A DNA stretch of 64,000 bases, taken from positions 248,001 to 312,000 of the forward strand of contig JAGNKU010000003.1 in NCBI GenBank assembly GCA_017999985.1. The letters are read 5' to 3'. Shown piece by piece: positions 1 through 64,000 of the stretch. Below the pieces are notes generated by a model, which saw only the letters and a program-made list of their open reading frames with translations, was not told the DNA's origin and made no database searches. Source of the DNA: Phycisphaerae bacterium (GTDB lineage Bacteria > Planctomycetota > Phycisphaerae > UBA1845 > Fen-1342). Positions within the stretch are counted from its first letter, which is position 1. Each line of letters begins with the position of its first letter. The translations under genes were made by a program, and so were the position numbers.

Positions 1-2912
1 CCAATGTAGCCGCTCCAATCCTGGATCGTCAGGTGCATGGGAGTGCCGTTAACAGCGAATGTTGCGGTCCGATCGCCGTTGGTCGCGGCTGCGAGCAGGT
101 AGAGTCGGTTGTACGTGCCGGTCGGCAGGGTGATGCTCTGCCCGGCGCACGTCACCGCATTCAACTGGCCGCCGGCGACCGGACCGAGCGCGAACGTAAT
201 GCCGCGATAGTCGATTTCGTCGGCGAGCATTTCAGCGGGGAGGCAGCGTCCGCCGTCGTCGAAACCGTCCGTGGCCGACTGGCCGTCGCTGCTGGTCACG
301 GCACGGTTGTAGGGCAGCGCTACCACCTGTTGCTCAATAGCCGGCAATTGCGTCGGCGGGGCACCGGGCGTCAGCGCGAAGGCGCGGAGCTGGTAGGGAT
401 TCAGGTTTGTGACGAGCGCACCATTCATCACGGTCGCTGCGCCGACTGGCTGTTCCTGGCCATCGACCTCGCGTGCCGCGGCGATGGCCGTGGGCAGCGA
501 GACGTGCACGTTGGTGGCCGGCTGGCCGCTGAGCTCGACGAGCCGCACGATCACTTCGTCGCTGTCCTCAGCCCTCTTGACGGCCATGACGCGCACCCGG
601 GAATGATTGACAGTCAGCAGCGAAAGCCAGCGTCCGAGGGCCCCACTATGCGCTGTAGTCTGGAAGGCGATCAGCGGCTGACTCAGGCGCAAGGCTTGCC
701 AATCGGTTTGGCTCGCGCGCCAGTCGCCGACGTGCCCGGTGAGCCCGTAGAGGATTTCGTGCCGACCCCAGTCCTGCGTGGCCTGGTCCTCGTAGCCGCC
801 GGCCGCGCCCGGCGTGCGGACCAGCGTGAGTCGGAGCGTGTGGTCGTCGGGCTTGTCCGAGCCGTACTTGCAGTCGCTCAGCACCGTGACGCCGTAGGTC
901 CCGTTCGCGGCGGTCAGGTCGAACCACTGGTGCGCGGGCACTTCGTACTTGCTGGCGTTGTTGTTGCCGCGCTGGAGTGTGCCCACTTCCCAGTTGTACG
1001 TGGCATTGGGGTTGGCGACGGTGAGCGGAAAGACGGCTTTGAGGTTGCAGATCGAGCTCATCCAGTCGATCGTGTTGGCGAACTCGACGCGGTTGGCCGC
1101 GCCGCCGGCCGCCAGTCGGATCGTCTGGACGAAATGCGAGCCCTGGCTGTCGCGCGTCACCTGCAGGGCGACGCGGGCCGCGCCGTTCTCGATGATCTGC
1201 ACGGTCGCCGGCCCGGAGACGTACGCCTGTGGCGGCTGCTGCGCGTCTTCCCAATCAATGTTCCAGGCGGGCCACGCCGCGGGGAAGTCGTGCGAGAACG
1301 CCTGGCGCGCCGGTGCCGTCAGCAGTTCGCGCCCCGCCGTCTTGTCGTAGATGTTCGCCACGTCGCCGTTGCCGTCCAGCGTGATGATGTAGCGCGCATT
1401 CTCGAGCGACGATGTGGTGACGGAGAGCGTTGACGTCGCGGCAGTGGCTGCGGCTTGCACGTCGTATACGGCGAGGCCGACCGACGGCACGGTCGCCAGG
1501 AAAAGGATTCTCAGTTCGCCGTCAGCCGCGCTCACGATCTGCGACGGCACCTCTACGCCGGACGGGTTGAGCACGCGCACCGCGGTTGGCAAGACGCCGG
1601 GCCAGGCGATGCGCGCTTCGACCACATCTTCGCGCGTGATGGACAGCGGGTTGTAGACGACCAGCGGCACGCCGGTGGCCTCCGTGTCCAGGCCGGTGGC
1701 GATGGCCCCGATCGAGCTGTCCACGACGCACGCGAACTGGTTGAGGGCGATGATTTCATCGTTCCACGAGTACTCGTACGCCTTCGGGTGGCTCGTTCCG
1801 GGCAGAATGTCGTGGAATTGCCCGCCAAGGACCAGCGTCCAGGCGTCGTTCAGCCGCTTCTGCGGATAGGCGGGGCCGCCCAGCCAGTCGGCGAAGACCG
1901 CGGCCCGTTCGGCCGCGTCGGCCAGCCGCTCGTTCTTGAAGTTCCAGCGCTTCATGTAGCACTGCGACGTGATCGAGCCGGCGGAGTGCTCAGTGAGCAG
2001 CAAATCGCCCTGGTAGTGCGGCAGCGTGGCCATGTAGGCGGGCGGAATGTCGAGGAACATCTGCTCGGCGGTGGATGAGATCACGTCTACCGGCCCCGTG
2101 CCGTTTGCGCTCGTCTCGACCCACTGCACACAATCCGCGCTCGGCGCCCCGCCTACGTCGCCCACGCCGAAGTAGTGGTAGTCGGCGTAAACACCGGACG
2201 CCGCCCCGTTGGCGTTGATCCGCGCGAGCCAGCCTGCATCGTAGCTCAGATCGTGGTCGACGCAGGCGCTGTAGCTGCCGGGGTTGAAAGCAGCGATGAT
2301 CGGCGTACCGTCCAGACCGTCCCATACGCCCACGTTGAAGGGGATACCGACGGCCGAACCCCACGACAGCTTCTGCGTCGAAAAGCCGATCAGACCGCAG
2401 TGGCCCAGCAGACTCGGCAGCGACGCCGGAAAGCCGAAGCAGTCCGGCAACATGAATTCAGAGCTGGCCGTGCCCAGTTCGCTGCGGAAGAAGTGATTCC
2501 CGTAGAGCACCTGGCGGATGATGGACTCGGCCCCCGTGACGTTGACGTCGCACTCTTCCATCGAGGACCCGGCCGGGAACCAGCGGCCGGCGGCGACGTA
2601 CTGCTGGACGGTCGCGAACGCGGCCGGGTAGTACTCCTTCATCATGCGATAGCGGTTGGCCCCGCTGAAGTTGAAAATGTAGTCCGCATAGTCCTCGATA
2701 AGGTCGAAGTTGTCGTACATCGTGTTGGGGATGTACTCGCCGATAGTGGCGGCGTAAGTCCAGCGCCACTGCGTATCGAGATGCGCGTAGCCCACAACGT
2801 AAAGTGTCGGGTTGCTGGTCAGGTCCCGCGGTTCATCGCCCACCGCATTGGCCGGCGGCAGGAGCAGCAGCAGCGCGAGCAGCAAACCACGGCGTGAACT
2901 CATCCCGCGCAT
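1..2912 (-). CDS. Secreted GH38 alpha-mannosidase (3' end beyond window)
   Basis: Predicted exported alpha-mannosidase that cleaves terminal alpha-mannosides from glycans. The first ~25 residues form a Sec-type signal with a poly-leucine core ending near Ala-Asn-Ala. Family GH38 hallmarks are visible: AHLDTQW with His44 and Asp46 as likely zinc ligands, the nucleophile segment LPDCFGFP with Asp157, and GGQFHDILPGTS with the third ligand His367. About 970 residues are visible and the frame stays open to base 1, so the C-terminus is missing, as expected for GH38 proteins of 850-1,100 residues. The start at 2912 is chosen because AAGGAGG lies 6 nt upstream; an ATG three codons later is less well placed. 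The next gene upstream is a URO-D-like gene on the same strand, 270 bp away. Family call is firm; substrate linkage is inferred. Confidence 0.9.
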   Translation of the reverse strand, partial: MRGMSSRRGLLLALLLLLPPANAVGDEPRDLTSNPTLYVVGYAHLDTQWRWTYAATIGEYIPNTMYDNFDLIEDYADYIFNFSGANRYRMMKEYYPAAFATVQQYVAAGRWFPAGSSMEECDVNVTGAESIIRQVLYGNHFFRSELGTASSEFMLPDCFGFPASLPSLLGHCGLIGFSTQKLSWGSAVGIPFNVGVWDGLDGTPIIAAFNPGSYSACVDHDLSYDAGWLARINANGAASGVYADYHYFGVGDVGGAPSADCVQWVETSANGTGPVDVISSTAEQMFLDIPPAYMATLPHYQGDLLLTEHSAGSITSQCYMKRWNFKNERLADAAERAAVFADWLGGPAYPQKRLNDAWTLVLGGQFHDILPGTSHPKAYEYSWNDEIIALNQFACVVDSSIGAIATGLDTEATGVPLVVYNPLSITREDVVEARIAWPGVLPTAVRVLNPSGVEVPSQIVSAADGELRILFLATVPSVGLAVYDVQAAATAATSTLSVTTSSLENARYIITLDGNGDVANIYDKTAGRELLTAPARQAFSHDFPAAWPAWNIDWEDAQQPPQAYVSGPATVQIIENGAARVALQVTRDSQGSHFVQTIRLAAGGAANRVEFANTIDWMSSICNLKAVFPLTVANPNATYNWEVGTLQRGNNNASKYEVPAHQWFDLTAANGTYGVTVLSDCKYGSDKPDDHTLRLTLVRTPGAAGGYEDQATQDWGRHEILYGLTGHVGDWRASQTDWQALRLSQPLIAFQTTAHSGALGRWLSLLTVNHSRVRVMAVKRAEDSDEVIVRLVELSGQPATNVHVSLPTAIAAAREVDGQEQPVGAATVMNGALVTNLNPYQLRAFALTPGAPPTQLPAIEQQVVALPYNRAVTSSDGQSATDGFDDGGRCLPAEMLADEIDYRGITFALGPVAGGQLNAVTCAGQSITLPTGTYNRLYLLAAATNGDRTATFAVNGTPMHLTIQDWSGYI

Positions 2913-3101
2913 CCTCAACCTCCTTGGCAGGCACCGACGACGGGGCGGTTCCGAGTTGCCGCGGGAGCAGCGGCGGCGTCAGAACCGCCGGTGCCATGGC
3001 GAGCACGGCGCGGTGGTCCCGTGCACAGGCACATTCAGCCGCACGAGTCGGCGGTGCGCAAGCCACTGTGTCGCGCGTGGATCGGAAAGGCAATCAGAAT
3101 G

Positions 3102-3128
3102 TCATTGAATGTTACAATAGTGCAATGA
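3102..3128. promoter_or_regulatory. AT-rich inverted repeat upstream of the GH38 gene
   Basis: In the 270 bp gap before the mannosidase start, an AT-rich island stands out from GC-rich surroundings. It contains perfect 6-bp arms TCATTG and CAATGA separated by 15 bp. This could be an operator or part of the promoter for the minus-strand mannosidase gene, about 190 bp upstream of its start. No clear -35/-10 pair was found, and the rest of 2913-3182 shows nothing else. Confidence 0.3.
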
Positions 3129-3182
3129 ATGCCACGCGCGCACCCGTGGCGACCGACTCTCGCCGGCCTCGGGCGCGCCGGT

Positions 3183-4187
3183 TCACCCGGGACGGTAGGG
3201 CAGTGGTTCGCACAGGGCGCGGAGGTTCTCGGGCGGTGTGCCACTGGGGATCTCACAGCCGGCGTTCACCAAGTAAGGGTTGCCGACCTGGTCATAGGCG
3301 GCAGCGAGGGTCTGGCGGATCGTGGCGGGAGTGCCGCGCAGGACACCCGCCGCCGGATCGATGTTGCCTGTCAGAGCGGTGCGCGGGCCGACGTGGGTGC
3401 GGACGGTTGCCAGGTCCACCAGGTGGTCCACGTCGAGGATGTCGACGCCGAGGTTGGCGATGCCGGGCAGCAGGTGCGTGATGTCGCCACAGATGTGCAG
3501 CTTGACGAAGGCGCCGAACTGCTGAATGGCGGATACCAGGCGTTTCTCGCGGGGTTGGATCAGCGTTTCGTACACGCGCGGCGAAACCTGGCTGGCGATG
3601 GCGTCGCCGATGCCGATGGTGTCGGCACCGGCATCGACCTGGACACGGGCGAACGCGACGGCGACTTCGACGCACCGGTCCAGCAGCGCGGCGGCGAAGG
3701 GGGGATCCTTCAGGAGGTCGACCAGGAACGCCGTGACGCCGCGCAGGTCAGCCGCCTCGGCGGCCGGCCCTTCGATCCAGCCGAGGATCGAGTACTGGTC
3801 ACCGAATTGTGACCGGTACGCGCGGACGGCCTCGATGCGGTCGCGCATGCGCGTGGAAGTCAGCGGGTCCGGGCGGCTCAGGCGCGCGAGGTCTTTTGAG
3901 TCTGCCAGCGGCTGCGTGGCGCGTGGCACGCCGTCGCGGACGAAGGTGATGCGGGCACCAAACCCCGCGGTCTCCCGATACGGATCGGAAATGCAGCTCA
4001 ACTGGTCGAAGCCGAAGTCACGCGCGCATGCGGCGTTGGCGCGCACGAGCGTGCGATAGTCGGACGCAAAGGCACCGTAGTTCGACCCGATGTACTCGGC
4101 CGCAAACCGCATCAGGATCGGTGTGCGCGGCACACAATCCGGCACGCCGCCGCGGAGCATCGCCAGATATCGTTCCAGGCTGTTCAT
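3183..4187 (-). CDS. Uroporphyrinogen decarboxylase-like (URO-D superfamily) protein
   Basis: A 334-residue protein of the URO-D superfamily, which includes HemE and the corrinoid methyltransferases MtaA/CmuA. It starts with the usual ERYLAMLRGG segment. It carries HICGD near residue 230 and a GCEIPSGTPPENL segment near residue 311, the His/Cys zinc pattern of the methyltransferase branch rather than of heme HemE. There is no signal peptide, so it should be cytoplasmic. It lies 57 bp downstream of the ADP-ribosylglycohydrolase gene and is probably co-transcribed. Such proteins are common beside glycoside hydrolases in planctomycetes and other sugar degraders, and their role there is unknown. 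A second, divergent member lies at 62401-63492. The superfamily is clear; the reaction is not. Confidence 0.85.
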   Translation of the reverse strand: MNSLERYLAMLRGGVPDCVPRTPILMRFAAEYIGSNYGAFASDYRTLVRANAACARDFGFDQLSCISDPYRETAGFGARITFVRDGVPRATQPLADSKDLARLSRPDPLTSTRMRDRIEAVRAYRSQFGDQYSILGWIEGPAAEAADLRGVTAFLVDLLKDPPFAAALLDRCVEVAVAFARVQVDAGADTIGIGDAIASQVSPRVYETLIQPREKRLVSAIQQFGAFVKLHICGDITHLLPGIANLGVDILDVDHLVDLATVRTHVGPRTALTGNIDPAAGVLRGTPATIRQTLAAAYDQVGNPYLVNAGCEIPSGTPPENLRALCEPLPYRPG

Positions 4188-4244
4188 GGCTGTGGGGCGC
4201 GCTCGTCAGAGGCTGCGGGCCGCGCGACCGGAGCTGCGCAGCGC

Positions 4245-6209
4245 TTACTCCGCGGGTGGATACAGCTCGATCTCGCTGATCTGCGCCGCATTGGGCAGCG
4301 CCGGGTTGGCCGAACTGCGGATCACGAGTCGGAACGTGTCGGTCACGACCGGTGCGATCTGCGCACGATACACGCCGGGCTCCGCGTTTTCCGGCACGTT
4401 GAACACCTCCTGCAGCTCGGTTGCACCGACCGGCAGCACGAAGCCCTGGAAACTGGTCGGGTAATCCGCGGGATCGGCGAAGCGAATGACGACGCGGCCG
4501 AGCGCGGCGGCTTGCGGCAGCTTGATTTGCAGCCAGTGCGGGTGTGGCGTCGTCAGCGAAGAATGCCAGCGGTTGGAGAAGTCCTCGGGCGTGGCCTTCA
4601 GACCGTCAATGACTTTGTGAGCGCACGGCGCTTCGGCTGCGTACTCACTGTTGCAGGTCACCTGTGCGCCCTTGGATGCCAGCGCCAGGTCGTCCGGCCC
4701 GATCTCGTCCGGGCGGATGAGGGTGACCGGGATGCTGACTCGGCCGTTGGTGTCACCGATCTCCAGCTTCATCGGATAGGCACGCAACTCGGGCGCCGGG
4801 GCCGTAAACGTCAGCGTGAAATCGGCGGATGCGCCCGGCCCGACGGCCAGCGCGCGCTGCGGGAGGCCCGTGAGGGTCCAATCCGCTGGCAGATCGCGCA
4901 GCGCGACGTTCAACGCCCGGGGCTCACGGCTCCGGTTGTGAACGCTGACCCGCAGCGGACGCGCGTTTGCGGGCGCGATCACTGGCGCGCTGATGTAATC
5001 CACGACCACCCCCAGATCCGGCTCGCTCCACACCACCTGGTAGGGCGACAGTTCCCAGAGCGACTTGGCGGCGACCGGATCCCGGAGCGTCAACTCAGCG
5101 ACGCGGCGCATGTCCGTGGGACCCTCGGTGAGCGCCACGGGAGCATGGTGGTGCGCCAGCACGACCTTGGTCATCGCCACGGTCTGGTCGGTCAGCGTGT
5201 TGATGTCCTCCGGGTGCCGGAAACCGCTGATGGCGACCGTCTTGATCTTCAGGCCCACCGGCTCACTCCAGCGTTCCGGGATGCCCCTGGTGCCTTCGAG
5301 GATACCGAAGAGCGCACCCAGGGTCGCACCCGTGCAGTCCGTGTCATCGCCGCAGTTCACCGCGCGGCACAGGCTCCGGCCGAAATCTCCCTCCCCGTAA
5401 AGCCAGCCCAGAACCACGTATCCCAGGTTGCGCGGTGCCTGGAACCACCCCGTCGCCTCGCTGGCGTCGATCACGTCCTGCCGCGCCGCCTGCCAGTCCT
5501 TGCCGGCCTGCCGGGCTGCGATGGCCGCGCGAATCGCGCTGGCGACCTGGCTCTCGCGCGGGATCATTGCGAGCCCGATGTCCAGGAGCTTGTCGCGGTC
5601 GCGCTCGACGAACGCCGCGCTTTCCACGGCGGCGGTGAAGATCTCGGCGAGCGTGCCTTCCGCAGCCCCGTGGTCGACGCAAGCATCCTCGCGGGCGAGC
5701 TGAGCGGCGAGCACCGGGCAGCCCGGTGCCAGGCACGCCCAGAGCTCGGAACGAATCCACGCGCCGTTGCTGTGCTTCCAGCGCGCGTTGTCGTACTCCC
5801 CGGACAGCGGCGGCAGCAGCCCCAGGCGCATGTTCCGCTTGCCCACGCCGTACTCGTTCCAGTCCACCGGCACGTACTTCAGCCAGTATTCGCCGAGAAT
5901 GCGCGCGTCGACCCGACCGGCGTGGTCCTGCATGGCGCGCAGCCAGAGCAACTGCAGGTCGAGATCGTCGTTGGCGGCGGGCTCGCCGGGTTTGAGGTCG
6001 GTATAGAAGGTAATGCTGCGCGGCCCGCGTTGGCCCTCGAAGGGCATGCCCAACGTGCCGCCGATGTTCTTGCCAAGCCAGCAGGCGAAGACGCGATCGC
6101 GAAACTCACCCTCGTTGAGCAGCACCTTGGGCTCGTCCGCCGCCCAGGTTGTGCCGACCAACAGCGTGCTCACGAGGCTGATCCAGCCGTGACGAAGCCG
6201 ACGTGTCAT
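4245..6209 (-). CDS. Secreted ADP-ribosylglycohydrolase-fold protein with C-terminal beta domains
   Basis: A 654-residue protein with a signal peptide (cleavage near WAADEP). Residues ~28-370 form an ADP-ribosylglycohydrolase (DraG/ARH) fold: the entry motif FACWLGKNIGGTLG, an acidic ANDDLDLQ segment, and NCGDDTDCTGATLG at residues 285-298, which carries the metal-binding aspartates. Residues ~400-500 look like an NEW3-type beta-sandwich. Residues ~520-650 resemble an F5/8-type (discoidin) carbohydrate-binding domain. Classical members remove ADP-ribose from proteins in the cytoplasm, so export plus a sugar-binding tail suggests a different substrate, perhaps a glycan or glycoside. The URO-D-like gene follows in the same orientation. 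The fold is clear; the function is open. Confidence 0.82.
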   Translation of the reverse strand: MTRRLRHGWISLVSTLLVGTTWAADEPKVLLNEGEFRDRVFACWLGKNIGGTLGMPFEGQRGPRSITFYTDLKPGEPAANDDLDLQLLWLRAMQDHAGRVDARILGEYWLKYVPVDWNEYGVGKRNMRLGLLPPLSGEYDNARWKHSNGAWIRSELWACLAPGCPVLAAQLAREDACVDHGAAEGTLAEIFTAAVESAAFVERDRDKLLDIGLAMIPRESQVASAIRAAIAARQAGKDWQAARQDVIDASEATGWFQAPRNLGYVVLGWLYGEGDFGRSLCRAVNCGDDTDCTGATLGALFGILEGTRGIPERWSEPVGLKIKTVAISGFRHPEDINTLTDQTVAMTKVVLAHHHAPVALTEGPTDMRRVAELTLRDPVAAKSLWELSPYQVVWSEPDLGVVVDYISAPVIAPANARPLRVSVHNRSREPRALNVALRDLPADWTLTGLPQRALAVGPGASADFTLTFTAPAPELRAYPMKLEIGDTNGRVSIPVTLIRPDEIGPDDLALASKGAQVTCNSEYAAEAPCAHKVIDGLKATPEDFSNRWHSSLTTPHPHWLQIKLPQAAALGRVVIRFADPADYPTSFQGFVLPVGATELQEVFNVPENAEPGVYRAQIAPVVTDTFRLVIRSSANPALPNAAQISEIELYPPAE

Positions 6210-6374
6210 ATGCGCCCAGCCTGGTTCCGTTTGACCACCTGACCGTCGAGGCGCAGCAACTGCCCGACGTCGAACGGCGGCATTGTAGCGTGTTGGGGCT
6301 GCGTGTGCCTGGCGCGACCGGCGAGCGCGGCGGGCCGTTGGCTGGCTTTTGACCCGGAGGGCCCAGGTGCGTCG

Positions 6375-7226
6375 TCAGGGTGCGGGGAACGACTCGATCA
6401 GAAACTCGGCGGAGTCCGCGCCGAAGTACTTCTTCGGCAGCTTCCAACGCGTGCACGTGACGTGGACGAAGCAGCGCCGGCCGGGAAAGACCAGCGTCTC
6501 GTCGACGGCGGGTCGGTACTCGATGCCGTCGACTTCGTAACGAACCTGGCAGTCGCCGACCTTATGATCCTTGAGCACGAGCAACCGGCCGTTGGGCAGG
6601 CGAAACGGCCGCTTTTCCGCGAGGATCACGAAGTGGGGCGCGGGCAGGGCACGCGGTTCGACGGGAGGCCGAGGGCGGTACCGCGGCCGGACCACCGCCG
6701 TGCGGGGTGGTTGCGGGACGGAGGCCGGCGGCGGCGCCACGGCATCCGACTCGGACGGCAACGGGCGTGCTTCGGAAGTCGGCGAATGCGGCCTGGCATC
6801 GGCGGGTCCCGCCGGGGCGGGCCGCGGCACGCACTCAATCTGGAACTCCGCCGAGTCACGACCGTAGTGTTTCTTCGGCAGTTTCGATCGTGTGCAGGTG
6901 ACCAGCACCACGAAGTCGCGACCGGGGAGGGCGACGGTCGTGCCCACGCGGGGCTTGTACTCGATGCCGTCCACCTTGTACCGGACTCTGTGGTCACCGC
7001 TCTTGTGGTCCAACAGAACGAGTGTCTGAGCGTTGGGCAGCTCCAACGGCACTTTCTCGGCGATCAGGATGCACTCGGCCGGCGCCGGCCACTCGGCTTC
7101 GACGGGCGGAATGTCGCGGACGGTTACGGACGGGTCTTGCGTGTTCTGATCGTCGGGATTGACCGTGGCGGGAGCAGCCGGGCCGATCAGCGCGGCGCAG
7201 AGTACCAGGGCTGCGAGGCGTGGCAT
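6375..7226 (-). CDS. Exported protein with two copies of an unrecognised domain
   Basis: A 283-residue protein of unknown function with a cleavable signal (MPRLAALVLCAALIGPAAP). Two ~80-residue repeats, at about 50-130 and 200-280, are clearly homologous: each has an ILxAEK-type start, an LDHK or LKDHK segment, an RY(K/E)VDGIEY core, a VTCTR(S/W)KLPKK segment and a DSAEF(Q/L)IE end. A ~65-residue Pro/Ala-rich linker joins them. The shared VTCTR segment carries one cysteine per copy. The start is supported by AGGAG about 8 nt upstream of the ATG. The gene is divergent from the AAA+ operon across a 497-bp gap, and it is not known whether they are linked. Confidence 0.8.
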   Translation of the reverse strand: MPRLAALVLCAALIGPAAPATVNPDDQNTQDPSVTVRDIPPVEAEWPAPAECILIAEKVPLELPNAQTLVLLDHKSGDHRVRYKVDGIEYKPRVGTTVALPGRDFVVLVTCTRSKLPKKHYGRDSAEFQIECVPRPAPAGPADARPHSPTSEARPLPSESDAVAPPPASVPQPPRTAVVRPRYRPRPPVEPRALPAPHFVILAEKRPFRLPNGRLLVLKDHKVGDCQVRYEVDGIEYRPAVDETLVFPGRRCFVHVTCTRWKLPKKYFGADSAEFLIESFPAP

Positions 7227-7723
7227 GGCAGCACTCCTGATTGCGTGTCAGGTGCGGCGACGCGGCCGGGTCGCCATGTCGCACGCGGATTCTCAGACCG
7301 GTGTCACGGCGGACGGCGCCGCGCCGCAATGCAACTTACCCGAACAACGCTCGGGCATCTGCATAGATAGACAGCCAGGGTCGTCGGGCGTTAGCGGCAC
7401 TGAGGGTCCGTGCCGTACGGCAGATGGCGGTGGGGCGGCGGTTCACGCGGGGCGTGGAGGTTCACGTGCCGGCGGCCGCGTGCGGGGACAACGGAAAGGC
7501 GGGTGTAAGCCCATGACCAGCAATGTGTTGGGCATCGTCGGGCGTGAAAAGCGCGCGCTGCGGCTCGTGTGATGCGTGTGCCGACGTTGGTGATCGGGGA
7601 CCGGGTCGGAATCTGTAACTGCCGCTGGCGTGGGGCGTTGCATGGACCGTGTTCGTGTGAAGGGCGTCTCGCGGCGGCCTGGCACACCGCGCTTCTGTTA
7701 TACCGACGCGACAGGACTGCAAT
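7227..7723. other. Divergent intergenic region before the AAA+/vWA operon
   Basis: A 497-bp gap between the two-repeat exported protein (minus) and the AAA+ operon (plus). I see no convincing gene in it; the open frames on both strands have arginine-rich, non-coding-like composition. A small dyad, CCCGA and TCGGG separated by 7 bp, lies near 7337-7355. A TA-rich spot (TTATAC near 7698) sits just upstream of the first ATPase gene but has no good -35 partner. Promoters for both directions probably lie here but cannot be placed. Confidence 0.4.
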
Positions 7724-9898
7724 GTGAAAGTTCCGGATGCCGAGATGAAGAAGCAGATCGAAACTCAGGCCGTGGAGCAGATTCAGGCCGTGGTGTGCAC
7801 CGAGCTGGCCTGCCAGGTCACTCGCTCGGACGGCGATAGCACCTGGGTCTTCCAGGCGAACGGCCCGGAGATCAGCTCGGCGACGCTCAAGCTGAGCGGG
7901 GAGCGCCTGGAACTCGTCGTCACACTGGCGAGTACGGCCGGTGTGACCAGGGCCGCGGCGGTCGAGCTGTGGCGTATTGTTGCCGGCTTGCAGACGGGCA
8001 CGGACCGGGCCGGCACGGTCTTCGGGCCGATCGAGGCGCGGAACGGCTGCTTCGAGCTGCCGGTGAAGCTGGAGCTGCATAATGCTCCGCTCGATCTGCC
8101 GCGTCTCACCAAGCTGCGGCAGGCGCTGCGCGCCGTCCGCGAGGCGGGGGCCGCGCTGCGGGCGCTGCCGGGTTTTGGCAATCCATCGCCGCAGGCGCAG
8201 ATCCCGCCGGAGCTGGCCGACTACCTCGTGCCGTTGGAAGCCCGCGCCTACCCGGACACCGGAACCGGCAGTTGTGCTGATGTCATCGGCCGGCGTTTGG
8301 GCGCGGGGCTGCCGCTGGCGCTGGTGGCGCCGCCGCTGCGCGTCCAGCTCGAGCTCGACCGGATCGTAGCGCGGACTCCCGCAGCACTCACCATGCCCAA
8401 GGGAGTCGTGCGTGTGGACGAATTGCCGCGGCTGCTGTGCGCCATGCGCCCATACGATCTCGTGCTGGCGATGCACAGTTCTCTGTTGCGGGCGTCCATG
8501 TCGGTATACGAAATGGGCCGCGACCTCGACGCGCTCTTTCACCAGCTCAGGGGCTTGGATGTGGGGCTCATTCTTCACGGGACCCGCGAGGAACTCGAGA
8601 GCGCGTTGGGCGTCGGCCAGGGCCGCACGTTCTCGCCGCTGTACCCGTTGCTGGAGACGCTCGCGCCGGCGGCGCCCGTCGATCTGGCGTGGTGCGCCCT
8701 CGGACGGCACGGCATCGCCCGACAGAACCGGGGTCCGGACCTCGGGGCCCTGCTCGTCGATGTGATCACCGCCGAGGCCGACGGCACTTTCGACGAGCGG
8801 TACGTGACGCCGCTCGCGGCGACGGCGGCGAAGCTCGGGCCGGGTCACGCGGAGCTCGCGGACCGCCTGCACGGGCAGATGTGCGATCTCACGGGCTCGC
8901 GCGACACTCTCGGGACCGTGGGTGACGGCTCGGCGACGCCGCGCCCGCCGTGGCTGCAGGAGCGGCTGCACGACCGGCTGCGGGGCAACGCGTTTGAGCA
9001 GTTCCTCAAGCGGGCGCTGGTGGGTCAGGACCGGGCGGTGGCGGAATTCGCGGCGCGCGTCTTTCAGGAGACGGTGAGCCGGCCGCCGACGGCGCCGCTG
9101 CGCGTGCTCCAGGCGGGGCCACCCGGGACTGGCAAGAGTCTTGGCGCCAAGTTGCTGGCCGAGTATCTCGACCTCGCGTACCACTACATCGACGCCGCGG
9201 GCTACAGCAGCTCACACTCCGTGATGGCGAGCCTCACGGGTGCGGCGCCGGGGCTGGTCTCGTCGTACCAGGACGGCACGCTGGCGCGGATTGCGCGGCG
9301 CCCCGCGGTGCTGGAAATCGCGGACCTGGATCACGCGCCGCCGGACGTGCGCCAGGCCCTGACGGACTGCTCGCTGCGGCTGCTGCAGGAGGGGACCTTG
9401 CAGGCCGGCTCAGGGGCCACGATCCGCAGCCTGAGCAGCGTGATCTTCATCTACACCTCCAACATCGCCTACGCCGACCAGGGCGGGCCGGTGCGGCAGT
9501 TCGGGTTCGGCCAGCGCGCGCCCAGCCCGGCGGAAGTCTGCGAGCGCGTCCGCGAGCGGATGATCCGCGAACTCGGCTACGCGTTCGTGAGTCGCGTGGG
9601 AGAGCCGATCGTGTATGTCGAGTTCACGCCGGAGTCGGCCGCCGCGCTGGCGCAGCGCGAGATCCGGCAACTGGTCGCGCGGACGACGCGTGCCGCCAGC
9701 GTGGAGGTTCCGGACGAGGCGGCGGCGCTGGTTGTGGAGAGCATGCCGAACTTTGCGGGTGGCGCGCGGCGGATCATGGACGAGGTTCACAAGTGGATTG
9801 TGCCGGCGCTGGGCGAATTGAACGACGAACGCGGGCAAGCGCTCGAAGTCGTGCGCGCCGGGCGCGCCCAGCTGATTGTGCGCAGGAAGGAAGGTTGA
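7724..9898 (+). CDS. ClpB-like AAA+ ATPase with degenerate Walker B and novel N-terminal half
   Basis: A 724-residue protein, first gene of a four-gene operon. The C-terminal ~300 residues align by eye with the D2 (AAA_2) module of ClpB/Hsp104: a QDRAVAEF entry segment, Walker A GPPGTGKS at 465-472, a pore-like segment GAAPGLVSSYQDG, sensor-1 TSN at 578-580, and a C-terminal GGARRIMDEV resembling the sensor-2 region. Where ClpB has the Walker B Asp-Glu, this protein reads VLEIAD (529-534), so the metal-binding Asp is lost. Residues ~1-430 match nothing I recognise; part may be a second, P-loop-less ATPase-like fold. It starts at GTG 7724 with AGGA 7 nt upstream; an ATG at 7745 has no ribosome site. 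It is not a canonical ClpB, which is larger and has two intact P-loops. Probable role: remodelling of a partner with the vWA protein. Confidence 0.8.
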   Translation: MKVPDAEMKKQIETQAVEQIQAVVCTELACQVTRSDGDSTWVFQANGPEISSATLKLSGERLELVVTLASTAGVTRAAAVELWRIVAGLQTGTDRAGTVFGPIEARNGCFELPVKLELHNAPLDLPRLTKLRQALRAVREAGAALRALPGFGNPSPQAQIPPELADYLVPLEARAYPDTGTGSCADVIGRRLGAGLPLALVAPPLRVQLELDRIVARTPAALTMPKGVVRVDELPRLLCAMRPYDLVLAMHSSLLRASMSVYEMGRDLDALFHQLRGLDVGLILHGTREELESALGVGQGRTFSPLYPLLETLAPAAPVDLAWCALGRHGIARQNRGPDLGALLVDVITAEADGTFDERYVTPLAATAAKLGPGHAELADRLHGQMCDLTGSRDTLGTVGDGSATPRPPWLQERLHDRLRGNAFEQFLKRALVGQDRAVAEFAARVFQETVSRPPTAPLRVLQAGPPGTGKSLGAKLLAEYLDLAYHYIDAAGYSSSHSVMASLTGAAPGLVSSYQDGTLARIARRPAVLEIADLDHAPPDVRQALTDCSLRLLQEGTLQAGSGATIRSLSSVIFIYTSNIAYADQGGPVRQFGFGQRAPSPAEVCERVRERMIRELGYAFVSRVGEPIVYVEFTPESAAALAQREIRQLVARTTRAASVEVPDEAAALVVESMPNFAGGARRIMDEVHKWIVPALGELNDERGQALEVVRAGRAQLIVRRKEG

Positions 9899-9901
9899 GC
9901 G

Positions 9902-10885
9902 ATGCGTCCCATCGTGAGTGTCACTGACATTGCCAGGGCGTCGAGCGGCTCGCTGGTCAAGCTGGGCGGGCGCCGGGCGTACTATTGCGAGTACGACACC
10001 CTGGTCTCGGTCGTGGATGCGATCCAGAACCGCACCCCCGTGCACATCAGCTCGGAATCCGGCTCGGGCAAGACCCACCTGCTCAACGCGCTGCTGTTCG
10101 AGGAGCACGGCGCCAACTTCACCGCGGTCGTGCGCGGGCTGCGGCAACGTCCGTGGCCCGGGCTCAAGTGCTTCCGGATCTTCGCCAGTGAGCACGAGCT
10201 GCCCCGCGACCTGTGGTACAAGACCGAGGTGCGCAGTTTCACCACGATCGAGGTGGCCCAATCGATCCTGGCGATTCTCGCGGAGGCCGAGCAGCAACCC
10301 GACACGCTGTTCGTGATCTGGATCGTCGAGGCGGGGCGCGGAGTCTCGGACAAGATCCAGGGCGCCTGGCTCGAAGTCATCGGTCAACACCCGATCCGTG
10401 AGCCGCGCGGCCGCGAATTCGAGCTCGATAACCTGACGTTCGTGACCGACTCGAACCACGTGGCGAACCAGGCCGGGCAGTTCGCGATCTGGGACTTGGA
10501 CCATGCGTACGGCCGGCGCTTTCTGCGCCGCATTCACCTGCGGCCGCTGTTGCCCGAACAGGAAGCGGCCATCCTGCGGGAGCTGGCGCCGCAGGCCAAG
10601 GACCGGCACATCGAGCAGGTCGTGAATCTGGCCGCTGCCGTCCGGCACCGGCAGCGTGAGGGCGCGCTGGCCAGCATTCTGCCCCCGACTCTGGATCTCG
10701 AGCTCGATCTGCTCGGGTGCCTGCAGCGGCTGAACAAGGTCAATTCGCGGCGACTCGTCTTCGACACTCTGCTGGGACACTGCTCAGACCAGGACCTGGA
10801 TGACGCGGAGAGCGTTTACGCGCAGGTGTTCGGCGTCAAAGTCACCAGTTCCACGCCCGCCGGGGAAGCCGTGGGCATTCTGTGA
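9902..10885 (+). CDS. MoxR-like AAA+ ATPase with degenerate Walker B
   Basis: A 327-residue single-module AAA+ protein, 3 bp after the ClpB-like gene, with AAGGAAGG before its ATG. Visible elements are Walker A ESGSGKT at 52-58, the Walker B position VIWIVEA at 138-144 where the expected Asp-Glu reads Val-Glu, a sensor-1-like VTDSN segment near 180, and YGRRFLRRIHLRPL resembling the DRF region that supplies the arginine finger in MoxR/RavA proteins. The order and length fit the MoxR group, whose members work with vWA proteins (RavA-ViaA, CbbQ-CbbO) as chaperones or activators. Loss of the Walker B Asp is shared with its upstream neighbour. It may form a mixed ring or bind nucleotide without fast hydrolysis. 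The MoxR placement is likely but not certain. Confidence 0.78.
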   Translation: MRPIVSVTDIARASSGSLVKLGGRRAYYCEYDTLVSVVDAIQNRTPVHISSESGSGKTHLLNALLFEEHGANFTAVVRGLRQRPWPGLKCFRIFASEHELPRDLWYKTEVRSFTTIEVAQSILAILAEAEQQPDTLFVIWIVEAGRGVSDKIQGAWLEVIGQHPIREPRGREFELDNLTFVTDSNHVANQAGQFAIWDLDHAYGRRFLRRIHLRPLLPEQEAAILRELAPQAKDRHIEQVVNLAAAVRHRQREGALASILPPTLDLELDLLGCLQRLNKVNSRRLVFDTLLGHCSDQDLDDAESVYAQVFGVKVTSSTPAGEAVGIL

Positions 10886-10897
10886 GGAGCGACCGTC

Positions 10898-12979
10898 GTG
10901 GCGAAGTTCGACTCCGCTGACAACGAAGGGTTCAGCCGGTGGGACTACGACGACCGGGAACCGTTTCTCCGACCCTGGCGCAAAATCTCGATCGCGGATG
11001 CGCGGCGCTGCACGGCGTCCTGGAAGAAACGCGTGGATGCGGAAGAAATGCTGGACAATCAGATCCATGAGGCCCAGCTCCTGGCCGCGAGCTGCGCGCT
11101 CGGTCGTCCGGCCCAGGCGGCGGACCTGAAAGCCAAGCCACAGAAAGGGCCGCTCTACACGCAGTATCCGGGCTATCCCGCCGCCCGCGCCTGCATCGGA
11201 CACACGGCCATTGCCGAGACGCTGGCGCAACTGCAGGCCGGCGCGCTGCCGCCGGTGGATTCAGCCACGCTCGGCCCGAGAGCGGCCCGGGTCGACCCGA
11301 CGGCCCTCGCGCGTACGGCTCAGTATGTGCAGGAGCAGGTCGGCTACCGGCAGGTGCTCGACCATCTGACACATTTCCGAAACCTGACCGCGGCCGAATC
11401 GTACCGCCTGTTTGCCTGCGCCATGAACGACTTCAGCTTTCCCCTGCTGCGCGACGTCATCTGCGCGGCGGTCAATCTCGGTGAGTGCCTCGCCGGGTGG
11501 GTGAGCCGTCCCGCCGTGCGGGCGCAACTGCACCCCCTGACCGTCCGGGTCTTTGACGCCCTGACGCCGGTGGTCGCCGAATACACGGCCGCGCTCAACC
11601 ATTGTGAAGCCCACGAACTTCCCGCCCGCGGCGCGGCGCTCCAACGGGCCCTGCTCACGGCGTTGCTGCCGCTGCTGCCGCCGCCCGCAGCACCGACCGA
11701 CGAAAAGCACCCGGCTACGGCGGCGCCCCAGGATGTGAACCGGGTTCCGCTGGCACGGGAGGGCCGGCCGCTGCAAATTTCCGCGGCGGACCCGCTGCGC
11801 GGGCTCGATGAGCTTGGCCCGCCGCTGATCGATCAGCCTGCGAATCCCCTGGCACTGCTCTGTGCGCGTGCGGGCGGGGAGGCGGTACTCCCGTCCGGGG
11901 TCGACGCCGGCCACTCCGATCTCCAGATGCTGCTGCAGGCTTTGGGCCAGTCGTTGTCCGCGGCGACGCAGGATGACGCCTGGGGGACGCCGCGCACGGA
12001 CGCGGTCAGCCGGACCATTCAAACCAGCCTGTTCAGGCCGGGGGTGATGGAGGACAAGCTGGCGACGGAGAAGCACCGCGTGAAGCTGTTCGGCACCAAC
12101 CGCGAGGAGCTGATTGCCGAGGAGATTCTGCCGCGCGCCCGGGATGCCGCGATTGTGGACCGCGTCCGGCGGGGCGCCGCGCCGATCGAACGCAAGCTGC
12201 GCCGCTTCCAATGGTTCGGGAATCGCAAGGAGCTTGCCGTCGACCGGCACCACAGCCAGGGCAGTCTGGACGCCCGGCGGCTCCATCGAATCGGCACTTC
12301 CGCGCTGCTGTACCGTCAGTGGCACGAGCACGTGGTCACCGACTATCACGGTGAGCCGCTGGTCGTGCTGGCCATGGATGGCAGCAGCTCGAATACCGTC
12401 CATACGAGCTTTGCCGGGCAGATCGTGACGGCGGCGTTCCTGAAGATCGCGCGGCTGGCGCGCATCCGCGTCTTGGCGGCCGAGTACTCGTCAGGGTCCG
12501 GGGGGGCCCTGGTGCGCTGGCTGCATCATCCGCGCAAGACGGCGGGCGCACGCGGTGAGGACGCGCTGGAGGTGATCGCCAGCCTCCCGCTCGGCGGACA
12601 GGGCTGCAATCACGATGTGGGGAGCATTTCCTACATCATCCGGGTAGCGCTGCCGCTGCTGGCGCCCGGCCAGGTCGTCTACGTCGTCAACATTACGGAT
12701 GGTCAATACAACAGCCCGCTGCCCGAAGTCCGCGCGATGATCCGGGCACTGCGCGAGCAACTCCGGCTGGTCTACACGGTGGTCGTGCTGGGCGAGCACG
12801 TCGTGGACCTCCCGGAAGCCCACCACGTGGTTCACGTGCCCGCGGCCGAGTTGCAGGACGCACACGCGATCGCGGAACGGATCGGGATACACGTGCACGG
12901 CCTCGTACAGAACATGCGCACGAAAGGAAAACGCGGCCATGTGGCGCAAAGACTCCGACGACGAGCCCCGGTGGGATGA
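10898..12979 (+). CDS. vWA-domain protein (CoxE/ViaA-type partner of the AAA+ pair)
   Basis: A 693-residue protein with a GTG start at 10898 preceded by GAGGAG. Residues ~1-480 are mostly helical and unrecognised. Residues ~485-690 form a von Willebrand A domain: the metal-binding site (MIDAS) motif MDGSSS with Asp494, a central AAEYSSG segment, and VNITDGQYN supplying the later MIDAS aspartate. This arrangement of a long N-terminus and a C-terminal vWA domain resembles CoxE, ViaA and CbbO, which pair with MoxR ATPases. There is no signal peptide or membrane segment, so it should be cytoplasmic. The gene follows the two AAA+ genes by 12 bp and overlaps the next gene by 41 bp, indicating coupled expression and probably one complex. 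Confidence 0.82.
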   Translation: MAKFDSADNEGFSRWDYDDREPFLRPWRKISIADARRCTASWKKRVDAEEMLDNQIHEAQLLAASCALGRPAQAADLKAKPQKGPLYTQYPGYPAARACIGHTAIAETLAQLQAGALPPVDSATLGPRAARVDPTALARTAQYVQEQVGYRQVLDHLTHFRNLTAAESYRLFACAMNDFSFPLLRDVICAAVNLGECLAGWVSRPAVRAQLHPLTVRVFDALTPVVAEYTAALNHCEAHELPARGAALQRALLTALLPLLPPPAAPTDEKHPATAAPQDVNRVPLAREGRPLQISAADPLRGLDELGPPLIDQPANPLALLCARAGGEAVLPSGVDAGHSDLQMLLQALGQSLSAATQDDAWGTPRTDAVSRTIQTSLFRPGVMEDKLATEKHRVKLFGTNREELIAEEILPRARDAAIVDRVRRGAAPIERKLRRFQWFGNRKELAVDRHHSQGSLDARRLHRIGTSALLYRQWHEHVVTDYHGEPLVVLAMDGSSSNTVHTSFAGQIVTAAFLKIARLARIRVLAAEYSSGSGGALVRWLHHPRKTAGARGEDALEVIASLPLGGQGCNHDVGSISYIIRVALPLLAPGQVVYVVNITDGQYNSPLPEVRAMIRALREQLRLVYTVVVLGEHVVDLPEAHHVVHVPAAELQDAHAIAERIGIHVHGLVQNMRTKGKRGHVAQRLRRRAPVG

Positions 12980-14021
12980 TACTTACTGGAGCAGGCGCCG
13001 CCGTCGCAGCCAGTCCGAGCTGCTGGCGCTGCTGGCCCCGCTGATCCGCCAGCTCGAGCGCGTCGATGGACTGACAGCCCGGTTCAGAAGCGGCGCGGCG
13101 TGTGTCGCGGACCTGGGGCGGCTGAATGACCTCCTGGCGCAGGAGTTCACGCTGCTCGAGGACGGGCGTCCGCGCAAGGTGTCGCTGGTCAAACCGGCGG
13201 AGCTGCGCGACGCGTTGCACTGGATCAGCACGGATCTCCACCTGGAGATCCACCAGTACAAGGACCTGTTGCCCTGCTACTTGCTCGGCCGCGTGCGCCG
13301 GCACTGGAGCGCCGATCACCTGCTGGATGAAATGTACGTGTCGCCGCGCAATGATTTCTTCCTCGATGCCTGCTTCGTGACGCTCAAGCAGGGCGGCCAT
13401 CCGCAGGTGGCGCTGCGGCTGTCCGGGCTGCGGGCCCGGACGCTGGCGCTGCTCGGCGCGGACGGCGGCGGACGTGACCCCGAAGCCGACTGCGACGAGG
13501 TGCTCGAGGCGGTTGGTAACCTCGTGTTCAACGCGGCCTGGTACGAGGACCAGCGTCTGGCACTGCGGGTCGCGGAGGTTTTTTCGCTCGGCCATTTCCG
13601 GTCGACGCTGGAACTGGTCGCCTACACGCTGGGGGCCGATCTGCATCGTGTCGCCGCGGACCTGGGTACCGCTCCGGCGCTGACCGCGCGCTTTTTCGAC
13701 GAGGTCTACGAGAATGCGTATCTGTCGCGGGTGCTCGCGCACCTCCGCGCGCGAAACGTACCCGACCTCAGCCGCCTGGAGGACGTTGCGCGCGCCGAGT
13801 TCGAACGGCTGAACGCGCTCTTCGGCGTGTTCCTGGGCACGCGAAACGCCATCCGGGACCTGGAGCGCGTGCCGCTGTATCACTGCGTCCTGGGCTTCTA
13901 CTTCAACCTGCCCGAGGTGGCGAGCCCGGCGTACTGGACGCCCGCGTGCCGGCGGGCGGTGGCACGCGTCGAGGCGGGCGCCGCGCAGTGCGCGGAGCGC
14001 ATCGTCCAGGTCTTCGAATGA
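12939..14021 (+). CDS. Unknown protein, last gene of the AAA+/vWA operon
   Basis: A 360-residue protein I do not recognise. It starts at ATG 12939, inside the last 41 bases of the vWA gene, with AAAGGAA about 9 nt upstream. It has a basic, arginine-rich N-terminus (residues 15-25) and then long amphipathic helical stretches rich in Leu, Ala, Arg and Glu. No enzyme motif, signal peptide or membrane segment is visible. Overlapping coding and the co-directional operon make it the likely fourth subunit or the client of the AAA+/vWA machine. It ends 7 bp before the stop of the convergent winged-helix gene. Confidence 0.75.
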   Translation: MWRKDSDDEPRWDDTYWSRRRRRSQSELLALLAPLIRQLERVDGLTARFRSGAACVADLGRLNDLLAQEFTLLEDGRPRKVSLVKPAELRDALHWISTDLHLEIHQYKDLLPCYLLGRVRRHWSADHLLDEMYVSPRNDFFLDACFVTLKQGGHPQVALRLSGLRARTLALLGADGGGRDPEADCDEVLEAVGNLVFNAAWYEDQRLALRVAEVFSLGHFRSTLELVAYTLGADLHRVAADLGTAPALTARFFDEVYENAYLSRVLAHLRARNVPDLSRLEDVARAEFERLNALFGVFLGTRNAIRDLERVPLYHCVLGFYFNLPEVASPAYWTPACRRAVARVEAGAAQCAERIVQVFE

Positions 14022-14028
14022 GACGGCG

Positions 14029-14670
14029 TCACGCGGGCTCGTCGCCGTCAATGATCCGGCCCATGGATGTCAGCGCGAAGCGCGCCACTTGCTCCCGTCT
14101 GTCGGTCTGGACCAGGTACTTATTACTGTCGCCCCGCACCAGCGCGCGCCGGAGGCGGCAGATGTTGTTGCTCAGGACATGGATGGACGGCCGTCTGCCG
14201 GTGCGTGCCTGGATCGACCAGGCGAGTTCTTCGTATGGTTTCCACGGCACCAGCCCGTCGCTGGTCGTGGCTGCCCCCGGGTTGGCGGCGAGGGCGCGCA
14301 GCGTCTCCGCCACGGCGCGTCCGACGGTGAACTCGGGGAACTTGCCGATCGTCACGGCCACCCTGCGCTTGCCGAGGGCGCGCAGGACAATGCAATCGAC
14401 GCCGAGGCGTGCGTGGTTCTGCGCGGCTTGTTCGGCCTCCGTCGGCACGTGCGGCGCCGACGGGTCCGCGGCGGGGCAATGCTCCACTGCGGGGACCGCC
14501 GGCGTTTCCGTGATCTGGTATTGCAGGGTGCTCAGGAATTCGTCGATCGTATCGATGCACTCCACGGAACGCTTGAGTTGCCGCTGGTCGACGGGCGTGA
14601 TGACGCAGGTACGGTGTTTGGCGGCTGGGGCTGATGGACGACGTGGGCTGCGGTGTCGGTTCGCTTCCAT
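14029..14670 (-). CDS. Winged-helix (OmpR/SARP-type) DNA-binding protein
   Basis: A 213-residue predicted transcription factor, convergent with the AAA+/vWA operon. The C-terminal ~100 residues have the look of a Trans_reg_C winged helix: LVPWKPYEELAWSI, then SIHVLSNNICRLRRAL as the recognition-helix region, then the wing NKYLVQTDR. The N-terminal half (about 1-100) is basic, then Pro/Ala-rich, with no receiver domain or phospho-acceptor pattern that I can see. The start at 14670 is preferred because GAGG lies about 8 nt upstream; the longer frame to 14793 lacks coding character. It may regulate the neighbouring operons from the divergent region 14671-15406. Confidence 0.68.
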   Translation of the reverse strand: MEANRHRSPRRPSAPAAKHRTCVITPVDQRQLKRSVECIDTIDEFLSTLQYQITETPAVPAVEHCPAADPSAPHVPTEAEQAAQNHARLGVDCIVLRALGKRRVAVTIGKFPEFTVGRAVAETLRALAANPGAATTSDGLVPWKPYEELAWSIQARTGRRPSIHVLSNNICRLRRALVRGDSNKYLVQTDRREQVARFALTSMGRIIDGDEPA

Positions 14671-15406
14671 GTGTTCGACCTCGCGCTCAGGGAGGGGACC
14701 TGGTTCCGGTCGGCGCTGGCATCCGACGTGGAAGCCCAGCGCCACGCGTGCGTCGGGAACGTGGACCTGCCGTCGGAGGAGTGCGCTGGGCAACGCTTGA
14801 CGCGCGTGCTCCGCCGGTGTAAGCGGGCTGACTGCGTACCCTGCTTCTCCCGGTGGCGTGAGTGCAACGGACTGGCGTGCATGCTTCCCTGCTCCTGTAC
14901 GCGGCCGGCGCTGCCACCGCGGGCGCCGCGCCGGTGGCGCGGCCGCTGGGTTACCGGGTCATTCGCCGGGCGCTGCGTGGCCGAATTGTGCTAAAGTGTG
15001 CAAAAATAACTGTAACTCTCACAGACAGTGTTTCCGGTCGCGGTGGCACTCCCGGCTAGTTTCAGCATAGAGCTTAACGGCGACCAGGGGGGCTTGTCAA
15101 GATGGAGTCTTGTAACCGTCTGTCAAATAAGATATTACAGCACAGTTTTGCGCGGCGCGCGTCCCGCTGTCTGGGTGGCCACTGCAGTTTCCCGCCGCCA
15201 GCCTAGAGGTGTGCCCGCGGCAACACGGAATGGTCGGTTTTGCCTCAAAGTGTGGTGACCAATCGACCCATGTTGACGTTTCTGTATCAAATGGTATGAT
15301 GGTTAACATCCGGGCCCAGGGCGGCCTGGTCCCGCTGGGCCGCGGATCAGCCGCGTCTGGCCGGATGCCGGCGGCCGCCGGATGTTCCGGAAAGGAGGCG
15401 CAACTC
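14671..15406. promoter_or_regulatory. Long divergent control region with AT-rich islands and TGTAA half-sites
   Basis: A 736-bp gap between the winged-helix gene (minus) and the SorC-type gene (plus); no gene is visible. It contains AT-rich islands at about 14988-15025 and 15105-15150 in otherwise GC-rich DNA. Three related half-sites occur: TGTAAC at 15011-15016 and 15111-15116 on the plus strand, and TTACAG at 15135-15140 in the opposite sense. The outer pair TGTAA...TTACA around 15111-15139 makes a spaced inverted repeat. These are candidate operators for the winged-helix or SorC regulator. Confidence 0.45.
15273..15300 (+). promoter_or_regulatory. Sigma70-type promoter of the SorC-PRPP genes
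   Basis: TTGACG (15273-15278) and TATGAT (15295-15300) are separated by 16 bp, close to the housekeeping consensus, and face the SorC-type gene whose ATG lies about 107 bp further on. It lies downstream of the TGTAA half-sites. Confidence 0.6.
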
Positions 15407-16573
15407 ATGGCGCGAAAACGCAGGACGGCGACGAAGGGGGGCGATGAGTCGATCCGGCCACCGCCGCCGCGGCGCGGACGCAAGCGCGCGGAGCGCCATC
15501 CCGGCGGCCTTACCGAGACGGAACTCATGTCTCTGGTCTGCGGCTACTTCTCACAGGGGTACACCGCGTCGGACATCAAGCGCCTGCTCGCCGAGCGGGA
15601 CGGCATCATGGTCAACCGCGAGGTGCCGCATCAGCTCTTCAACAAGGCCGCCGCGCGCGGTTGGATTCAGTTCACGCCGCCGCGCGAGCATGTGCTTGGC
15701 GAGGCGCTGGCGGCGAAGTACGCCTGGCTGCAGGACCTGCGGGTGGTGGAGAGTCCGCTGGTCCCGGACGTGGCCCGCGTCGGCGCCAAGGCGCTTTACC
15801 AGTTGCTGCAGCAGAAATTTGCCGGCCAGGAGGTGCACCTCGGCTTTTCTGGCGGACACTGCATGCGTGATCTGGCCAGAGCCCTCGCCAGCTTGCTGCA
15901 CGCGCCGACGCCAGATCTACCTCGGCGGATCGTCTTTCACGCGCTGGTGGCGGGCTTTGACATCGAGGACCCGACGACGGATCCAAACACGTTCTTCGCC
16001 TATCTCGTGAAGGATGCGGCGATGATGGTGGAGACGGGTTTCGTCGGTCTGCGGACACCACCGGTGGTCACGCGTGCCCAGTTCGACCAGCTGCGCACGC
16101 TGGAGGGCGTGAGCGAGTCGTTCGATCGCGCGCGGCAAGTGTCGGTCATCGTGACGTCGGCGCGCGACTGGCGCGACGCGCACAGCACGCTGCCCAAGTG
16201 GGTACGGGGCTCAACCGCCGACATCAGGAAACTGGAACAGTCGGGAGTGGTGGGTGACATCTTGTGGCGACCGCTGACGATGACGGGGCCGGCCGAGTGC
16301 GACACGGAGCGGCGCGCCATGACCATCATGGAACTGGCCGACCTGAGCCGGTTTGTCCGGGACGGCAAAGAAGTCCTGCTGGTGGTGGGGCCGTGCGCCG
16401 AACCGAAGTGCATGGCGCCCCAGAGCCGGATTGTGCGGGCGGTTCTGAACCAGGACCCGCGGCTGATCACGCGCCTGGTGGTTGACAGCCGCTGCGCGCG
16501 CGAACTGCTCGACGGCAGTCCGCAGTCCGCGCTGGGATGGTCCGGGCACCACCCGCGCGGCCACGCGAACTGA
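15407..16573 (+). CDS. SorC/DeoR-type sugar-phosphate-responsive regulator
   Basis: A 388-residue protein. The N-terminus is a basic, Arg/Pro-rich tail (1-40), followed by a helix-turn-helix region (about 45-95; ELMSLVCGYFSQGYTASDIK and following). The rest resembles the SorC sugar-binding domain with its Rossmann-like VHLGFSGGHCMRDLARAL segment near 145. SorC regulators respond to phosphorylated sugars such as ribose-, deoxyribose- or fructose-phosphates. The ATG at 15407 has AAAGGAGG 8 nt upstream; the open frame extends 198 bp further but with non-coding composition. The next gene, about 100 bp downstream, is a PRPP-synthetase paralogue, so the effector could be ribose 5-phosphate or PRPP. 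The family call is moderate because the ligand-binding domain is divergent. Confidence 0.7.
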   Translation: MARKRRTATKGGDESIRPPPPRRGRKRAERHPGGLTETELMSLVCGYFSQGYTASDIKRLLAERDGIMVNREVPHQLFNKAAARGWIQFTPPREHVLGEALAAKYAWLQDLRVVESPLVPDVARVGAKALYQLLQQKFAGQEVHLGFSGGHCMRDLARALASLLHAPTPDLPRRIVFHALVAGFDIEDPTTDPNTFFAYLVKDAAMMVETGFVGLRTPPVVTRAQFDQLRTLEGVSESFDRARQVSVIVTSARDWRDAHSTLPKWVRGSTADIRKLEQSGVVGDILWRPLTMTGPAECDTERRAMTIMELADLSRFVRDGKEVLLVVGPCAEPKCMAPQSRIVRAVLNQDPRLITRLVVDSRCARELLDGSPQSALGWSGHHPRGHAN

Positions 16574-16674
16574 CCGGTGCGGCCATCCGCTGAGGCGGCG
16601 GTGCGGTGCGTGCCGTGGCCGCAGGAGGCGCGTTTTCGGTCCTACGTATCGTGCCCGAGGAAGTGAGCAACAGC

Positions 16675-17625
16675 ATGGGCCGCCGCCGCAGCTTGCTTGT
16701 CTTTGCTGGATCTGCCAGTCCGGCCCTGACGTGTGCCATCTGCCGCGCGCTGGGTGTGCGGCCCGGCGCGTGTGACACGCGGCATTTCTCCGAGGGCAAC
16801 ACGTTCGTCCGCGTACTCGAAAATGTGCGCGGCAAGGACGTGTACGTCGTGCAGTCTCTGACGCAGCCGGTGAATGACCACTTCATGGAGCTGCTGTTCT
16901 ACGTGGATGCCCTGAAGCGGGCCTCCGCCGACAGCGTTACGGCGGTGATTCCCTTTTTCAGCTATGGCAAGGGCGACAAGAAGGACGAGCCCCGCGTCAG
17001 CCTGCGCGCCCGGGTGTGCGCCGACTGCCTCGAGACCGCCGGGGTGGATCGCGTGGTCACGCTCGATCTCCATGCACCGCAGATCCAGGGCTTCTTCCGC
17101 GTGCCGGTCGACCACCTCTACGCGCTGCCGGCGTTCGTCGCGCGCCTGCGCCGAAAGGTGACGCGCGACTGGGTCGTCGTGGCGCCGGACGCTGGCGCAA
17201 TCCACATGGCCAACAGCTACGCCCGCGTGCTGGGCACGGAGACGGCGGTCGCCGAGAAGCGCCGCAGCGCCCACGATGAGCAGGCCGCCGTGCGACGCAT
17301 TATCGGTGACGTGCGCGGCCGGGACGCGCTGATCGTCGATGATTTCACCACCAGCGGCGGGACGCTGGTCGCCACGGCCGTGCACCTGAAGGCGCAGCGC
17401 GCCAAGCGCGTTTGCGCGCTGGTCACCCACGGGGTCTTGGCTCCAGGGGCCGCGGCCCGGATCGACGCGAGCCCTATTGACCGCCTGCTGCTGACGGACA
17501 CCGTGGCGGTGCCGCCGGAGCGGCTACCCCGCAACGCGCACGTCGTCACGGTGGCGCCGCTGCTGGCGCGCGCGCTCCGCAACATCCACGACCGCACGAG
17601 TATCTCGGTGTTGTTCCAGTCCTGA
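16675..17625 (+). CDS. Ribose-phosphate pyrophosphokinase paralogue (PRPP synthetase family)
   Basis: A 316-residue protein matching PRPP synthetase throughout, from LLVFAGSASPAL to SISVLF at the C-terminus, the usual length. PRPP synthetase makes phosphoribosyl pyrophosphate from ribose 5-phosphate and ATP. Conserved landmarks are LENVRGKDVYVVQS, NDHFMELL, the catalytic VTLDLHAPQIQGFF and the PRPP loop VDDFTTSGGT. Two landmarks differ from the housekeeping enzyme: the flexible segment reads FSYGKGDKKDEPR instead of a YARQDR-type sequence, and the loop has Thr-Thr-Ser where IDT is usual. It is therefore probably a specialised paralogue. The start at 16675 is chosen because homology begins there; a GTG at 16663 is possible. 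It is probably co-transcribed with the SorC gene. Confidence 0.85.
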   Translation: MGRRRSLLVFAGSASPALTCAICRALGVRPGACDTRHFSEGNTFVRVLENVRGKDVYVVQSLTQPVNDHFMELLFYVDALKRASADSVTAVIPFFSYGKGDKKDEPRVSLRARVCADCLETAGVDRVVTLDLHAPQIQGFFRVPVDHLYALPAFVARLRRKVTRDWVVVAPDAGAIHMANSYARVLGTETAVAEKRRSAHDEQAAVRRIIGDVRGRDALIVDDFTTSGGTLVATAVHLKAQRAKRVCALVTHGVLAPGAAARIDASPIDRLLLTDTVAVPPERLPRNAHVVTVAPLLARALRNIHDRTSISVLFQS

Positions 17626-17654
17626 CGCCCGCTGCCGGACACGAGCACGCGGTG

Positions 17655-19394
17655 TCAGGCGCGCATGGTCCGGCCCGGCTGTACGGAGCGATTACGGTCC
17701 GGGGTGGGCTGGGACTGCGAGCGGGTCTCGCCCTCGGCCGTGACATAGATCCCGCGACGATCCCCGACCACCGGGCAGGCGCGCTCACAGAGGCCACAGC
17801 CGATGCACAGATCGATGTCCACCCGCGGCGTCGGCACGCCCGACTCGGTCTCGGATTCATCCAACCACGGTTCGCCTTCCAGACGGCTGGCGCGTGCCTC
17901 GCGCCCCTGTCCGCGGCGGCCGCCTCCGCCGCCCCCTCCGCCTCCGCCGCGCCCCCGGCGCTGCCGTTGCCGCCCGACGTGAATCGCCTTGGGGCTTGTC
18001 GGGCAGACTTCTTCGCAGACCTGGCAGGCGATGCCAGCACTATGCGGCAAACAGCGATCGAGATCGATGTGGGCCGTGCCCAGGCGCACCGGGCCGCAGT
18101 CCGCGAATTCGGCGTGACCGAGCTTCTCGGCCACGGAGATCGGCTGAATGGCCGCGGTGGGGCAGACTTGCCCGCACGCGGTGCAATGCAACTGGCAATG
18201 CCCGATGCGGAAGTTGAGCACGGGGGTCCACAGCCCTTCCAGCCCCGCTTCGAACCACGCTGGCTGGATGACGTTGGTCGGGCACACGCGGGCGCACTGC
18301 TCGCATCGCAGGCAGCGGGCGAGGAAGTCCAGCTCTTCCAGGGCTCCGGGCGGGCGGATCAGGCTGCTGGCGAAGTCGCGCGTGGCGCGGCCGGTGGTGC
18401 GCACGAAGGGGTAGAACAGCAGGCCGGCCAGCGCGCCGACGACCAGTTGCCGGCGCGACGCGTCAGGGCCGGTCACCTCGTGGGCCCTCGGTGCGAAGGC
18501 GGCGAAGCGCAGCGCGCCTTCCGGACATTCCTCGATGCAGTTGAAGCACACCAGGCACTCCGCTTTGCGGAGCTTCGCGTGCGGGTCACTGGCGCCCTCG
18601 CAGTGCAGGCGACAGCGGTTGCAGCCGCGACATTTGTCCGGATCGCGCTCGATGCGCCACCAAGACCAGCGGCTGAGGACGCCCAGCAAAGCCCCCAGCG
18701 GACAGAGAACGCGGCAGAAGAAGCGCGGATACGCGAGGTTGGCGACGACCAACCCCAGGAGCATGAACCCGAGCAGCTCCGCCCCGCGATAGAAGCGTGG
18801 TTCACCCCGCCAGCCCGCCACGGGTAGCTCAACCGCCGGCAGCACCGCTCCCGTGACGGAGCGGTACAGCAGGCACAGCGGGTCGAGCAGGCCGATCTGC
18901 AGCGTGCCCCAGGCGGCGGCGAGCAGCAGGCCGGCCAGCACCGCATACTTGAGGCGCTGACTGGCGCGGTAGTCGTTGGGATGCGGACGGTCCGCCGGCG
19001 TCGTGGCGGCACGTCTCCGCGAACGTGACAACCAGCCGACGAAATGATGCAGGGTGCCGTAGGGACAGATCCACCCGCAGAAGAAGCGGCCGAGAAACAG
19101 CGTCGGAATCAGAACCACGAGCGACCACAGCAAGCCGGGGTAGATCGCGTGCGTCGTGAGCGCGGTCGCCAGGGCAATGAGCGGATCGATCTCCAGGAAC
19201 TTGCCGAGCCAGAACCGCAGGCCGGGCAGGCGCTCCAATTGCGCGAACGTCGTCAGGACAACAAACGCGATGAACAGGGCGAACATGACGGCTTGCACGC
19301 CGATCCGTACCGTCGTGATGCGCAGGAGGTTCGACCCGGTGCGGCGCTGCGTGCCGTGTTCGAGTCGGGGTGTCTGGTTCATCGTGTTGCCCAT
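17655..19394 (-). CDS. Membrane multi-[4Fe-4S] protein, NapH/CcoG-like
   Basis: A 579-residue integral membrane iron-sulfur protein. Hydrophobic segments lie near residues 30-50, 70-105, 165-185 and 205-245. The NapH-type motifs FFCGWICPYG and FFCRVLCPLG flank them. The C-terminal half carries at least six ferredoxin-like cysteine clusters: CRGCNRC, CLVCFNC, CLRCEQC, CQLHCTACGQVC, CQVCEEVC and CIGCGLCERAC. Such proteins move electrons across or along the membrane. A glycine run of ten near residues 478-490 interrupts the region between the last two clusters. The gene follows a DUF362 gene by 4 bp and is probably the last gene of a minus-strand operon. In this neighbourhood it could supply electrons to exported Fe-S enzymes; that is inference. 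Confidence 0.85.
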   Translation of the reverse strand: MGNTMNQTPRLEHGTQRRTGSNLLRITTVRIGVQAVMFALFIAFVVLTTFAQLERLPGLRFWLGKFLEIDPLIALATALTTHAIYPGLLWSLVVLIPTLFLGRFFCGWICPYGTLHHFVGWLSRSRRRAATTPADRPHPNDYRASQRLKYAVLAGLLLAAAWGTLQIGLLDPLCLLYRSVTGAVLPAVELPVAGWRGEPRFYRGAELLGFMLLGLVVANLAYPRFFCRVLCPLGALLGVLSRWSWWRIERDPDKCRGCNRCRLHCEGASDPHAKLRKAECLVCFNCIEECPEGALRFAAFAPRAHEVTGPDASRRQLVVGALAGLLFYPFVRTTGRATRDFASSLIRPPGALEELDFLARCLRCEQCARVCPTNVIQPAWFEAGLEGLWTPVLNFRIGHCQLHCTACGQVCPTAAIQPISVAEKLGHAEFADCGPVRLGTAHIDLDRCLPHSAGIACQVCEEVCPTSPKAIHVGRQRQRRGRGGGGGGGGGGRRGQGREARASRLEGEPWLDESETESGVPTPRVDIDLCIGCGLCERACPVVGDRRGIYVTAEGETRSQSQPTPDRNRSVQPGRTMRA

Positions 19395-19398
19395 GTTG

Positions 19399-20475
19399 TC
19401 ACACGTCCGTCGTCACAATCCGGCCATCCGTCGCATACCGCCGCCAGTCGCGCTCGCCATGGCGCCGCACTCCAGCGGCTGTTTCCGCGGCAATCTTGGC
19501 GTGCGCCAGCTCCAGGTAGCGCAGCGTACCCGGGTTGCGGCCGAGCAGATTCTCGTAGCACCACGCATCGCAGGCCACGGGATCGACGGACGCGACCACC
19601 GCCGGCCGATTGAGCACGCCGCCGGGTTGCACATCGCTGAGGCGCCCGCCCGTCGGTCCGCTGCGCAGCATGACGCGCGTGCCGTCGGCGATGACCAGCG
19701 TCGGGCTGAACAGGAGGGCCACGTCGCTGATGACCTCGTGGATGGCCTGGTGGAGCTGGTTACGCCGGCCGCCGAGCAATCCGTACCAGTTCTTGAGCTG
19801 CATCGAGCCGCCCGCCAGGTTGTGATCCTTGACGGGGGCGATGCCGATGAGCTTGGTCGCCTGCCGCAGCGGTCGGGTGAAGATCGGCCAGCGTTCCAGG
19901 GCCTCGCCACGGTCCCGCGTCGCGCGCGCGCGCACCGTCAACAGCTCGAACATGCCGGGTGACGGCCAAACCAGGTCGGCGCCTTCGGCGGTGGCGACCG
20001 CCCCTAGGCCCGAGCGGGCAAAGCAGGCCTCCGGGGATTCAATCGGATAGTCGGTCACGATCACGCGCCGGGCACCGGCCTCGCGGCACAGCCGGATCAC
20101 CGTCCGCAGCACCTCGGGGTGCGTTGTCGCGCCGAGGCTCGGCGGGCGGTCGAAGCCGGCGTTTGGCTTGATGACCACGGTGTCGTTCGCCGTGATGAAA
20201 CGGCGCATGCCGAGCTGCGCGTCCAGACCACCGACCGCGGCACGGACCATGGCGTCAATGCGGGCTTCATCGCCCGTAGCGATGCTGAGGCGCGGACTTG
20301 CGTCAGGCAGGTCAATACTCGCGAAGTAGTTGGGCAGGCGCGGCGCCGCGGACGGCCGAGCAACCCCGCTGCGATGGGACAGCCAGTATGCACCGGTCGC
20401 CGCCAGCCCGGTCGCCACCACGGCGCCGGCCCCGCGTGCGAGGGCTTCGCGGCGTGTCAGGCCATCACTGCTCAT
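19399..20475 (-). CDS. DUF362 protein with Tat signal
   Basis: A 358-residue protein of the DUF362 family, often found with ferredoxin-type proteins and of unproven biochemical function. The N-terminus has a twin-arginine signal (TRREALARGAGAVVATG). Family features include VVIKPNAGF, TDYPIESPE, an APVKDHNLAGGSMQLKNWYG segment and DPVACDAWCYE near the C-terminus. The start at 20475 is chosen because the Tat motif follows directly; the upstream extension has non-coding composition. It overlaps the preceding gene by 11 bp and leads into the Fe-S membrane protein. A paralogue sits at 24800-25879, also Tat-tagged. The Tat signal suggests export of a folded, possibly cofactor-containing protein. 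Confidence 0.83.
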   Translation of the reverse strand: MSSDGLTRREALARGAGAVVATGLAATGAYWLSHRSGVARPSAAPRLPNYFASIDLPDASPRLSIATGDEARIDAMVRAAVGGLDAQLGMRRFITANDTVVIKPNAGFDRPPSLGATTHPEVLRTVIRLCREAGARRVIVTDYPIESPEACFARSGLGAVATAEGADLVWPSPGMFELLTVRARATRDRGEALERWPIFTRPLRQATKLIGIAPVKDHNLAGGSMQLKNWYGLLGGRRNQLHQAIHEVISDVALLFSPTLVIADGTRVMLRSGPTGGRLSDVQPGGVLNRPAVVASVDPVACDAWCYENLLGRNPGTLRYLELAHAKIAAETAAGVRRHGERDWRRYATDGRIVTTDV

Positions 20476-21115
20476 GCGACGCTCGCTCTGTGCGGCCCGT
20501 GGGCACCGGCTGTGCGATGCTGGCGGCCAGACGCTCGGCGATCTGGCGGGCGACCTCCGCGTCGGCGGACTGTGCCGGCAACACCTGCACATAGTGGCGA
20601 CCCACGCGGAAGAACGCCGCGCCGGCGCTTACGTAGGCAGCGTCGCCGATCGCAACGACCGTTCGGTCGGGCGGTTGGTCCTGCTGGAAAATTCTCCCCG
20701 CACTCTCCGGCGAGCCCATGTCGTACCAGTAAACGTCGATGGTCCGCGTGTCATCGTCGCGGCGGGAATACGTGCCGAAGTTGAGACCCACCACGCCGAG
20801 CGACAGGTATGCCTCGGCCTGGCCGTCGATCTTGACGTATAGCTCGTCAGCCGAAAAACGCTCAATGCCGGTTGGCGATCGCCAATCCGCGAAATCCAGC
20901 GCGGGGAAGGCGTGCGAGTCGGCGACTGTCTTGCGCGCCTGGGCATCCGACATGGTTGACGCCTGGAGTCGCGGCGCAGACCTGCGCGTAACGTCAGTGA
21001 TGAAGGTAGCCACGAGGCCCACGACCAGCACTAAGATGACCACGCCGACGGTCTTTTCAGTCCGGCTGATCGCCGCGGCCGGGCGGGCGTAACGTCGGCC
21101 GAAAAGCGTGCTCAT
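20465..21115 (-). CDS. Membrane-anchored protein of unknown function (DUF6599-like)
   Basis: A 216-residue protein with one N-terminal membrane helix (about 23-43; VGVVILVLVVGLVATF) and an extracytoplasmic domain. The domain shows FPALDFADWRSP, YLSLGVVGLNFGTY, a TIDVYWYDMGSPESAGRIF segment and a C-terminal VGRHYVQVLPAQ stretch. I associate this pattern with the DUF6599 family, but only loosely. It is the first gene of the minus-strand set with DUF362 and the Fe-S membrane protein. It is divergent from the fused spermidine-synthase-like gene across only 70 bp, which must hold both promoters. Confidence 0.7.
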   Translation of the reverse strand: MSTLFGRRYARPAAAISRTEKTVGVVILVLVVGLVATFITDVTRRSAPRLQASTMSDAQARKTVADSHAFPALDFADWRSPTGIERFSADELYVKIDGQAEAYLSLGVVGLNFGTYSRRDDDTRTIDVYWYDMGSPESAGRIFQQDQPPDRTVVAIGDAAYVSAGAAFFRVGRHYVQVLPAQSADAEVARQIAERLAASIAQPVPTGRTERASHEQ

Positions 21116-21185
21116 GGCGGCTACTCCATCGAGGCACGCGACAGTCTATCATGTGGGCGGTCCGTTCTGACAGAGGGCGGCGCGA

Positions 21186-23609
21186 ATGACCGCTGTACAG
21201 CCGAGCGACGTGTCCGGCACTGGCGACAGCGGCGCGCGCGCCGGGCTGGGGGTGCTGGTATTCGCGTGGGGGGCGCAAGCGATCGTAGCCCAGTCGCTGC
21301 TGCTGCGCGAAGCGCTCGTGCTGATGTATGGCAGCGAGCTGGCCTGGGGCATCGTACTGTTCGCGTGGCTGCTGGGGGTCGCGCTCGGCGCGGTCCTTGG
21401 GGGGCGCATGGCCGAGACCCAGTGTGGGCGGACCCACGCGGCCGGCCTGCTGCTCGCGGTGCTGCTTGGCCTCAGCGCTGCAACCTGCGCGGACTTGTGG
21501 ATCTTTCGCGGCGCACGCGCGTGGCTGGGTGCCGGGGTGGGCGAGTTGCTGCCGCTACCGAGGGCGGCGTGGGCGGCGCTGCTTTTCATCACACCCGTCG
21601 GCGCGCTGGTTGGGGCGGCGTTTCCGTTGGCGTGCCGTGTCGGCCAGCGGCTGGGCGCGGCAGCCGTTGCGCGCGGCGGTGGCGCGTCGTCGGACCGCGG
21701 CGCCCCGTATCTGTCCTTCGCGCGGGTGTATGGGCTGGAGTCCGCCGGCAGCCTCGCGGGCGGTGCGGCCTTCAGCTTCTGGGCCGTCGAGCACCTGGCC
21801 CCGGTGCAGACGGCGCTGGTCAGCGCGGGCGTCACGGTACTCGCCTGCGGCGCGCTGTTGGCAACCATTAATCGGGTCGGGCGGCGATGCGTGCTCGCCG
21901 GATTGTCCGGCGTCCTGGCGACCGGCGTGTTCCTGGTTGCAGCGCTCGGTGGCGACCGGCTCAACCGGCAACTGGTGGCCCGTCGTTGGCAGACAGTTGC
22001 GCCGGGTTACGACCTGGTGGCCGAAGCGGAATCGAAGTACCAGAATCTGGCGGTCGGCCAGCGCGCGGGACAATACACGCTGTATTGCGACGGGCATGTG
22101 GCGGCGAATTTCCCGGATCCATACACGTCTGCACCGCTCGCGCACTTCTGGCTGTGTCAGCACCCCGCGCCGCGCAGTGTGCTGGTGCTGGGCGGCGCCG
22201 CCGAGGGCCTGCTGGCAGAAATCCTCCGGTACCCGGTGGCGCACGTGGATTATGTCGAGCCCGACGCGCTGCTGATCGGATTGCTTACCCCGCTGCTGAC
22301 CGACACGGACCGCGCGGCCCTCACCGACCCGCGTGTGTCCGTGCATTATGCCGACGCGCGCTACTACATTAAGACGCAGCGCGCACGGTTCGACCTGGTC
22401 ATCGCCCGCCTGCCGGAGCCGACCGCGGCACAGCGCGCCCGTTTCTATACGGATGAGTTCTTCGCCGAGCTGCGCCGCGCCATGACGCCGCACGCCGTGC
22501 TGGGCACCACGGCAGCCGCGACACCGACCGAGCTGTCTGGTGCGTCGCGCGAGTACCTCTCTGGGCTGCGGGCTACGTTGCGGCGACACTTCGCGCACGT
22601 GGTGATTGGATGGGGTGATCCGGCGCAGGTGCTGGCGGCGACCGCAGACGGCCTCATCACGACGGATCCTGCGGAACTGGCCGCCCGCTATCGCGCGCGA
22701 CAGGTGGCAGCGCGGCTGTTCGATCCGGCGTGGTTCGCCGGCGCCACAGACTGGCTGGATGCGCGCAAGCTCGCACGCCGGTCGGCGGACCTCGACGCCG
22801 CCGGCCCGGTCACGCTCAGCACCGACTTGCACCCGGCCATCTACCTGCAGCGTTTGGCGCTGTGGGAGAGCTTGGCCGGCGGTGCTGCCGGCGGCGGACG
22901 ACAATTTGTCGCCTGGCTGCGGACGTTGCGATTCGGGCCGGTCGCCGGCGGACTGGCTGTCCTCGGTCTCGTTACGCTTACAAGTGTCCGATTACGTCAT
23001 CGCAACCGGCAGGGTTGGGTCGCCGGAGCCATCATGCTCACGGTGGCGACAACCGGCTTCGTGACGATGGCGTTGAGCATCGTGCTGTTGTTTGCTTTCC
23101 AGAACTTGTACGGGTACGTCTACCAGCGCATCGGCTGGATTGTGGCGCTGTTCATGGGCGGGTTGGTCGTGGGGTGCGTGTGGGCTGGCCGGCGCGCGGC
23201 GCGGCGCAATTCGAGCGTGCATGTCTGGCGCTCGCTCATTGCCGTGGATGTGCTGCTCGCCATCCTGGCGCTGGCGACTCCACCCGTGCTGCACGCGCTC
23301 GCGACACTTCAGCACGCGGCTGCTGTGGAATGGTCCATCTCCATGTTGGTGGCCGTGACGGGTTTGTTCGGCGGGGCGACGTTCGCGCTGGCCGGCCACC
23401 TGCAACTCACACTGTCCGGCCGGGCCGGCGGCGCCGCCGGCAGCGTCGTCGGCGCGGATCACGCCGGCGCATGCCTGGGCGCGCTACTCTGCGGCGTGCT
23501 GCTGGTACCGGTGTTTGGGACCGTGATGACCGCGTGGTTGCTCGCGGCGCTGAAGCTCAGCTCGGCTGCGACGCTGGCGGCGCTGCGGCGGCCGGCTCCG
23601 CGGGCTTGA
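21186..23609 (+). CDS. Membrane-fused spermidine synthase-like protein
   Basis: An 807-residue protein combining two blocks of membrane helices with a spermidine-synthase-like Rossmann domain. The N-terminal block (about 1-260) has MFS-like helices and the C-terminal block (about 575-805) several more. The central domain shows VLVLGGAAEGLLAEIL and HVDYVEPDALL, the AdoMet-binding pattern, followed by a DARYYI segment. The usual catalytic DLPDP-type motif reads ARLPEPT, so aminopropyl-transfer chemistry is doubtful. Such fusions are recurrent neighbours of DUF362 and AmmeMemoRadiSam genes in environmental bacteria; their product is unknown. Its last 53 bases overlap the convergent radical SAM gene. 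Confidence 0.83.
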   Translation: MTAVQPSDVSGTGDSGARAGLGVLVFAWGAQAIVAQSLLLREALVLMYGSELAWGIVLFAWLLGVALGAVLGGRMAETQCGRTHAAGLLLAVLLGLSAATCADLWIFRGARAWLGAGVGELLPLPRAAWAALLFITPVGALVGAAFPLACRVGQRLGAAAVARGGGASSDRGAPYLSFARVYGLESAGSLAGGAAFSFWAVEHLAPVQTALVSAGVTVLACGALLATINRVGRRCVLAGLSGVLATGVFLVAALGGDRLNRQLVARRWQTVAPGYDLVAEAESKYQNLAVGQRAGQYTLYCDGHVAANFPDPYTSAPLAHFWLCQHPAPRSVLVLGGAAEGLLAEILRYPVAHVDYVEPDALLIGLLTPLLTDTDRAALTDPRVSVHYADARYYIKTQRARFDLVIARLPEPTAAQRARFYTDEFFAELRRAMTPHAVLGTTAAATPTELSGASREYLSGLRATLRRHFAHVVIGWGDPAQVLAATADGLITTDPAELAARYRARQVAARLFDPAWFAGATDWLDARKLARRSADLDAAGPVTLSTDLHPAIYLQRLALWESLAGGAAGGGRQFVAWLRTLRFGPVAGGLAVLGLVTLTSVRLRHRNRQGWVAGAIMLTVATTGFVTMALSIVLLFAFQNLYGYVYQRIGWIVALFMGGLVVGCVWAGRRAARRNSSVHVWRSLIAVDVLLAILALATPPVLHALATLQHAAAVEWSISMLVAVTGLFGGATFALAGHLQLTLSGRAGGAAGSVVGADHAGACLGALLCGVLLVPVFGTVMTAWLLAALKLSSAATLAALRRPAPRA

Positions 23610-24798
23610 ACGCCAGCGCCTGCTCCTGCGTCCACACCCCCGGAATCGCCACCCCGCATTTCGGGCACCTTCCGTCCTTGAGCTCGTTCGCCGCCACCTG
23701 AAAGCCGATCCGCCGAATCAGCAGCCGCTGACAGCCGTGGCAGTAGGTGTTTTCGCCGGGGTGGTTGGGAACGTTACCCGCGTACACGTACCGCACGCCG
23801 GCATCCAGCGCCACCCGGCGGCAATTCTCCAGTGTCGTCACCGGCGTCGGCGGCAGGTTCGTCACGCGATACGTGGGATGAAACCGCGTGAAGTGCATCG
23901 GCACGTCCGGCCCGAGGTGCTGCACGACCCACTTCGCCATCTGCTCGATTTCTGCCGGTGAGTCGTTGAGTGTCGGGATGATGAGCACGACCAGCTCGAG
24001 CCAGATGCCGGTGCTCTTCAGCACTTCCAGCGCGCCGAGCACCGGCTTCAGCTCGCCGGCGCACATGTCCTGGTAGAACTTCTCGGTGAACGCCTTCAGG
24101 TCGATCTTGACGCCGGTGAGCTGCCGGCACAGCTCGCGCAGCGGCTTCTCCTGCATGTACCCGTTGGAGATCATGACGCTGCCGAGGCCCTGCTGGCGGC
24201 CGGCGGCGGCCACGTCGTGCATATACTCGTAGCACACCGTCGGCTCGGAATAGGTGTAGGCGATCGTTGGGGCGCGCCGCGCCCGGCACGTCTTCACCAG
24301 CTCCTCGGGCGTCACCACGATGCTCTCGACCTGCTCCGGCCGATACTGGCTGATCTCCCAGTTCTGGCAGAATTTGCACTCGATGTTGCAGCCGGCGGTG
24401 GCGATTGAGAACGCGGTCGTGCCCGGCAAATAGTGAAACAACGGCTTCTTCTCAATGGGATCAACGTTGGCAGAGCATACCGCGCCGTACACGAGCGTCT
24501 GGTACTGGCCGCCCTGATTCTCACGTACGCCGCAGTAACCGCGCTCGACGTCCGCGACTTCGCAGCCACGCGGGCAGAGCGTGCACTTGATCCGCTTGTC
24601 GGGCAGCGCCTGCCAGTGCCGTGCCGGATGACGGGCGACGCCCTTGAGCTTGGGTCCGGAAAGCTCGCTCGTGCCGGGAGTGTCCTGCGCGAGCACGCGC
24701 GCGGCCGGTCCGAACGCACATGCGGCGCCGCACGCGAGGCCCAGACGCAGCACGTCGCGGCGCGTCGGGCAACGGAACACGTTGGTGAGGTCGTCCAT
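23557..24798 (-). CDS. amrS: AmmeMemoRadiSam-system radical SAM enzyme with Tat leader
   Basis: A 413-residue radical SAM protein of the PflA-like group named after its co-occurrence with AMMECR1 and Memo. The radical SAM motif AGCNIECKFCQNWEIS carries Cys137, Cys141 and Cys144. Additional cysteine pairs lie at CTLCPRGCEV (about 72-80) and near the C-terminus (CHGC, CPKC), as in related enzymes. The N-terminus carries a twin-arginine leader (PTRRDVLRLGLACGAA) that is unusual for a radical SAM enzyme. The gene lies 1 bp after the DUF362 gene, with GAGGT inside the end of that gene. It converges on and overlaps the membrane-fused spermidine-synthase-like gene. The reaction is unknown. The gene symbol follows the system nomenclature. 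Confidence 0.9.
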   Translation of the reverse strand: MDDLTNVFRCPTRRDVLRLGLACGAACAFGPAARVLAQDTPGTSELSGPKLKGVARHPARHWQALPDKRIKCTLCPRGCEVADVERGYCGVRENQGGQYQTLVYGAVCSANVDPIEKKPLFHYLPGTTAFSIATAGCNIECKFCQNWEISQYRPEQVESIVVTPEELVKTCRARRAPTIAYTYSEPTVCYEYMHDVAAAGRQQGLGSVMISNGYMQEKPLRELCRQLTGVKIDLKAFTEKFYQDMCAGELKPVLGALEVLKSTGIWLELVVLIIPTLNDSPAEIEQMAKWVVQHLGPDVPMHFTRFHPTYRVTNLPPTPVTTLENCRRVALDAGVRYVYAGNVPNHPGENTYCHGCQRLLIRRIGFQVAANELKDGRCPKCGVAIPGVWTQEQALAFKPAEPAAAAPPASQPS

Positions 24799-24799
24799 C

Positions 24800-25879
24800 C
24801 TATACCTCGACCAGCTCGATCCGGCTCAGCGTGCCTTCGCCCAGGCCGCGTGCCGTTGCCGTGGCGATGTATTTCGCCGGACGATCTTCATCCGCGAGCG
24901 TCTTCAGCCCCTGCGCGACGCGCTGCTTGTCGAGCAGGTCGGCCGCTACCGCGTCAGCCGCGACCACGTCGTTGCTCACGATCAGCCCGCCGAACGGCCA
25001 CGCGAAGCCCGGGTGCTGTCCCGGGCCGGCGTTGTATTGGGCACGCACGCCGTCGCAGATGGTCAACCGCCACTTGGCGCGGATGTGCGGATGCGCCACG
25101 ACGTCGACGATGTAGGGGTCGCAGTTGTGGTCGTGATACTTGTTCGGGTTGTGGATGGCGCCGTAGAAGTTCTTCATGCCCAGCGTCGCGCCGGCGAGGT
25201 TGTGGTCCTTGAGAACCGGCACGGAAATCAGCACGTTGACATCTTCGGTCACGATGCGGGAGTACGCCGAGCCGATCTGACCGCTGGTTTCGATCCGGGC
25301 GTCGTAGCCGCGCCCGGGACCGTCGGCCGCGGCGCGCCGGCCGGCGTGCTCGGCGTCGGTGCCCCGGCACTGCACGCCGCTGCCCGAATGGTTGAGCTTG
25401 AAGCCGGCCTTGACCAGTTCGGCATCGAGGCGGTCCCAGACGATGATCTGTTCGGCGGGGACCCCGGCCTGGCGCAGCCCGGTGATGATGGCGTCGACGA
25501 CCGCCGGTTGCGTCGACAGCCCGAGCGCGTTGACCTTGATGCCGACGCGATCCTTTGGGCCGAAGAACTTGCGCCAAGCGGCGGTCGCATCCGGCGCGTC
25601 CGTGAGCTTCTGGATGGTAGCGTTGAGGAGCTTGACCAGCAGGTCGCGGTGGTCGTCCGGCTGGCCCTGAGTCAGCGCTTCATCGCGCGCCACCACGACG
25701 CGCGCGCGACCGCGGTTCGGCTCTGCACTCTGGCCGAAGAGCCGCGCCCCGGGCAGCGTTATCCCGGCGGCAAGCGCTCCGGCCTGGGCAAGAAAGCGCC
25801 GGCGGGTCGTCCGCGACCAACTCTGCCGCCGTTCAACCGTGGTGTCGCTGTCGCGCGATGCGTGCATGGTTGTGCTCAT
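24800..25879 (-). CDS. DUF362 protein with Tat signal, in the AmmeMemoRadiSam operon
   Basis: A 359-residue DUF362 protein. It begins with a long n-region and twin-arginine signal (TTRRRFLAQAGALAAGI), then shows DRVGIKVNALGLSTQP, VPAEQIIVWDR, VPVLKDHNLAGATLGMKNFYG and a C-terminal VAADAVAADLLDK segment. These match the other DUF362 protein at 19399-20475. The ATG at 25879 overlaps the upstream Memo-AMMECR1 stop as ATGA, indicating translational coupling. The biochemical role of DUF362 is not established; its repeated placement beside Fe-S and radical SAM genes suggests an electron-transfer or metal-related job. Confidence 0.85.
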   Translation of the reverse strand: MSTTMHASRDSDTTVERRQSWSRTTRRRFLAQAGALAAGITLPGARLFGQSAEPNRGRARVVVARDEALTQGQPDDHRDLLVKLLNATIQKLTDAPDATAAWRKFFGPKDRVGIKVNALGLSTQPAVVDAIITGLRQAGVPAEQIIVWDRLDAELVKAGFKLNHSGSGVQCRGTDAEHAGRRAAADGPGRGYDARIETSGQIGSAYSRIVTEDVNVLISVPVLKDHNLAGATLGMKNFYGAIHNPNKYHDHNCDPYIVDVVAHPHIRAKWRLTICDGVRAQYNAGPGQHPGFAWPFGGLIVSNDVVAADAVAADLLDKQRVAQGLKTLADEDRPAKYIATATARGLGEGTLSRIELVEV

Positions 25880-27387
25880 TTCTGCCCTTCCGGCTCGCCA
25901 AACACCTCCGCCTCGAACACGTCCAACCGGGCTTCCGGCCGCTGCCACGCGTCCGGCGGCAGGCCGGCCTTGCGGCAGGTCTGTGCCAGGAACTCCGCCC
26001 GCGTCCAGCCGCGTTCGTAGGCGACCTGCGGCAGCAGCACGCCGCGGTCATTGCCCAGCGTGATCAGCAGGCCATGCCGGCCGACCACGATCTCATTGGG
26101 ATTGCCGATCCGCTTCATGGGCGTTAGGTAGCTGATCTCGATATGGAGCTCGTCGACCTCATCCGGCCGCACGGGCTGGAAGCGCGGGTCCGCGCGGGCT
26201 GCGCTGATGGCATTGCGGACGACCGCCTCGTGCAGTGGCCCGTCGGCCACCATGTTGCCGATGCAGCCGCGGAGGTCGCCGTGTTTTTCGAGTGTGACGA
26301 AGCAGGCGCCGTCGGCCCGCAACGCCGGGGGGAGCTTGTCTGCGTCCACCGGGGGCAGCTTTTCGCCCTTCGCGGTGGCCGTCACCGTCTGCCGCGCGAG
26401 CCGCAGCAGTTCCGCGCGCTCGGTGGGGTTCAGCGTCCCGGAGCGGCGCGTGAAGACGAAGGACTGGTACGTCACGCTGTTACGATAGTCGTTGAGCTGG
26501 CGACCGGACGTGTCGTACGCGGCCCGCACACCTGTCGCGCCACCCTGCGCCGAGAGGACGCGCAGGAGCAAGAGCACCGGGTTGCGCCCGCAGATCGTGT
26601 CGCCGGTCTTGTCCAGGTGCTCGGCGAAACCGTCGAAGTCGCAGCGGATCAGCGGTGCGGCGGCCTTTTCCGCCAGCTCCCGGAGCTTGTCGGGTACGTC
26701 TTCCTGGAACGGTACGTAACCGTAATCGGGGCCGAAGTGCGTGCAGTCCGTGCTTGCGACGAGCAGCGTGTTGGCGTCGACCAGCGGCAGGAGCGCTTGC
26801 GCGGCCTGGGCGTATTCCGCGGCGCGCAGCTGCCCGATCAGCAGCGGCACGAGCTTGAAGTCGATCAGTGTGCGCTGCAGGAACGGCAGTTGCAGTTCCA
26901 GCGAGTGCTCGCCTGCATCCACCGCGGGATTCGACGTGAACAGGGCGTTGCCGAGCAGCCGGGCACACGCCGCGCGGTCGATTGGGACCTCGCCCAGCGG
27001 GGTGCGGTAAGCGGTCAGTTCCCCCGGAACTTCGATGCCATGATAGCGGTTGGCGTGGCGGTGGCTGAACGCGAGCACGATGACGCGCTTGAATCCGTGG
27101 CCGCGCACCGTTGCGTACGCGGCCGCGGCCGTCGGCGCGCTGAAGCGATAGCCCGCATGCGGGCAGATGAGCGCCACCGGCGGACCGTCAATCGCGGGCG
27201 GCTTGGCTTGTGCCAGCAGTTCGTCGAGGAATTTCGCGAGTTCGCCCGCATCCGCGGGATACCAGGTCCCGGCACAGGCCGGGGCCCGCACCTTCGGATC
27301 ATCGGCGCCGCGCGCGGGCAGCGCGCTCGGCCACGACCCCGTGATCCCCGCGACGAGTGCCAGGAGCAGTACACGTGGTGCGCGCAT
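25876..27387 (-). CDS. amrB/amrA: Memo-AMMECR1 fusion protein of the AmmeMemoRadiSam system
   Basis: A 503-residue fusion with a Sec-type signal (RVLLLALVAGITGSW). Residues ~30-310 are the Memo domain, related to class III extradiol dioxygenases, with the metal-site segments CPHAGYRF, FSHRHANRYHG, GEHSLELQLPFL and STDCTHFGPDYG. Residues ~320-495 are an AMMECR1 domain with the signature LRGCIGN. Many organisms encode these as separate AmmeMemoRadiSam proteins A and B; here they are joined in the order B-A. The start at 27387 is preferred because a GGAGAC ribosome site and the signal peptide fit; the ATG-less extension to 27432 does not. It is the first gene of a three-gene coupled operon with DUF362 and the radical SAM enzyme. 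Biochemical activity is unknown. Confidence 0.9.
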   Translation of the reverse strand: MRAPRVLLLALVAGITGSWPSALPARGADDPKVRAPACAGTWYPADAGELAKFLDELLAQAKPPAIDGPPVALICPHAGYRFSAPTAAAAYATVRGHGFKRVIVLAFSHRHANRYHGIEVPGELTAYRTPLGEVPIDRAACARLLGNALFTSNPAVDAGEHSLELQLPFLQRTLIDFKLVPLLIGQLRAAEYAQAAQALLPLVDANTLLVASTDCTHFGPDYGYVPFQEDVPDKLRELAEKAAAPLIRCDFDGFAEHLDKTGDTICGRNPVLLLLRVLSAQGGATGVRAAYDTSGRQLNDYRNSVTYQSFVFTRRSGTLNPTERAELLRLARQTVTATAKGEKLPPVDADKLPPALRADGACFVTLEKHGDLRGCIGNMVADGPLHEAVVRNAISAARADPRFQPVRPDEVDELHIEISYLTPMKRIGNPNEIVVGRHGLLITLGNDRGVLLPQVAYERGWTRAEFLAQTCRKAGLPPDAWQRPEARLDVFEAEVFGEPEGQK

Positions 27388-27596
27388 GTCGGCGTCTCCA
27401 GCGTGGTGTGAGCCGGGATTGTACCACACCACAGCCGGGTGCGCCCCGCTGCAAGTTGTGTTTGCCGCGTCTGGCGCGGCTGTGGCGCGGCAGGCTGGAT
27501 CAGCCTCACCCGCCCGCCCTGGCGGTGGTATAATGGGATCTCAGAGTCGAACGCGCAGCGGTCCGGGCTGGCCGGCGCGGAGTGGAGGAAGTCCGC

Positions 27597-28436
27597 ATGT
27601 CTGGAAGATCATCTTGCCTGGCGGTCTTGATGCTCGTTGCCGGCGTTCACGTCGCCGCGGCACAGCCGGAATGTGCCGGCCTGGGTGACCTGGACGCCAA
27701 CGGTCTCGTCGGGTTCACGGACCTCGGGGCCTTTGCCGCTTGCATGGCTGGGCCGGGCGTGACGCCGGCCTGCGATCCGGTCGTGGCGGAGCGCGCCGAT
27801 TTCGGCCCCGACGGCGACGTGGACCTCGGTGACTTCGCCACTTTGAGTCCGCTCGTCGGCCGCCAGTACTTCGACTACGGTCCGCACCGCGCGAGTCTCG
27901 AAGCGGAAATGCTGGCCATGCAACTCACCGGTCAGTTGCGGGCGCCGGACGCGCAGTACGACCGCATACTTGGTGACCTGGCGAGGATCCGCGCGGCGTA
28001 CCCGGTGCTGGTCACCGTGACCGATGATCCGGACTACGTTCCGAACGAGCTCATCGTCAAGCTGGTCGCGGGTCAGCCGCTGGACGAATACAACGCGTTG
28101 AATGCGTACTACCTGCTGACGGGCCAGGAGCTGATCTTCGGCACCTGGTGGACGCTCTCGTTTTGCGACAACCTGAATGCGAACGCCCTCGGACCGATCT
28201 ACGCCGCGCTGGCCGCCGTCGAGTTCGCGGAACCGAACTACCTGATCGGCATGGACGATCAGATCACGGTTGCCGCTTTGGGCGGGACGTATCGCTACAC
28301 GATCGACGACGGCTTCCTGGACTGCTTCGACGGCTGTGACTGTCACCGCGTGTGGGTCTTCGACGTCTCGCTCTTCGGCTCTGTGACGCTGGTATCGTAC
28401 CAGGAATATGGCCAGCCTTGGTGCGAGTTCCGGTGA
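27597..28436 (+). CDS. Exported dockerin-type EF-hand protein
   Basis: A 279-residue secreted protein. After a short signal (CLAVLMLVAGVHVAAAQ) comes a dockerin-like pair of calcium loops: GDLDANGLVGFTDLGAF and FGPDGDVDLGDFATL (about residues 26-85). This is the arrangement common in planctomycete exported proteins, thought to serve in surface attachment. Residues ~140-215 contain VPNELIVKLVAGQPLDEYN and AAVEFAEPNYLIG, which resemble the propeptide-like domain seen before subtilisin-type proteases, but no protease domain follows. The C-terminus has a CFDGCDCH cysteine cluster. The start at 27597 is supported by GGAGGAA 6 nt upstream; a GTG at 27582 overlaps that site. Confidence 0.72.
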   Translation: MSGRSSCLAVLMLVAGVHVAAAQPECAGLGDLDANGLVGFTDLGAFAACMAGPGVTPACDPVVAERADFGPDGDVDLGDFATLSPLVGRQYFDYGPHRASLEAEMLAMQLTGQLRAPDAQYDRILGDLARIRAAYPVLVTVTDDPDYVPNELIVKLVAGQPLDEYNALNAYYLLTGQELIFGTWWTLSFCDNLNANALGPIYAALAAVEFAEPNYLIGMDDQITVAALGGTYRYTIDDGFLDCFDGCDCHRVWVFDVSLFGSVTLVSYQEYGQPWCEFR

Positions 28437-28477
28437 AGCGGAACGCCGCCGGTGCCCGCGGCAGGCTGCTCACGACA

Positions 28478-28508
28478 CCCGCGGATCTCTGCGGGCGGGG
28501 TCGCCCCG
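28478..28508. terminator. Tandem hairpins between convergent genes
   Basis: Two adjacent stem-loops lie in the 121-bp gap between the convergent dockerin and aldolase/phosphatase genes. The first is CCCGC and GCGGG around an 8-nt loop (28478-28495). The second is CGGGG and CCCCG around TCG (28496-28508). Neither is followed by a T-run, so termination is only likely. Confidence 0.35.
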
Positions 28509-28557
28509 GCTCCGTGAGTCCGTGTCTTCAGGTGTGACACGTGGCCGGCGTCGGAGT

Positions 28558-29670
28558 TCAGGTTTCCTTCACGTCCAGCGGCTCGAAGCGCCCCTGCAGT
28601 TTGGTCATGACCAGTGGCAGCGTGGTGTACTCCATCTGGTCCAGCGGGAGACGATGCGGCTCAAAGGGCCCCATGCGGCGCATGTAGTCGCCGACGAAGT
28701 TGGCCAGCCGCCGCGTCTCGTCAAATGACACGTCCTTGAACATGTCACGCGGCCCGATGAGTTGGCCGTTCGAGACCTGGAACCCGGCCGCGATCACGCG
28801 TGGCGGCCCGTCGAACCGGGTCGGCTGCGCGTCCTCGAAGCTCACCGGCATCAGCGGCCCGCCGTGGCTTCCGCGCATCCAGCCCTCCACGAGGTGCGGC
28901 AGGGCGAAGGCTTCCAGCACCTCGCCCACCGCCGGGAACCCGCTCTGGGTGCGCACGATCATCACCGGGTCGTCCTTGCCCACGTAGCGCCCGGCGATGT
29001 AACCGAGGCGCTGCACCGATGCCACGCCGGCGATTTCGTCGTCCTTCTTCCGATAGACTTCCTTGACGGCGTAGCGCGACGGCGAGCCGATGAAGACCAG
29101 CATGTCGTACAGCTCTTCCGGGCACAGGAAAGTGACGGCGGCGTTCTCCTTCAGGTTCAGGATGCGGAACTTGAAACCATCGTGCAGCGCCGGATCGATG
29201 ACCAGCCCGGCGGTGTTGAACGGATCGGCGAAGATCTTGTAGAAGGGCAGGTTCCAGGCCCCCGGTGATGTCTTGTCGGCCATGAAGATAATGACCGGCT
29301 CGGACTTCCGCTCCTCGAACGTCATCTCCGCGACGCCGGGGCCCATCCCTTTGACGTTTCCCGCGAACGCGTCCGCCAGCAAGTCCTGGCCAGCGCCGTA
29401 TAGCTTCATGCTGGCGGCCGTCTTCGTGGTCGCGACGAACACGTCCCAGGCCAGCCGGTGGACGTCCATGCTCTCCACGCCCTGCTGGTGGGTCATGATG
29501 AGTTCCAGGTCGTCGCCACAGTGCATGACGCGGAAGTCGATGAGCTGGCCCTTGTCGCGGGCCGCGCTCAAGTGCCGCTCCGCTTCTTCCATGAGCTGGG
29601 GGTGCATGCTGGAGTGTCCGACGTAGCCACCCACATCCGCTTTGATGACGCTCACCGTGATCTTCGACAT
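28558..29670 (-). CDS. fbp: Archaeal-type bifunctional fructose-1,6-bisphosphate aldolase/phosphatase
   Basis: A 370-residue class V enzyme that condenses triose phosphates to fructose 1,6-bisphosphate and dephosphorylates it, giving one-way gluconeogenesis. It is near-identical in pattern to archaeal FBPA/P: SVIKADVGGYVGH at the N-terminus, HCGDDLELIMTH for metal binding, GNVKGMGPGVAEM, MADKTSPGAWNLPFYKIF, RYVGKDDPVMIV containing the Tyr and the Schiff-base Lys, and MRGSHGGPLMPVS. Length matches the family. The ATG at 29670 has AAGGAGA upstream and a consensus promoter at 29763-29791; the longer frame is non-coding in character. It would let the cell build hexose from trioses. The family is typical of archaea and early-branching or thermophilic bacteria. 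Confidence 0.95.
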   Translation of the reverse strand: MSKITVSVIKADVGGYVGHSSMHPQLMEEAERHLSAARDKGQLIDFRVMHCGDDLELIMTHQQGVESMDVHRLAWDVFVATTKTAASMKLYGAGQDLLADAFAGNVKGMGPGVAEMTFEERKSEPVIIFMADKTSPGAWNLPFYKIFADPFNTAGLVIDPALHDGFKFRILNLKENAAVTFLCPEELYDMLVFIGSPSRYAVKEVYRKKDDEIAGVASVQRLGYIAGRYVGKDDPVMIVRTQSGFPAVGEVLEAFALPHLVEGWMRGSHGGPLMPVSFEDAQPTRFDGPPRVIAAGFQVSNGQLIGPRDMFKDVSFDETRRLANFVGDYMRRMGPFEPHRLPLDQMEYTTLPLVMTKLQGRFEPLDVKET

Positions 29671-30126
29671 GGCACAGGTCTCCTTTGCAACGTCGCCTAC
29701 CTGGCTTCGCAGCGGGATGCGGAGACCGCGCGGCAATGTGTGCGGTGAAGGGCCCAAGGACCATGAAAGCACGTCACCCCCTGAGTGTCAACAAAAACCT
29801 GCCCGCCGGGCGTCGAAGCGCTCGTAATTCGCTCGCCCGTCGGCGCGCGGGGTCTGAGTCCCTGCGGCCGGGTCCGGGCACAGTGGCCACTACGCGCGTC
29901 CACGCTGTGCTGAGCTGCGATGGCGGCCTGGCGGACGGCGTTGTGACCGAAGCCGTGCCGAAGCCGATCGACGCCATGCGCGACGACACGAAGCGGGCAG
30001 GGGCGCTGTTGCTGGCCGCTGGCCGGGATAGAATGAGCCCGCCTCGGGCGGGTCGGTTTTGTCGGCCCGGCTGCCCCTGTGCGGTCCCGTCGTCGCAGCA
30101 GGCGGCGCCTCTCCAAGGGAGTTGGC
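29671..30126. other. Divergent intergenic region
   Basis: A 456-bp gap between the aldolase/phosphatase gene (minus) and the SSS symporter gene (plus). Apart from the minus-strand promoter at 29763-29791, I see no gene or strong dyad. A TAGAAT-like sequence near 30030 on the plus strand lacks a properly spaced -35 box. Confidence 0.4.
29763..29791 (-). promoter_or_regulatory. Promoter of the aldolase/phosphatase gene
   Basis: On the minus strand, a perfect TTGACA (-35, 29786-29791) and TTTCAT (-10, 29763-29768) are 17 bp apart. The -10 box lies about 93 bp upstream of the ATG at 29670. Confidence 0.55.
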
Positions 30127-31926
30127 ATGCACCCAGTCGACTGGGCCGTGGTCGCGCTGCTGTGTGCGATCTCGCTGGCCGTCGGGCTCTATTTCACTCG
30201 CCAGGCCTCGCGGCACGGAGCCGAGGGGTACTTCACAACCGGTCGCAAGCTGCCCTGGTGGTCGATCGCCGTATCCAACACCGCCACGTACCAGTCGGGC
30301 AACGGTGGGTTCGTGATGCTCGTGCTGGTCTACGGCCTGGTCGGCAACTGGCTCTGGTGGGGGGCCTGGATCATCTGGATGCCGCTGGTGGCGGTAATCT
30401 GGGCACGGCTCTGGCGCCGCATGCAGGTCATGACCACTGCCGAGTTGATTTCACTGCGCTACGGCGGTCGGCCGGCGCGGTTTGCCCGCACGGCTTACGC
30501 GGCGGTGTGCTGCTTTGGCTTCTCGGTGATCCAGATCGGTTACATCACCGGCTTCTTCGTGAAGACCATCGCGCCGGTGGTGGGCCTGTCACCGACGGTG
30601 ATCCTGCTGCTGTTCGGCGGCGTCACGGCCATCTACACCATGTTTGGCGGTCTGGCCGGCGTGGTCTACACGGACGTGGTGCAGTTCCTGATTCTTATCC
30701 TGGGCAACAGCCTGTTCCTGCTACTGGCCGTGCCGCAGTTCGGGGGCTGGGGCCACATTCTGGAGACCGTGGCCGCGGTGCGGCCGGCCGGACTCGTGCA
30801 GACGCCGCCAACCGCGGGTGTTGATCAGTGGACACTGCTGACACTCATGGTGTGCGGGCTGTTTCTGGCCGGGTCGCCGACCGCTGGCGAGGGGATGACG
30901 GCGCAGCGCTTCATGGCGGCCAGGAGCGAGCGGCATGCGGTTGCGGGCCAGCTCTTCAACGCGTTTCTGGCCCTGACGCTGCGCACGTTGCCGCTGATCG
31001 GCCTGGGTGTGATCGCGATGTCGCTGTTCTGGTCGCCGGATGTAAAGGGCGCGGCGCCGGCGGGCGTGCAGATGCTCGACGATTCCGCACACGCGTGGGG
31101 CGCGGTGGTGCGTGCCTGCCGCCTGCCACTGGGCCTGGTCGGCATCCTCATCGCGGCGGAGGCCGCGGCCTACATGTCCACGCTCAGTTCGCTGATCAAC
31201 TGGGGCAGCAGCTTCGTGGTGAACGATCTCGCGCCGCAGTTGCGGACCAGCCCGACGCGGCAGGTCTGGATCAGCCGCCTGACCACGGTCGTCCTGTTTG
31301 GGCTGGCGGCGGGCCTGACGGTGCTGTACGTGGACAACATGGTCAGTTGGTTTATGTATATCAACAATGCCATGGTGATCTTCCTGCTGCCGCTAGCCTG
31401 GTTGCGGTTCTTCTGGTGGCGGTTCAACGTGTGGGGCGAGTTGGCGGCGGTCTTGCTTACACTGCCCGCCTCGTGGATCGTGTGGTTCAACCTGGGTTTC
31501 GGGGACCCCGGCCGGCATCCGTTCTGGCAGGGGTTGGCGCTGCTCTTCGGTCTGGCTGCGGTGATCCAGATCGGCGTGACGCTGCTTACGCCGCCCGAGT
31601 CGCTTGAGACCCTGAAGCGCTTCTACGCACGCTGCCGGCCGCCCGGCTGCTGGGGTCCGGTCCGTGCTGGCGTAGGGCGCGCAGCGGGCGAGGCGTCGGT
31701 CGGGCGCCTGATCTGCGATGCGATCCTGGGGATCCTGGCGTGCCTGGGGCTGGTACTGGCCACGAACGCCACCTTCGCTCGAGATTGGACCACGGCAGCG
31801 CTTGGCGCCGCTGCCGCTCTGGCTCTAGGCCTCTGGGTGATCGCGCGGGTGGTAACGGCGGAGCCGCCGGTGGCCAGGGAGGAAGTGACATGCGACCGTT
31901 CTATCTCGGATTGCTTGCCACGGTGA
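30127..31926 (+). CDS. SSS-family sodium:solute symporter
   Basis: A 599-residue integral membrane transporter of the sodium:solute symporter family, with about 13 hydrophobic segments. Family features are EGYFTTGRKLPWW near residue 37, an early SNTATYQSGNGGF segment, GVVYTDVVQFLILILGN, a GEGMTAQRFMAARSERHA loop and YMSTLSSLINWGSSFVVNDL. The ATG at 30127 has AAGGGA just upstream. It is the first gene of an operon with a GH84-like hexosaminidase, whose start lies inside this gene's end (37-bp overlap). It probably imports the sugar or amino sugar those hydrolases release; the substrate is inferred from neighbours only. Confidence 0.88.
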   Translation: MHPVDWAVVALLCAISLAVGLYFTRQASRHGAEGYFTTGRKLPWWSIAVSNTATYQSGNGGFVMLVLVYGLVGNWLWWGAWIIWMPLVAVIWARLWRRMQVMTTAELISLRYGGRPARFARTAYAAVCCFGFSVIQIGYITGFFVKTIAPVVGLSPTVILLLFGGVTAIYTMFGGLAGVVYTDVVQFLILILGNSLFLLLAVPQFGGWGHILETVAAVRPAGLVQTPPTAGVDQWTLLTLMVCGLFLAGSPTAGEGMTAQRFMAARSERHAVAGQLFNAFLALTLRTLPLIGLGVIAMSLFWSPDVKGAAPAGVQMLDDSAHAWGAVVRACRLPLGLVGILIAAEAAAYMSTLSSLINWGSSFVVNDLAPQLRTSPTRQVWISRLTTVVLFGLAAGLTVLYVDNMVSWFMYINNAMVIFLLPLAWLRFFWWRFNVWGELAAVLLTLPASWIVWFNLGFGDPGRHPFWQGLALLFGLAAVIQIGVTLLTPPESLETLKRFYARCRPPGCWGPVRAGVGRAAGEASVGRLICDAILGILACLGLVLATNATFARDWTTAALGAAAALALGLWVIARVVTAEPPVAREEVTCDRSISDCLPR

Positions 31927-33248
31927 CGGTGCTGCCGGTGCCGCGTCCGGCTGCCGCGCAGGCGCAGGCTGCGCCGGCGTCCAGGCCGGACATCACCAGC
32001 GACTTTCAGGTGATCCTGACTGAGACGGTCCGGCCGCTGCCGGAGCCACTGGCCGAGGGACAGTCGCCGGGCTTCCGTATCCGCGGCATCAAGGGCTGGA
32101 TGTGGCGGCCGGAACAGTACCTGGCCGAAATCCCGGTGCTGGTAGAATACAAGCTGAATTTCCTGATGAACTGCTACGGGAGCATGTGGGACCTGGAGCA
32201 CTTCGCCGCCGGCGACCCGCGTGTGAACCGCTGGTGGGAGCCGCTGCCGCCGGCCAAACGCGACGCCTACGAGCGGATCGTGCGCGCCTGTCAGCAGGCC
32301 GGCCTCCAATTCTGTTTCAGCCTGAACCCCGGTCTGTCTTCCAGCCGCCCGGTGAAGTACGACGACCCCCAGGATCTCGAAGCGTTGTGGCAGCACTATG
32401 CCTGGATGCAGGGTCTCGGCGTCCAATGGTTCAATGTCGCCCTGGACGATATCACCCAGGGCATTGACGCCAGCGGGCAGGTGCGGTTGGTCAACGCAGT
32501 CTTCCGGCGGCTGCGCGCGGCCGACCGGGAGGCCAAACTGATCTTCTGCCCGACTTGGTACTGGGGCGATGGGACCGGTGCGCAACAGCGCCCATACCTG
32601 GAAATCCTGGCGCGCGAGCTGCACCCGGACATATACGTGTTCTGGACGGGCGATCAGGTGGTGGGCCGCGTGACGCGCAAGGCCGCCGAGTCATATCGTG
32701 AGATTGTCAAGCACCGGCTGTTTCTCTGGGATAATTACCCGGTGAACGACAACCAGCCGACGATGCACCTGGGTCCGGTCGTCGGCCGCGATCGGGATGT
32801 CTGCGAGGTCGTCGACGGATACATGAGCAACCCCCTGTGCACTCAGAACGAGGCTAACCGAATTCCGCTGCTGACCTGCGCCGACTACGCCTACAACCCG
32901 CGCGCTTATGATCCGGCGCGGTCGATCAGCCAGGCCATCCTGCACCTCGGGCAGTCGGAGGCGCAGCGCCGCGCCTTGAAGGACCTGGTCGAAGCCTATC
33001 CCGGCATGTTGCTTCATGGGGGCGGCACGGGATACAACCCCGTCCGGGAACAATTCAACCGGCTGATCGCCGCGCCGCACGCGCGCTACATCGGTGAACT
33101 GTACATTCGGCACCTGGAGGACCTGCAGGCGCGCCTGGAGCAGGCCTTTCCCGATCGCTACGCGGCCACGCGCAGGACCCTCGGCGATGATATCGCATAC
33201 CTCCGGCGTGGGCTGGCGGACAAGTATGGTCAGGTGGAAGCACGATGA
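31890..33248 (+). CDS. GH84-like beta-N-acetylglucosaminidase, exported
   Basis: A 452-residue protein with a signal peptide (PFYLGLLATVTVLPVPRPAAAQA). The barrel resembles the catalytic domain of GH84 hexosaminidases, which use two adjacent aspartates with substrate assistance: the segment NVALDDI carries Asp186-Asp187. FWTGDQVVGRVT and LWDNYPVND are further GH84-type landmarks. It would remove N-acetylglucosamine from glycans or glycopeptides. The N-terminal GH84 accessory domain is absent, so the protein is short for the family. The start at 31890 has AGGGAGGA upstream and lies within the symporter gene. Its TGA overlaps the next ATG. The family is probable; substrate is uncertain. Confidence 0.75.
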   Translation: MRPFYLGLLATVTVLPVPRPAAAQAQAAPASRPDITSDFQVILTETVRPLPEPLAEGQSPGFRIRGIKGWMWRPEQYLAEIPVLVEYKLNFLMNCYGSMWDLEHFAAGDPRVNRWWEPLPPAKRDAYERIVRACQQAGLQFCFSLNPGLSSSRPVKYDDPQDLEALWQHYAWMQGLGVQWFNVALDDITQGIDASGQVRLVNAVFRRLRAADREAKLIFCPTWYWGDGTGAQQRPYLEILARELHPDIYVFWTGDQVVGRVTRKAAESYREIVKHRLFLWDNYPVNDNQPTMHLGPVVGRDRDVCEVVDGYMSNPLCTQNEANRIPLLTCADYAYNPRAYDPARSISQAILHLGQSEAQRRALKDLVEAYPGMLLHGGGTGYNPVREQFNRLIAAPHARYIGELYIRHLEDLQARLEQAFPDRYAATRRTLGDDIAYLRRGLADKYGQVEAR

Positions 33249-34507
33249 TCGTCGGTGCCGCGCAGGTTGAAATCACCCCGGCGCCGGGGCGCGAGCTGTC
33301 CGGGTTCGCCGCACGCACCCAGCCGGCCGTGGGCGTGCTCGATCCGCTGTTGGCCCGGGCGCTGTACCTGGCCGACGGGCCGGAACGCCTGCTGTGGGTG
33401 CATGTCGATCTGATCGGGCTGGAACGCGACTTTGTTACTGAATTCCGCCAGTGGGCCGCGGCGCGCCATGGGCTGGCACCTGCCCAGGTGATGTTGTCGG
33501 CGACGCACACGCACTCGGGGCCGCCAACGATCCATCTCCAGGAAGCTGGCACGTATGACGCGTCCTACGTCACGTCGCTGTCGACCAGGCTTCAGCAGGT
33601 GGCCAGCGCGGCGCTGGCTCAGCCGGAGGAATGCCAGGTGATCCGGGTGGAGGGCCATTGCGATCTGGCGATCGATCGACGGCGGCGGCCATCGGCCCAC
33701 ACCGATCCACGCGTGGCCGCGGTGGGCTGGCGCCGCGCTGACGGGACGTTCGCAGCCGTGCTGACCAACTACGCCATGCATGGCGTCGCCCTGGGCGCCG
33801 GCAACCGTCAGATCAGCGCCGATGTGCCCGGCCAGGTGGCGCACGCCGTGACGCGGCAACTGCCGGGGCGGCCGGTCGCGCTGGTCACGAACGGGGCCTG
33901 CGCCAATCTCAACCCGCCCGCCGAGAATGTGCCGTTCAGCCAGATTCAGGCCTGGGGGGAACAGATCGCGGGCGCAGTCGTGCCAGCCTTGCGGCGTGCC
34001 GCGCCAGAGCCGGGTGCCGGTTTGCGCGTGCGTGCGCGGATCGTGCCGTTGCCAATCGAACGCCTGAGCCTGGAAGAAATCGAGGCGGCGGCGCGACGGG
34101 CGCTCGACGAGGAGAGTGCTTTCCCGGAGTGGGGCGCACGCTACCGGCGCGCCGTCGAGAACTGGCGGCAGACCATGAGTCAGGCTGTTCGCGATGGGAC
34201 CGCGAGCGACACCCGGGAGGTCGAACTGAGCGCGGTGCGTATCGGCGGCGCGCTCTTCCTGGGATTGAACGCGGAGATCTTTTCGACGTTCACGGATCAG
34301 GTCCGCAGCGCGGCGGGCGGCGCGGCGTACACGGTCGGCTATGCCAACGGCCTGCTTGGCTATCTGCCGACCGCCGCGGCGTACGATGAGGGCGGGTATG
34401 AAGTGGAGACCGCGCACTACTTCTACAACAGCTTTCGCGTACGGCGCGCCGGCTTTGAGCTGGTGGTGCAGCACGCGGCGGCGCTGGCGCGCGAAATGGT
34501 GCCGTAG
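33245..34507 (+). CDS. Neutral/alkaline ceramidase-like protein
   Basis: A 420-residue protein resembling the N-terminal catalytic domain of neutral ceramidases, zinc enzymes that split ceramide into sphingosine and fatty acid. It begins with the family pattern VGAAQVEITPAPG. It has ATHTHSGPPT (His88 and His90), NYAMHGVALG and TNGACANLNP, which match metal- and substrate-site segments. It lacks the C-terminal immunoglobulin-like domain and a signal peptide, so the location may be cytoplasmic. Its ATG overlaps the GH84-like stop as ATGA. Similar shortened proteins are abundant in planctomycetes, where the substrate is unproven; another amide is possible. Confidence 0.8.
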   Translation: MIVGAAQVEITPAPGRELSGFAARTQPAVGVLDPLLARALYLADGPERLLWVHVDLIGLERDFVTEFRQWAAARHGLAPAQVMLSATHTHSGPPTIHLQEAGTYDASYVTSLSTRLQQVASAALAQPEECQVIRVEGHCDLAIDRRRRPSAHTDPRVAAVGWRRADGTFAAVLTNYAMHGVALGAGNRQISADVPGQVAHAVTRQLPGRPVALVTNGACANLNPPAENVPFSQIQAWGEQIAGAVVPALRRAAPEPGAGLRVRARIVPLPIERLSLEEIEAAARRALDEESAFPEWGARYRRAVENWRQTMSQAVRDGTASDTREVELSAVRIGGALFLGLNAEIFSTFTDQVRSAAGGAAYTVGYANGLLGYLPTAAAYDEGGYEVETAHYFYNSFRVRRAGFELVVQHAAALAREMVP

Positions 34508-34557
34508 GCCGCCATGAGCAGCGGCAGGGTTGCAGGCACGGACCGGAGGTGTATGCA

Positions 34558-35367
34558 ATGGCCAGAATCTACTACGTGGGCGACTGGGCTGTCCTGACCG
34601 GACCGGTATTCGCGGAGACACCGTTCCACCACTCGCCCAAGGGCCTGGAGATCTTCAACTACGGCGTCTGGCTCAAGGATGCGCTGGAATCCACCGGCCG
34701 GCACACGGTTGAGTCCGTGCCGGCCTGGGATTTCTACAACAAGCTGGGCCCGGGGGACTACGAGCGGGTTCTGGACCAGTACGACGTGCTGATCTTCAGC
34801 GACGTCGATGCCAAGCTGTTCCAGTTGGCGCCCAGCTTCTTTGATCGCCGGCAATTCGGCCGCCAGGTGCTCACATTCCCCGACCGCATCCGTCTCACGG
34901 TGGAGGCGGTGCGCGCCGGCAAGGGGGCGATGTTCCTGGGCGGCTGGTATTCGTTCACCGGCGAGCTGGGCAAGGGGGGGTGGGGCCGCACGCAGCTCCG
35001 CGAGCTCCTGCCCGTAACGTGCCTCGAACACGAGGACTTGATCGAGAGCACGGAGGGATTCACGGGGGAGGCTACTGCCAGCGGCCGGCAATGCCTCCCG
35101 ACGATCGACTTTGCCCGCCTTCCGCCCGTCCTCGGCTACAACCGGACGCTGCCGAGCCCGGAGGGCGAGGTGCTGGCGTGCTGGCGCGAGACCGGCGATC
35201 CGCTGCTGGCGGTGCGGCAATGCGGCCGGGGCCGGGTGCTCGCGTATACGTCCGACCCGGCGCCCCACTGGGGATGCAATTTCGTGTTCTGGGATCAGTA
35301 CCCGGCGTTTTGGCTGGCGTGCCTCGACTGGATCAGCGGCGCGGAGGAACCGTTGGGGGGCGGCTGA
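34558..35367 (+). CDS. GATase1-like (PF07090-type) protein
   Basis: A 269-residue cytoplasmic protein resembling the class I glutamine-amidotransferase-like family found with sugar catabolic genes. Segments include MARIYYVGDW, KGLEIFNYGVWLKDAL, YDVLIFSDVDAKLF, AGKGAMFLGGWYSFTG and a C-terminal PAPHWGCNFVFWDQY. A nucleophilic Cys at a GATase elbow is not obvious; the GGWYSF position has no Cys. It may be a non-catalytic or altered member. The ATG at 34558 has GGAGG 8 nt upstream; the frame from GTG 34549 overlaps that site. It is the last gene of the symporter operon and is followed by a hairpin. Confidence 0.72.
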   Translation: MARIYYVGDWAVLTGPVFAETPFHHSPKGLEIFNYGVWLKDALESTGRHTVESVPAWDFYNKLGPGDYERVLDQYDVLIFSDVDAKLFQLAPSFFDRRQFGRQVLTFPDRIRLTVEAVRAGKGAMFLGGWYSFTGELGKGGWGRTQLRELLPVTCLEHEDLIESTEGFTGEATASGRQCLPTIDFARLPPVLGYNRTLPSPEGEVLACWRETGDPLLAVRQCGRGRVLAYTSDPAPHWGCNFVFWDQYPAFWLACLDWISGAEEPLGGG

Positions 35368-35373
35368 CCCCAG

Positions 35374-35393
35374 CCTGCTTGGGTGCAAGCGGG
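35374..35393 (+). terminator. Hairpin after the symporter operon
   Basis: A stem of 8 bp, CCTGCTTG with CAAGCGGG (one T-G pair), around a GGTG loop lies 7 bases after the stop at 35367. No T-run follows. A second smaller stem, GGGCG and CGCCC, occurs at 35434-35446. Together they probably end the operon. Confidence 0.4.
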
Positions 35394-35472
35394 GGGGTGA
35401 TCCGCCGGGGCGGACCACGCCCGGCCGATAGCGGGGCGTAGCGCCCGCCTGTCGCCCGATTCTGGAATGTCC

Positions 35473-35501
35473 TTGACTATATGTGAACCAGTGTTCATAA
35501 T
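35473..35501 (+). promoter_or_regulatory. Consensus promoter with operator dyad before the 52-residue peptide gene
   Basis: TTGACT (35473-35478) and CATAAT (35496-35501) are spaced by 17 bp. Inside the spacer and overlapping the -10 box is a perfect dyad, TGAAC-CAGT-GTTCA (35484-35497), of the type bound by TetR-family repressors. The promoter reads toward the peptide gene with a leader of about 130 nt. A TetR gene lies about 1.5 kb downstream. Confidence 0.6.
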
Positions 35502-35520
35502 ATGAATATCGCGCCCGCGA

Positions 35521-35538
35521 CCGGCACGCGCGTGCCGG
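35521..35538. repeat. Perfect 18-bp palindrome in the peptide-gene leader
   Basis: The sequence CCGGCACGCGCGTGCCGG is its own reverse complement. It lies about 20 bp downstream of the -10 box, inside the transcribed leader, and could form a stable stem (CCGGCAC pairing with GTGCCGG) that affects RNA stability or translation, or act as a second operator. Confidence 0.5.
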
Positions 35539-35637
35539 GTTCTGCGGTGGGCGCGTGTCCGTGCGCGACTCGCGCGGCGCTCCGGCCGTAGCCGGCCGCG
35601 AGACCTGCGCGGTGTTCGCGAAAGGAGTCCAATCAGC

Positions 35638-35796
35638 ATGAAGTCCAAGAGACTGCGTGGTCGTGCCGCTCTTGCGCTGGCGTTCCTGATGGGAGTCCCC
35701 GTCGTGGCGCAAGCGGGCTGGGACGGCCTCAGCGGCATCATCGGCAGCGCGCTCGCCCTCGCGTTCGGGATCGTGGACATCGCCGGCGACAGCTAG
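35638..35796 (+). CDS. Small secreted peptide (52 residues) of unknown function
   Basis: A 52-residue gene whose ATG at 35638 follows AAAGGAGT by about 9 nt. The first 26 residues are a clean signal peptide: a basic n-region (KSKRLRGR), a hydrophobic core, and an Ala-Gln-Ala cleavage site. The predicted mature peptide of about 26 residues starts GWDGLSGIIG, is rich in Gly, Ala, Ile and Leu, ends in acidic residues, and has no cysteine. The gene has its own consensus promoter with an operator-like dyad and a structured leader. It could be a signalling, membrane-active or surface peptide. I recognise no homologue. Confidence 0.65.
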   Translation: MKSKRLRGRAALALAFLMGVPVVAQAGWDGLSGIIGSALALAFGIVDIAGDS

Positions 35797-35813
35797 TGCG
35801 ACGGGGGGCGCGC

Positions 35814-36845
35814 TCAGGGTTCGCCCGCGGGTTGGTCGCTGGGCTTCGGCCGCCCGCGGGTGTGTGCCCAGAGGTATTGCGTCGGGTCGCCGAGCACGAG
35901 CTGTTCCAGGGCGGCCACGTACCGCTGCGTGATGTACGTGACCGGGTCAGCGACGTGACTCCACGCGCTCGGTTCGAAGAAGTCGACGACGGCGAGTTCA
36001 AACCGGAACGGCGTTGCCTGCCGTCGAATTCCGGCCACGGTCACCACGGCTCCGTAGCGTGCCGCCAGCAGTCCCACGGTGCGCGGCACGGCCGTTGGCA
36101 GACCGAGGAACGTGACCGGCACGCCATGCACGGCGGCGTGGTCGGCGAGGATCGCCACTGTGCCGCCCGCGCCGAGTATCTCCGGCAGCCGGACGAGCGC
36201 CTGGCTCACCGGGATCAGCTCGCAACCGCTGGCTGCACGAATGCTGCGACGGTAGGCGTCAAAATCGGGGTTGGCGTGTGGACGATACACCACGCCGGCG
36301 CGGAGACCGTTGCAGCCCAGGAACAACGGCAGCAGGTCGAACGGCCCGTAGTAGGCAGTCAGGAGCATGACCGGGTGCCGCTGCCGCTGGGCGGCGAGCA
36401 GGAGCCCGAGGTAGGGTTCAGGAATCACGCCCCCGTAGCGTGGCAGCGTGGCGGGGCGGATGCGACGCCTGGCGAGCATCAGGTCGGTGAGATTCCAGGC
36501 GCGATGGATAAATGCGCGCTGCGCGATACGGCAAATTTCGGTCGCCGGATAGCGCGCCCCCAGCGCCGCGTGGCATTGCGCCTCGCTACGAGCACGCAGC
36601 GGATCGTGGAGCTGGTACACGCGCCGGGCGAGCATGGCCACGAAGGCGTAGGCCGCCCGGGGGCCGAGCGCATTCAGCAGCGCGGTCAGCCCGCGCCGAT
36701 AGGTGTCGGCGAGCCACAAGAGCACGCGCGCGGATGCCGGGCTCACGAATGAACCCGTTGCGGCGCCAGGCCGAAGCAGGGCAAGGTCATCGACGGTGCT
36801 TCCCTGAAGGCGCGACTGCGGACGCGGGCCGGGTACGGCTGACAT
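35814..36845 (-). CDS. LpxL/HtrB-like lysophospholipid acyltransferase family protein, altered motif
   Basis: A 343-residue protein of the lipid A late-acyltransferase (LPLAT) superfamily. Its core follows the family: an N-terminal helical region (about 38-100), a LLTAYYGPFDLLP segment at about 161-173, AILADHAAVHGVPVTFLG near 215-230, and a C-terminal WAHTRGRPK matching the W-HRRWK-type end. The catalytic H-X4-D/E box reads Tyr165-X4-Asp170, so the expected histidine is a tyrosine. It may be an inactive or repurposed acyltransferase. Start at 36845 is uncertain; no good ribosome site is seen. It converges on the small peptide gene and is divergent from the TetR gene. Confidence 0.72.
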   Translation of the reverse strand: MSAVPGPRPQSRLQGSTVDDLALLRPGAATGSFVSPASARVLLWLADTYRRGLTALLNALGPRAAYAFVAMLARRVYQLHDPLRARSEAQCHAALGARYPATEICRIAQRAFIHRAWNLTDLMLARRRIRPATLPRYGGVIPEPYLGLLLAAQRQRHPVMLLTAYYGPFDLLPLFLGCNGLRAGVVYRPHANPDFDAYRRSIRAASGCELIPVSQALVRLPEILGAGGTVAILADHAAVHGVPVTFLGLPTAVPRTVGLLAARYGAVVTVAGIRRQATPFRFELAVVDFFEPSAWSHVADPVTYITQRYVAALEQLVLGDPTQYLWAHTRGRPKPSDQPAGEP

Positions 36846-36934
36846 CGGGTGGTGCTGCGACAGCCCGATTCCTGATAGCGCGGGTTGTCACCTGCGAATT
36901 GCACGTATAAAACATGAGCCTAGGTTCTCAGTCT

Positions 36935-36944
36935 GTCAATTGAC
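36935..36944. promoter_or_regulatory. Palindrome in the divergent LPLAT/TetR promoter region
   Basis: The 143-bp region 36846-36988 contains the perfect palindrome GTCAATTGAC, flanked by an imperfect TGAG...CTCA dyad at about 36915-36930. TTGACA and TTGACT -35-like hexamers read outward from it in both directions. It is a candidate operator for the adjacent TetR regulator. Confidence 0.4.
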
Positions 36945-36988
36945 TTATCAGATCGTGCCGGCCGCGTCGGCGCGCCGCGAACAGGAAA

Positions 36989-37618
36989 ATGGCCAGCAAC
37001 AAACGCCGCGACCGGGAGCGAGAGCGTCATCGCCGCGAGATTCTCGCGGCGGCGCTCGACCTCTTCTCCCGCAAGGGCTTTGCGGACACGAGCATGGCCG
37101 AGATCGCTGCGCAGGCGGAGTTCGCGGTCGGCACGCTGTACCGCTTCTTCCGGGACAAGGAGGCACTGTACCAGGCCCTGATCGCCGAAACGGTCCGGGA
37201 GTTCGCGCAGGCGGCGTCGGCAGCGCTCGACGCGCCCGGCACGGAGATCGAGAAGCTCGAACGCTATATCGAAACGAAGGCCCGACTGTTTGTGCAGCAC
37301 ATACCGGCCGCCCGCCTGTACTTTGCGCAGACCGCGCTCGCCGCGTACTCGCCGGCACTGGGGCTGAATCGCGAAGTCCGCGCGATCTACGACGGGGTCG
37401 TAAACCGCCTGGAATCGCTCATCCGCGGCGCGGTGCGCAAGAAGCTGCTGGTTGACATCGAGCCCCGGCTGCTCTTTCTGGGCCTGGAGGGGGTCAGCAA
37501 CGCCTTCCTGCCCGCGCTGGTGGAACGCCCTGAGGATTTCACCGCCGAGGACATGGCGCAGGCGACCAAGCGCATCTACTTTGAGCGCGTCAGGCTGCGC
37601 CCGCCCCCGGCCGAATGA
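36989..37618 (+). CDS. TetR-family transcriptional regulator
   Basis: A 209-residue regulator. The N-terminus is strongly basic (KRRDRERERHRR), followed by the TetR helix-turn-helix: ILAAALDLFSRKGFADTSMAEIAAQAEFAVGTLYRFFRDKEAL (split as residues 18-37 and 38-60). The C-terminal ligand domain has REVRAIYDGVVNRLESLI and ends near residue 209, a normal family length. The ATG at 36989 has AGGA only a few bases upstream. It probably represses itself, the divergent LPLAT gene or the small peptide gene, given the palindromes at 36935-36944 and 35484-35497. The ligand is unknown; lipid-like ligands are common for such repressors. Confidence 0.85.
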   Translation: MASNKRRDRERERHRREILAAALDLFSRKGFADTSMAEIAAQAEFAVGTLYRFFRDKEALYQALIAETVREFAQAASAALDAPGTEIEKLERYIETKARLFVQHIPAARLYFAQTALAAYSPALGLNREVRAIYDGVVNRLESLIRGAVRKKLLVDIEPRLLFLGLEGVSNAFLPALVERPEDFTAEDMAQATKRIYFERVRLRPPPAE

Positions 37619-37644
37619 GCACCTCCGCTGCGCGCCGCGTCCAG

Positions 37645-39390
37645 TCACGCACTTGCCGGGCTGCCTGCCGTACTGAAGAACAAGCCGGAGAAGTACAAGT
37701 AGGCCGCCAAAATGATCGCGAGGACGATGCCGGTGTGGATCACGTCCCATTTGGTCCAGGACCGGCCCGCGGCGCGATCCGTCGGGTGCCGGTGCGTCAT
37801 GGTCAGCCCGAGCGTCTTCTCGACCGGCGGCGGGGCGGTCACCAGGCTTACGACCACCATGATCGCCGCGCTGACCAGGAACAGGTACACCGCGAACAGC
37901 AGGAAGTTGATGTTGCCGAACATGACGAGTGGGTGCGTGGCCCACGTCGCGGCGGCAACGATGTCCTTGTCAAGACCTCCGGCGTAGACCTGGCAGCCAA
38001 GCTTGGCGAGCCCCAGCATGAAACCGACAATGAGCGACGCCAGCGCTCCGTGGGCGTTGATACGCCGGATGAACACACCGAGGAAGAAGATCGCCGTGAG
38101 CGGCGGCGCGAGATAGGCCTGCACGCTCTGGAGGTATTCGTAGAGGCCGGAACTGATGTTCTGCATCACGGGGATCCAGGCGATCCCGGCGAGCACGACG
38201 ACGCTGGTGGCGAGACGGCCGACGGTCACCAGTTCGCGTTCCGGCCGATTCGGCCGTAGTTTCTCGTAGATGTCGACCGTGAACAGGGTGGAGCACGAGT
38301 TGAAGACGGATGCCAGCGAGCTCATCAGCGCAGCGAGCAGGCCCGCGACAACCAGTCCGCGGAGGCCGATCGGCAGGAGCGTTCCGACCATCGCCGGAAA
38401 CACGGAGTTGGTGTTGGCGTAGCTTAGCAGGCCCTTCTGCCGCAACGCCGCCCCGATCATGCCCGGCACGATGAAGATGAATACCGGCGTCAGCTTGAGG
38501 TAGGCGCCGAAAATCGTGCCGCGCCGCGATTGCTTCAGATCCTTGCCGGCGAGGGTGCGCTGCACGATGTACTGGTCCGTGCACCAATACCACAGGCCGA
38601 CGATGGGGGCCGCGAAGAGCATGCCCGGCCAGGGAAACCGCGGATCGTTTGCCGGCTTCCAGAGATTGAACATCTCGGCGTCGAGTGTGCTGGTCAGGAC
38701 GCCCCACCCGCCGAGCTTGACCAGCCCGATGATCGTCAGCGTCAACGATCCGCCAATGAGCACGATCGCCTGGGCTGCCTCGGTGTATACGACGGCCCGC
38801 ATACCGCCGACGATGGTGTAGATTCCGGTCAGCACGACGGTCGACAGGGCCCCGACCCAGAACGGCCCCATCTCGCCGATGTGCAGGTCGGGCAACAATG
38901 TGGCGACGACCGTGCCGCCGGCGAAGACCGTCACGCTCACCTTGGTGAATACGTAGGCGACGAGACTGACCAGCGACACCACCCAGCGCGACGCGGGGCT
39001 GAAGCGCTTCTCGAGAAACTCGGGCAGTGTGAACACGCGGCTGCGCACGTAAAACGGCAGCAACACCCAGCCGAGCACGAGCAGACACCAGGCGTGCAGC
39101 TCGTAGTGGGCCATGGCGACGCCGCTGTCAGCCCCGGCGCCGGCGAGTCCGACCAGGTGCTCAGACCCGATGTTGGATGCGAAGAGCGAACAGCCGATGA
39201 CAAACCACCCGACGTTGCGCCCTGCCAGGAAGTAGTCTTCGCTCGTCCGCTGCCGCCGGCTGGACCAGAACGCGATCCCGGCCACCAGCGAGAAGTACAG
39301 CGCCACCCCGACCCAGTCGAACGCACTCAAGCCCGGTAACGCGGCCTGCGCCAGTACCTGGAGCCCCCCGCACGTCGCGAAGTCCATCAT
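37645..39390 (-). CDS. SSS-family sodium/sugar symporter of the arabinose operon
   Basis: A 581-residue SGLT-type sodium:solute symporter. Features are [68 protein letters not shown] and [25 protein letters not shown], all typical of galactose/glucose-type carriers of the family. The ATG overlaps the araA stop as ATGA, so it is translated with araBDA and most likely imports L-arabinose or an arabino-oligosaccharide. The predicted topology ends in a hydrophobic helix near the C-terminus. The substrate is inferred from the operon. Confidence 0.88.
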
Positions 39391-40892
39391 GTGGTCACTC
39401 CACCGAAGCGTGGCGCCAGCTCACGCCGCAGCCGTTCCAGATCCGTCGCTCCGTCGATTACGCAGCACTCGATGCCGGTCATCTCCGCGAAGTCGCGGAG
39501 CATCTCAGCGGTGACGGCATAGCTGTACGCCGTGTGGTGGGCGCCGCCGGCATAGATCCACGCGGCGATGCCGGCTTCGAAGCTCGGCCGCGGCACCCAC
39601 ACGGCCCGCGCCACCGGCAGCCTTGGCAGCGGCGCGTCCGGCGCCACCGCGTCGACCTCGTTCACGGTCAGGCGCAGCCGCCCGCCCAGGTCGACGAGCG
39701 ACGCGTTGAGGGCCGGGCCCGGGGGCGCATCGAACACCAGCCGGACCGGGTCGTCGCGCCCGCCGATGCCCAGGGGATGCACTTCGCACGACGGGCGCCC
39801 CGCGGCGATCGACGGGCAGACCTCCAGCATGTGCGCGCCCAGCACGCGCTCACGTCCGGGTTCCAGGTGGTACGTGTAGTCTTCCATGAAACTCGTGCCG
39901 CCGGGGAGGCCCGCGGCCATGACCTTCAGGGCGCGCACCAGGGCCGCGGTCTTCCAGTCGCCCTCGGCGCCGAAGCCGAAACCGTCCGCCATGAGCCGTT
40001 GCCCGGCGAGGCCGGGAAGCTGCGGGAGGCCGTGCAGATTCTCGAACGTATCGGTGAACGCCTCCGCCCCGAGCTCGGCCAGGAACGCCCGCAGGCCCAG
40101 CTCGATCCGCGCGGCAGCACGCAGGGCCTGGCGGCGCCGGCCGTCCGCCCGGAGTTCCGGCGCGAGCGTGTACTCCTCGCCGTAGCGCGCGCACAGCGCG
40201 TCTACGTCCTGATCGCTGGCGGCCGCGACATGCCTGGCCAGATCGCCCAGCCCCCACCCGTCCACGCGATATCCGAAGGCGCACTCGGCTGCAACCTTGT
40301 CGCCATCGGTCACTGCGACACGTCGCATGTTGTCGCCGAGGCGCGCCACGAGCAGCGTCCGTTGGTCGTGCAGCGCGCGGGCCGCCCGCTGCCAGGCGTC
40401 GAGGCGTGCGTGCGTGGCCTCGGCCTGCCAGTGCCCGACGACGACCTTCCGACGGAGTCCGAGCCGCGTGCAGATGTACCCGAACTCGCGGTCGCCGTGC
40501 GCCGACTGGTGCAGGTTCATGTAGTCCATGTCGATGGACGCCCACGGCAGGTCGCGCTGCATTTGCGTGTGCAGGTGCAGCAGCGGCCGGCGCAGCGCCC
40601 GCAGCCCCCCGATCCACATCTTCGCGGGGCTGAACGTGTGCATCCACGCGATCACGCCGGCGCACTGCGGGGCCGCGTTGGCCTCGGCGATGATCTGCTC
40701 GATCGCCTCCGCGCTAGTCAGCACCGGCTTGGCGACCACCGGCAGCGCCAGCCGTCCTGACCCGTTCAGCCCGGCCGCGACCGTGCGGCTGTTTTCCGCA
40801 ACACTGCGCAGCGTGGCCTCCCCATAGAGATGCTGGCTGCCGGTCAGCAGCCACGTCTCCGCCGCTTTTCCCCGCGGGATACTTGTGCTCAC
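39387..40892 (-). CDS. araA: L-arabinose isomerase
   Basis: A 501-residue enzyme converting L-arabinose to L-ribulose. The N-terminal [38 protein letters not shown] and [16 protein letters not shown] segments are diagnostic, as is the [15 protein letters not shown] block near 330. Length is the family norm (about 500). It starts at GTG 40892 with AGGAGA five bases upstream. It lies 33 bp after araD and overlaps the symporter gene by 4 bp, making an araB-araD-araA-symporter operon. Confidence 0.96.
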
Positions 40893-40925
40893 GTGCCTCT
40901 CCTGCGCGCTCGTGATCCTGCCGCG

Positions 40926-41642
40926 CTACTGTCCCTGCCCGTAATACGCGCTCTTCCCGTGCCTGCGCTCGTGGTGCTTGTGGAGCAGGTACGGCTCCAG
41001 CGGCGGCGGTGCACCGGTCTGTATTCCGGCCAGAAGTGCCAGGCGGGCACAGGCCTCGAGCGCCACCGCGTTCTCCACGGAATCCGCCGCGTCACGCCCC
41101 CAGCAGAATGGCCCGTGCCCGGCCACTAGCACCGCCGGCACCTGCATGGGATCGACCGGTGGCGACCCCGCGGCAGTTCGCGTGAACGCCTCGACGATCA
41201 CCGCGCCGGTGTTCGCCTCGTAGTCCGCCGCCACCTCCTCTGGCGTGAGCTGTCGCGTCACGGGCACGGTGCCCATGAAATGATCCGCATGCGTCGTGCC
41301 GAGGCAGGGCAGCGCGCGGCGGCACTGGCACAGCACCGTGGCGTGAGGACTGTGCGTGTGCGTGATCCCGCCGATCTGGGCGAGCGCGCGGTACAGCGCG
41401 AGGTGGGTCGGCGTGTCGCTGCTCGGCCGCAGTGTGCCCTCGGCGACCGTGCCAGCCAGATCCACGAGCACGATGTCGGCGGCCCGGAGCCGGTCGTAGG
41501 CAACACCGCTGGGCTTGATCGCGACGAGGCCCGCGGCGCGATCAATGCCGCTGACATTTCCCCACGTGAGCGTGACGAGCCCGTGCGTGACCAGCGCGCG
41601 GTTCGCGTCACACACGGCCTGCCGCAACTCGCGCAGCTTCAC
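40926..41642 (-). CDS. araD: L-ribulose-5-phosphate 4-epimerase
   Basis: A 238-residue class II aldolase-fold enzyme converting L-ribulose 5-phosphate to D-xylulose 5-phosphate. The zinc-site segment GGITHTHSPHATVLCQ and the GTTHADHF segment are conserved, and the end KHHERRHGKSAYYGQ is typical. It starts at GTG 41642, overlapping the TGA of araB (sequence GTGA), which indicates coupling. The length is close to E. coli AraD. Confidence 0.95.
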   Translation of the reverse strand: MKLRELRQAVCDANRALVTHGLVTLTWGNVSGIDRAAGLVAIKPSGVAYDRLRAADIVLVDLAGTVAEGTLRPSSDTPTHLALYRALAQIGGITHTHSPHATVLCQCRRALPCLGTTHADHFMGTVPVTRQLTPEEVAADYEANTGAVIVEAFTRTAAGSPPVDPMQVPAVLVAGHGPFCWGRDAADSVENAVALEACARLALLAGIQTGAPPPLEPYLLHKHHERRHGKSAYYGQGQ

Positions 41643-43333
41643 TTCGCCGCTCCCGTCACCCGCTCGCGCAGCGCCAGCAGTGCCGGCATCACGCGTCCGA
41701 CCGTCCGCAGTGCCGCGCCCTCGTCATGGCCCGGCACGCCGCCGCAGGCGTCATGCAGCACGCGATACAGTGCGAACAGCTCGTCGTACACGCGCTGCTC
41801 TGCCGGGCGCGGCTTGAACGTCAAATCCTTGAAGCCCACCATGGCCCTCTGCGCGGCCGTCACCGTCGGGTGCGCTCCGCCCACCACCGCCCCGAAAATG
41901 GCGGCGCCGAGCGCGCAGGATTGCGAGGACCGGCTGATGCGGATTGGCCGGCCCAACACGTCCGCGTAGATCTGGTTCACAAGATCGTTCTTCTCGCCGA
42001 TGCCGCCGCAGTGCGTGATCTTTTCGATCCGCACGCCGTACTCCTCGTAGCGCTCGACGATAATGCGCGCCCCGAATGCGGTTGCCTCGATGGCCGAGCG
42101 GTACAGGTCCGCGAGCGTCGTGCGCAGCGTCTGCCCGACGACAAGGCCGGACAGGCGCGGGTTCACCAGGACCGTGCGGTTGCCGTTGTGCCAATCGAGC
42201 GTGAGCAGGCCGCACTGGCCCGCCCGCAGGCGCGCTGCCGCGGCCGTCAGCTCGGCGTGCCGGGCGCGGCCGCCGGCCAGTGTGGCGACCCAGTTGAAGA
42301 TGTCGCCGACCGCGGACTGCCCCGCCTCCAGCCCGTACATGCCCGGGATCACCGAGCCGGGCACGATGCCGCACAGACCCGGGATGTCCGGCAGCGGCTC
42401 ATCCGCCGGCCACACCGTGATGTCGCAGGTGCTGGTTCCGATGATCTTGACGAGCGTACCCGGTGCGACCCCGCTGCCCACCGCGCCGTGATGCGCGTCG
42501 AACGCCCCCGTCGCCACCGGCAAGCCGGCCGGCAGCCCGACGCGGCGCGCGATGTCGGCCGTCAAGCGTCCGGCCGGCACGCTCGACGGCGCCGCCCGGT
42601 CATACAGTCGTCCGCGCAGGTCTGCGAGGTCGGGATGAAGGGCCCGCAGAAAATCCGCGCTCGGCAGTCCGCCCCAGGCGGAATTGTACATGGCCTTGTG
42701 TCCCGCGGCACACACGCTGCGCACGATGTCGCGTGGCGCCATGTTGCCGGTGATGTACGCCGGCACGAAGTCGGCCAGCTCCACCCACGACGCGGCGTGC
42801 TTGAACACCGCCGGAGCCACGCGCCGGCAGTGCAGCACCTTTGACCAGAACCACTCCGAGGAGTACACGCCGCCGCACTTCGCGAGGTATGGTTCCCCGC
42901 GCCGACGGGCCAGTTCGGTAATTTCGGTGGCCTCCGCATGCGACGTGTGGTCTTTCCAGAGCCAGGCCTGCGCGTCCGGGTGCTTCGCGAACTTCGCCGT
43001 CAGGGCCAGCGGGACCCCATCCGCACCGATCGGCAGGGGGGTCGACCCGGTCGTGTCGATGCCGATCCCGACGACGCGGTCCGGCGAAAAGCCCTTCACG
43101 CGGGTAGCCGCCCGCACCGCGCGCCGCACGCTCCGCACCAGGCTGGGTACATAGTCGCCGGGATGCTGTCGCGCGAGGTGGGGCTGGGCCGCATCCATGA
43201 TCACGCCGCGCTCGCCGCTCGGGTAGTGAACCACCGTCCCGGCGATCTCGGCGCCGGTGCGGCAGTCGACGACCAGGGTCCGCACGGAATTGGTGCCGAA
43301 GTCGACGCCGAGTGAGAATGACGGAATGCTCAA
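41639..43333 (-). CDS. araB: Ribulokinase
   Basis: A 564-residue FGGY-family kinase phosphorylating L-ribulose. The first ATPase segment SLGVDFGTNSVRTLVVD follows the start directly. GIDTTGSTPLP, GAFDAHHGAVGSG, KIIGTSTCDI and THCGGIGEKNDLVNQ are conserved blocks of AraB. I chose TTG at 43333, because GAGGAG lies 7 nt upstream and homology begins there; the open frame extends to 43492 with non-coding-like content. It is the first gene of the operon. The gap to the divergent galM-type gene is 306 bp. Confidence 0.93.
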   Translation of the reverse strand: MSIPSFSLGVDFGTNSVRTLVVDCRTGAEIAGTVVHYPSGERGVIMDAAQPHLARQHPGDYVPSLVRSVRRAVRAATRVKGFSPDRVVGIGIDTTGSTPLPIGADGVPLALTAKFAKHPDAQAWLWKDHTSHAEATEITELARRRGEPYLAKCGGVYSSEWFWSKVLHCRRVAPAVFKHAASWVELADFVPAYITGNMAPRDIVRSVCAAGHKAMYNSAWGGLPSADFLRALHPDLADLRGRLYDRAAPSSVPAGRLTADIARRVGLPAGLPVATGAFDAHHGAVGSGVAPGTLVKIIGTSTCDITVWPADEPLPDIPGLCGIVPGSVIPGMYGLEAGQSAVGDIFNWVATLAGGRARHAELTAAAARLRAGQCGLLTLDWHNGNRTVLVNPRLSGLVVGQTLRTTLADLYRSAIEATAFGARIIVERYEEYGVRIEKITHCGGIGEKNDLVNQIYADVLGRPIRISRSSQSCALGAAIFGAVVGGAHPTVTAAQRAMVGFKDLTFKPRPAEQRVYDELFALYRVLHDACGGVPGHDEGAALRTVGRVMPALLALRERVTGAAK

Positions 43334-43639
43334 GTCTGAACTCCTCAACCCAAAGACGCCGGACGAGTTGTGCGCGACCGAAACGCTGCGCCGGCGCCCG
43401 CGCGTAGCAGGCTCGGCGGGGTGCAGGGCAATGTAACGGGCGGCGCGCGTTTGATCCAGTGCGGCTGCTATTCTCGCAACGCCCTGCAGCACGCGGTGGC
43501 GGCTGCGCGGTGCGACGGGGGCCCGCGCGGTGGACGCGCCGCACGGGGCCCGTTAGAGTTTCGCCCGTGGACCATCATGTCCGCAGGATTCACAGGCGGT
43601 ACGTGTGATCCGCCGCTCGACATTGAAGGAGTCGCTCGC
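43334..43639. other. Divergent control region of the arabinose genes
   Basis: A 306-bp gap between araB (minus) and the lipoprotein epimerase gene (plus). It must hold promoters in both directions. I see no good -35/-10 pair, operator dyad or regulator gene nearby, so arabinose control is not evident from the sequence. Confidence 0.4.
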
Positions 43640-44809
43640 ATGAAAGTCCGCGCTGCAATCATGAGTTGGAAAGGCGCTCACGTCGCAATGGCACTGACGC
43701 TGCTCGTTTTCAGCACGCAGTTGCTCGGCTGCGCGCTCGCGGGGCCCGTGCCCGGCACGACCGTCGAACCGTGGGGCACGATCGACGGCCGGCCGGTGCG
43801 CCTCTACACGCTGAAAAATGACCACGGGCTCATGATGCGCGTCACCAACTACGGCGCGACGATCACCGAGCTGCACGCGCCCGACCGTAACGGCCAGCTC
43901 GCCGACATCGTGCTCGGCTACGACTCCCTGGCGGGCTACATCGCCTCCTCACCTTACTTCGGCTGCATCGCCGGCCGCTGCGCGAACCGCATCGCGGACG
44001 GGCGGTTCAACCTGGACGGCACGGCGGTGCAGCTCGCCCGCAACGACGGCCCGCACCACCTGCACGGCGGTGTCAAGGGCTTTGACAAGCACGTTTGGGA
44101 AGCGCGGCTGCTGCCGACCGCCGACGGGCCGGCGCTGCGCCTCGCGCGCACTTCCCCCGTGGGCGAAGAGAACTACCCGGGCGAGCTGCGTGTCGTCGTC
44201 ACGTATACACTCACGCAGGGTAATGAGCTGATCACCGACATCGAAGCACACGCGAACGCGCCCACCCTCTGCAACCTCGCGCAGCACACTTACTGGAATC
44301 TCGCCGGTCATGCCAGCGGCCCGGTCGACAACCAAATCCTCACGTTGCATGCCACCCATTACACGCCCGTCAGCGCTGCGCTCATCCCCACCGGCGAGCG
44401 CGCCCCCGTCGCCGGTACGCCGTTCGATTTCACCCAGCCCAAGCCGATCGGCCGCGACCGCGCGGCCGTCGGCGGCAATCCCGTCGGCTATGACCACAAT
44501 TTCGTGGTCAACGGATCGCCGCGCGAAATGCGCCCCGTTGCCCGCGTGCTCGATCCGGCCTCCGGCCGCGTCATGGAGCTGTCGGCGAATCAGCCCGGCG
44601 TGCAGTTCTACGGCGGCAACTTCCTCGATGGATCTCTGGTTGGCAAGGGTGGCGTGAAGTACCCGCAATACGGCGGCTTCTGCCTGGAAACGCAGTGCTT
44701 CCCCAACGCCATCAACACGCCGGCGTGGGTGCAGCCAGTCCTGCGGCCGGGCGAGACGTACCACCACCGCATGGTGACGCGCTTCACGACGGACAAGGCG
44801 GCGCAGTAG
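43640..44809 (+). CDS. galM: Aldose 1-epimerase, lipoprotein
   Basis: A 389-residue mutarotase that interconverts alpha and beta sugar anomers. The N-terminus has a lipoprotein signal with the lipobox LLGC, so the enzyme is probably anchored outside the cytoplasmic membrane. The catalytic fold is clear: NYGATITELHAPD, GRCANRIADGRF, HLHGGVKGFDKHVWEA, NLAQHTYWNLAG and LETQCFPNA with the catalytic His and Glu. The ATG at 43640 has AAGGAG 9 nt upstream. It is divergent from araB and 136 bp before a GH51 gene, so it may process arabinose or galactose released outside. Confidence 0.92.
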   Translation: MKVRAAIMSWKGAHVAMALTLLVFSTQLLGCALAGPVPGTTVEPWGTIDGRPVRLYTLKNDHGLMMRVTNYGATITELHAPDRNGQLADIVLGYDSLAGYIASSPYFGCIAGRCANRIADGRFNLDGTAVQLARNDGPHHLHGGVKGFDKHVWEARLLPTADGPALRLARTSPVGEENYPGELRVVVTYTLTQGNELITDIEAHANAPTLCNLAQHTYWNLAGHASGPVDNQILTLHATHYTPVSAALIPTGERAPVAGTPFDFTQPKPIGRDRAAVGGNPVGYDHNFVVNGSPREMRPVARVLDPASGRVMELSANQPGVQFYGGNFLDGSLVGKGGVKYPQYGGFCLETQCFPNAINTPAWVQPVLRPGETYHHRMVTRFTTDKAAQ

Positions 44810-44945
44810 CGCGGCGCCGCATCCGTTCCGACATCGCCGCCGCTGAGGCGGCCACAAGACCGACGGTGGACTTGCGGGTGACGGCGCGGCCGCCGCGCGG
44901 GCTACATGTGCGCCGCTGACCTGTAGCGCGCGGAGGAGCCAAGTC

Positions 44946-47336
44946 ATGAGCGGGATGTACGTCGGACGTTGCGGTCAACCGGGAATTGCCTGGGTCATGG
45001 TGCTGTCGCTCGCGGCGGCGGCGTTGGCCAACGAAAACCTGCTCGACAACGCGGACTTCGAGGCGCTGGCAAACGGGCAGCCGCGGGGCTGGACACCGCA
45101 TACGTGGGCCGGCGCCGGCGAGTACACAGTCGTGGAGCCGGGGCGCGCGGGCGGGCACGCGCTCCAGATCTCCGCGGCGTCAGGCGGTGACCTGTCGTGG
45201 CAGGCGCAGGTCACGGTGAAGCCGGCCGGCGTGTATCGCCTGAGTGGGTGGATTCGCACGGCAGATGTGAACGCCGGCAGCGGGCGCGGAGCGCTGCTGA
45301 ACGTGCACGAGCTGCCGGGGGCGGCAACGCGGGCCGTGACGGGAACGCAGGACTGGACACACGTTGAGAGCATTGTCCGGGTCGGGGACCGTGAGCAGAT
45401 CACGGTGCATTGCCTCTTCGGCGGCTGGGGGCAGTCCACCGGGACGGCGGCCTATGACGACCTGCGGCTTGAAGAGCTTGACCTCCGTGACGTGCAGCCG
45501 CACGTGACCGTCTTCGCACAGCGCAAACGCGCGCCGATCGACCCATTCATCTACGGGCAGTTCATCGAGCACCTCGGGCGGTGCATCTACGGCGGGATCT
45601 GGGCGGAGATGCTGGAGGACCGCAAGTTCTACTTCCCGATCGAGGTGGAGTACCGGCCGTACCGCGCCGAGCCGCACGACCGGGTCATGTTGTTTCCCGT
45701 GGTGGCGCGGTCGCCGTGGCAGATCATCGGACCGGCCGCGGGGGTGACGATGGAGCGCGCCGGCGCATTCGTCGGTGAGCACACGCCGCTGCTGCAGCCG
45801 GGGGCGGCGATTCAGCAGAATGATCTCAACCTGGTCGCCGGGCGGCAGTACGCCGGGTACGTCTGGCTCAAGTCGACCGGCACGGCCCGGGTGACGGTGA
45901 CATTGTCAGGGGCGGACGGTGTGGTGGAGATTCCTGGGGTAGCCGGCAATTACGCCCGGCATCCGTTTGCGTTCACCGCGCGGGAGACGACGGACACGGC
46001 GAGCTTGCGGATCGCCGTGGCAGAGGCGCCGGCATACGTCGGCACCGTGTCGCTCATGCCGGCGGACAACGTGCAAGGACTGCGGAAAGACACGCTGGAG
46101 CTGATCCGGCAGCTCAATGCGCCCATCTATCGCTGGCCCGGCGGGAATTTCGTCAGCGGCTACGACTGGCGCGACGGAATCGGCGACCGCGATCGCCGGT
46201 CGCCGCGGAAGAATCCGGCCTGGAGCGGGGTCGAGCACAACGACTTCGGCATCGACGAGTTCATGGTCTTCTGCCGCCTGGCCGGGACGGAGCCGCTCAT
46301 CGCAGTGAACACCGGCTTCGGTGACGCGTACTCGGCGGCGCAGGAGGTCGAATACTGCAACGGCGGCGTGGATACGCTCGGCGGGCAGTGGCGGGCGGCG
46401 AACGGGCACGCCGAGCCGTACGGCGTGCGGTGGTGGTGCATCGGCAACGAGATGTACGGCGACTGGCAACTCGGCCACATGCGCCTGGAGCACTACGTGC
46501 TCAAGCACAATGCCGTGGTCGACCGGATGCGGGCGGTCGATTCCGGGCTGCAACTGGTGGGCGTGGGTGCGGTGGGGGACTGGTCGCGCGGGATGCTGCG
46601 CGCGTGCGCCGGGCACATGGACTTCCTCAGTGAGCATTTCTACTGCGGCGTCATGGACGACGTGGTCAGCCATGTGCAGCAGATTCCGTTGAACATCCGG
46701 CGGATCGCCGACGCCCACCGCGCGTACCGGCGGGAGATCCCCGGGCTGGTGGAGCGAAACATCCGCATCGCGCTGGACGAGTGGAACTACTGGTCCGACC
46801 GCGACGGATACGTGTATGGCGACCTCGGGGCGCGCTACCGGCAGCGCGACGCGCTGGGCGTGGCGGCGGGCCTCCACGAGTACTTCCGGCAGTCCGACGT
46901 CTTCAAGATGGCGAACTATGCCCAGACAGTAAACGTCATCGGGTGCATCAAGACCACGAAGACCGCGGCGTTCCTGGACACCACCGCGCTGCCGCTGATG
47001 CTCTACCGCGCACAGTTCGGGACAGTGCCGCTCGAGATCGAGGGCAATGCCGAGCTGCTGGCGCTCGACGTCGCCGCGGCGTGGACGGAGGCCAGCGACG
47101 CGCTGACGATCGCGGTGGTGAATCCCAACGCCACGGCGGTGGCGCTGCGCGTCGATGTGGACGGGGCGAACCCGGACGGTGCGGGTGCGATGTGGCAGAT
47201 TGCCCACGATGACCCAAACGCATACAACGATGCCCAGAACCAGCGTGTGAAAATCGTGCCGGGGCCGTTCACGTTTGATGGCCAACTGCGCGTACCGGCG
47301 TATGGCGTCGCGCTGTACCGCGTCAACGCGAAGTGA
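44946..47336 (+). CDS. Secreted alpha-L-arabinofuranosidase, GH51
   Basis: A 796-residue exported enzyme that releases L-arabinose from arabinan or arabinoxylan. A signal peptide covers the first ~28 residues. Residues ~30-180 form a CBM4/9-like carbohydrate-binding domain (NADFEALANGQPRGWTPH start). The GH51 barrel has the acid/base Glu502 in IGNEMYGDW and the nucleophile Glu612 in ALDEWNYW, with IYRWPGGNFVSGYDW as a further hallmark. The C-terminal beta domain ends in AYGVALYRV. It sits between an epimerase and the GH105 fusion and opposite araBDA, so it supplies the arabinose pathway. Confidence 0.94.
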   Translation: MSGMYVGRCGQPGIAWVMVLSLAAAALANENLLDNADFEALANGQPRGWTPHTWAGAGEYTVVEPGRAGGHALQISAASGGDLSWQAQVTVKPAGVYRLSGWIRTADVNAGSGRGALLNVHELPGAATRAVTGTQDWTHVESIVRVGDREQITVHCLFGGWGQSTGTAAYDDLRLEELDLRDVQPHVTVFAQRKRAPIDPFIYGQFIEHLGRCIYGGIWAEMLEDRKFYFPIEVEYRPYRAEPHDRVMLFPVVARSPWQIIGPAAGVTMERAGAFVGEHTPLLQPGAAIQQNDLNLVAGRQYAGYVWLKSTGTARVTVTLSGADGVVEIPGVAGNYARHPFAFTARETTDTASLRIAVAEAPAYVGTVSLMPADNVQGLRKDTLELIRQLNAPIYRWPGGNFVSGYDWRDGIGDRDRRSPRKNPAWSGVEHNDFGIDEFMVFCRLAGTEPLIAVNTGFGDAYSAAQEVEYCNGGVDTLGGQWRAANGHAEPYGVRWWCIGNEMYGDWQLGHMRLEHYVLKHNAVVDRMRAVDSGLQLVGVGAVGDWSRGMLRACAGHMDFLSEHFYCGVMDDVVSHVQQIPLNIRRIADAHRAYRREIPGLVERNIRIALDEWNYWSDRDGYVYGDLGARYRQRDALGVAAGLHEYFRQSDVFKMANYAQTVNVIGCIKTTKTAAFLDTTALPLMLYRAQFGTVPLEIEGNAELLALDVAAAWTEASDALTIAVVNPNATAVALRVDVDGANPDGAGAMWQIAHDDPNAYNDAQNQRVKIVPGPFTFDGQLRVPAYGVALYRVNAK

Positions 47337-47611
47337 CTTGCGGCTTGATTTCGCGGCGCGTGGGTTGCGCTCTGACACATCTTCGGCACCGCGCCGCGCG
47401 CATCGTGCGCCGGTGACCACGGACCCTAGCATGGAGAGACGGAACGGGTGATGCGCCAGGCAATGGACCGGGTTGCGCGCCAGCCTCCGTCCACAAGTGG
47501 GAGCCGCGGTGATGCGGCTGCCTGGCGCGCCCCGCCAGCGGAGTCAGGCCGAGCGGCGCGCGACGTTGGACGTCTCAGCGCGCGCCGTGGTCACCGGAGT
47601 CGGCCAGGCAC

Positions 47612-47758
47612 GTGCTTGACCTGCCGGCGCGGTTTCATAAGATCGTCGCAACCACGGGCAGGCTGCGCCACGAGTTCGACGACCACGGTGACCGCGCGTA
47701 CAACCCGACCGGGTGGCTCCACGTCGTGCGCGGCGCGCTCAGGACGTTGCGGAGGTAG
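47612..47758 (+). CDS. Possible 48-residue ORF or gene remnant
   Basis: In the 429-bp gap before the GH105 fusion, one frame from GTG 47612 to the TAG at 47756-47758 looks coding: about 90% G or C at third positions and a plausible sequence with LDLPARFHKIVATTG and GDRAYNPTGWLHVV. The larger open frame in the other phase has much weaker third-base bias. The frame stays open upstream without an obvious start or ribosome site, so it may be the 3' remnant of a lost gene. I recognise no family. The rest of 47337-47765 shows nothing. Confidence 0.3.
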   Translation: MLDLPARFHKIVATTGRLRHEFDDHGDRAYNPTGWLHVVRGALRTLRR

Positions 47759-47765
47759 CCGCAGG

Positions 47766-50153
47766 ATGAAACGTGCCGCCTGGACGATGAGCACGCTGGC
47801 GTCGGTTGGCATGGCGCTGTGCGGACTGGCGGCGCGGGCCGGGACGGACACCGCCAATGATGGTCCGGCCGGCGAGAGCTTTCGCCGCTTCACGCACGAC
47901 GGGGCCTGGTGCTGGTTTGCCGACCCGCGGGCGGTGCATCACTCCGGCCCGCCCGCGCACACGTACGTCGGCTGGGTGAACAGCCAGGGCGACATCGTCG
48001 TCGGCGCGCTGGATCTCACGACGCAGGCGATCGACACCGTGATTCTCCAGCGGAAGTTTGAGTGCGACGACCACGCGGCGCCCGCGCTGGTGGTCCTGCC
48101 GGACGGGCGGCTGCGGGTGTTCTATTCCAAGCACGCGGATACGGTCATGCGGACGCGCATCACGGAGCGTGCGATGGACATCAGCGCGTGGGAGCCGGAG
48201 CAGACACTCGCATTGAACAACCCCGCCGAGCTGAAACCTGAACATCCCAACGCGGTGTGCTACCCGAATCCGGTCATGCGTGCCGACGGTACGCTGTTGC
48301 TGTTCTGGCGCGGTACGAACGGGCGACCCTGCTTCGCCGTGTCGACCGACGGTGGGGCCACCTTCGGGCTGGGCCGCATCGTGTTCCAGGCGCCGCAGGC
48401 CGACGCCCATAACCGCCCGTACCTGAAGGTGGCGAGCCGCGATGGCCAGATAGTGCACCTGGCGTTCACAACCGGGCATCCCCGTGACGAGGAGACCAAC
48501 AGCGTCTTTTATTGTTCGTTTGACGGACAGGTGTTTCGCCGTGCTGATGGAAGTGTGATCGGCAGCGTCGACACGCTGCCCATTGACCCGTCGGCGTGCG
48601 ACGTCATCCACGACGGGCCGGCGACGGGCGTGCGTGCATGGCTGTGGGATATTGCCGCGGATGCGGTGGGCCGCCCGGCGATTGCGTACACGCGTCTCCC
48701 GGCCGAGACACGCCACGTGTACTACTACGCGTGCTGGGATGGAGCCGGGTGGAGACAGACACCCGTCGCGGATGCCGGCGCCTGGTTCCCGCGATCGGCC
48801 CGCGCCGGGGTGGAGCGCGAGCCGCACTATTCCGCCGGAATCGTGCTGGATCATGCTGACCCGCGCCGCCTCTACCTGGCCCGGCCGCGGCAGGGCGTGT
48901 TCGAGCTCGAGCGCTGGGAGCTGTCCGCGCAGAACGGCCAGTGGCAGCACGCGGCGCTGACCGCGGGTTCGCAGTACGACAACGTGCGCCCGGTCGCAAT
49001 CCGCCAAGCGCACGCCGACGGTCCCCGCGTCTTGTGGATGTGTGTCGATCGCAGCTACGAACACTACACGCAGTACGCCTGCTCATTGCGGATGGACCGC
49101 CCCGAGCCGCCGCGCACCACGAACGCGCTCGACCCGGACACGATCGTGCGGACGATGGAGCGGGTGGGGCGCTGGCAACTCGCGAATCCGGCGGTGCATC
49201 CGGCGTGGGATTGGACGCACGGAGCGTTTTACGCGGGGTTGATGGCCCTGGTGCGCACCACGGCCGACCCGGCGTTCGAGCGGGCGGCGCTGGAGATCGG
49301 GCGGGCAGCCGAATGGAAGCCGGGCCCGCGCAAGTACTTCGCCGACGACCACTGCGTCGGGCAGATGTACATCGAGCTGTACCTGCGGCACCGCGACGAG
49401 GCGATGCTGGCGCCGATCCGCGCCGCGCTCGACGACTTCGCCGCTCAACCCGCGGATGAGCCCCTGGACTGGCGCAACGAAATCCACCTGCGCGAGTGGG
49501 CCTGGTGTGACGCGCTGTTCATGGGGCCGCCGACACTGGCACTGCTCTACGAGGCCACTCGCGACGCGCGCTACTTGCGAGAGCTCGACCGGCGGTGGTG
49601 GAAGACAACCGATTTCCTGTATGATCCGGGCGAGCATCTGTACTTCCGCGACGGCCGTTTCATCGCGAAGCGCGAGTCCAACGGCCAGAAGGTCTTCTGG
49701 AGCCGCGGCAATGGCTGGGTGCTCGCGGGTCTGGCACGCGTGTTGCAACACCTGCCGGCCGAGCATCCGACGCGCCCGCGCTACGAGCAGCTCTTCCGGA
49801 AAATGAGCGCGCGGATCGCGGCCCTGCAACAGGCGGACGGGCTTTGGCGCGCGAGCCTGCTGAATCCGGCCGGCTATCCGTACGCCGAAACGAGCGGCTC
49901 TGGCTTCTACTGCTTCGCGCTCGCGTGGGGCGTGAACGCCGGCCTCCTGGAGCAACAGCAGTACCGGCCGGTGGTCGAGCGAGCGTGGAGCGCGCTGGTC
50001 CGTTGCGTCGATTCGAACGGAATGCTCGAATGGGTGCAGCCGGTCGGCGACGACCCGCGGCGCGTCCGAGCAGCGCACACCGATGTCTACGGCGTCGGCG
50101 CGTTGCTGCTGGCGGGCGAACAGGTGCGGCGGCTGGTGCAAGAGTCACCGTAG
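47766..50153 (+). CDS. Exported BNR beta-propeller fused to GH105 unsaturated glycuronyl hydrolase
   Basis: A 795-residue protein with a signal peptide (cleavage near ARAGTD). Residues ~35-440 are a BNR_4-type beta-propeller, with repeats such as VVLPDGRLRVFYSKH, AVSTDGGATFGLG and AIAYTRLP; this fold also occurs in some polysaccharide lyases. Residues ~455-795 are a GH105/GH88-type (alpha/alpha)6 hydrolase: HPAWDWTHGAFYAGLMAL, ADDHCVGQMYIELYLRH, WCDALFMGPPTLALLYEATRD and FWSRGNGWVLAGLARVL. Such enzymes cut the unsaturated uronic acid ends left by lyases. The ATG at 47766 has GGAGG upstream; the open frame before it is not coding-like. The fusion could couple lyase and hydrolase steps on rhamnogalacturonan or a related polymer. 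Confidence 0.82.
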   Translation: MKRAAWTMSTLASVGMALCGLAARAGTDTANDGPAGESFRRFTHDGAWCWFADPRAVHHSGPPAHTYVGWVNSQGDIVVGALDLTTQAIDTVILQRKFECDDHAAPALVVLPDGRLRVFYSKHADTVMRTRITERAMDISAWEPEQTLALNNPAELKPEHPNAVCYPNPVMRADGTLLLFWRGTNGRPCFAVSTDGGATFGLGRIVFQAPQADAHNRPYLKVASRDGQIVHLAFTTGHPRDEETNSVFYCSFDGQVFRRADGSVIGSVDTLPIDPSACDVIHDGPATGVRAWLWDIAADAVGRPAIAYTRLPAETRHVYYYACWDGAGWRQTPVADAGAWFPRSARAGVEREPHYSAGIVLDHADPRRLYLARPRQGVFELERWELSAQNGQWQHAALTAGSQYDNVRPVAIRQAHADGPRVLWMCVDRSYEHYTQYACSLRMDRPEPPRTTNALDPDTIVRTMERVGRWQLANPAVHPAWDWTHGAFYAGLMALVRTTADPAFERAALEIGRAAEWKPGPRKYFADDHCVGQMYIELYLRHRDEAMLAPIRAALDDFAAQPADEPLDWRNEIHLREWAWCDALFMGPPTLALLYEATRDARYLRELDRRWWKTTDFLYDPGEHLYFRDGRFIAKRESNGQKVFWSRGNGWVLAGLARVLQHLPAEHPTRPRYEQLFRKMSARIAALQQADGLWRASLLNPAGYPYAETSGSGFYCFALAWGVNAGLLEQQQYRPVVERAWSALVRCVDSNGMLEWVQPVGDDPRRVRAAHTDVYGVGALLLAGEQVRRLVQESP

Positions 50154-50249
50154 CGGCAACGGATGATCACGACGCCGCGGGCGGTGCCCGCGCCAATTCC
50201 GCGACAGGACGTTCCGGAACAACTAGTGAGTGAGTAGCGAGGACATGTG

Positions 50250-51422
50250 ATGGCACTGCGTGCGGCAGCAGACGTGAAGGCGGATTTTGAGCGGCGCATG
50301 GGGCGACCGGCGACGGTGGTAGCGCGAGCCCCGGGCCGCGTCAACATCATCGGCGAGCACACGGACTACAACGAAGGTTTTGTGTTCCCGATGGCACTCG
50401 AGCAGTGCACGTGGGTGGCCGCTGCGCCCCGGACGGACGGACAGGTTCGGGTGGTCGCCGCGGAACTCAATGACGAGCAGCAATGGCCGCGCGGCGGGTG
50501 GTCCAAACAGGGCTTTCCGGGATGGACGAACTACGTCGCGGGTGTGGAAACGCTGGTCGGCGCCCTGCGCCCCGGCGCGCCCGGCGCCGACGTGCTTATC
50601 GCGAGTGACGTGCCTGTCGGCAGCGGCCTTTCCAGCTCCGCCGCGCTCGAAGTATCCACGGCCCTCGCCTTCGCGGCGCTCGGCGGCGTGACGCTGGAAG
50701 GGCAGCCGCTCGCCGACCTGGCCCGCCGCGCGGAGCACGAGTACGCACACGTGCCGTGCGGCATCATGGACCAGTATGTCAGCGTGCTGGCCCGGCGTGC
50801 GCATGCGTTTCTGCTCGACTGTCGCAGCCGGACGTGGGAACACGTGCCGCTGCAGCTTGGCGACGCGGTGGTGCTGGTCGTGAATTCCGGCGTACGGCAC
50901 GCACTGGCGTCGGGCGAGTACGCCGTGCGCCAGAAGCAGTGCCAGGCCGCGGTCGCGTATTTCCGCCAGCGCAACCCGGCCGTGCGGGCGCTGCGCGACG
51001 TGACGTCGGCGGACGTCGAGGCGCACCGGCGGCAGCTCGAGTCGCTTGTGGCCGCCCGGGCACGGCACGTGACGACCGAGGATGAGCGGACGCGGGCGGC
51101 GGCGGCCGCGCTGCGCAAAGGTGATCTCGAGACCCTCGGCCGGCTGCTGTACGCGTCGCACGAATCCCTGCGCCGGGATTACGAGGTGTCGTGCCCCGAG
51201 CTGGACCTGCTTGTCGACATCGTCCGCGGCGTGCCGGGTGCTTACGGCGCGCGCATGACCGGCGGCGGGTTCGGCGGCTGCATCGTGGCGATCGTCAAGC
51301 AGACGGCCGTGCCAGCGGTGACCGAGGCGGTGCGGGCGCGCTATGACGCTGCGGGCCACGGGCCCTCGTACGCGATCGTCACGCAGCCGGGCCCGGGCGC
51401 CGCGCTGGAGTTTCGCGCGTAG
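50250..51422 (+). CDS. galK: Galactokinase
   Basis: A 390-residue GHMP kinase phosphorylating galactose. It has the galactokinase signature GRVNIIGEHTDYNEGFVFPM, the ATP loop PVGSGLSSSAALEV, the CGIMDQYVS segment and the C-terminal GARMTGGGFGGCIVAI. The ATG at 50250 has CGAGGA 6 nt upstream. It is cytoplasmic. It lies 96 bp after the GH105 fusion and converges with the SSS symporter gene across 30 bp. No galT or galE is in the window. Confidence 0.95.
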   Translation: MALRAAADVKADFERRMGRPATVVARAPGRVNIIGEHTDYNEGFVFPMALEQCTWVAAAPRTDGQVRVVAAELNDEQQWPRGGWSKQGFPGWTNYVAGVETLVGALRPGAPGADVLIASDVPVGSGLSSSAALEVSTALAFAALGGVTLEGQPLADLARRAEHEYAHVPCGIMDQYVSVLARRAHAFLLDCRSRTWEHVPLQLGDAVVLVVNSGVRHALASGEYAVRQKQCQAAVAYFRQRNPAVRALRDVTSADVEAHRRQLESLVAARARHVTTEDERTRAAAAALRKGDLETLGRLLYASHESLRRDYEVSCPELDLLVDIVRGVPGAYGARMTGGGFGGCIVAIVKQTAVPAVTEAVRARYDAAGHGPSYAIVTQPGPGAALEFRA

Positions 51423-51452
51423 CGTCGCGCCGCCGGCAGGGCGTTGTGCCGG

Positions 51453-53516
51453 TCACCAGAACACGATGTACAGCACGACCGTGAGGATGCAGACTCCCAC
51501 GCCGAAAACGACCGCCGAGCGCGACGGCGACACGTCCATCTTCGCGTTGACCGGCAGCACCACGGGTTGCTTGAGCGGCGCCGCGAGCGTGATCACCGTC
51601 AGCACCGCCATCACGATGCCAAAGCAAAGGGCCATGCGGTCGAGGAAAGACCAGCCGGCGATCACCCGCAGCACGCTGGGCGTGCCGTCGCCGAACAGCG
51701 TGGTGCTGTACTTGAAGAGGCCATAGAGCACCGGATTCAGCAGGAGACCGACGGTGCCGACCGAGCGCGGGGCGCGGTGCACCAGGACGCCGAAGAGGAA
51801 GATCGCCAGGATGCCCGGCGAGATGAAGCCCTGGAATTCCTGGATGAACGTGAAGATCCCGCCGAACATCGGGCTGCCGAGGAACGGGGCGATCGACATG
51901 GCGATGAGCACGAACAGCACGACAAACACGCGTCCGGCCGTCACGAGCTCGAAGGAGGACGCGTTCTTGCGCAGCTTGTGATAAATGTCCATCGTGGCGA
52001 TGGTCGACGCGGAGTTCAGCATCGAGGCCAGCGTGCTCACGACCGCGCCGAAGATCGCGACCAGCACGAAACCCTTGAGGCCGACGTTGACCGGCAGCAG
52101 CCGGCGGATAAGCGTGGGAAACGCATTGTCGTAGTCATACGCGGGCAGCGTCTCGACCGCGAGGCCCGCGGGGCCGGCTTTCAGCAGGCGGTCGTTTGCG
52201 GCCGCCAGCGCCGCACCCTGGGCCGTCGCGTCCAGCGTGCCGCCGACGAGGCGGGCGTTGTGTGCGGCGATCCGGGCGGCGTCCGCGGGGTGCAGCGCGG
52301 CGAAACGGTCGTTGAACCGGTACGCGCGCGCCGTGGCCGGTGCCGTCGCTCGCAGGTTTGCCTCGATCTGGGCGATAATGCGCGCGTTGCGCTTGTCGGC
52401 CGCGGGCTTCAGCCCGTCGGACAGTTCCGCGTACAGTTCCGGCGAGCTGGCCGAGACCACCAGGGCATTCCGGTTCACCGCGTCGCTTTGCAGGTCGGTG
52501 CAGAAGAGGTTGAAGGCCAGGATGCCGGGAATCACGACGATGAAGGGGATGATCAGCTTCAGGAACGCGGCGAAGACGATGCCCTTCTGGCCCTCGCGCA
52601 GGCTCTTGCTGCCCAGCGTGCGCTGCGTGATGTACTGGTTGAGTCCCCAGTAGAAGAAGTTCGGAATCCAGAGGCCCACGACGAGGGCCGTCCACGGCAC
52701 CTCCGGATCGCGCGCGTCGCGGACCATGTGCAGCTTGCCTGCCGGCAGCGGCCCGGAGTTGAGCTGCCAGAACCGCGACCAGCCGCTGCTGCCCTGCAGG
52801 TCGCTGGGCTGCACGCCGTCCGTGACCGCGGTGACCGCCAGGGCCGCCGGGTCCGCGCTGCCGAGCGCCCGCAGCGCCAGGTAGGCGATGATCGCGCCGC
52901 CGATGATGAGGCCGGAGCCCCACAGCAGGTCCGTCCAGGCGCAGGCCTTCAGGCCGCCGGCGAAGACGTAGATGGCGGCGACGATACCGATGATCCAACA
53001 GCCGACGGTGATGTTGCCGAAATCCAGCGGGCCGAGGATGGCGCCCTGGAAGTTGCCCGTGACCACTTTTGCGCCGGAGAAGATGACGGACGCCGTCGGC
53101 ACGCCCACCAGGATGATCAGCGTGGCCACGGCCATGACGGTGCGCGCGAAGGTGTTGTAACGGTACTCGAGAAACTCGGGAATGGTATAGATGCCGCTCT
53201 GCAGGAAGCGCGGCAGGAAGATGAACGCCACCACGACGAGCGTGATCGCGGCCATCCACTCGTAGCTCGCGATGGCCATCCCGAGCCACGCCGCCGCCTT
53301 GCCGCTCATGCCGACGAACTGCTCCGTCGAGATGTTGGCCGCGATGAGGCTGAAGCCGACGAGCCACCAGGTCAAGCCGCGACCGGCGAGAAAGTAATCC
53401 TGGGCACCCTGCTCGCTGCGGGTCTTCTCGCTGCGGCCGGCCCACATGCCGATGCCGATCACGATCAGCGCCAGCACCACGAAGACGATGATGTCCACCA
53501 AGCCGATGAATTCCAT
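51453..53516 (-). CDS. SSS-family symporter of the galactose set, with a long insert
   Basis: A 687-residue SGLT-type symporter. Conserved blocks are QGAQDYFLAGRGLTWWLVG, IAANISTEQFVGMSGKAA, GLNQYITQRTLGSKSL, and TLASMLNSASTIATMDIYHKL. It is about 100 residues longer than the arabinose-set carrier because of an Ala-rich, predicted soluble insert between about residues 360 and 460 that separates two membrane helices. ATG 53516 has AAAGGAAG upstream. It is the last gene after galM and lacZ and probably imports galactose or a galactoside; inferred from neighbours. Confidence 0.88.
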   Translation of the reverse strand: MEFIGLVDIIVFVVLALIVIGIGMWAGRSEKTRSEQGAQDYFLAGRGLTWWLVGFSLIAANISTEQFVGMSGKAAAWLGMAIASYEWMAAITLVVVAFIFLPRFLQSGIYTIPEFLEYRYNTFARTVMAVATLIILVGVPTASVIFSGAKVVTGNFQGAILGPLDFGNITVGCWIIGIVAAIYVFAGGLKACAWTDLLWGSGLIIGGAIIAYLALRALGSADPAALAVTAVTDGVQPSDLQGSSGWSRFWQLNSGPLPAGKLHMVRDARDPEVPWTALVVGLWIPNFFYWGLNQYITQRTLGSKSLREGQKGIVFAAFLKLIIPFIVVIPGILAFNLFCTDLQSDAVNRNALVVSASSPELYAELSDGLKPAADKRNARIIAQIEANLRATAPATARAYRFNDRFAALHPADAARIAAHNARLVGGTLDATAQGAALAAANDRLLKAGPAGLAVETLPAYDYDNAFPTLIRRLLPVNVGLKGFVLVAIFGAVVSTLASMLNSASTIATMDIYHKLRKNASSFELVTAGRVFVVLFVLIAMSIAPFLGSPMFGGIFTFIQEFQGFISPGILAIFLFGVLVHRAPRSVGTVGLLLNPVLYGLFKYSTTLFGDGTPSVLRVIAGWSFLDRMALCFGIVMAVLTVITLAAPLKQPVVLPVNAKMDVSPSRSAVVFGVGVCILTVVLYIVFW

Positions 53517-53540
53517 GAATCTTCCTTTCGCGCCGCGGTT

Positions 53541-58557
<5,017 letters not shown>

Positions 58558-58632
58558 GTCTGTTCATCTCCTCGATTCGCGGGTCGCGGTGGACGGTGCT
58601 GGGCAGCGGTCGCGCGCGTCACCGGCGCCGGC

Positions 58633-58953
58633 TTAATCCAGGTGAAACACCTCTTCGAGTCGCAGCAGGGCCCGGTCGGCCGCGCGCCCGCCGGTATGCT
58701 CGAACAACGGCGCCATCTCCGCCTGCCAGCGCGTGTTGACGTCGGTCCGCGCCATGCCCGCCAGAGCGGCGGCAAAATTGTCCGTCTCCAGGTATCCGAA
58801 AAGCAGCCCGTCCTCGCGCAGAAACAGGGAGTAATTGTGCCAGCCCGTGCTCCGCAGCGCAGCGCGCATCTCCGGCCATACTTCGCGATGACGCCGCTTG
58901 TATTCGTCGAGGCACTCGGGCCGGACCTTCAGGACGAACCCAACGCGTTCCAT
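58633..58953 (-). CDS. rhaM: L-rhamnose mutarotase
   Basis: A 106-residue dimeric mutarotase-type protein for L-rhamnose anomers. It matches E. coli RhaM: VLKVRPECLDEYKRRHREVWPEM, HNYSLFL, LFGYLETDNF and the end LEEVFHLD. The start at 58953 lies 6 nt after AGGAGG; the earlier ATG at 58959 overlaps that site. It is the first gene of the galM-lacZ-symporter set, although the window has no rhamnose isomerase or kinase. Confidence 0.92.
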   Translation of the reverse strand: MERVGFVLKVRPECLDEYKRRHREVWPEMRAALRSTGWHNYSLFLREDGLLFGYLETDNFAAALAGMARTDVNTRWQAEMAPLFEHTGGRAADRALLRLEEVFHLD

Positions 58954-59234
58954 GCGCATCCTCCTGGGACATCGCGCATCCGTGCCCTGCGTGCGTCGCT
59001 CGGCAGCGTCCAGGCTGCCCGGCACGTCAACCGCACCGGGCCGGCGGGAAGTCCCGGCGACCCGCGGGACGCTTCGTCGTGCACCCGCCGCGGGTCCGCT
59101 GTCATGATGCAGGGCCTAGTCTAATGAGTCGTCCGCGTGTGGTCGACCCCCGTCCGGCAGAGTGCGCGCCGCACTGCGAGCCCACACGCCACGGCGCGCC
59201 TCGCGGTGGTGGTCAACGCGCGCATCCTGATTGG

Positions 59235-59522
59235 TCACGCGCTGCGACGCTTTCGAGAGAGTGGGCCGGCGCCGGGTTCGGCGCCGAGTGTCAGCAGTTC
59301 GTCCGCCGCCTCGCGACGTTCAACGGCGGCCTCGTCGTCGTCCTCCGCCTCCCGCAGCCAGCGGATGACGTCATCCTCGGTCGGAGGATGCGGAACGCGC
59401 TCGCCAACGCGGAAGGTAGTCCCGCAAGCGCGGCACCGGGCCTGGCGCCCGAGCGCCTTGGCCGGGATGTGGTAGGCCGTGTGACAAGCCGGGCAAACAC
59501 ATTTGATTCTTTCGGGCCACAT
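59235..59522 (-). CDS. MJ0042-type zinc-ribbon protein
   Basis: A 95-residue protein with an N-terminal zinc ribbon: IKCVCPACHTAYHIP and RCRACGTTFRVGE carry the four cysteines. The C-terminal half is acidic (REAEDDDEAAVERREAAD) and ends basic. Such small proteins are abundant in planctomycetes and are of unknown role. The start at 59522 is chosen because the ribbon begins there and AAAGG lies upstream; it is separate from the rhaM gene by about 280 bp that contain nothing recognisable. Confidence 0.8.
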   Translation of the reverse strand: MWPERIKCVCPACHTAYHIPAKALGRQARCRACGTTFRVGERVPHPPTEDDVIRWLREAEDDDEAAVERREAADELLTLGAEPGAGPLSRKRRSA

Positions 59523-59885
59523 CGTCCACCGCCTTTCCGGTCGGATGAGGGCACCGGGCTTGCGCGCCATCGCGCCCACATCCTGACCAGCCGCAAGCGT
59601 TGCGTTCCTGCACCCTGGTAGACACGTGCGAACCGGTTACGTTGGGGACGAATCGAGTTGCGCGAGAACCCGGCAGCGCTGCGGACTCAGTGTGGGCGCC
59701 AGTGTTGGCGCTCAACGCATCGCGCGGCCGCGCTGCTGATGACGCCGCGCGGCGCACGCGCGCCGCTTTGGCACTTGCTGATAGGCGCCCGTCGGTGGTA
59801 AGGAATACCCTTCAGTGCCGCCGATCCCGCTTGTTCCGTGCGAGCCGAGAAGTAGCGCTCGCCTCCCCGGCCACGAGGTGCATGC
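59523..59885. other. Divergent intergenic region before the GH78 gene
   Basis: A 363-bp gap between the zinc-ribbon gene (minus) and the GH78-like gene (plus). No gene is visible. A small dyad GGTA-AGGAA-TACC lies near 59797-59809, about 80 bp upstream of the GH78 start; no clear promoter hexamers were found. Confidence 0.35.
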
Positions 59886-62246
59886 ATGGCCAGCCGTGTC
59901 AGCCGCATCTTCCTGCCCGCCCGCGAGCACCTGGGCAACACCAATATCATGCGCTGCCAACCCATCGACGCCGCCGCGTGGATCTGGCACGGACAGGTCC
60001 CCGACGACGAGCCGGTGTTCCTCCGTTTCCGGTGCGTGTTCGCGGCGGCCGATCTGCCGCTGCTGCTGCACGTCAGCGCCGACGAACGCTATGTGCTGCT
60101 GCTCGATGGCCAGCGCATCAGCCGGGGCCCGGATCGCGGAGATCTTGACCACTGGCATTACGCGACCTACCGCGTCGCGCTCGATCCCGGCCCGCACACG
60201 CTGGAGGCCTGGTGCTGGCGGCTGCTGAACGCTGCGCCCCTCGCGCAACTTTCGTGGCGCGGCGGGTTCATCCTCGCGGCCGAAGGACCGTACGACGCCG
60301 CTCTGACGACGGGCAAGGCCCCGTGGCAGGTCGTCCGGCTGGTCGGCCAGCGGCCCGTGGACGCGGGCAATCCGGACTGCTTCGGGGTCGGCGCAGCCCT
60401 GGAGTGGGACGCGCGTATGTACCCGTGGACCAATGACGGCGCGGTTGCGGCGGTCGTCGTCCGCGAGCCGGTGCGCGACAAGCCGTGGGGTGTGGTCACG
60501 CCCGGCTGGCGCTTGACGCCGTCGGCCTTGCCGGACCAGTTGGATCGTGGCATCCGGGCCGGCCGAATAGTGGCGGGCGGGGCGGGAATTCTGGACCGTG
60601 ACACCCCCGTGTCGGCGGAGGCGTTGCAGTGGTCGGAGCGGGCCGCCTGGCAGGCGGTGGTCGCGGGCACGCACCCGGTCACTGTGCCGCCGCACACGAC
60701 GCTCTACGTGATCTGGGACCTTGACGAGTACTACTGCGCGTATCCGTGTCTCGAAGTCGATGGTGGGCGCGACGCGCGGATTACCTGGGGCTGGAGCGAA
60801 GCGCCCTATGCGGCTGACGGCCGGTCGAAAGGACACCGCGGCGAAATTGCGGGGAAGCGCTTTGTCTGCTTCGCCGACCATTTCATCGCGGACGGCGGCA
60901 CGCGTCGCTTCACGACCCACTGGTGGCGGTGTGGGCGCTACTGCGTGATCACTGTCGTCACCGCGGCGGCACCCCTCACCATCAAGAGCCTGTCGCTCGA
61001 TGAAACCCGTTATCCGCTGGAAATGACCGGCCGGCTCGAGACGCCCGACGCGGGCCTGCCAGCCGTGGTCGCGCTGTGCGTGCGCGGCCTGCAGATGTGT
61101 AGTCACGAGACGTACCTGGACTGTCCATACTACGAGCAGCTCATGTACGTCGGCGACACGCGGCTCGAATTGCTCACCACGTACGTAACGACTGACGACG
61201 ACCGGCTGGCGCGACAGGCGCTTCGTTTGCTGGATGCGTCGCGTGTGAACTGGGGCTTCGTCAACGAGCGGTATCCCTGTCGCGAGCCGCAACACAGCGT
61301 CACGTTCGCGCTGCTCTGGGCTCTCGTGCTGCGCGACTACGCCTGGTGGCGCAACGACCCGGCGTTTGTCTGCGACCGGCTGATCGGGTTGCGCAGCATG
61401 CTGGAGCACTGCGCGCCGTACCGCAACAGCGATGGACTGCTGGAAGGTCTACCCGGCTGGTCGTTCATCGACTGGGTGCCTGAATGGGAGATGGGTTGCG
61501 CGCCCGACGGCCAGCCGGGCGTATCGTCGTTGAACAACCTGCTGTACGTGCTGGCCTTGCAGGCTGCGACCGACCTCGAGGCGCTCGCAGGCGAGCCGCT
61601 GCTGGCCCGGCGCTACACCCAGCAGGCGCGCGTGACCGGCCGTGCCATCGTCGCACGCTTCTGGGACCGCCGCCGCGGCCTGGTTGCCAACGAGCTGGCG
61701 CATGCGACCTTCAGCGAGCATGGTCAGGCGCTGGCGCTGCTGAGCGGCGTCGTCACGGGGGCGCGGGCGTGGCGCGTGCTGCGCGGGTTGCTGGAAGCGT
61801 CGGATCTGCACCGCGCCAGCCACTACTTCAGCTTCTATGTGTTCGAGGCCCTGCGTGCGACGGGACAGGGGCAGCGCATCCTGCCGCAACTCGCGCGCTG
61901 GAAAGCGATGGTTGCCCAAGGCTGCCGGACGCCACTCGAGACGTACGAACCCAGCCGCAGCGATTGCCATGCGTGGTCGAGCCAGCCGCTGTTCCACCTC
62001 TACGCCACGGTCGCCGGCATTCGGCCGGCGTCGCCCGGGTTCCGCACCGTGCGAATTGAGCCCCAGCTCGGCGACTGGCCGCGCATCGCCGGGGCCCTCC
62101 CGCACCCCAACGGGGCCATCGAGTTTGATTTCGATGCCCGCCGCTGCCGCGCGAGGGTGACTCTGCCGGCCGGCATTCATGGGACGCTGCTGTGGCAGGC
62201 CTGCGAGGTTCCGCTGACGCCGGGACGCCAGGAAATTGACCTGTAA
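59886..62246 (+). CDS. GH78 alpha-L-rhamnosidase-like protein
   Basis: A 786-residue protein resembling GH78, which removes terminal L-rhamnose. Residues ~25-210 are N-terminal beta-sandwich domains. The (alpha/alpha)6 barrel shows HETYLDCPYYEQLMYVGDTR near 408-427, related to the DCPxRxE acid segment of GH78, FIDWVPEW near 527, and ETYEPSRSDCHAWSSQPLFHL near 690-710. The C-terminal beta domain ends at the stop. No clear signal peptide is seen; the first residues are basic with no hydrophobic core, so it may be cytoplasmic. The acid motif differs from the textbook form, so the substrate could be another alpha-linked sugar. The neighbouring rhaM supports rhamnose. Start at 59886 uses GAGGTG upstream; ATG 59949 is an alternative. 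Confidence 0.78.
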   Translation: MASRVSRIFLPAREHLGNTNIMRCQPIDAAAWIWHGQVPDDEPVFLRFRCVFAAADLPLLLHVSADERYVLLLDGQRISRGPDRGDLDHWHYATYRVALDPGPHTLEAWCWRLLNAAPLAQLSWRGGFILAAEGPYDAALTTGKAPWQVVRLVGQRPVDAGNPDCFGVGAALEWDARMYPWTNDGAVAAVVVREPVRDKPWGVVTPGWRLTPSALPDQLDRGIRAGRIVAGGAGILDRDTPVSAEALQWSERAAWQAVVAGTHPVTVPPHTTLYVIWDLDEYYCAYPCLEVDGGRDARITWGWSEAPYAADGRSKGHRGEIAGKRFVCFADHFIADGGTRRFTTHWWRCGRYCVITVVTAAAPLTIKSLSLDETRYPLEMTGRLETPDAGLPAVVALCVRGLQMCSHETYLDCPYYEQLMYVGDTRLELLTTYVTTDDDRLARQALRLLDASRVNWGFVNERYPCREPQHSVTFALLWALVLRDYAWWRNDPAFVCDRLIGLRSMLEHCAPYRNSDGLLEGLPGWSFIDWVPEWEMGCAPDGQPGVSSLNNLLYVLALQAATDLEALAGEPLLARRYTQQARVTGRAIVARFWDRRRGLVANELAHATFSEHGQALALLSGVVTGARAWRVLRGLLEASDLHRASHYFSFYVFEALRATGQGQRILPQLARWKAMVAQGCRTPLETYEPSRSDCHAWSSQPLFHLYATVAGIRPASPGFRTVRIEPQLGDWPRIAGALPHPNGAIEFDFDARRCRARVTLPAGIHGTLLWQACEVPLTPGRQEIDL

Positions 62247-62400
62247 CGGGCGAGCCGGCGGCCCACGCGGCTAACCGGGCGAATCAGCGACCGCCTGGCT
62301 TGCCGCGGGGCTGAGGGTGCGGGAGAATCGCGCGCGGCGCGGCGGGTGTCGGGTTGTCCGCTGGCCCGGACCCGGTACGGCGCACCGTGAGAGTAAAACC

Positions 62401-63492
62401 GTGGATTCACGCACACGCACACTCGACGCCCTCAACCACCAGCAACCCGACTGCTGCCCGATCTGGGAGACGACGATCTGGCCCGAGACGATCGTCCGCT
62501 GGCACAGCGAGGGGTTGCCCGCGGACATCACCGGCACCGATCAGCGGCAGATCGAGGACTTTTTCGGCTTGGATCATCTGGCCTGCGTGAACGACCTCTT
62601 CGACCCGTCGTTCGGCTTTCCGGGCGGAACGTTGGAGGAGTCGGCCCAGCACCGCATCGTCCGCGACGGCTACGGCAAGGTCGTCAGGGAATGGACGGAC
62701 CGCAGCAGCGCGCCGCACGTGGTCGAGCCGGCGCTGCGGACGCACGGCGACTGGGAGCGGCTGCGCGCGCGGCTGAACGTGAGCGACGATCGTTTCCGCA
62801 ATCCCGCCGCGGAAGCGTTCTATCGCGCCGCCAGCGCGGCCGGGCACTTCACTGCGATCACGCCCGTGGATCCGGTCTGGTTCGTGCTCTATCAGACGCT
62901 GGGCTTCGAGCTGGCCCTGCGGGCGATGGCCAAGGAGCCGGACTTCGTCGCGGAATTGACGACGGCGTACACGGACTTCCTGCTGGCGATGCTGGACCGC
63001 ACGTTTGCCCGCGGATACCGCTTCGATGCGATCTGGTTCTGGAGCGACATCTGCTACAAGGGGGGGCTGCTGTTCTCGCCGCGCGCGGCGCGGCACTGGG
63101 CCGTCCCGCAGTGGCGGCGGATCGGGGAGTACGCGCGGGCGCACGGGCTGAAGTTCATGTGGCACTGCGACGGCGACGTGTCGCCGCTGATCCCGCTGCT
63201 GCTGGAGGCGGGCGTGGACGCGATTCATCCGCTGGAGGCGCGGGCCGGCAACGATGTGCGGGCGTACAAGTCGAAGTGGGGCGACCGGCTGACCCTGATC
63301 GGCAACATCGACGCCGACGTGCTGGCGACCAACGACCGGACCCTGATCGAGGCGGAGATCGCCGCCAAGGTGCCCGTCGCGGCGCGCGGTGGCGGCTACA
63401 TCTATCACAGCGACCACTCGATTCCGCCCACGGTGTCCCTGGAAACGTTCCGGTTCGCGATCGAGTGCGCGCGGATATACGGGCGTGGGTAG
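62401..63492 (+). CDS. Second URO-D superfamily protein
   Basis: A 363-residue protein of the uroporphyrinogen-decarboxylase superfamily, divergent from the one at 3183-4187. It has the entry DALNHQQPDCCPIWE, a central WFWSDICYKGGLLFSP, FMWHCDGDVSPLIPLLLEAGVDAIHPLEA and GNIDADVLATN. The usual final GCE motif is replaced by YIYHSDHSIPP, a pattern seen in planctomycete and Verrucomicrobia relatives. It starts at GTG 62401, without a strong ribosome site, and lies 154 bp after the GH78-like gene. The reaction is unknown; heme synthesis is unlikely because the segments differ from HemE. Confidence 0.8.
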   Translation: MDSRTRTLDALNHQQPDCCPIWETTIWPETIVRWHSEGLPADITGTDQRQIEDFFGLDHLACVNDLFDPSFGFPGGTLEESAQHRIVRDGYGKVVREWTDRSSAPHVVEPALRTHGDWERLRARLNVSDDRFRNPAAEAFYRAASAAGHFTAITPVDPVWFVLYQTLGFELALRAMAKEPDFVAELTTAYTDFLLAMLDRTFARGYRFDAIWFWSDICYKGGLLFSPRAARHWAVPQWRRIGEYARAHGLKFMWHCDGDVSPLIPLLLEAGVDAIHPLEARAGNDVRAYKSKWGDRLTLIGNIDADVLATNDRTLIEAEIAAKVPVAARGGGYIYHSDHSIPPTVSLETFRFAIECARIYGRG

Positions 63493-63848
63493 GGGGTGGG
63501 TGCAGCGGGGAGCGCGTCGCGGCGGGGCCAGCCGGTGCCCGCGCATTGCGCTGAAATTCCGCTAAACACGCCGGACGGGACGCGCATATACGAGGATAGG
63601 TCGCAGCGGGAGCGGCCCGTGAGTTGCCGGCCGAACTCCCGGCGTAGGTGCCGGTGCCACGGTGGGCAACGTGACGGCCGGTGTTGCGCACGCGGAGGCG
63701 GCGTGCCGCGCGGGTGCGACGCGCGTGCCCTCGCGCAACTGTTGGAATCAGAGTAGCGACCAGCCGCACATTGCCCCGGTGGCCGGGCAGACGCTACGAT
63801 ATGCGCGCACGCAGGCGGCCACGCGCTGACGCGCGACGGAGGACCCGC
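63493..63848. other. Intergenic region with possible STAS-gene promoter
   Basis: A 356-bp gap with no convincing gene; the open frames have arginine- and cysteine-rich non-coding composition. On the plus strand TTGCCC (63771-63776) and TACGAT (63795-63800) are spaced by 18 bp and end about 48 bp before the STAS gene start. This is a weak promoter candidate. Confidence 0.35.
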
Positions 63849-64000
63849 ATGAGCGCCGCGCCCAAGCTCCTGATCCAGCAGATGTGGGACGTAACCGTGG
63901 TGGATATTCAGGAGCCCCGGCTCCTGGAGGCCCAGCAGATCGACGCCGTCGGCCGCGAGCTCTTCCGGCTGGTGGACGAGATGGACCGCAAGAAGCTGAT
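63849..64000 (+). CDS. STAS-domain protein, anti-sigma factor antagonist type (3' end beyond window)
   Basis: The first 50 codons of a gene cut by the right edge. They begin with APKLLIQQMWDVTVVDI and QEPRLLEAQQIDAVGREL, the first strand and helix of a STAS domain as in SpoIIAA/RsbV anti-sigma antagonists. GGAGGA precedes the ATG by 5-6 nt. The phospho-acceptor serine lies beyond the window, so the call is provisional. Confidence 0.78.
   Translation, partial: MSAAPKLLIQQMWDVTVVDIQEPRLLEAQQIDAVGRELFRLVDEMDRKKL

Follow-up and report, generated by a model that had tools for sequence, protein, structure and literature searches.

Do two AAA+ ATPases that are encoded side by side, and that both depart from the canonical Walker B motif, belong to one machine, and has such a machine been described? 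The question is raised by a four-gene operon in the window (the whole stretch of 64,000 nucleotides of Phycisphaerae DNA analyzed here), which the original prediction put forward as an undescribed system. We call the four genes A, B, C, and D.

Organization of the operon and its four proteins

Four closely packed open reading frames had been predicted, and they were found as described. Gene A (724 aa; positions 7724 to 9898), gene B (327 aa; 9902 to 10885), gene C (693 aa; 10898 to 12979), and gene D (360 aa; 12939 to 14021) all lie on the + strand, with spacings of 3 bp between A and B and 12 bp between B and C, followed by a 41-bp overlap of C and D. The reading frames are open and have a genome-typical GC3. 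We considered a recent foreign origin of the operon on the basis of composition and rejected it, as its GC and GC3 match those of the contig.

The protein encoded by A has two parts, an N-terminal region (residues ∼1 to 405) with no recognized family and a ClpB-D2/Skd3-type AAA+ module (residues ∼405 to 724). The AAA_2 model of Pfam matched residues 461 to 615 only (E = 1.9e-10), and the AAA+ core is similar to that of the ClpC/ClpB D2 ring (PDB chains, 1e-14), which agrees with the ClpB-D2-like assignment first made. By Foldseek, the predicted model of A aligned with Skd3 (7ttr_E) with a TM-score of 0.76 by target and an rmsd of 3.8 Å. Also as first claimed, the N-terminal ∼420 residues had no match in Pfam, NCBIfam, PADLOC, or PDB sequence searches; the model of this half was of low confidence and was left uninterpreted. 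The AAA+ module is thus like those of ClpB/Hsp104 D2 and Skd3, and Skd3, too, consists of one ring and an N-terminal region of its own. A differs from ClpB/Hsp104 in carrying a single AAA+ module, in its altered Walker B, and in its N-terminal region, which gave no ClpN match and is unrelated to ClpN by sequence. A match of A to PDC-M37B in the defense library was confined to the shared AAA core.

Scans of single B sequences against Pfam, NCBIfam, and PADLOC remained below every cutoff. A profile built from six B proteins matched CobS (2.1e-6), midasin (6e-7), and the MoxR-like chain 2r44 (1.2e-5), and these matches place B on the MoxR/CobS side of the AAA+ proteins. The description of B as MoxR-like therefore holds to that extent, but B is nearer to CobS than to a generic MoxR.

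C combines an N-terminal region outside the named families with a C-terminal vWA domain (residues ∼485 to 693). The MIDAS of this domain is intact: its DGSSS motif (12377 to 12391, + strand; residues 494 to 498) supplies D494, S496, and S498, which together with D573 and D601 are invariant in eight homologues, and the DxSxS pattern aligned with those of ViaA and YehP. C itself matched nothing in Pfam, NCBIfam, PADLOC, or the PDB, and the known vWA partners of MoxR-type proteins were not recovered. The sequence of D likewise had no match in these four collections. D is predicted to adopt a mixed alpha/beta fold (AlphaFold2 model; pLDDT, 84; pTM, 0.80), for which Foldseek returned no match at an E value of ≤0.001 in the PDB or BFVD. 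With no match in the PDB or BFVD, the two collections compared, D qualifies as a candidate for a new fold.

Scans of A to D against Pfam, NCBIfam, PADLOC, and PHROGs named the AAA cores alone, and PADLOC-DB 2.0.0 (2023) gave only AAA-core matches and nothing for C or D. Profile scans placed B, C, and D in no named system, in agreement with the expectation that no library names this one. An earlier mention of the module may exist in a 2015 survey, which reportedly covered SLOG/SLATT nucleotide systems.

Walker B motifs of the two ATPases

Eight family sequences were aligned for each ATPase, with E. coli ClpB, RavA, and YehL as motif references. In A, Walker A (GPPGTGKS; 9116 to 9139, + strand; residues 465 to 472) is intact. 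The Walker B region reads AVLEIADLDHA (9305 to 9337, + strand; residues 528 to 538), and a gap-free alignment with the D2 motif of E. coli ClpB puts A533-D534 at the place of the canonical D-E pair, the Ala-Asp that had been reported from the window alone. All eight sequences conform to [VL][VLI]E[IV][ACS]D[LI]DHA, compared to VILLDEVEKA in E. coli ClpB, so that [ACS]D[LI]DHA stands where ClpB has DEVEKA. Judged from the alignment, the motif is re-made, not merely broken: there is an invariant Glu at position −2, and D-[LI]-D-H-A replaces E-V-E-K-A. The acidic residues E531, D534, and D536, as well as His537, are conserved in every copy aligned. A also keeps sensor 1 and the Arg finger, and the sensor-2 GAR is kept except in the copy from a "Bacteroides" metagenome-assembled genome (MAG; L013).

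In B, the reported V142-E143 (10325 to 10330, + strand) was confirmed by alignment with RavA and YehL. RavA has a canonical Walker B (DEIWK), whereas all eight B sequences read [RVM]E[IMA]GR; the Glu is invariant, and the Asp position is mostly Arg across the family, with Val in the window copy. E. coli YehL reads F-E-E at this site. B keeps the catalytic Glu, the sensor-1 Asn, and the RR of the Arg-finger region (RRF), and the usual position of the sensor-2 Arg reads Thr or Asn (Asn in L013). Walker A and sensor 1 had been described as retained in both ATPases. This is true of sensor 1 in both and of Walker A in A, but the B of the window lacks the first P-loop Gly (SESGSGKT), its Walker A being otherwise kept.

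An intact Walker B aspartate at a shifted position, which would have undercut the original prediction, was absent from all eight sequences aligned for each ATPase. Since no aligned copy has the aspartate, its absence is characteristic of the family and fixed in A as well as in B. Among three closely related Acidobacteria, dN/dS was lowest for B (0.02 to 0.045), with values near 0.10 for C and near 0.15 for A. The values for B indicate very strong purifying selection, and thus the altered motif is a family signature and not a product of decay. The idea that both ATPases are decaying, functionless pseudoenzymes would account for the catalytic residues missing from both and for a stop codon inside the D gene of one homologue (L042). 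However, the selection data already contradict decay (dN/dS of 0.02 to 0.16 for A and B), the replacement motifs are shared by copies from different phyla, and the window genes are open and genome-typical in GC3; we regard decay as highly improbable.

Without the Walker B aspartate, Mg2+ coordination is expected to be weaker and hydrolysis to be slow or dependent on a partner. Both proteins could nevertheless be normal, active motors whose Mg2+ coordination has passed to a different acidic residue, the candidates being the invariant −2 Glu or D534/D536 in A and only the retained Glu in B. The conservation of E531, D534, D536, and His537 in every copy of A is consistent with such a relocated ligand, as are the F-E-E of YehL and the retention of sensor 1 and the Arg finger. 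But an Arg at the Asp position of most B proteins should disfavor Mg2+, the Thr or Asn at the usual sensor-2 Arg position of B also counts against it, and we know of no AAA+ protein that uses the −2 Glu. We consider this explanation somewhat unlikely.

Distribution, regulation, and neighbors in relatives

The neighborhood proved to be conserved: A, B, C, and D occur in the same order in eight other loci, and no contig of sufficient length departs from this order. At least four phyla bear the operon. Apart from the window's own, the loci are from Acidobacteria (L009, L010, L041, L042, and L043), Brocadiia (L014/L006), Hydrogenedentota (L011), and the "Bacteroides"-labeled MAG (L013), and identity to the window copy is 23 to 28% over concatenated A to D. 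The C-D pair is also present in a Proteobacteria MAG (L012). A two-sequence alignment, scanned against 84,980 species, found homologues in Acidobacteria, Hydrogenedentota, Brocadiia, Proteobacteria, and "Bacteroides" MAGs, and a scan of the phylum Acidobacteria added three further operon loci. Weak matches to C (E > 1e-4; L004, L005, L039, L040, and L078) were short pieces and were left out. A copy in G688 (L015/L029), a genome of the window's own order, was 97 to 99.7% identical to L009 on a contig of 3.9 kb and was left uncounted as probable contamination.

The operon is rare and sporadic, found in 5 of 297 sampled Acidobacteria and 2 of 392 genomes of the window's phylum. C had no homologue among 60 relatives of the genome that carries the window and a single one, in G220, in the 392-genome phylum sample. 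The trees of A, B, C, and D broadly agree; the window copy groups with L013 and L011, and in the per-gene trees the Brocadiia copy nests among the Acidobacteria. Because of the agreement among the trees, this nesting, and the absence of C from the 60 relatives, the operon appears to have spread horizontally as a unit. Among plasmids, searched with A, B, and C, A retrieved only generic Clp ATPases and B and C retrieved nothing; phages (queries B and C) and viral contigs (queries B, C, and D) yielded no homologue.

A sigma-54 activator adjoins the operon in six loci, divergently in L009, L041, L042, L014, and L043 and codirectionally in L010. These activators have a common conserved N terminus and a conserved C terminus with no recognizable HTH. 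The activator at L011 has a different N terminus (FHA) and is left out of these six; that locus still has a sigma-54-like site. All seven nonwindow loci with sequence before A have a −24/−12-like site there. In six it lies 47 to 91 bp upstream of the called start of A, and in L043 it lies at +12 of a start that was called too far upstream. The background per 150 bp is 0.007 to 0.034 for sites of at least 9/11 and ≤0.011 for sites of at least 10/11. L009, L041, and L042 together contribute a single phylogenetic event to this tally. The window copy has neither a −24/−12 site in the region upstream of A (7227 to 7723, + strand) nor an adjoining activator; the sigma-54 activators of its genome sit away from the operon.

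Genes with RyR domains, fused in relatives to RelA/SpoT, SLOG/LSDAT, AAA, or K+-channel RCK domains, lie on the operon contig in L009/L041/L042, L010, and L014. The neighbor in L009, L041, and L042 is a TrkA_N channel-RyR protein. L010 has a RelA/SpoT-type protein, an AAA-RyR protein, a NUDIX protein, and an SLOG-SLATT protein, and L014 has a RelA/SpoT-TPR-LSDAT-RyR protein, a NUDIX protein, and a homologue of the AAA-RyR protein of L010 whose N terminus reads as kinase-like. In G755, an AAA-RyR gene is beside SLOG-like and TIR genes, and the genome of the operon-positive Proteobacteria MAG encodes an RyR-TPR-S protein. RyR was found in 13 of the 297 Acidobacteria, namely, in all 5 that carry the operon and in 8 of the 292 others (P, about 7e-8; 3.9e-5 with three near-identical genomes collapsed; hand calculation). 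The RyR-tagged neighbors differ from relative to relative. No RyR gene is present in the genomes that carry the window copy, L011, or L013, three copies that make up a single clade.

A 2026 preprint shows binding of the immune signals 2′/3′cADPR, and in some cases their cleavage, by RyR (R12) domains via H75, W78, H100, and D117 (PMC13232231). As in the RyDEP-type RyR (PF02026) of that study, the neighbors in the relatives mostly keep the H-x-x-W/F motif and the DR acid; by eye, the first His and the Asp are kept in the recovered domains, the Trp mostly so, and the second His is mostly lost. They differ from RyDEP in being multidomain proteins (RelA/SpoT, LSDAT, AAA, or TrkA_N) and in that the phosphate-binding His is mostly replaced. 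Their retained cADPR-site residues point to ADP-ribose-type nucleotide sensing. For a module without a name in any annotation library, the RyR association is a concrete lead toward a function.

Relation to known systems and possible function

The MoxR-vWA ternary conflict systems comprise VMAP, iSTAND, FtsH, and beta-propeller classes (eLife 2020, PMC7159879). The FtsH class, described partly from planctomycetes, adds a further AAA+ protein to MoxR and vWA and has a partly inactive AAA+ domain (PMC7159879); in both respects it is like the operon studied here, in which B adjoins C in all full-length loci. The predicted novelty must be qualified for this reason: the ClpB-type partner is undescribed, but a third AAA+ protein beside MoxR-vWA has a precedent, and the architecture is not wholly unprecedented. 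The third component of the FtsH class is a double FtsH, whereas here it is of the ClpB-D2/Skd3 type, both ATPases have an altered Walker B, and D is new. The main text of that paper mentions neither RyR nor sigma-54 (PMC7159879). A search of the operon for the defining third components (VMAP, iSTAND, double FtsH, and beta-propeller) found none. Because MoxR-vWA systems are the closest kind, their described third components are missing, and A is of the ClpB/Skd3 type, we place the operon as a ClpB-type variant of them.

We give about even chances to the interpretation that A, B, C, and D form an undescribed, horizontally spread AAA+ chaperone/co-chaperone core, a ClpB-type MoxR-vWA variant with switch-like use of ATP and gating of effectors. 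That both ATPases work in one heteromeric machine, as originally proposed, is plausible from their co-conservation, their joint alteration, and their broadly congruent trees. We infer its complex, ATP behavior, targets, and biological role as follows. B would form a MoxR/CobS-type ring that binds C, the MIDAS metal of C would hold an acidic target, and A, with one Skd3/ClpB-D2-type ring and its own N-terminal region, would complete the assembly together with D. ATP would be mainly an assembly/release switch, bound and then hydrolyzed slowly or with a partner's help, and not the fuel of a fast motor; we suggest this because both ATPases retain Walker A, sensor 1, and the Arg finger but have another residue in place of the Mg-binding Asp. 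In most relatives, sigma-54 and the operon's own activator would induce the operon, and stress or anti-phage signaling would run via RyR-domain effectors that sense ADP-ribose-type nucleotides. Two co-operonic AAA+ proteins from different clades that share a fixed loss of the Walker B Asp over such divergence are unusual, and the operon makes an AAA+ machine running as an ATP-binding switch directly testable.

Since the operon of relatives lies beside genes that resemble nucleotide-alarm immune effectors, it is probably a so far unrecognized stress or anti-phage machine. A narrower proposal is an immune class of sigma-54-inducible double-AAA+/vWA systems that favor ATP binding over hydrolysis and gate cADPR/ADPR-responsive RyR effectors, replaced in the window's clade by SorC-like and PRPP-synthetase-like proteins; we find it doubtful. 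Several findings count against the chaperone/co-chaperone interpretation with its effectors. RyR genes also occur in eight operon-free Acidobacteria and are missing from the genomes of the window, L011, and L013; the window copy also lacks the sigma-54 site and the activator, so the effector link may fail to apply to it. In addition, A to D have no defense-library match beyond the AAA core and, with the queries used, no homologue in plasmids, phages, or viral contigs.

A housekeeping role is an alternative outside conflict: like NorQ-NorD, CbbQ-CbbO, and CobS-CobT, the operon could encode a maturation chaperone for metal insertion or enzyme remodeling. Those pairs and RavA-ViaA share with it a MoxR-type AAA+ ring and a C-terminal vWA domain with a MIDAS. 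B is nearest to CobS, the MIDAS of C is intact, and target binding by NorQD requires the MIDAS (PMC9976466). But none of the four pairs has a second ClpB-type ATPase or D, and the flanks examined hold no dedicated client or common metalloenzyme gene; the recurrent neighbors are instead sigma-54 activators and RyR, SLOG, RelA, and NUDIX proteins. NorQ, moreover, requires ATP hydrolysis, and Walker B, the roles of whose two residues are stated for NorQ (PMC9976466), is altered in both A and B. We judge this role unlikely. A known ternary conflict system (VMAP, iSTAND, FtsH, or beta-propeller class) that has diverged past recognition is, in our estimate, quite improbable. The set of MoxR, vWA, and a third AAA+ protein does recall the FtsH class, with its inactive AAA+ domain and its occurrence in planctomycetes (PMC7159879); however, A has one ClpB-D2/Skd3 module and not two FtsH modules, there is no VMAP, STAND, or propeller domain, and the bpMoxR model of Pfam reached an E value of just 0.018, in one B protein only.

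Other genes near the operon in the window can be noted. Downstream on the + strand, a possible co-inserted neighbor at 15209 to 16573 encodes a SorC-like sugar-binding protein (PF04198, 1.7e-5, below the cutoff) and is absent from 30 relatives. The next possible neighbor, at 16606 to 17625, is a PRPP-synthetase-family gene (PF13793, 1e-43), the second of two copies in the genome. Upstream of the operon lies a gene whose predicted product is an ADP-ribosylglycohydrolase that also carries an F5/8 domain.

Neighbors of the operon in the window

Upstream of the operon, at a distance of ~1.5 kb, is a gene for a predicted ADP-ribosylglycohydrolase (window 4245-6209, minus strand; PF03747, 7e-41) that also carries an apparent signal peptide as well as a C domain of the F5/8 type. 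Its proximity is interesting given the RyR-domain proteins associated with the operon in relatives (the ADPR theme); the gene is probably unrelated to the operon. Downstream, a SorC-like protein, for which no counterpart was found among 30 relatives, is followed by a PRPP-synthetase paralogue (window 15209-17625, plus strand). The two genes may work as accessories to the operon, or they may form an island of their own.

Candidate signaling and regulatory genes in relatives

In genome G755, an AAA-RyR gene, an adjoining SLOG-like gene, and a divergent TIR-WD40 gene (L031 2192-8367, contig C185) form a candidate cADPR-type signaling locus; the AAA-RyR/SLOG-like locus and the operon are on separate contigs. 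Members of a sigma-54 activator subfamily are found at Acidobacteria (L009 4525-6270, L010 4728-6449, L043 10813-12474) and Brocadiia (L014 4702-6489) operon loci. Their C-terminal region is conserved and helical-looking, with no recognizable Fis HTH.

Individual homologues

The operon locus in G688 (L015/L029, contig C207), whose genome bin is assigned to the same order as the window, was not counted: its 3.9-kb contig is 97 to 99.7% identical to an Acidobacteria locus, and bin contamination is likely. One Acidobacteria genome has a D gene with an in-frame stop (L042 11464-12579). The MoxR family protein YehL of E. coli (L072 5597-6685) also lacks the Walker B Asp, the site reading F-E-E.

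Follow-up and report, generated by a model that had tools for sequence, protein, structure and literature searches.

Background

Their need for AdoMet and a strong reductant is why radical SAM enzymes are regarded as cytoplasmic. Parts of the AmmeMemoRadiSam system, to which one such enzyme belongs, have human counterparts (MEMO1 and AMMECR1); a preliminary description of the locus studied here had called the function of the system unknown, which agrees with the literature searched. That search, with little coverage of subscription journals or bioRxiv, yielded no paper on an exported radical SAM enzyme and no export experiment on AmmeMemoRadiSam-type enzymes. Among the titles and abstract openings found, none named the system; neither AMMECR1 with MEMO1 and radical SAM nor DUF362 with Tat and radical SAM gave a literature match, MEMO1 with radical SAM matched only within a reference list, and a passage matching radical SAM with a Tat signal was not relevant. 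With a probability of about two in three, the 64,000-nucleotide stretch of DNA analysed here (the window) encodes an extracytoplasmic, membrane-associated version of this system, as judged from sequence, with partner proteins for which roles are proposed.

Locus and operon layout

The core of the locus and its predicted leaders are as follows.

25876..27387, minus strand: Memo-AMMECR1 fusion (AmmeMemoRadiSam proteins B and A; TIGR04336, TIGR04335, PF01875, PF01871)
27304..27387, minus strand: Sec-type leader of Memo-AMMECR1, cleavage near A28 by eye (sequence; script calls in relatives)
24800..25879, minus strand: DUF362 protein a, LarA-like fold (PF04015; AF2 model; LarA family Z-scores)
25733..25879, minus strand: Tat leader of DUF362 protein a, TTRRRFLAQAGALAAGITL, end placed by eye (script calls in relatives)
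23557..24798, minus strand: AmmeMemoRadiSam radical SAM enzyme (TIGR04337; family cysteines including CNIECKFC)
24688..24798, minus strand: Tat leader of the radical SAM enzyme, M1-A37

The AmmeMemoRadiSam operon that had been placed at 23557-27387 was recovered there as three tightly coupled open reading frames on the minus strand, in which Memo and AMMECR1 are fused and co-located with the radical SAM enzyme. Memo-AMMECR1 starts at ATG 27387, the DUF362 protein at ATG 25879 (start codon and Memo stop overlap in ATGA) and the radical SAM enzyme at ATG 24798, 1 base past the DUF362 stop. Memo-AMMECR1 scored 188.5 bits against TIGR04336 (cut-off 26) and 184.8 bits against TIGR04335 (cut-off 99), the radical SAM enzyme 392.5 bits against TIGR04337 (cut-off 220) and DUF362 protein a 77.4 bits against PF04015 (cut-off 24).

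Export leaders in the window and in relatives

All three products had been said to bear export signals, and the same was found here: the leader of Memo-AMMECR1 (MRAPRVLLLALVAGITGSW) is of Sec type, and the DUF362 protein and the radical SAM enzyme (PTRRDVLRLGLACGAACAFG...VLA) carry leaders of Tat type. Because the radical SAM enzyme gave a weak match to the Pfam TAT_signal model (17.2 bits, below the cut-off of 22.7; E 0.0048), the case for this leader is built on conservation. Twin-arginine, hydrophobic run and cleavage-like Ala are all present; R13 and R14 are invariant in 19/19 aligned leader-bearing relatives, and A37, the final residue ahead of the predicted cleavage, is kept in at least 90% of them. 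A lipobox, suggested by conserved cysteines in the leader (ACGAAC), was set aside by eye with the PROSITE lipoprotein rule. The same genome holds a second TIGR04337 enzyme without a leader, and among the best 30 of its 37 radical SAM matches only the window enzyme has a credible N-terminal Tat leader; script calls for two of the matches (L252 and L272) were not leader-like, one of them sitting at residue 124. TatC is encoded on contig C9 (PF00902, in two stretches).

Loci of the window type carried a script-called leader on the radical SAM enzyme in 14 of 15 cases, with the 15th recognised by eye, on Memo-AMMECR1 in 12/12 loci having the gene, and, as a strict Tat call, on DUF362 protein a in 11 of the 13 having it. 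Relatives from named genomes (n = 78, with about 20 phylum-level names, two of them archaeal) were chosen among the top 80 of 574, ranked by their similarity to leader-bearing sequences, so that the sample is no measure of leader frequency in the family; 63 had a leader by script (strict), nine more by eye and six none, namely L161, L167, L183, L186 and L189, and L145, which is cut off at a contig end. The membrane protein described below adjoins the enzyme in leaderless L167 and L186. L115 and L117 duplicate the contigs of L076 and L070 and do not enter the counts. In 20 of the 78 the script called a Sec-type, not a Tat, leader on the radical SAM enzyme, which fits poorly with export of a folded iron-sulfur protein unless these leaders are anchors or were mislabelled by the script. 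Forty controls, all sharing the phylum or order of the window, were chosen from the leaderless score classes; two received script calls, which in each case arose from a long upstream extension and were dismissed by eye.

For a tree, 182 distinct enzymes were reduced to 178 rows by leaving out L145, L066 and L067 (truncated or masked) and one more through the length or duplicate filter; L131, L135, L133, L126, L134, L138, L153, L147, L180 and L080 were labelled leader-bearing by eye, and the script calls for L224 and L228 were removed. All leader-bearing enzymes fell on one side of one branch, which has a support of only 18, and the leader state needed one change on the tree, against a shuffled mean of 59.3. 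Leaderless homologues, which the preliminary description would have set against export had these N-termini proved untranslated, do exist, but in other clades and with other neighbours, and the comparison of sequences indicates that the export leaders are not a start-site artefact. An extracytoplasmic location of the operon products is a prediction that has good support from the sequence comparisons.

Conservation of the radical SAM core and the Memo site

The CxxxCxxC motif reads CNIECKFC, and its cysteines C137, C141 and C144 are kept in the exported and in both leaderless groups; they are among 54 core residues that are conserved to at least 90% and identical across the three groups. Eight further cysteines (C72, C75, C79, C89, C353, C356, C378 and C381) belong to the same 54. 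Memo-AMMECR1 has iron ligands equivalent to MEMO1 H49, H81 and C244, kept in 58, 59 and 59 of 59 sequences. The leaders, intact cysteines, iron-ligand sites and partner genes are established by comparison.

Neighbouring genes

Five further features lie beside the operon.

21186..23609, plus strand: polytopic aminopropyltransferase-like (SpdSyn) membrane protein (PF01564; 7 TM, soluble domain, 6-7 TM)
21945..22940, plus strand: its soluble aminopropyltransferase-like domain, predicted outside (positive-inside pattern, 27 sequences; PDB 1uir, 3anx)
20465..21115, minus strand: DUF6599 protein with N-terminal hydrophobic segment (PF20244, 90.5 bits)
19399..20475, minus strand: second DUF362 protein (b) with Tat leader LTRREALARGAGAVVATGLA (PF04015, 131.7 bits)
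17655..19394, minus strand: membrane polyferredoxin with several 4Fe-4S sites (Fer4_5, Fer4_7, Fer4_10, Fer4_16)

The membrane protein gene is convergent with the radical SAM gene and their ends overlap. In its predicted topology lysine/arginine-rich loops alternate such that the soluble domain lies outside (27 sequences). This domain matched the aminopropyltransferase fold with E 4.6e-12, and by profile with E 3.6e-46 (PDB 1uir, 3anx), and retains the ribose- and adenine-site acids of these enzymes. Of two Asp positions of aminopropyltransferases, one holding the aminopropyl amine and one catalysing transfer, the former is acidic in 0/27 and the latter kept as Asp in 4/27; the window protein has A339 and R408 there. 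The domain may no longer have the groups for decarboxylated AdoMet; AdoMet itself may be what it carries or presents.

The AF2 model of DUF362 protein a (pLDDT 91.6) gave Z-scores of 14.8-16.6 with the LarA family, the next unrelated match being 4.8. By sequence the protein matched PF04015 and, weakly, Npun_F2552; the DUF2088/LarA family model gave no match, and a sequence-profile comparison of the protein with LarA gave none in the PDB. DUF362 and DUF2088 share one Pfam clan according to PMC11770544. LarC occurs in 55 of 61 related genomes and, not being specific, speaks neither for nor against a nickel-pincer cofactor in DUF362 protein a.

Among these 61 genomes, DUF362 protein a is present in the same 15 as the exported enzyme (p 1.4e-14, Fisher) and the membrane protein in those 15 and one other (p 2.3e-13, Fisher), with the bit cut-offs of 350 and 300 chosen after the scores were seen, with genomes that are related and not independent, and with G031, where the radical SAM, DUF362 and membrane genes are represented by fragments, classed as 'neither'. 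Both proteins track the exported enzyme also where they are located on other contigs. A DUF362 gene lies near the enzyme in 24 and the membrane protein adjoins it in 33 of the 78 relatives, against 0/40 leaderless controls in each case; these neighbour counts are lower limits, as many loci end at contig ends.

The nearby Fe-S membrane protein had been proposed as a possible electron source, an idea with weak support. In some Acidobacteriota (L125, L135 and L150) the polyferredoxin again lies next to the module, but at over 300 bits it is found in 13/15 module-bearing relatives and also in 13/46 genomes without the module. It was set aside as a dedicated donor, being too widespread over the 61 genomes, and is kept as a possible one. 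The DUF6599 protein also recurs beside the module (L077, L135, L143 and L150). The aminopropyltransferase-like membrane protein and the LarA-like fold of the DUF362 protein, which the preliminary description had not named, make stronger partners than the polyferredoxin.

Interpretation

Export itself, the supply of AdoMet and of electrons, the substrate and the reaction are inferred only. The radical SAM enzyme would gain its 4Fe-4S cluster and fold in the cytoplasm, leave folded via Tat and be cleaved after Ala37; the DUF362 protein with its LarA-like fold would be exported likewise, and Memo-AMMECR1 would exit by Sec and may be a lipoprotein in some relatives. The exported proteins would act jointly on an extracytoplasmic substrate, with the predicted outward-facing domain of the membrane protein binding or delivering AdoMet and the polyferredoxin carrying electrons across the membrane. 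That a widespread radical SAM lineage performs AdoMet radical chemistry outside the membrane is put forward tentatively, as a possibility that we consider less likely than not; its partners would be a dedicated membrane protein, with an outward-facing domain that may carry or present AdoMet, the exported LarA-fold protein and the iron-binding Memo-AMMECR1.

Neither AdoMet nor low-potential electrons would be expected beyond the cytoplasm, which counts against the extracytoplasmic reading and favours an exported enzyme that does no AdoMet chemistry outside, either reacting once before export, in a maturation step whose client is Memo or DUF362, or serving as an iron-sulfur or metal-binding protein; the many extra conserved cysteines point the same way. 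We consider this unlikely, since conservation of CxxxCxxC and other core residues equals that in leaderless relatives, a sign of selection on AdoMet chemistry, and since a membrane protein of SAM-type fold, its domain predicted outside, tracks the enzyme. Less probable again are leaders that stay uncleaved as membrane anchors or serve as quality-control tags, with an active complex at the inner face of the membrane. Leaders resembling a single N-terminal membrane segment do occur in several Omnitrophota (e.g. L159, L162, L165, L169 and L170), but an RR leader places the domain after it outside, the conserved A37 at the predicted site suggests cleavage, and the leader of Memo-AMMECR1 is of the ordinary Sec kind, lipobox-like sites being present in 12 of 51 such leaders.

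Very little weight is given to translation beginning downstream, with the upstream codons non-protein. Internal GTG codons are available in the radical SAM gene (24780, 24753 and 24696, all without an obvious ribosome-binding site) and in the Memo gene (27291), and three relatives have inserts in the leader n-regions; against this, RR pair, hydrophobic run and cleavage-site Ala are kept across distant lineages and the starts are coupled to preceding stops. Codon changes in the leaders of close pairs (third positions 18/36 and 15/33) are of little help on leader translation.

If a conserved lineage is indeed exported, then in some bacteria the outer side of the membrane is supplied with AdoMet and low-potential electrons, or else the enzyme does its work a single time before leaving the cytoplasm; both outcomes would be surprising. 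The AmmeMemoRadiSam system would gain a partner set and a compartment, and its substrate would thus be easier to seek.

Comparison with known systems

The closest solved radical SAM protein by sequence is pyruvate formate-lyase activating enzyme (3c8f), with which the radical SAM core aligns over profile positions 135-290; the match misses the leader of the window enzyme and the N- and C-terminal cysteine motifs of the family. DUF362 protein a resembles the LarA superfamily/DUF2088 (nickel-pincer lactate racemase) in its modelled LarA fold and differs in its predicted export and in size (about 310 residues, about 205 aligned). The membrane protein shares the fold of its soluble domain with polyamine aminopropyltransferases (1uir, 3anx) and fused membrane spermidine-synthase-like proteins, but differs from them in that this domain is predicted outside. 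As in the AmmeMemoRadiSam system (TIGR04335, TIGR04336 and TIGR04337), all three families are co-located and above their cut-offs, with family cysteines and Memo ligands intact; unlike there, every component bears a predicted export leader and exported or membrane partners are added. The exported lineage stands apart from the leaderless AmmeMemoRadiSam members, near which both DUF362 and the membrane protein are absent (0/40).

Organization of the locus

The window spans positions 248001–312000 of contig C3 in a 5.2 Mb genome, and its closest named relative, among the best 80 of at least 574 relatives, is L115, labelled Phycisphaerales. The genes for Memo-AMMECR1, DUF362a and the radical SAM enzyme are tightly packed on the minus strand, the DUF362a start overlapping the Memo-AMMECR1 stop and the radical SAM start lying one base past the DUF362a stop.

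27387 (ATG) to 25876, minus strand: Memo-AMMECR1; AmmeMemoRadiSam family match far over cut-off
25879 (ATG) to 24800, minus strand: DUF362a; DUF362 match far over cut-off
24798 (ATG) to 23557, minus strand: radical SAM enzyme; AmmeMemoRadiSam family match far over cut-off
21186–23609, plus strand: spermidine-synthase-like membrane protein, convergent with the minus-strand genes

Past the membrane protein gene, the minus strand encodes DUF6599, a second Tat-type DUF362 protein (DUF362b) and a polyferredoxin (17655–19394) whose 4Fe-4S domains are separated by a run of about ten glycines. A secreted-looking protein on the plus strand (27582–28436) carries a dockerin-like repeat, as judged by eye, and a weak match, under cut-off, to the Fervidolysin N-terminal prodomain.

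Export leaders

Among 61 genomes, 15 window-type radical SAM enzymes were found (the window's own counted), and all 15 carried a leader; a fixed script called 14 of them, and the remaining one was assigned by eye. For two of the 14 (L068 and L072) no start could be placed before the RR and the script label was Sec type. When 19 leader-bearing sequences were aligned, R13 and R14 were invariant and A37 nearly so. The leader scored under the cut-off of the Pfam Tat model, so that conservation is the main evidence, and on this evidence the export leader proposed for the enzyme in the preliminary description stands. Within the window's genome the second TIGR04337 enzyme was without a leader, and, when the top 30 of its 37 radical SAM hits were compared, a credible N-terminal Tat leader occurred only on the window's enzyme. 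The leaders of L072, L080 and L068 contain short repeat-like, partly palindromic inserts in the n-region, between start and RR, and retain the usual form from RR onward. Two more Memo-family genes of the same genome (G000:C1:804698-805531 and G000:C10:130732-131550), one of them divergent (105.7 bits), suggest, together with the leaderless radical SAM paralogue, a separate cytosolic set.

Leaders were also surveyed in homologues from named genomes: from at least 574 relatives the best 80 were kept (78 once two duplicates were removed), and leaders were called by script in 63 (43 Tat, 20 Sec type), by eye in 9 and in 6 not at all, one of these being cut by a contig end. Carriers among these best 80 of at least 574, nearly all of them metagenome bins, bore about 20 phylum-level names in their record titles, including Planctomycetota, Acidobacteriota, Thermodesulfobacteriota, KSB1, Zixibacteria, Omnitrophota, Elusimicrobiota, Calditrichaeota, Myxococcales and two archaeal groups (Altiarchaeota and Aenigmatarchaeota). 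Leader state changed once on a tree of 178 enzymes (shuffled mean 59.3), in which the branch parting leader from leaderless enzymes had a support of only 18. Two Omnitrophota loci (L167 and L186), placed close to the base of the exported enzymes, have a radical SAM enzyme without a leader, adjoined by the SpdSyn-like membrane protein.

Seven enzymes of relatives formed a separate clade with RR leaders.

L072, 7202–8341, plus strand: second-clade enzyme
L081, 9588–10778: second-clade enzyme
L037, 4851–5993: second-clade enzyme
L035, L036, L033 and L082: second-clade enzymes

At the five loci inspected, the neighbour of the enzyme is a conserved, roughly 500-residue protein, which gave no Pfam match and had a signal-like hydrophobic start in 3/5 by the threshold applied.

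Conserved residues and partner genes

When 94 exported enzymes were compared with two leaderless groups (of 40 and 39), 54 positions proved to carry one common residue at 90% or more in each; the three cluster cysteines and another eight cysteines are among them. The iron ligands of human MEMO1, given as H49, H81 and C244 in PMC11081632, have equivalents conserved in 58, 59 and 59 of 59 Memo sequences, respectively; the AMMECR1 motif cysteine was present in 54/59, four of the other five being gaps. The predicted DUF362a model (pLDDT 91.6) matched structures of the LarA family (Foldseek E as low as 7.4e-6; Z 14.8–16.6 over about 205 residues, the next match dropping to 4.8), and DUF362 and DUF2088 are placed in one Pfam clan in PMC11770544. 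The invariant residues of DUF362a include K66, N68, K175, D176, H177 and the run NPNKYH.

Across the 61 genomes, DUF362a (>300 bits) was present in exactly the 15 with the exported enzyme; the membrane protein (>350 bits) occurred in the same 15 and in G025. G031, which has fragments of all three genes, was scored as neither. The co-occurrence persisted across separate contigs. In a neighbourhood of about 8 kb, the membrane protein was found in 33/78 named-genome and 4/15 near relatives and DUF362 in 24/78 and 13/15, each against 0/40 leaderless controls. Memo genes lay near 45 of the 78 and had a leader by script in 39/45, compared with 0/7 near the controls. The proposal that the Fe-S membrane protein could supply electrons fared less clearly: the window's full set of polyferredoxin, DUF6599, DUF362a, radical SAM enzyme, Memo-AMMECR1, membrane protein and DUF362b recurs at L135 and L150, both acidobacterial, but the polyferredoxin (>300 bits) taken alone, at 13/15 carriers versus 13/46 other genomes, is unspecific.

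Proposed extracytoplasmic complex

Exported iron-sulfur proteins ordinarily fold inside the cell loaded with their clusters and are then exported folded by Tat. We favour an extracytoplasmic AmmeMemoRadiSam complex, in which the radical SAM enzyme would likewise fold with its clusters inside and leave by Tat in the folded state; the membrane protein is proposed to supply AdoMet and the polyferredoxin to deliver electrons. The mature enzyme is very probably located outside the cytoplasm (probability about 0.85); that it is active there with AdoMet is somewhat favoured, and a role of the membrane protein as AdoMet handler is doubtful. Against such a complex stand the Sec-type leaders of about one quarter, and the five leaderless members, of the 78 named-genome relatives kept from at least 574.

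In the predicted model of the membrane protein (pLDDT 86.7), seven helices precede a soluble domain, which is followed by another six or seven. Mean K+R in 27 sequences, with hydrophobic stretch 331–347 counted as part of the soluble domain, was 2.0, 3.1, 2.7 and 2.6 in proposed inside loops versus 1.0, 2.0 and 0.4 outside before the domain, and 3.6, 4.0, 2.3 and 1.6 versus 0.6, 0.6 and 0.4 after it, a pattern which places the domain outside (predicted). The domain matches aminopropyltransferases. With residue roles as assigned in the spermidine synthase literature, the ribose- and adenine-site acids are retained (25, 26 and 27 of 27), whereas the position holding the aminopropyl amine is acidic in 0/27 and the catalytic Asp is still Asp in 4/27. 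Since the nucleoside-site acids are kept and the amine and catalytic acids mostly lost, the domain may bind an AdoMet-type nucleoside and not be a spermidine synthase. The AmmeMemoRadiSam families themselves are already known; a literature search for an exported variant with these partners found none.
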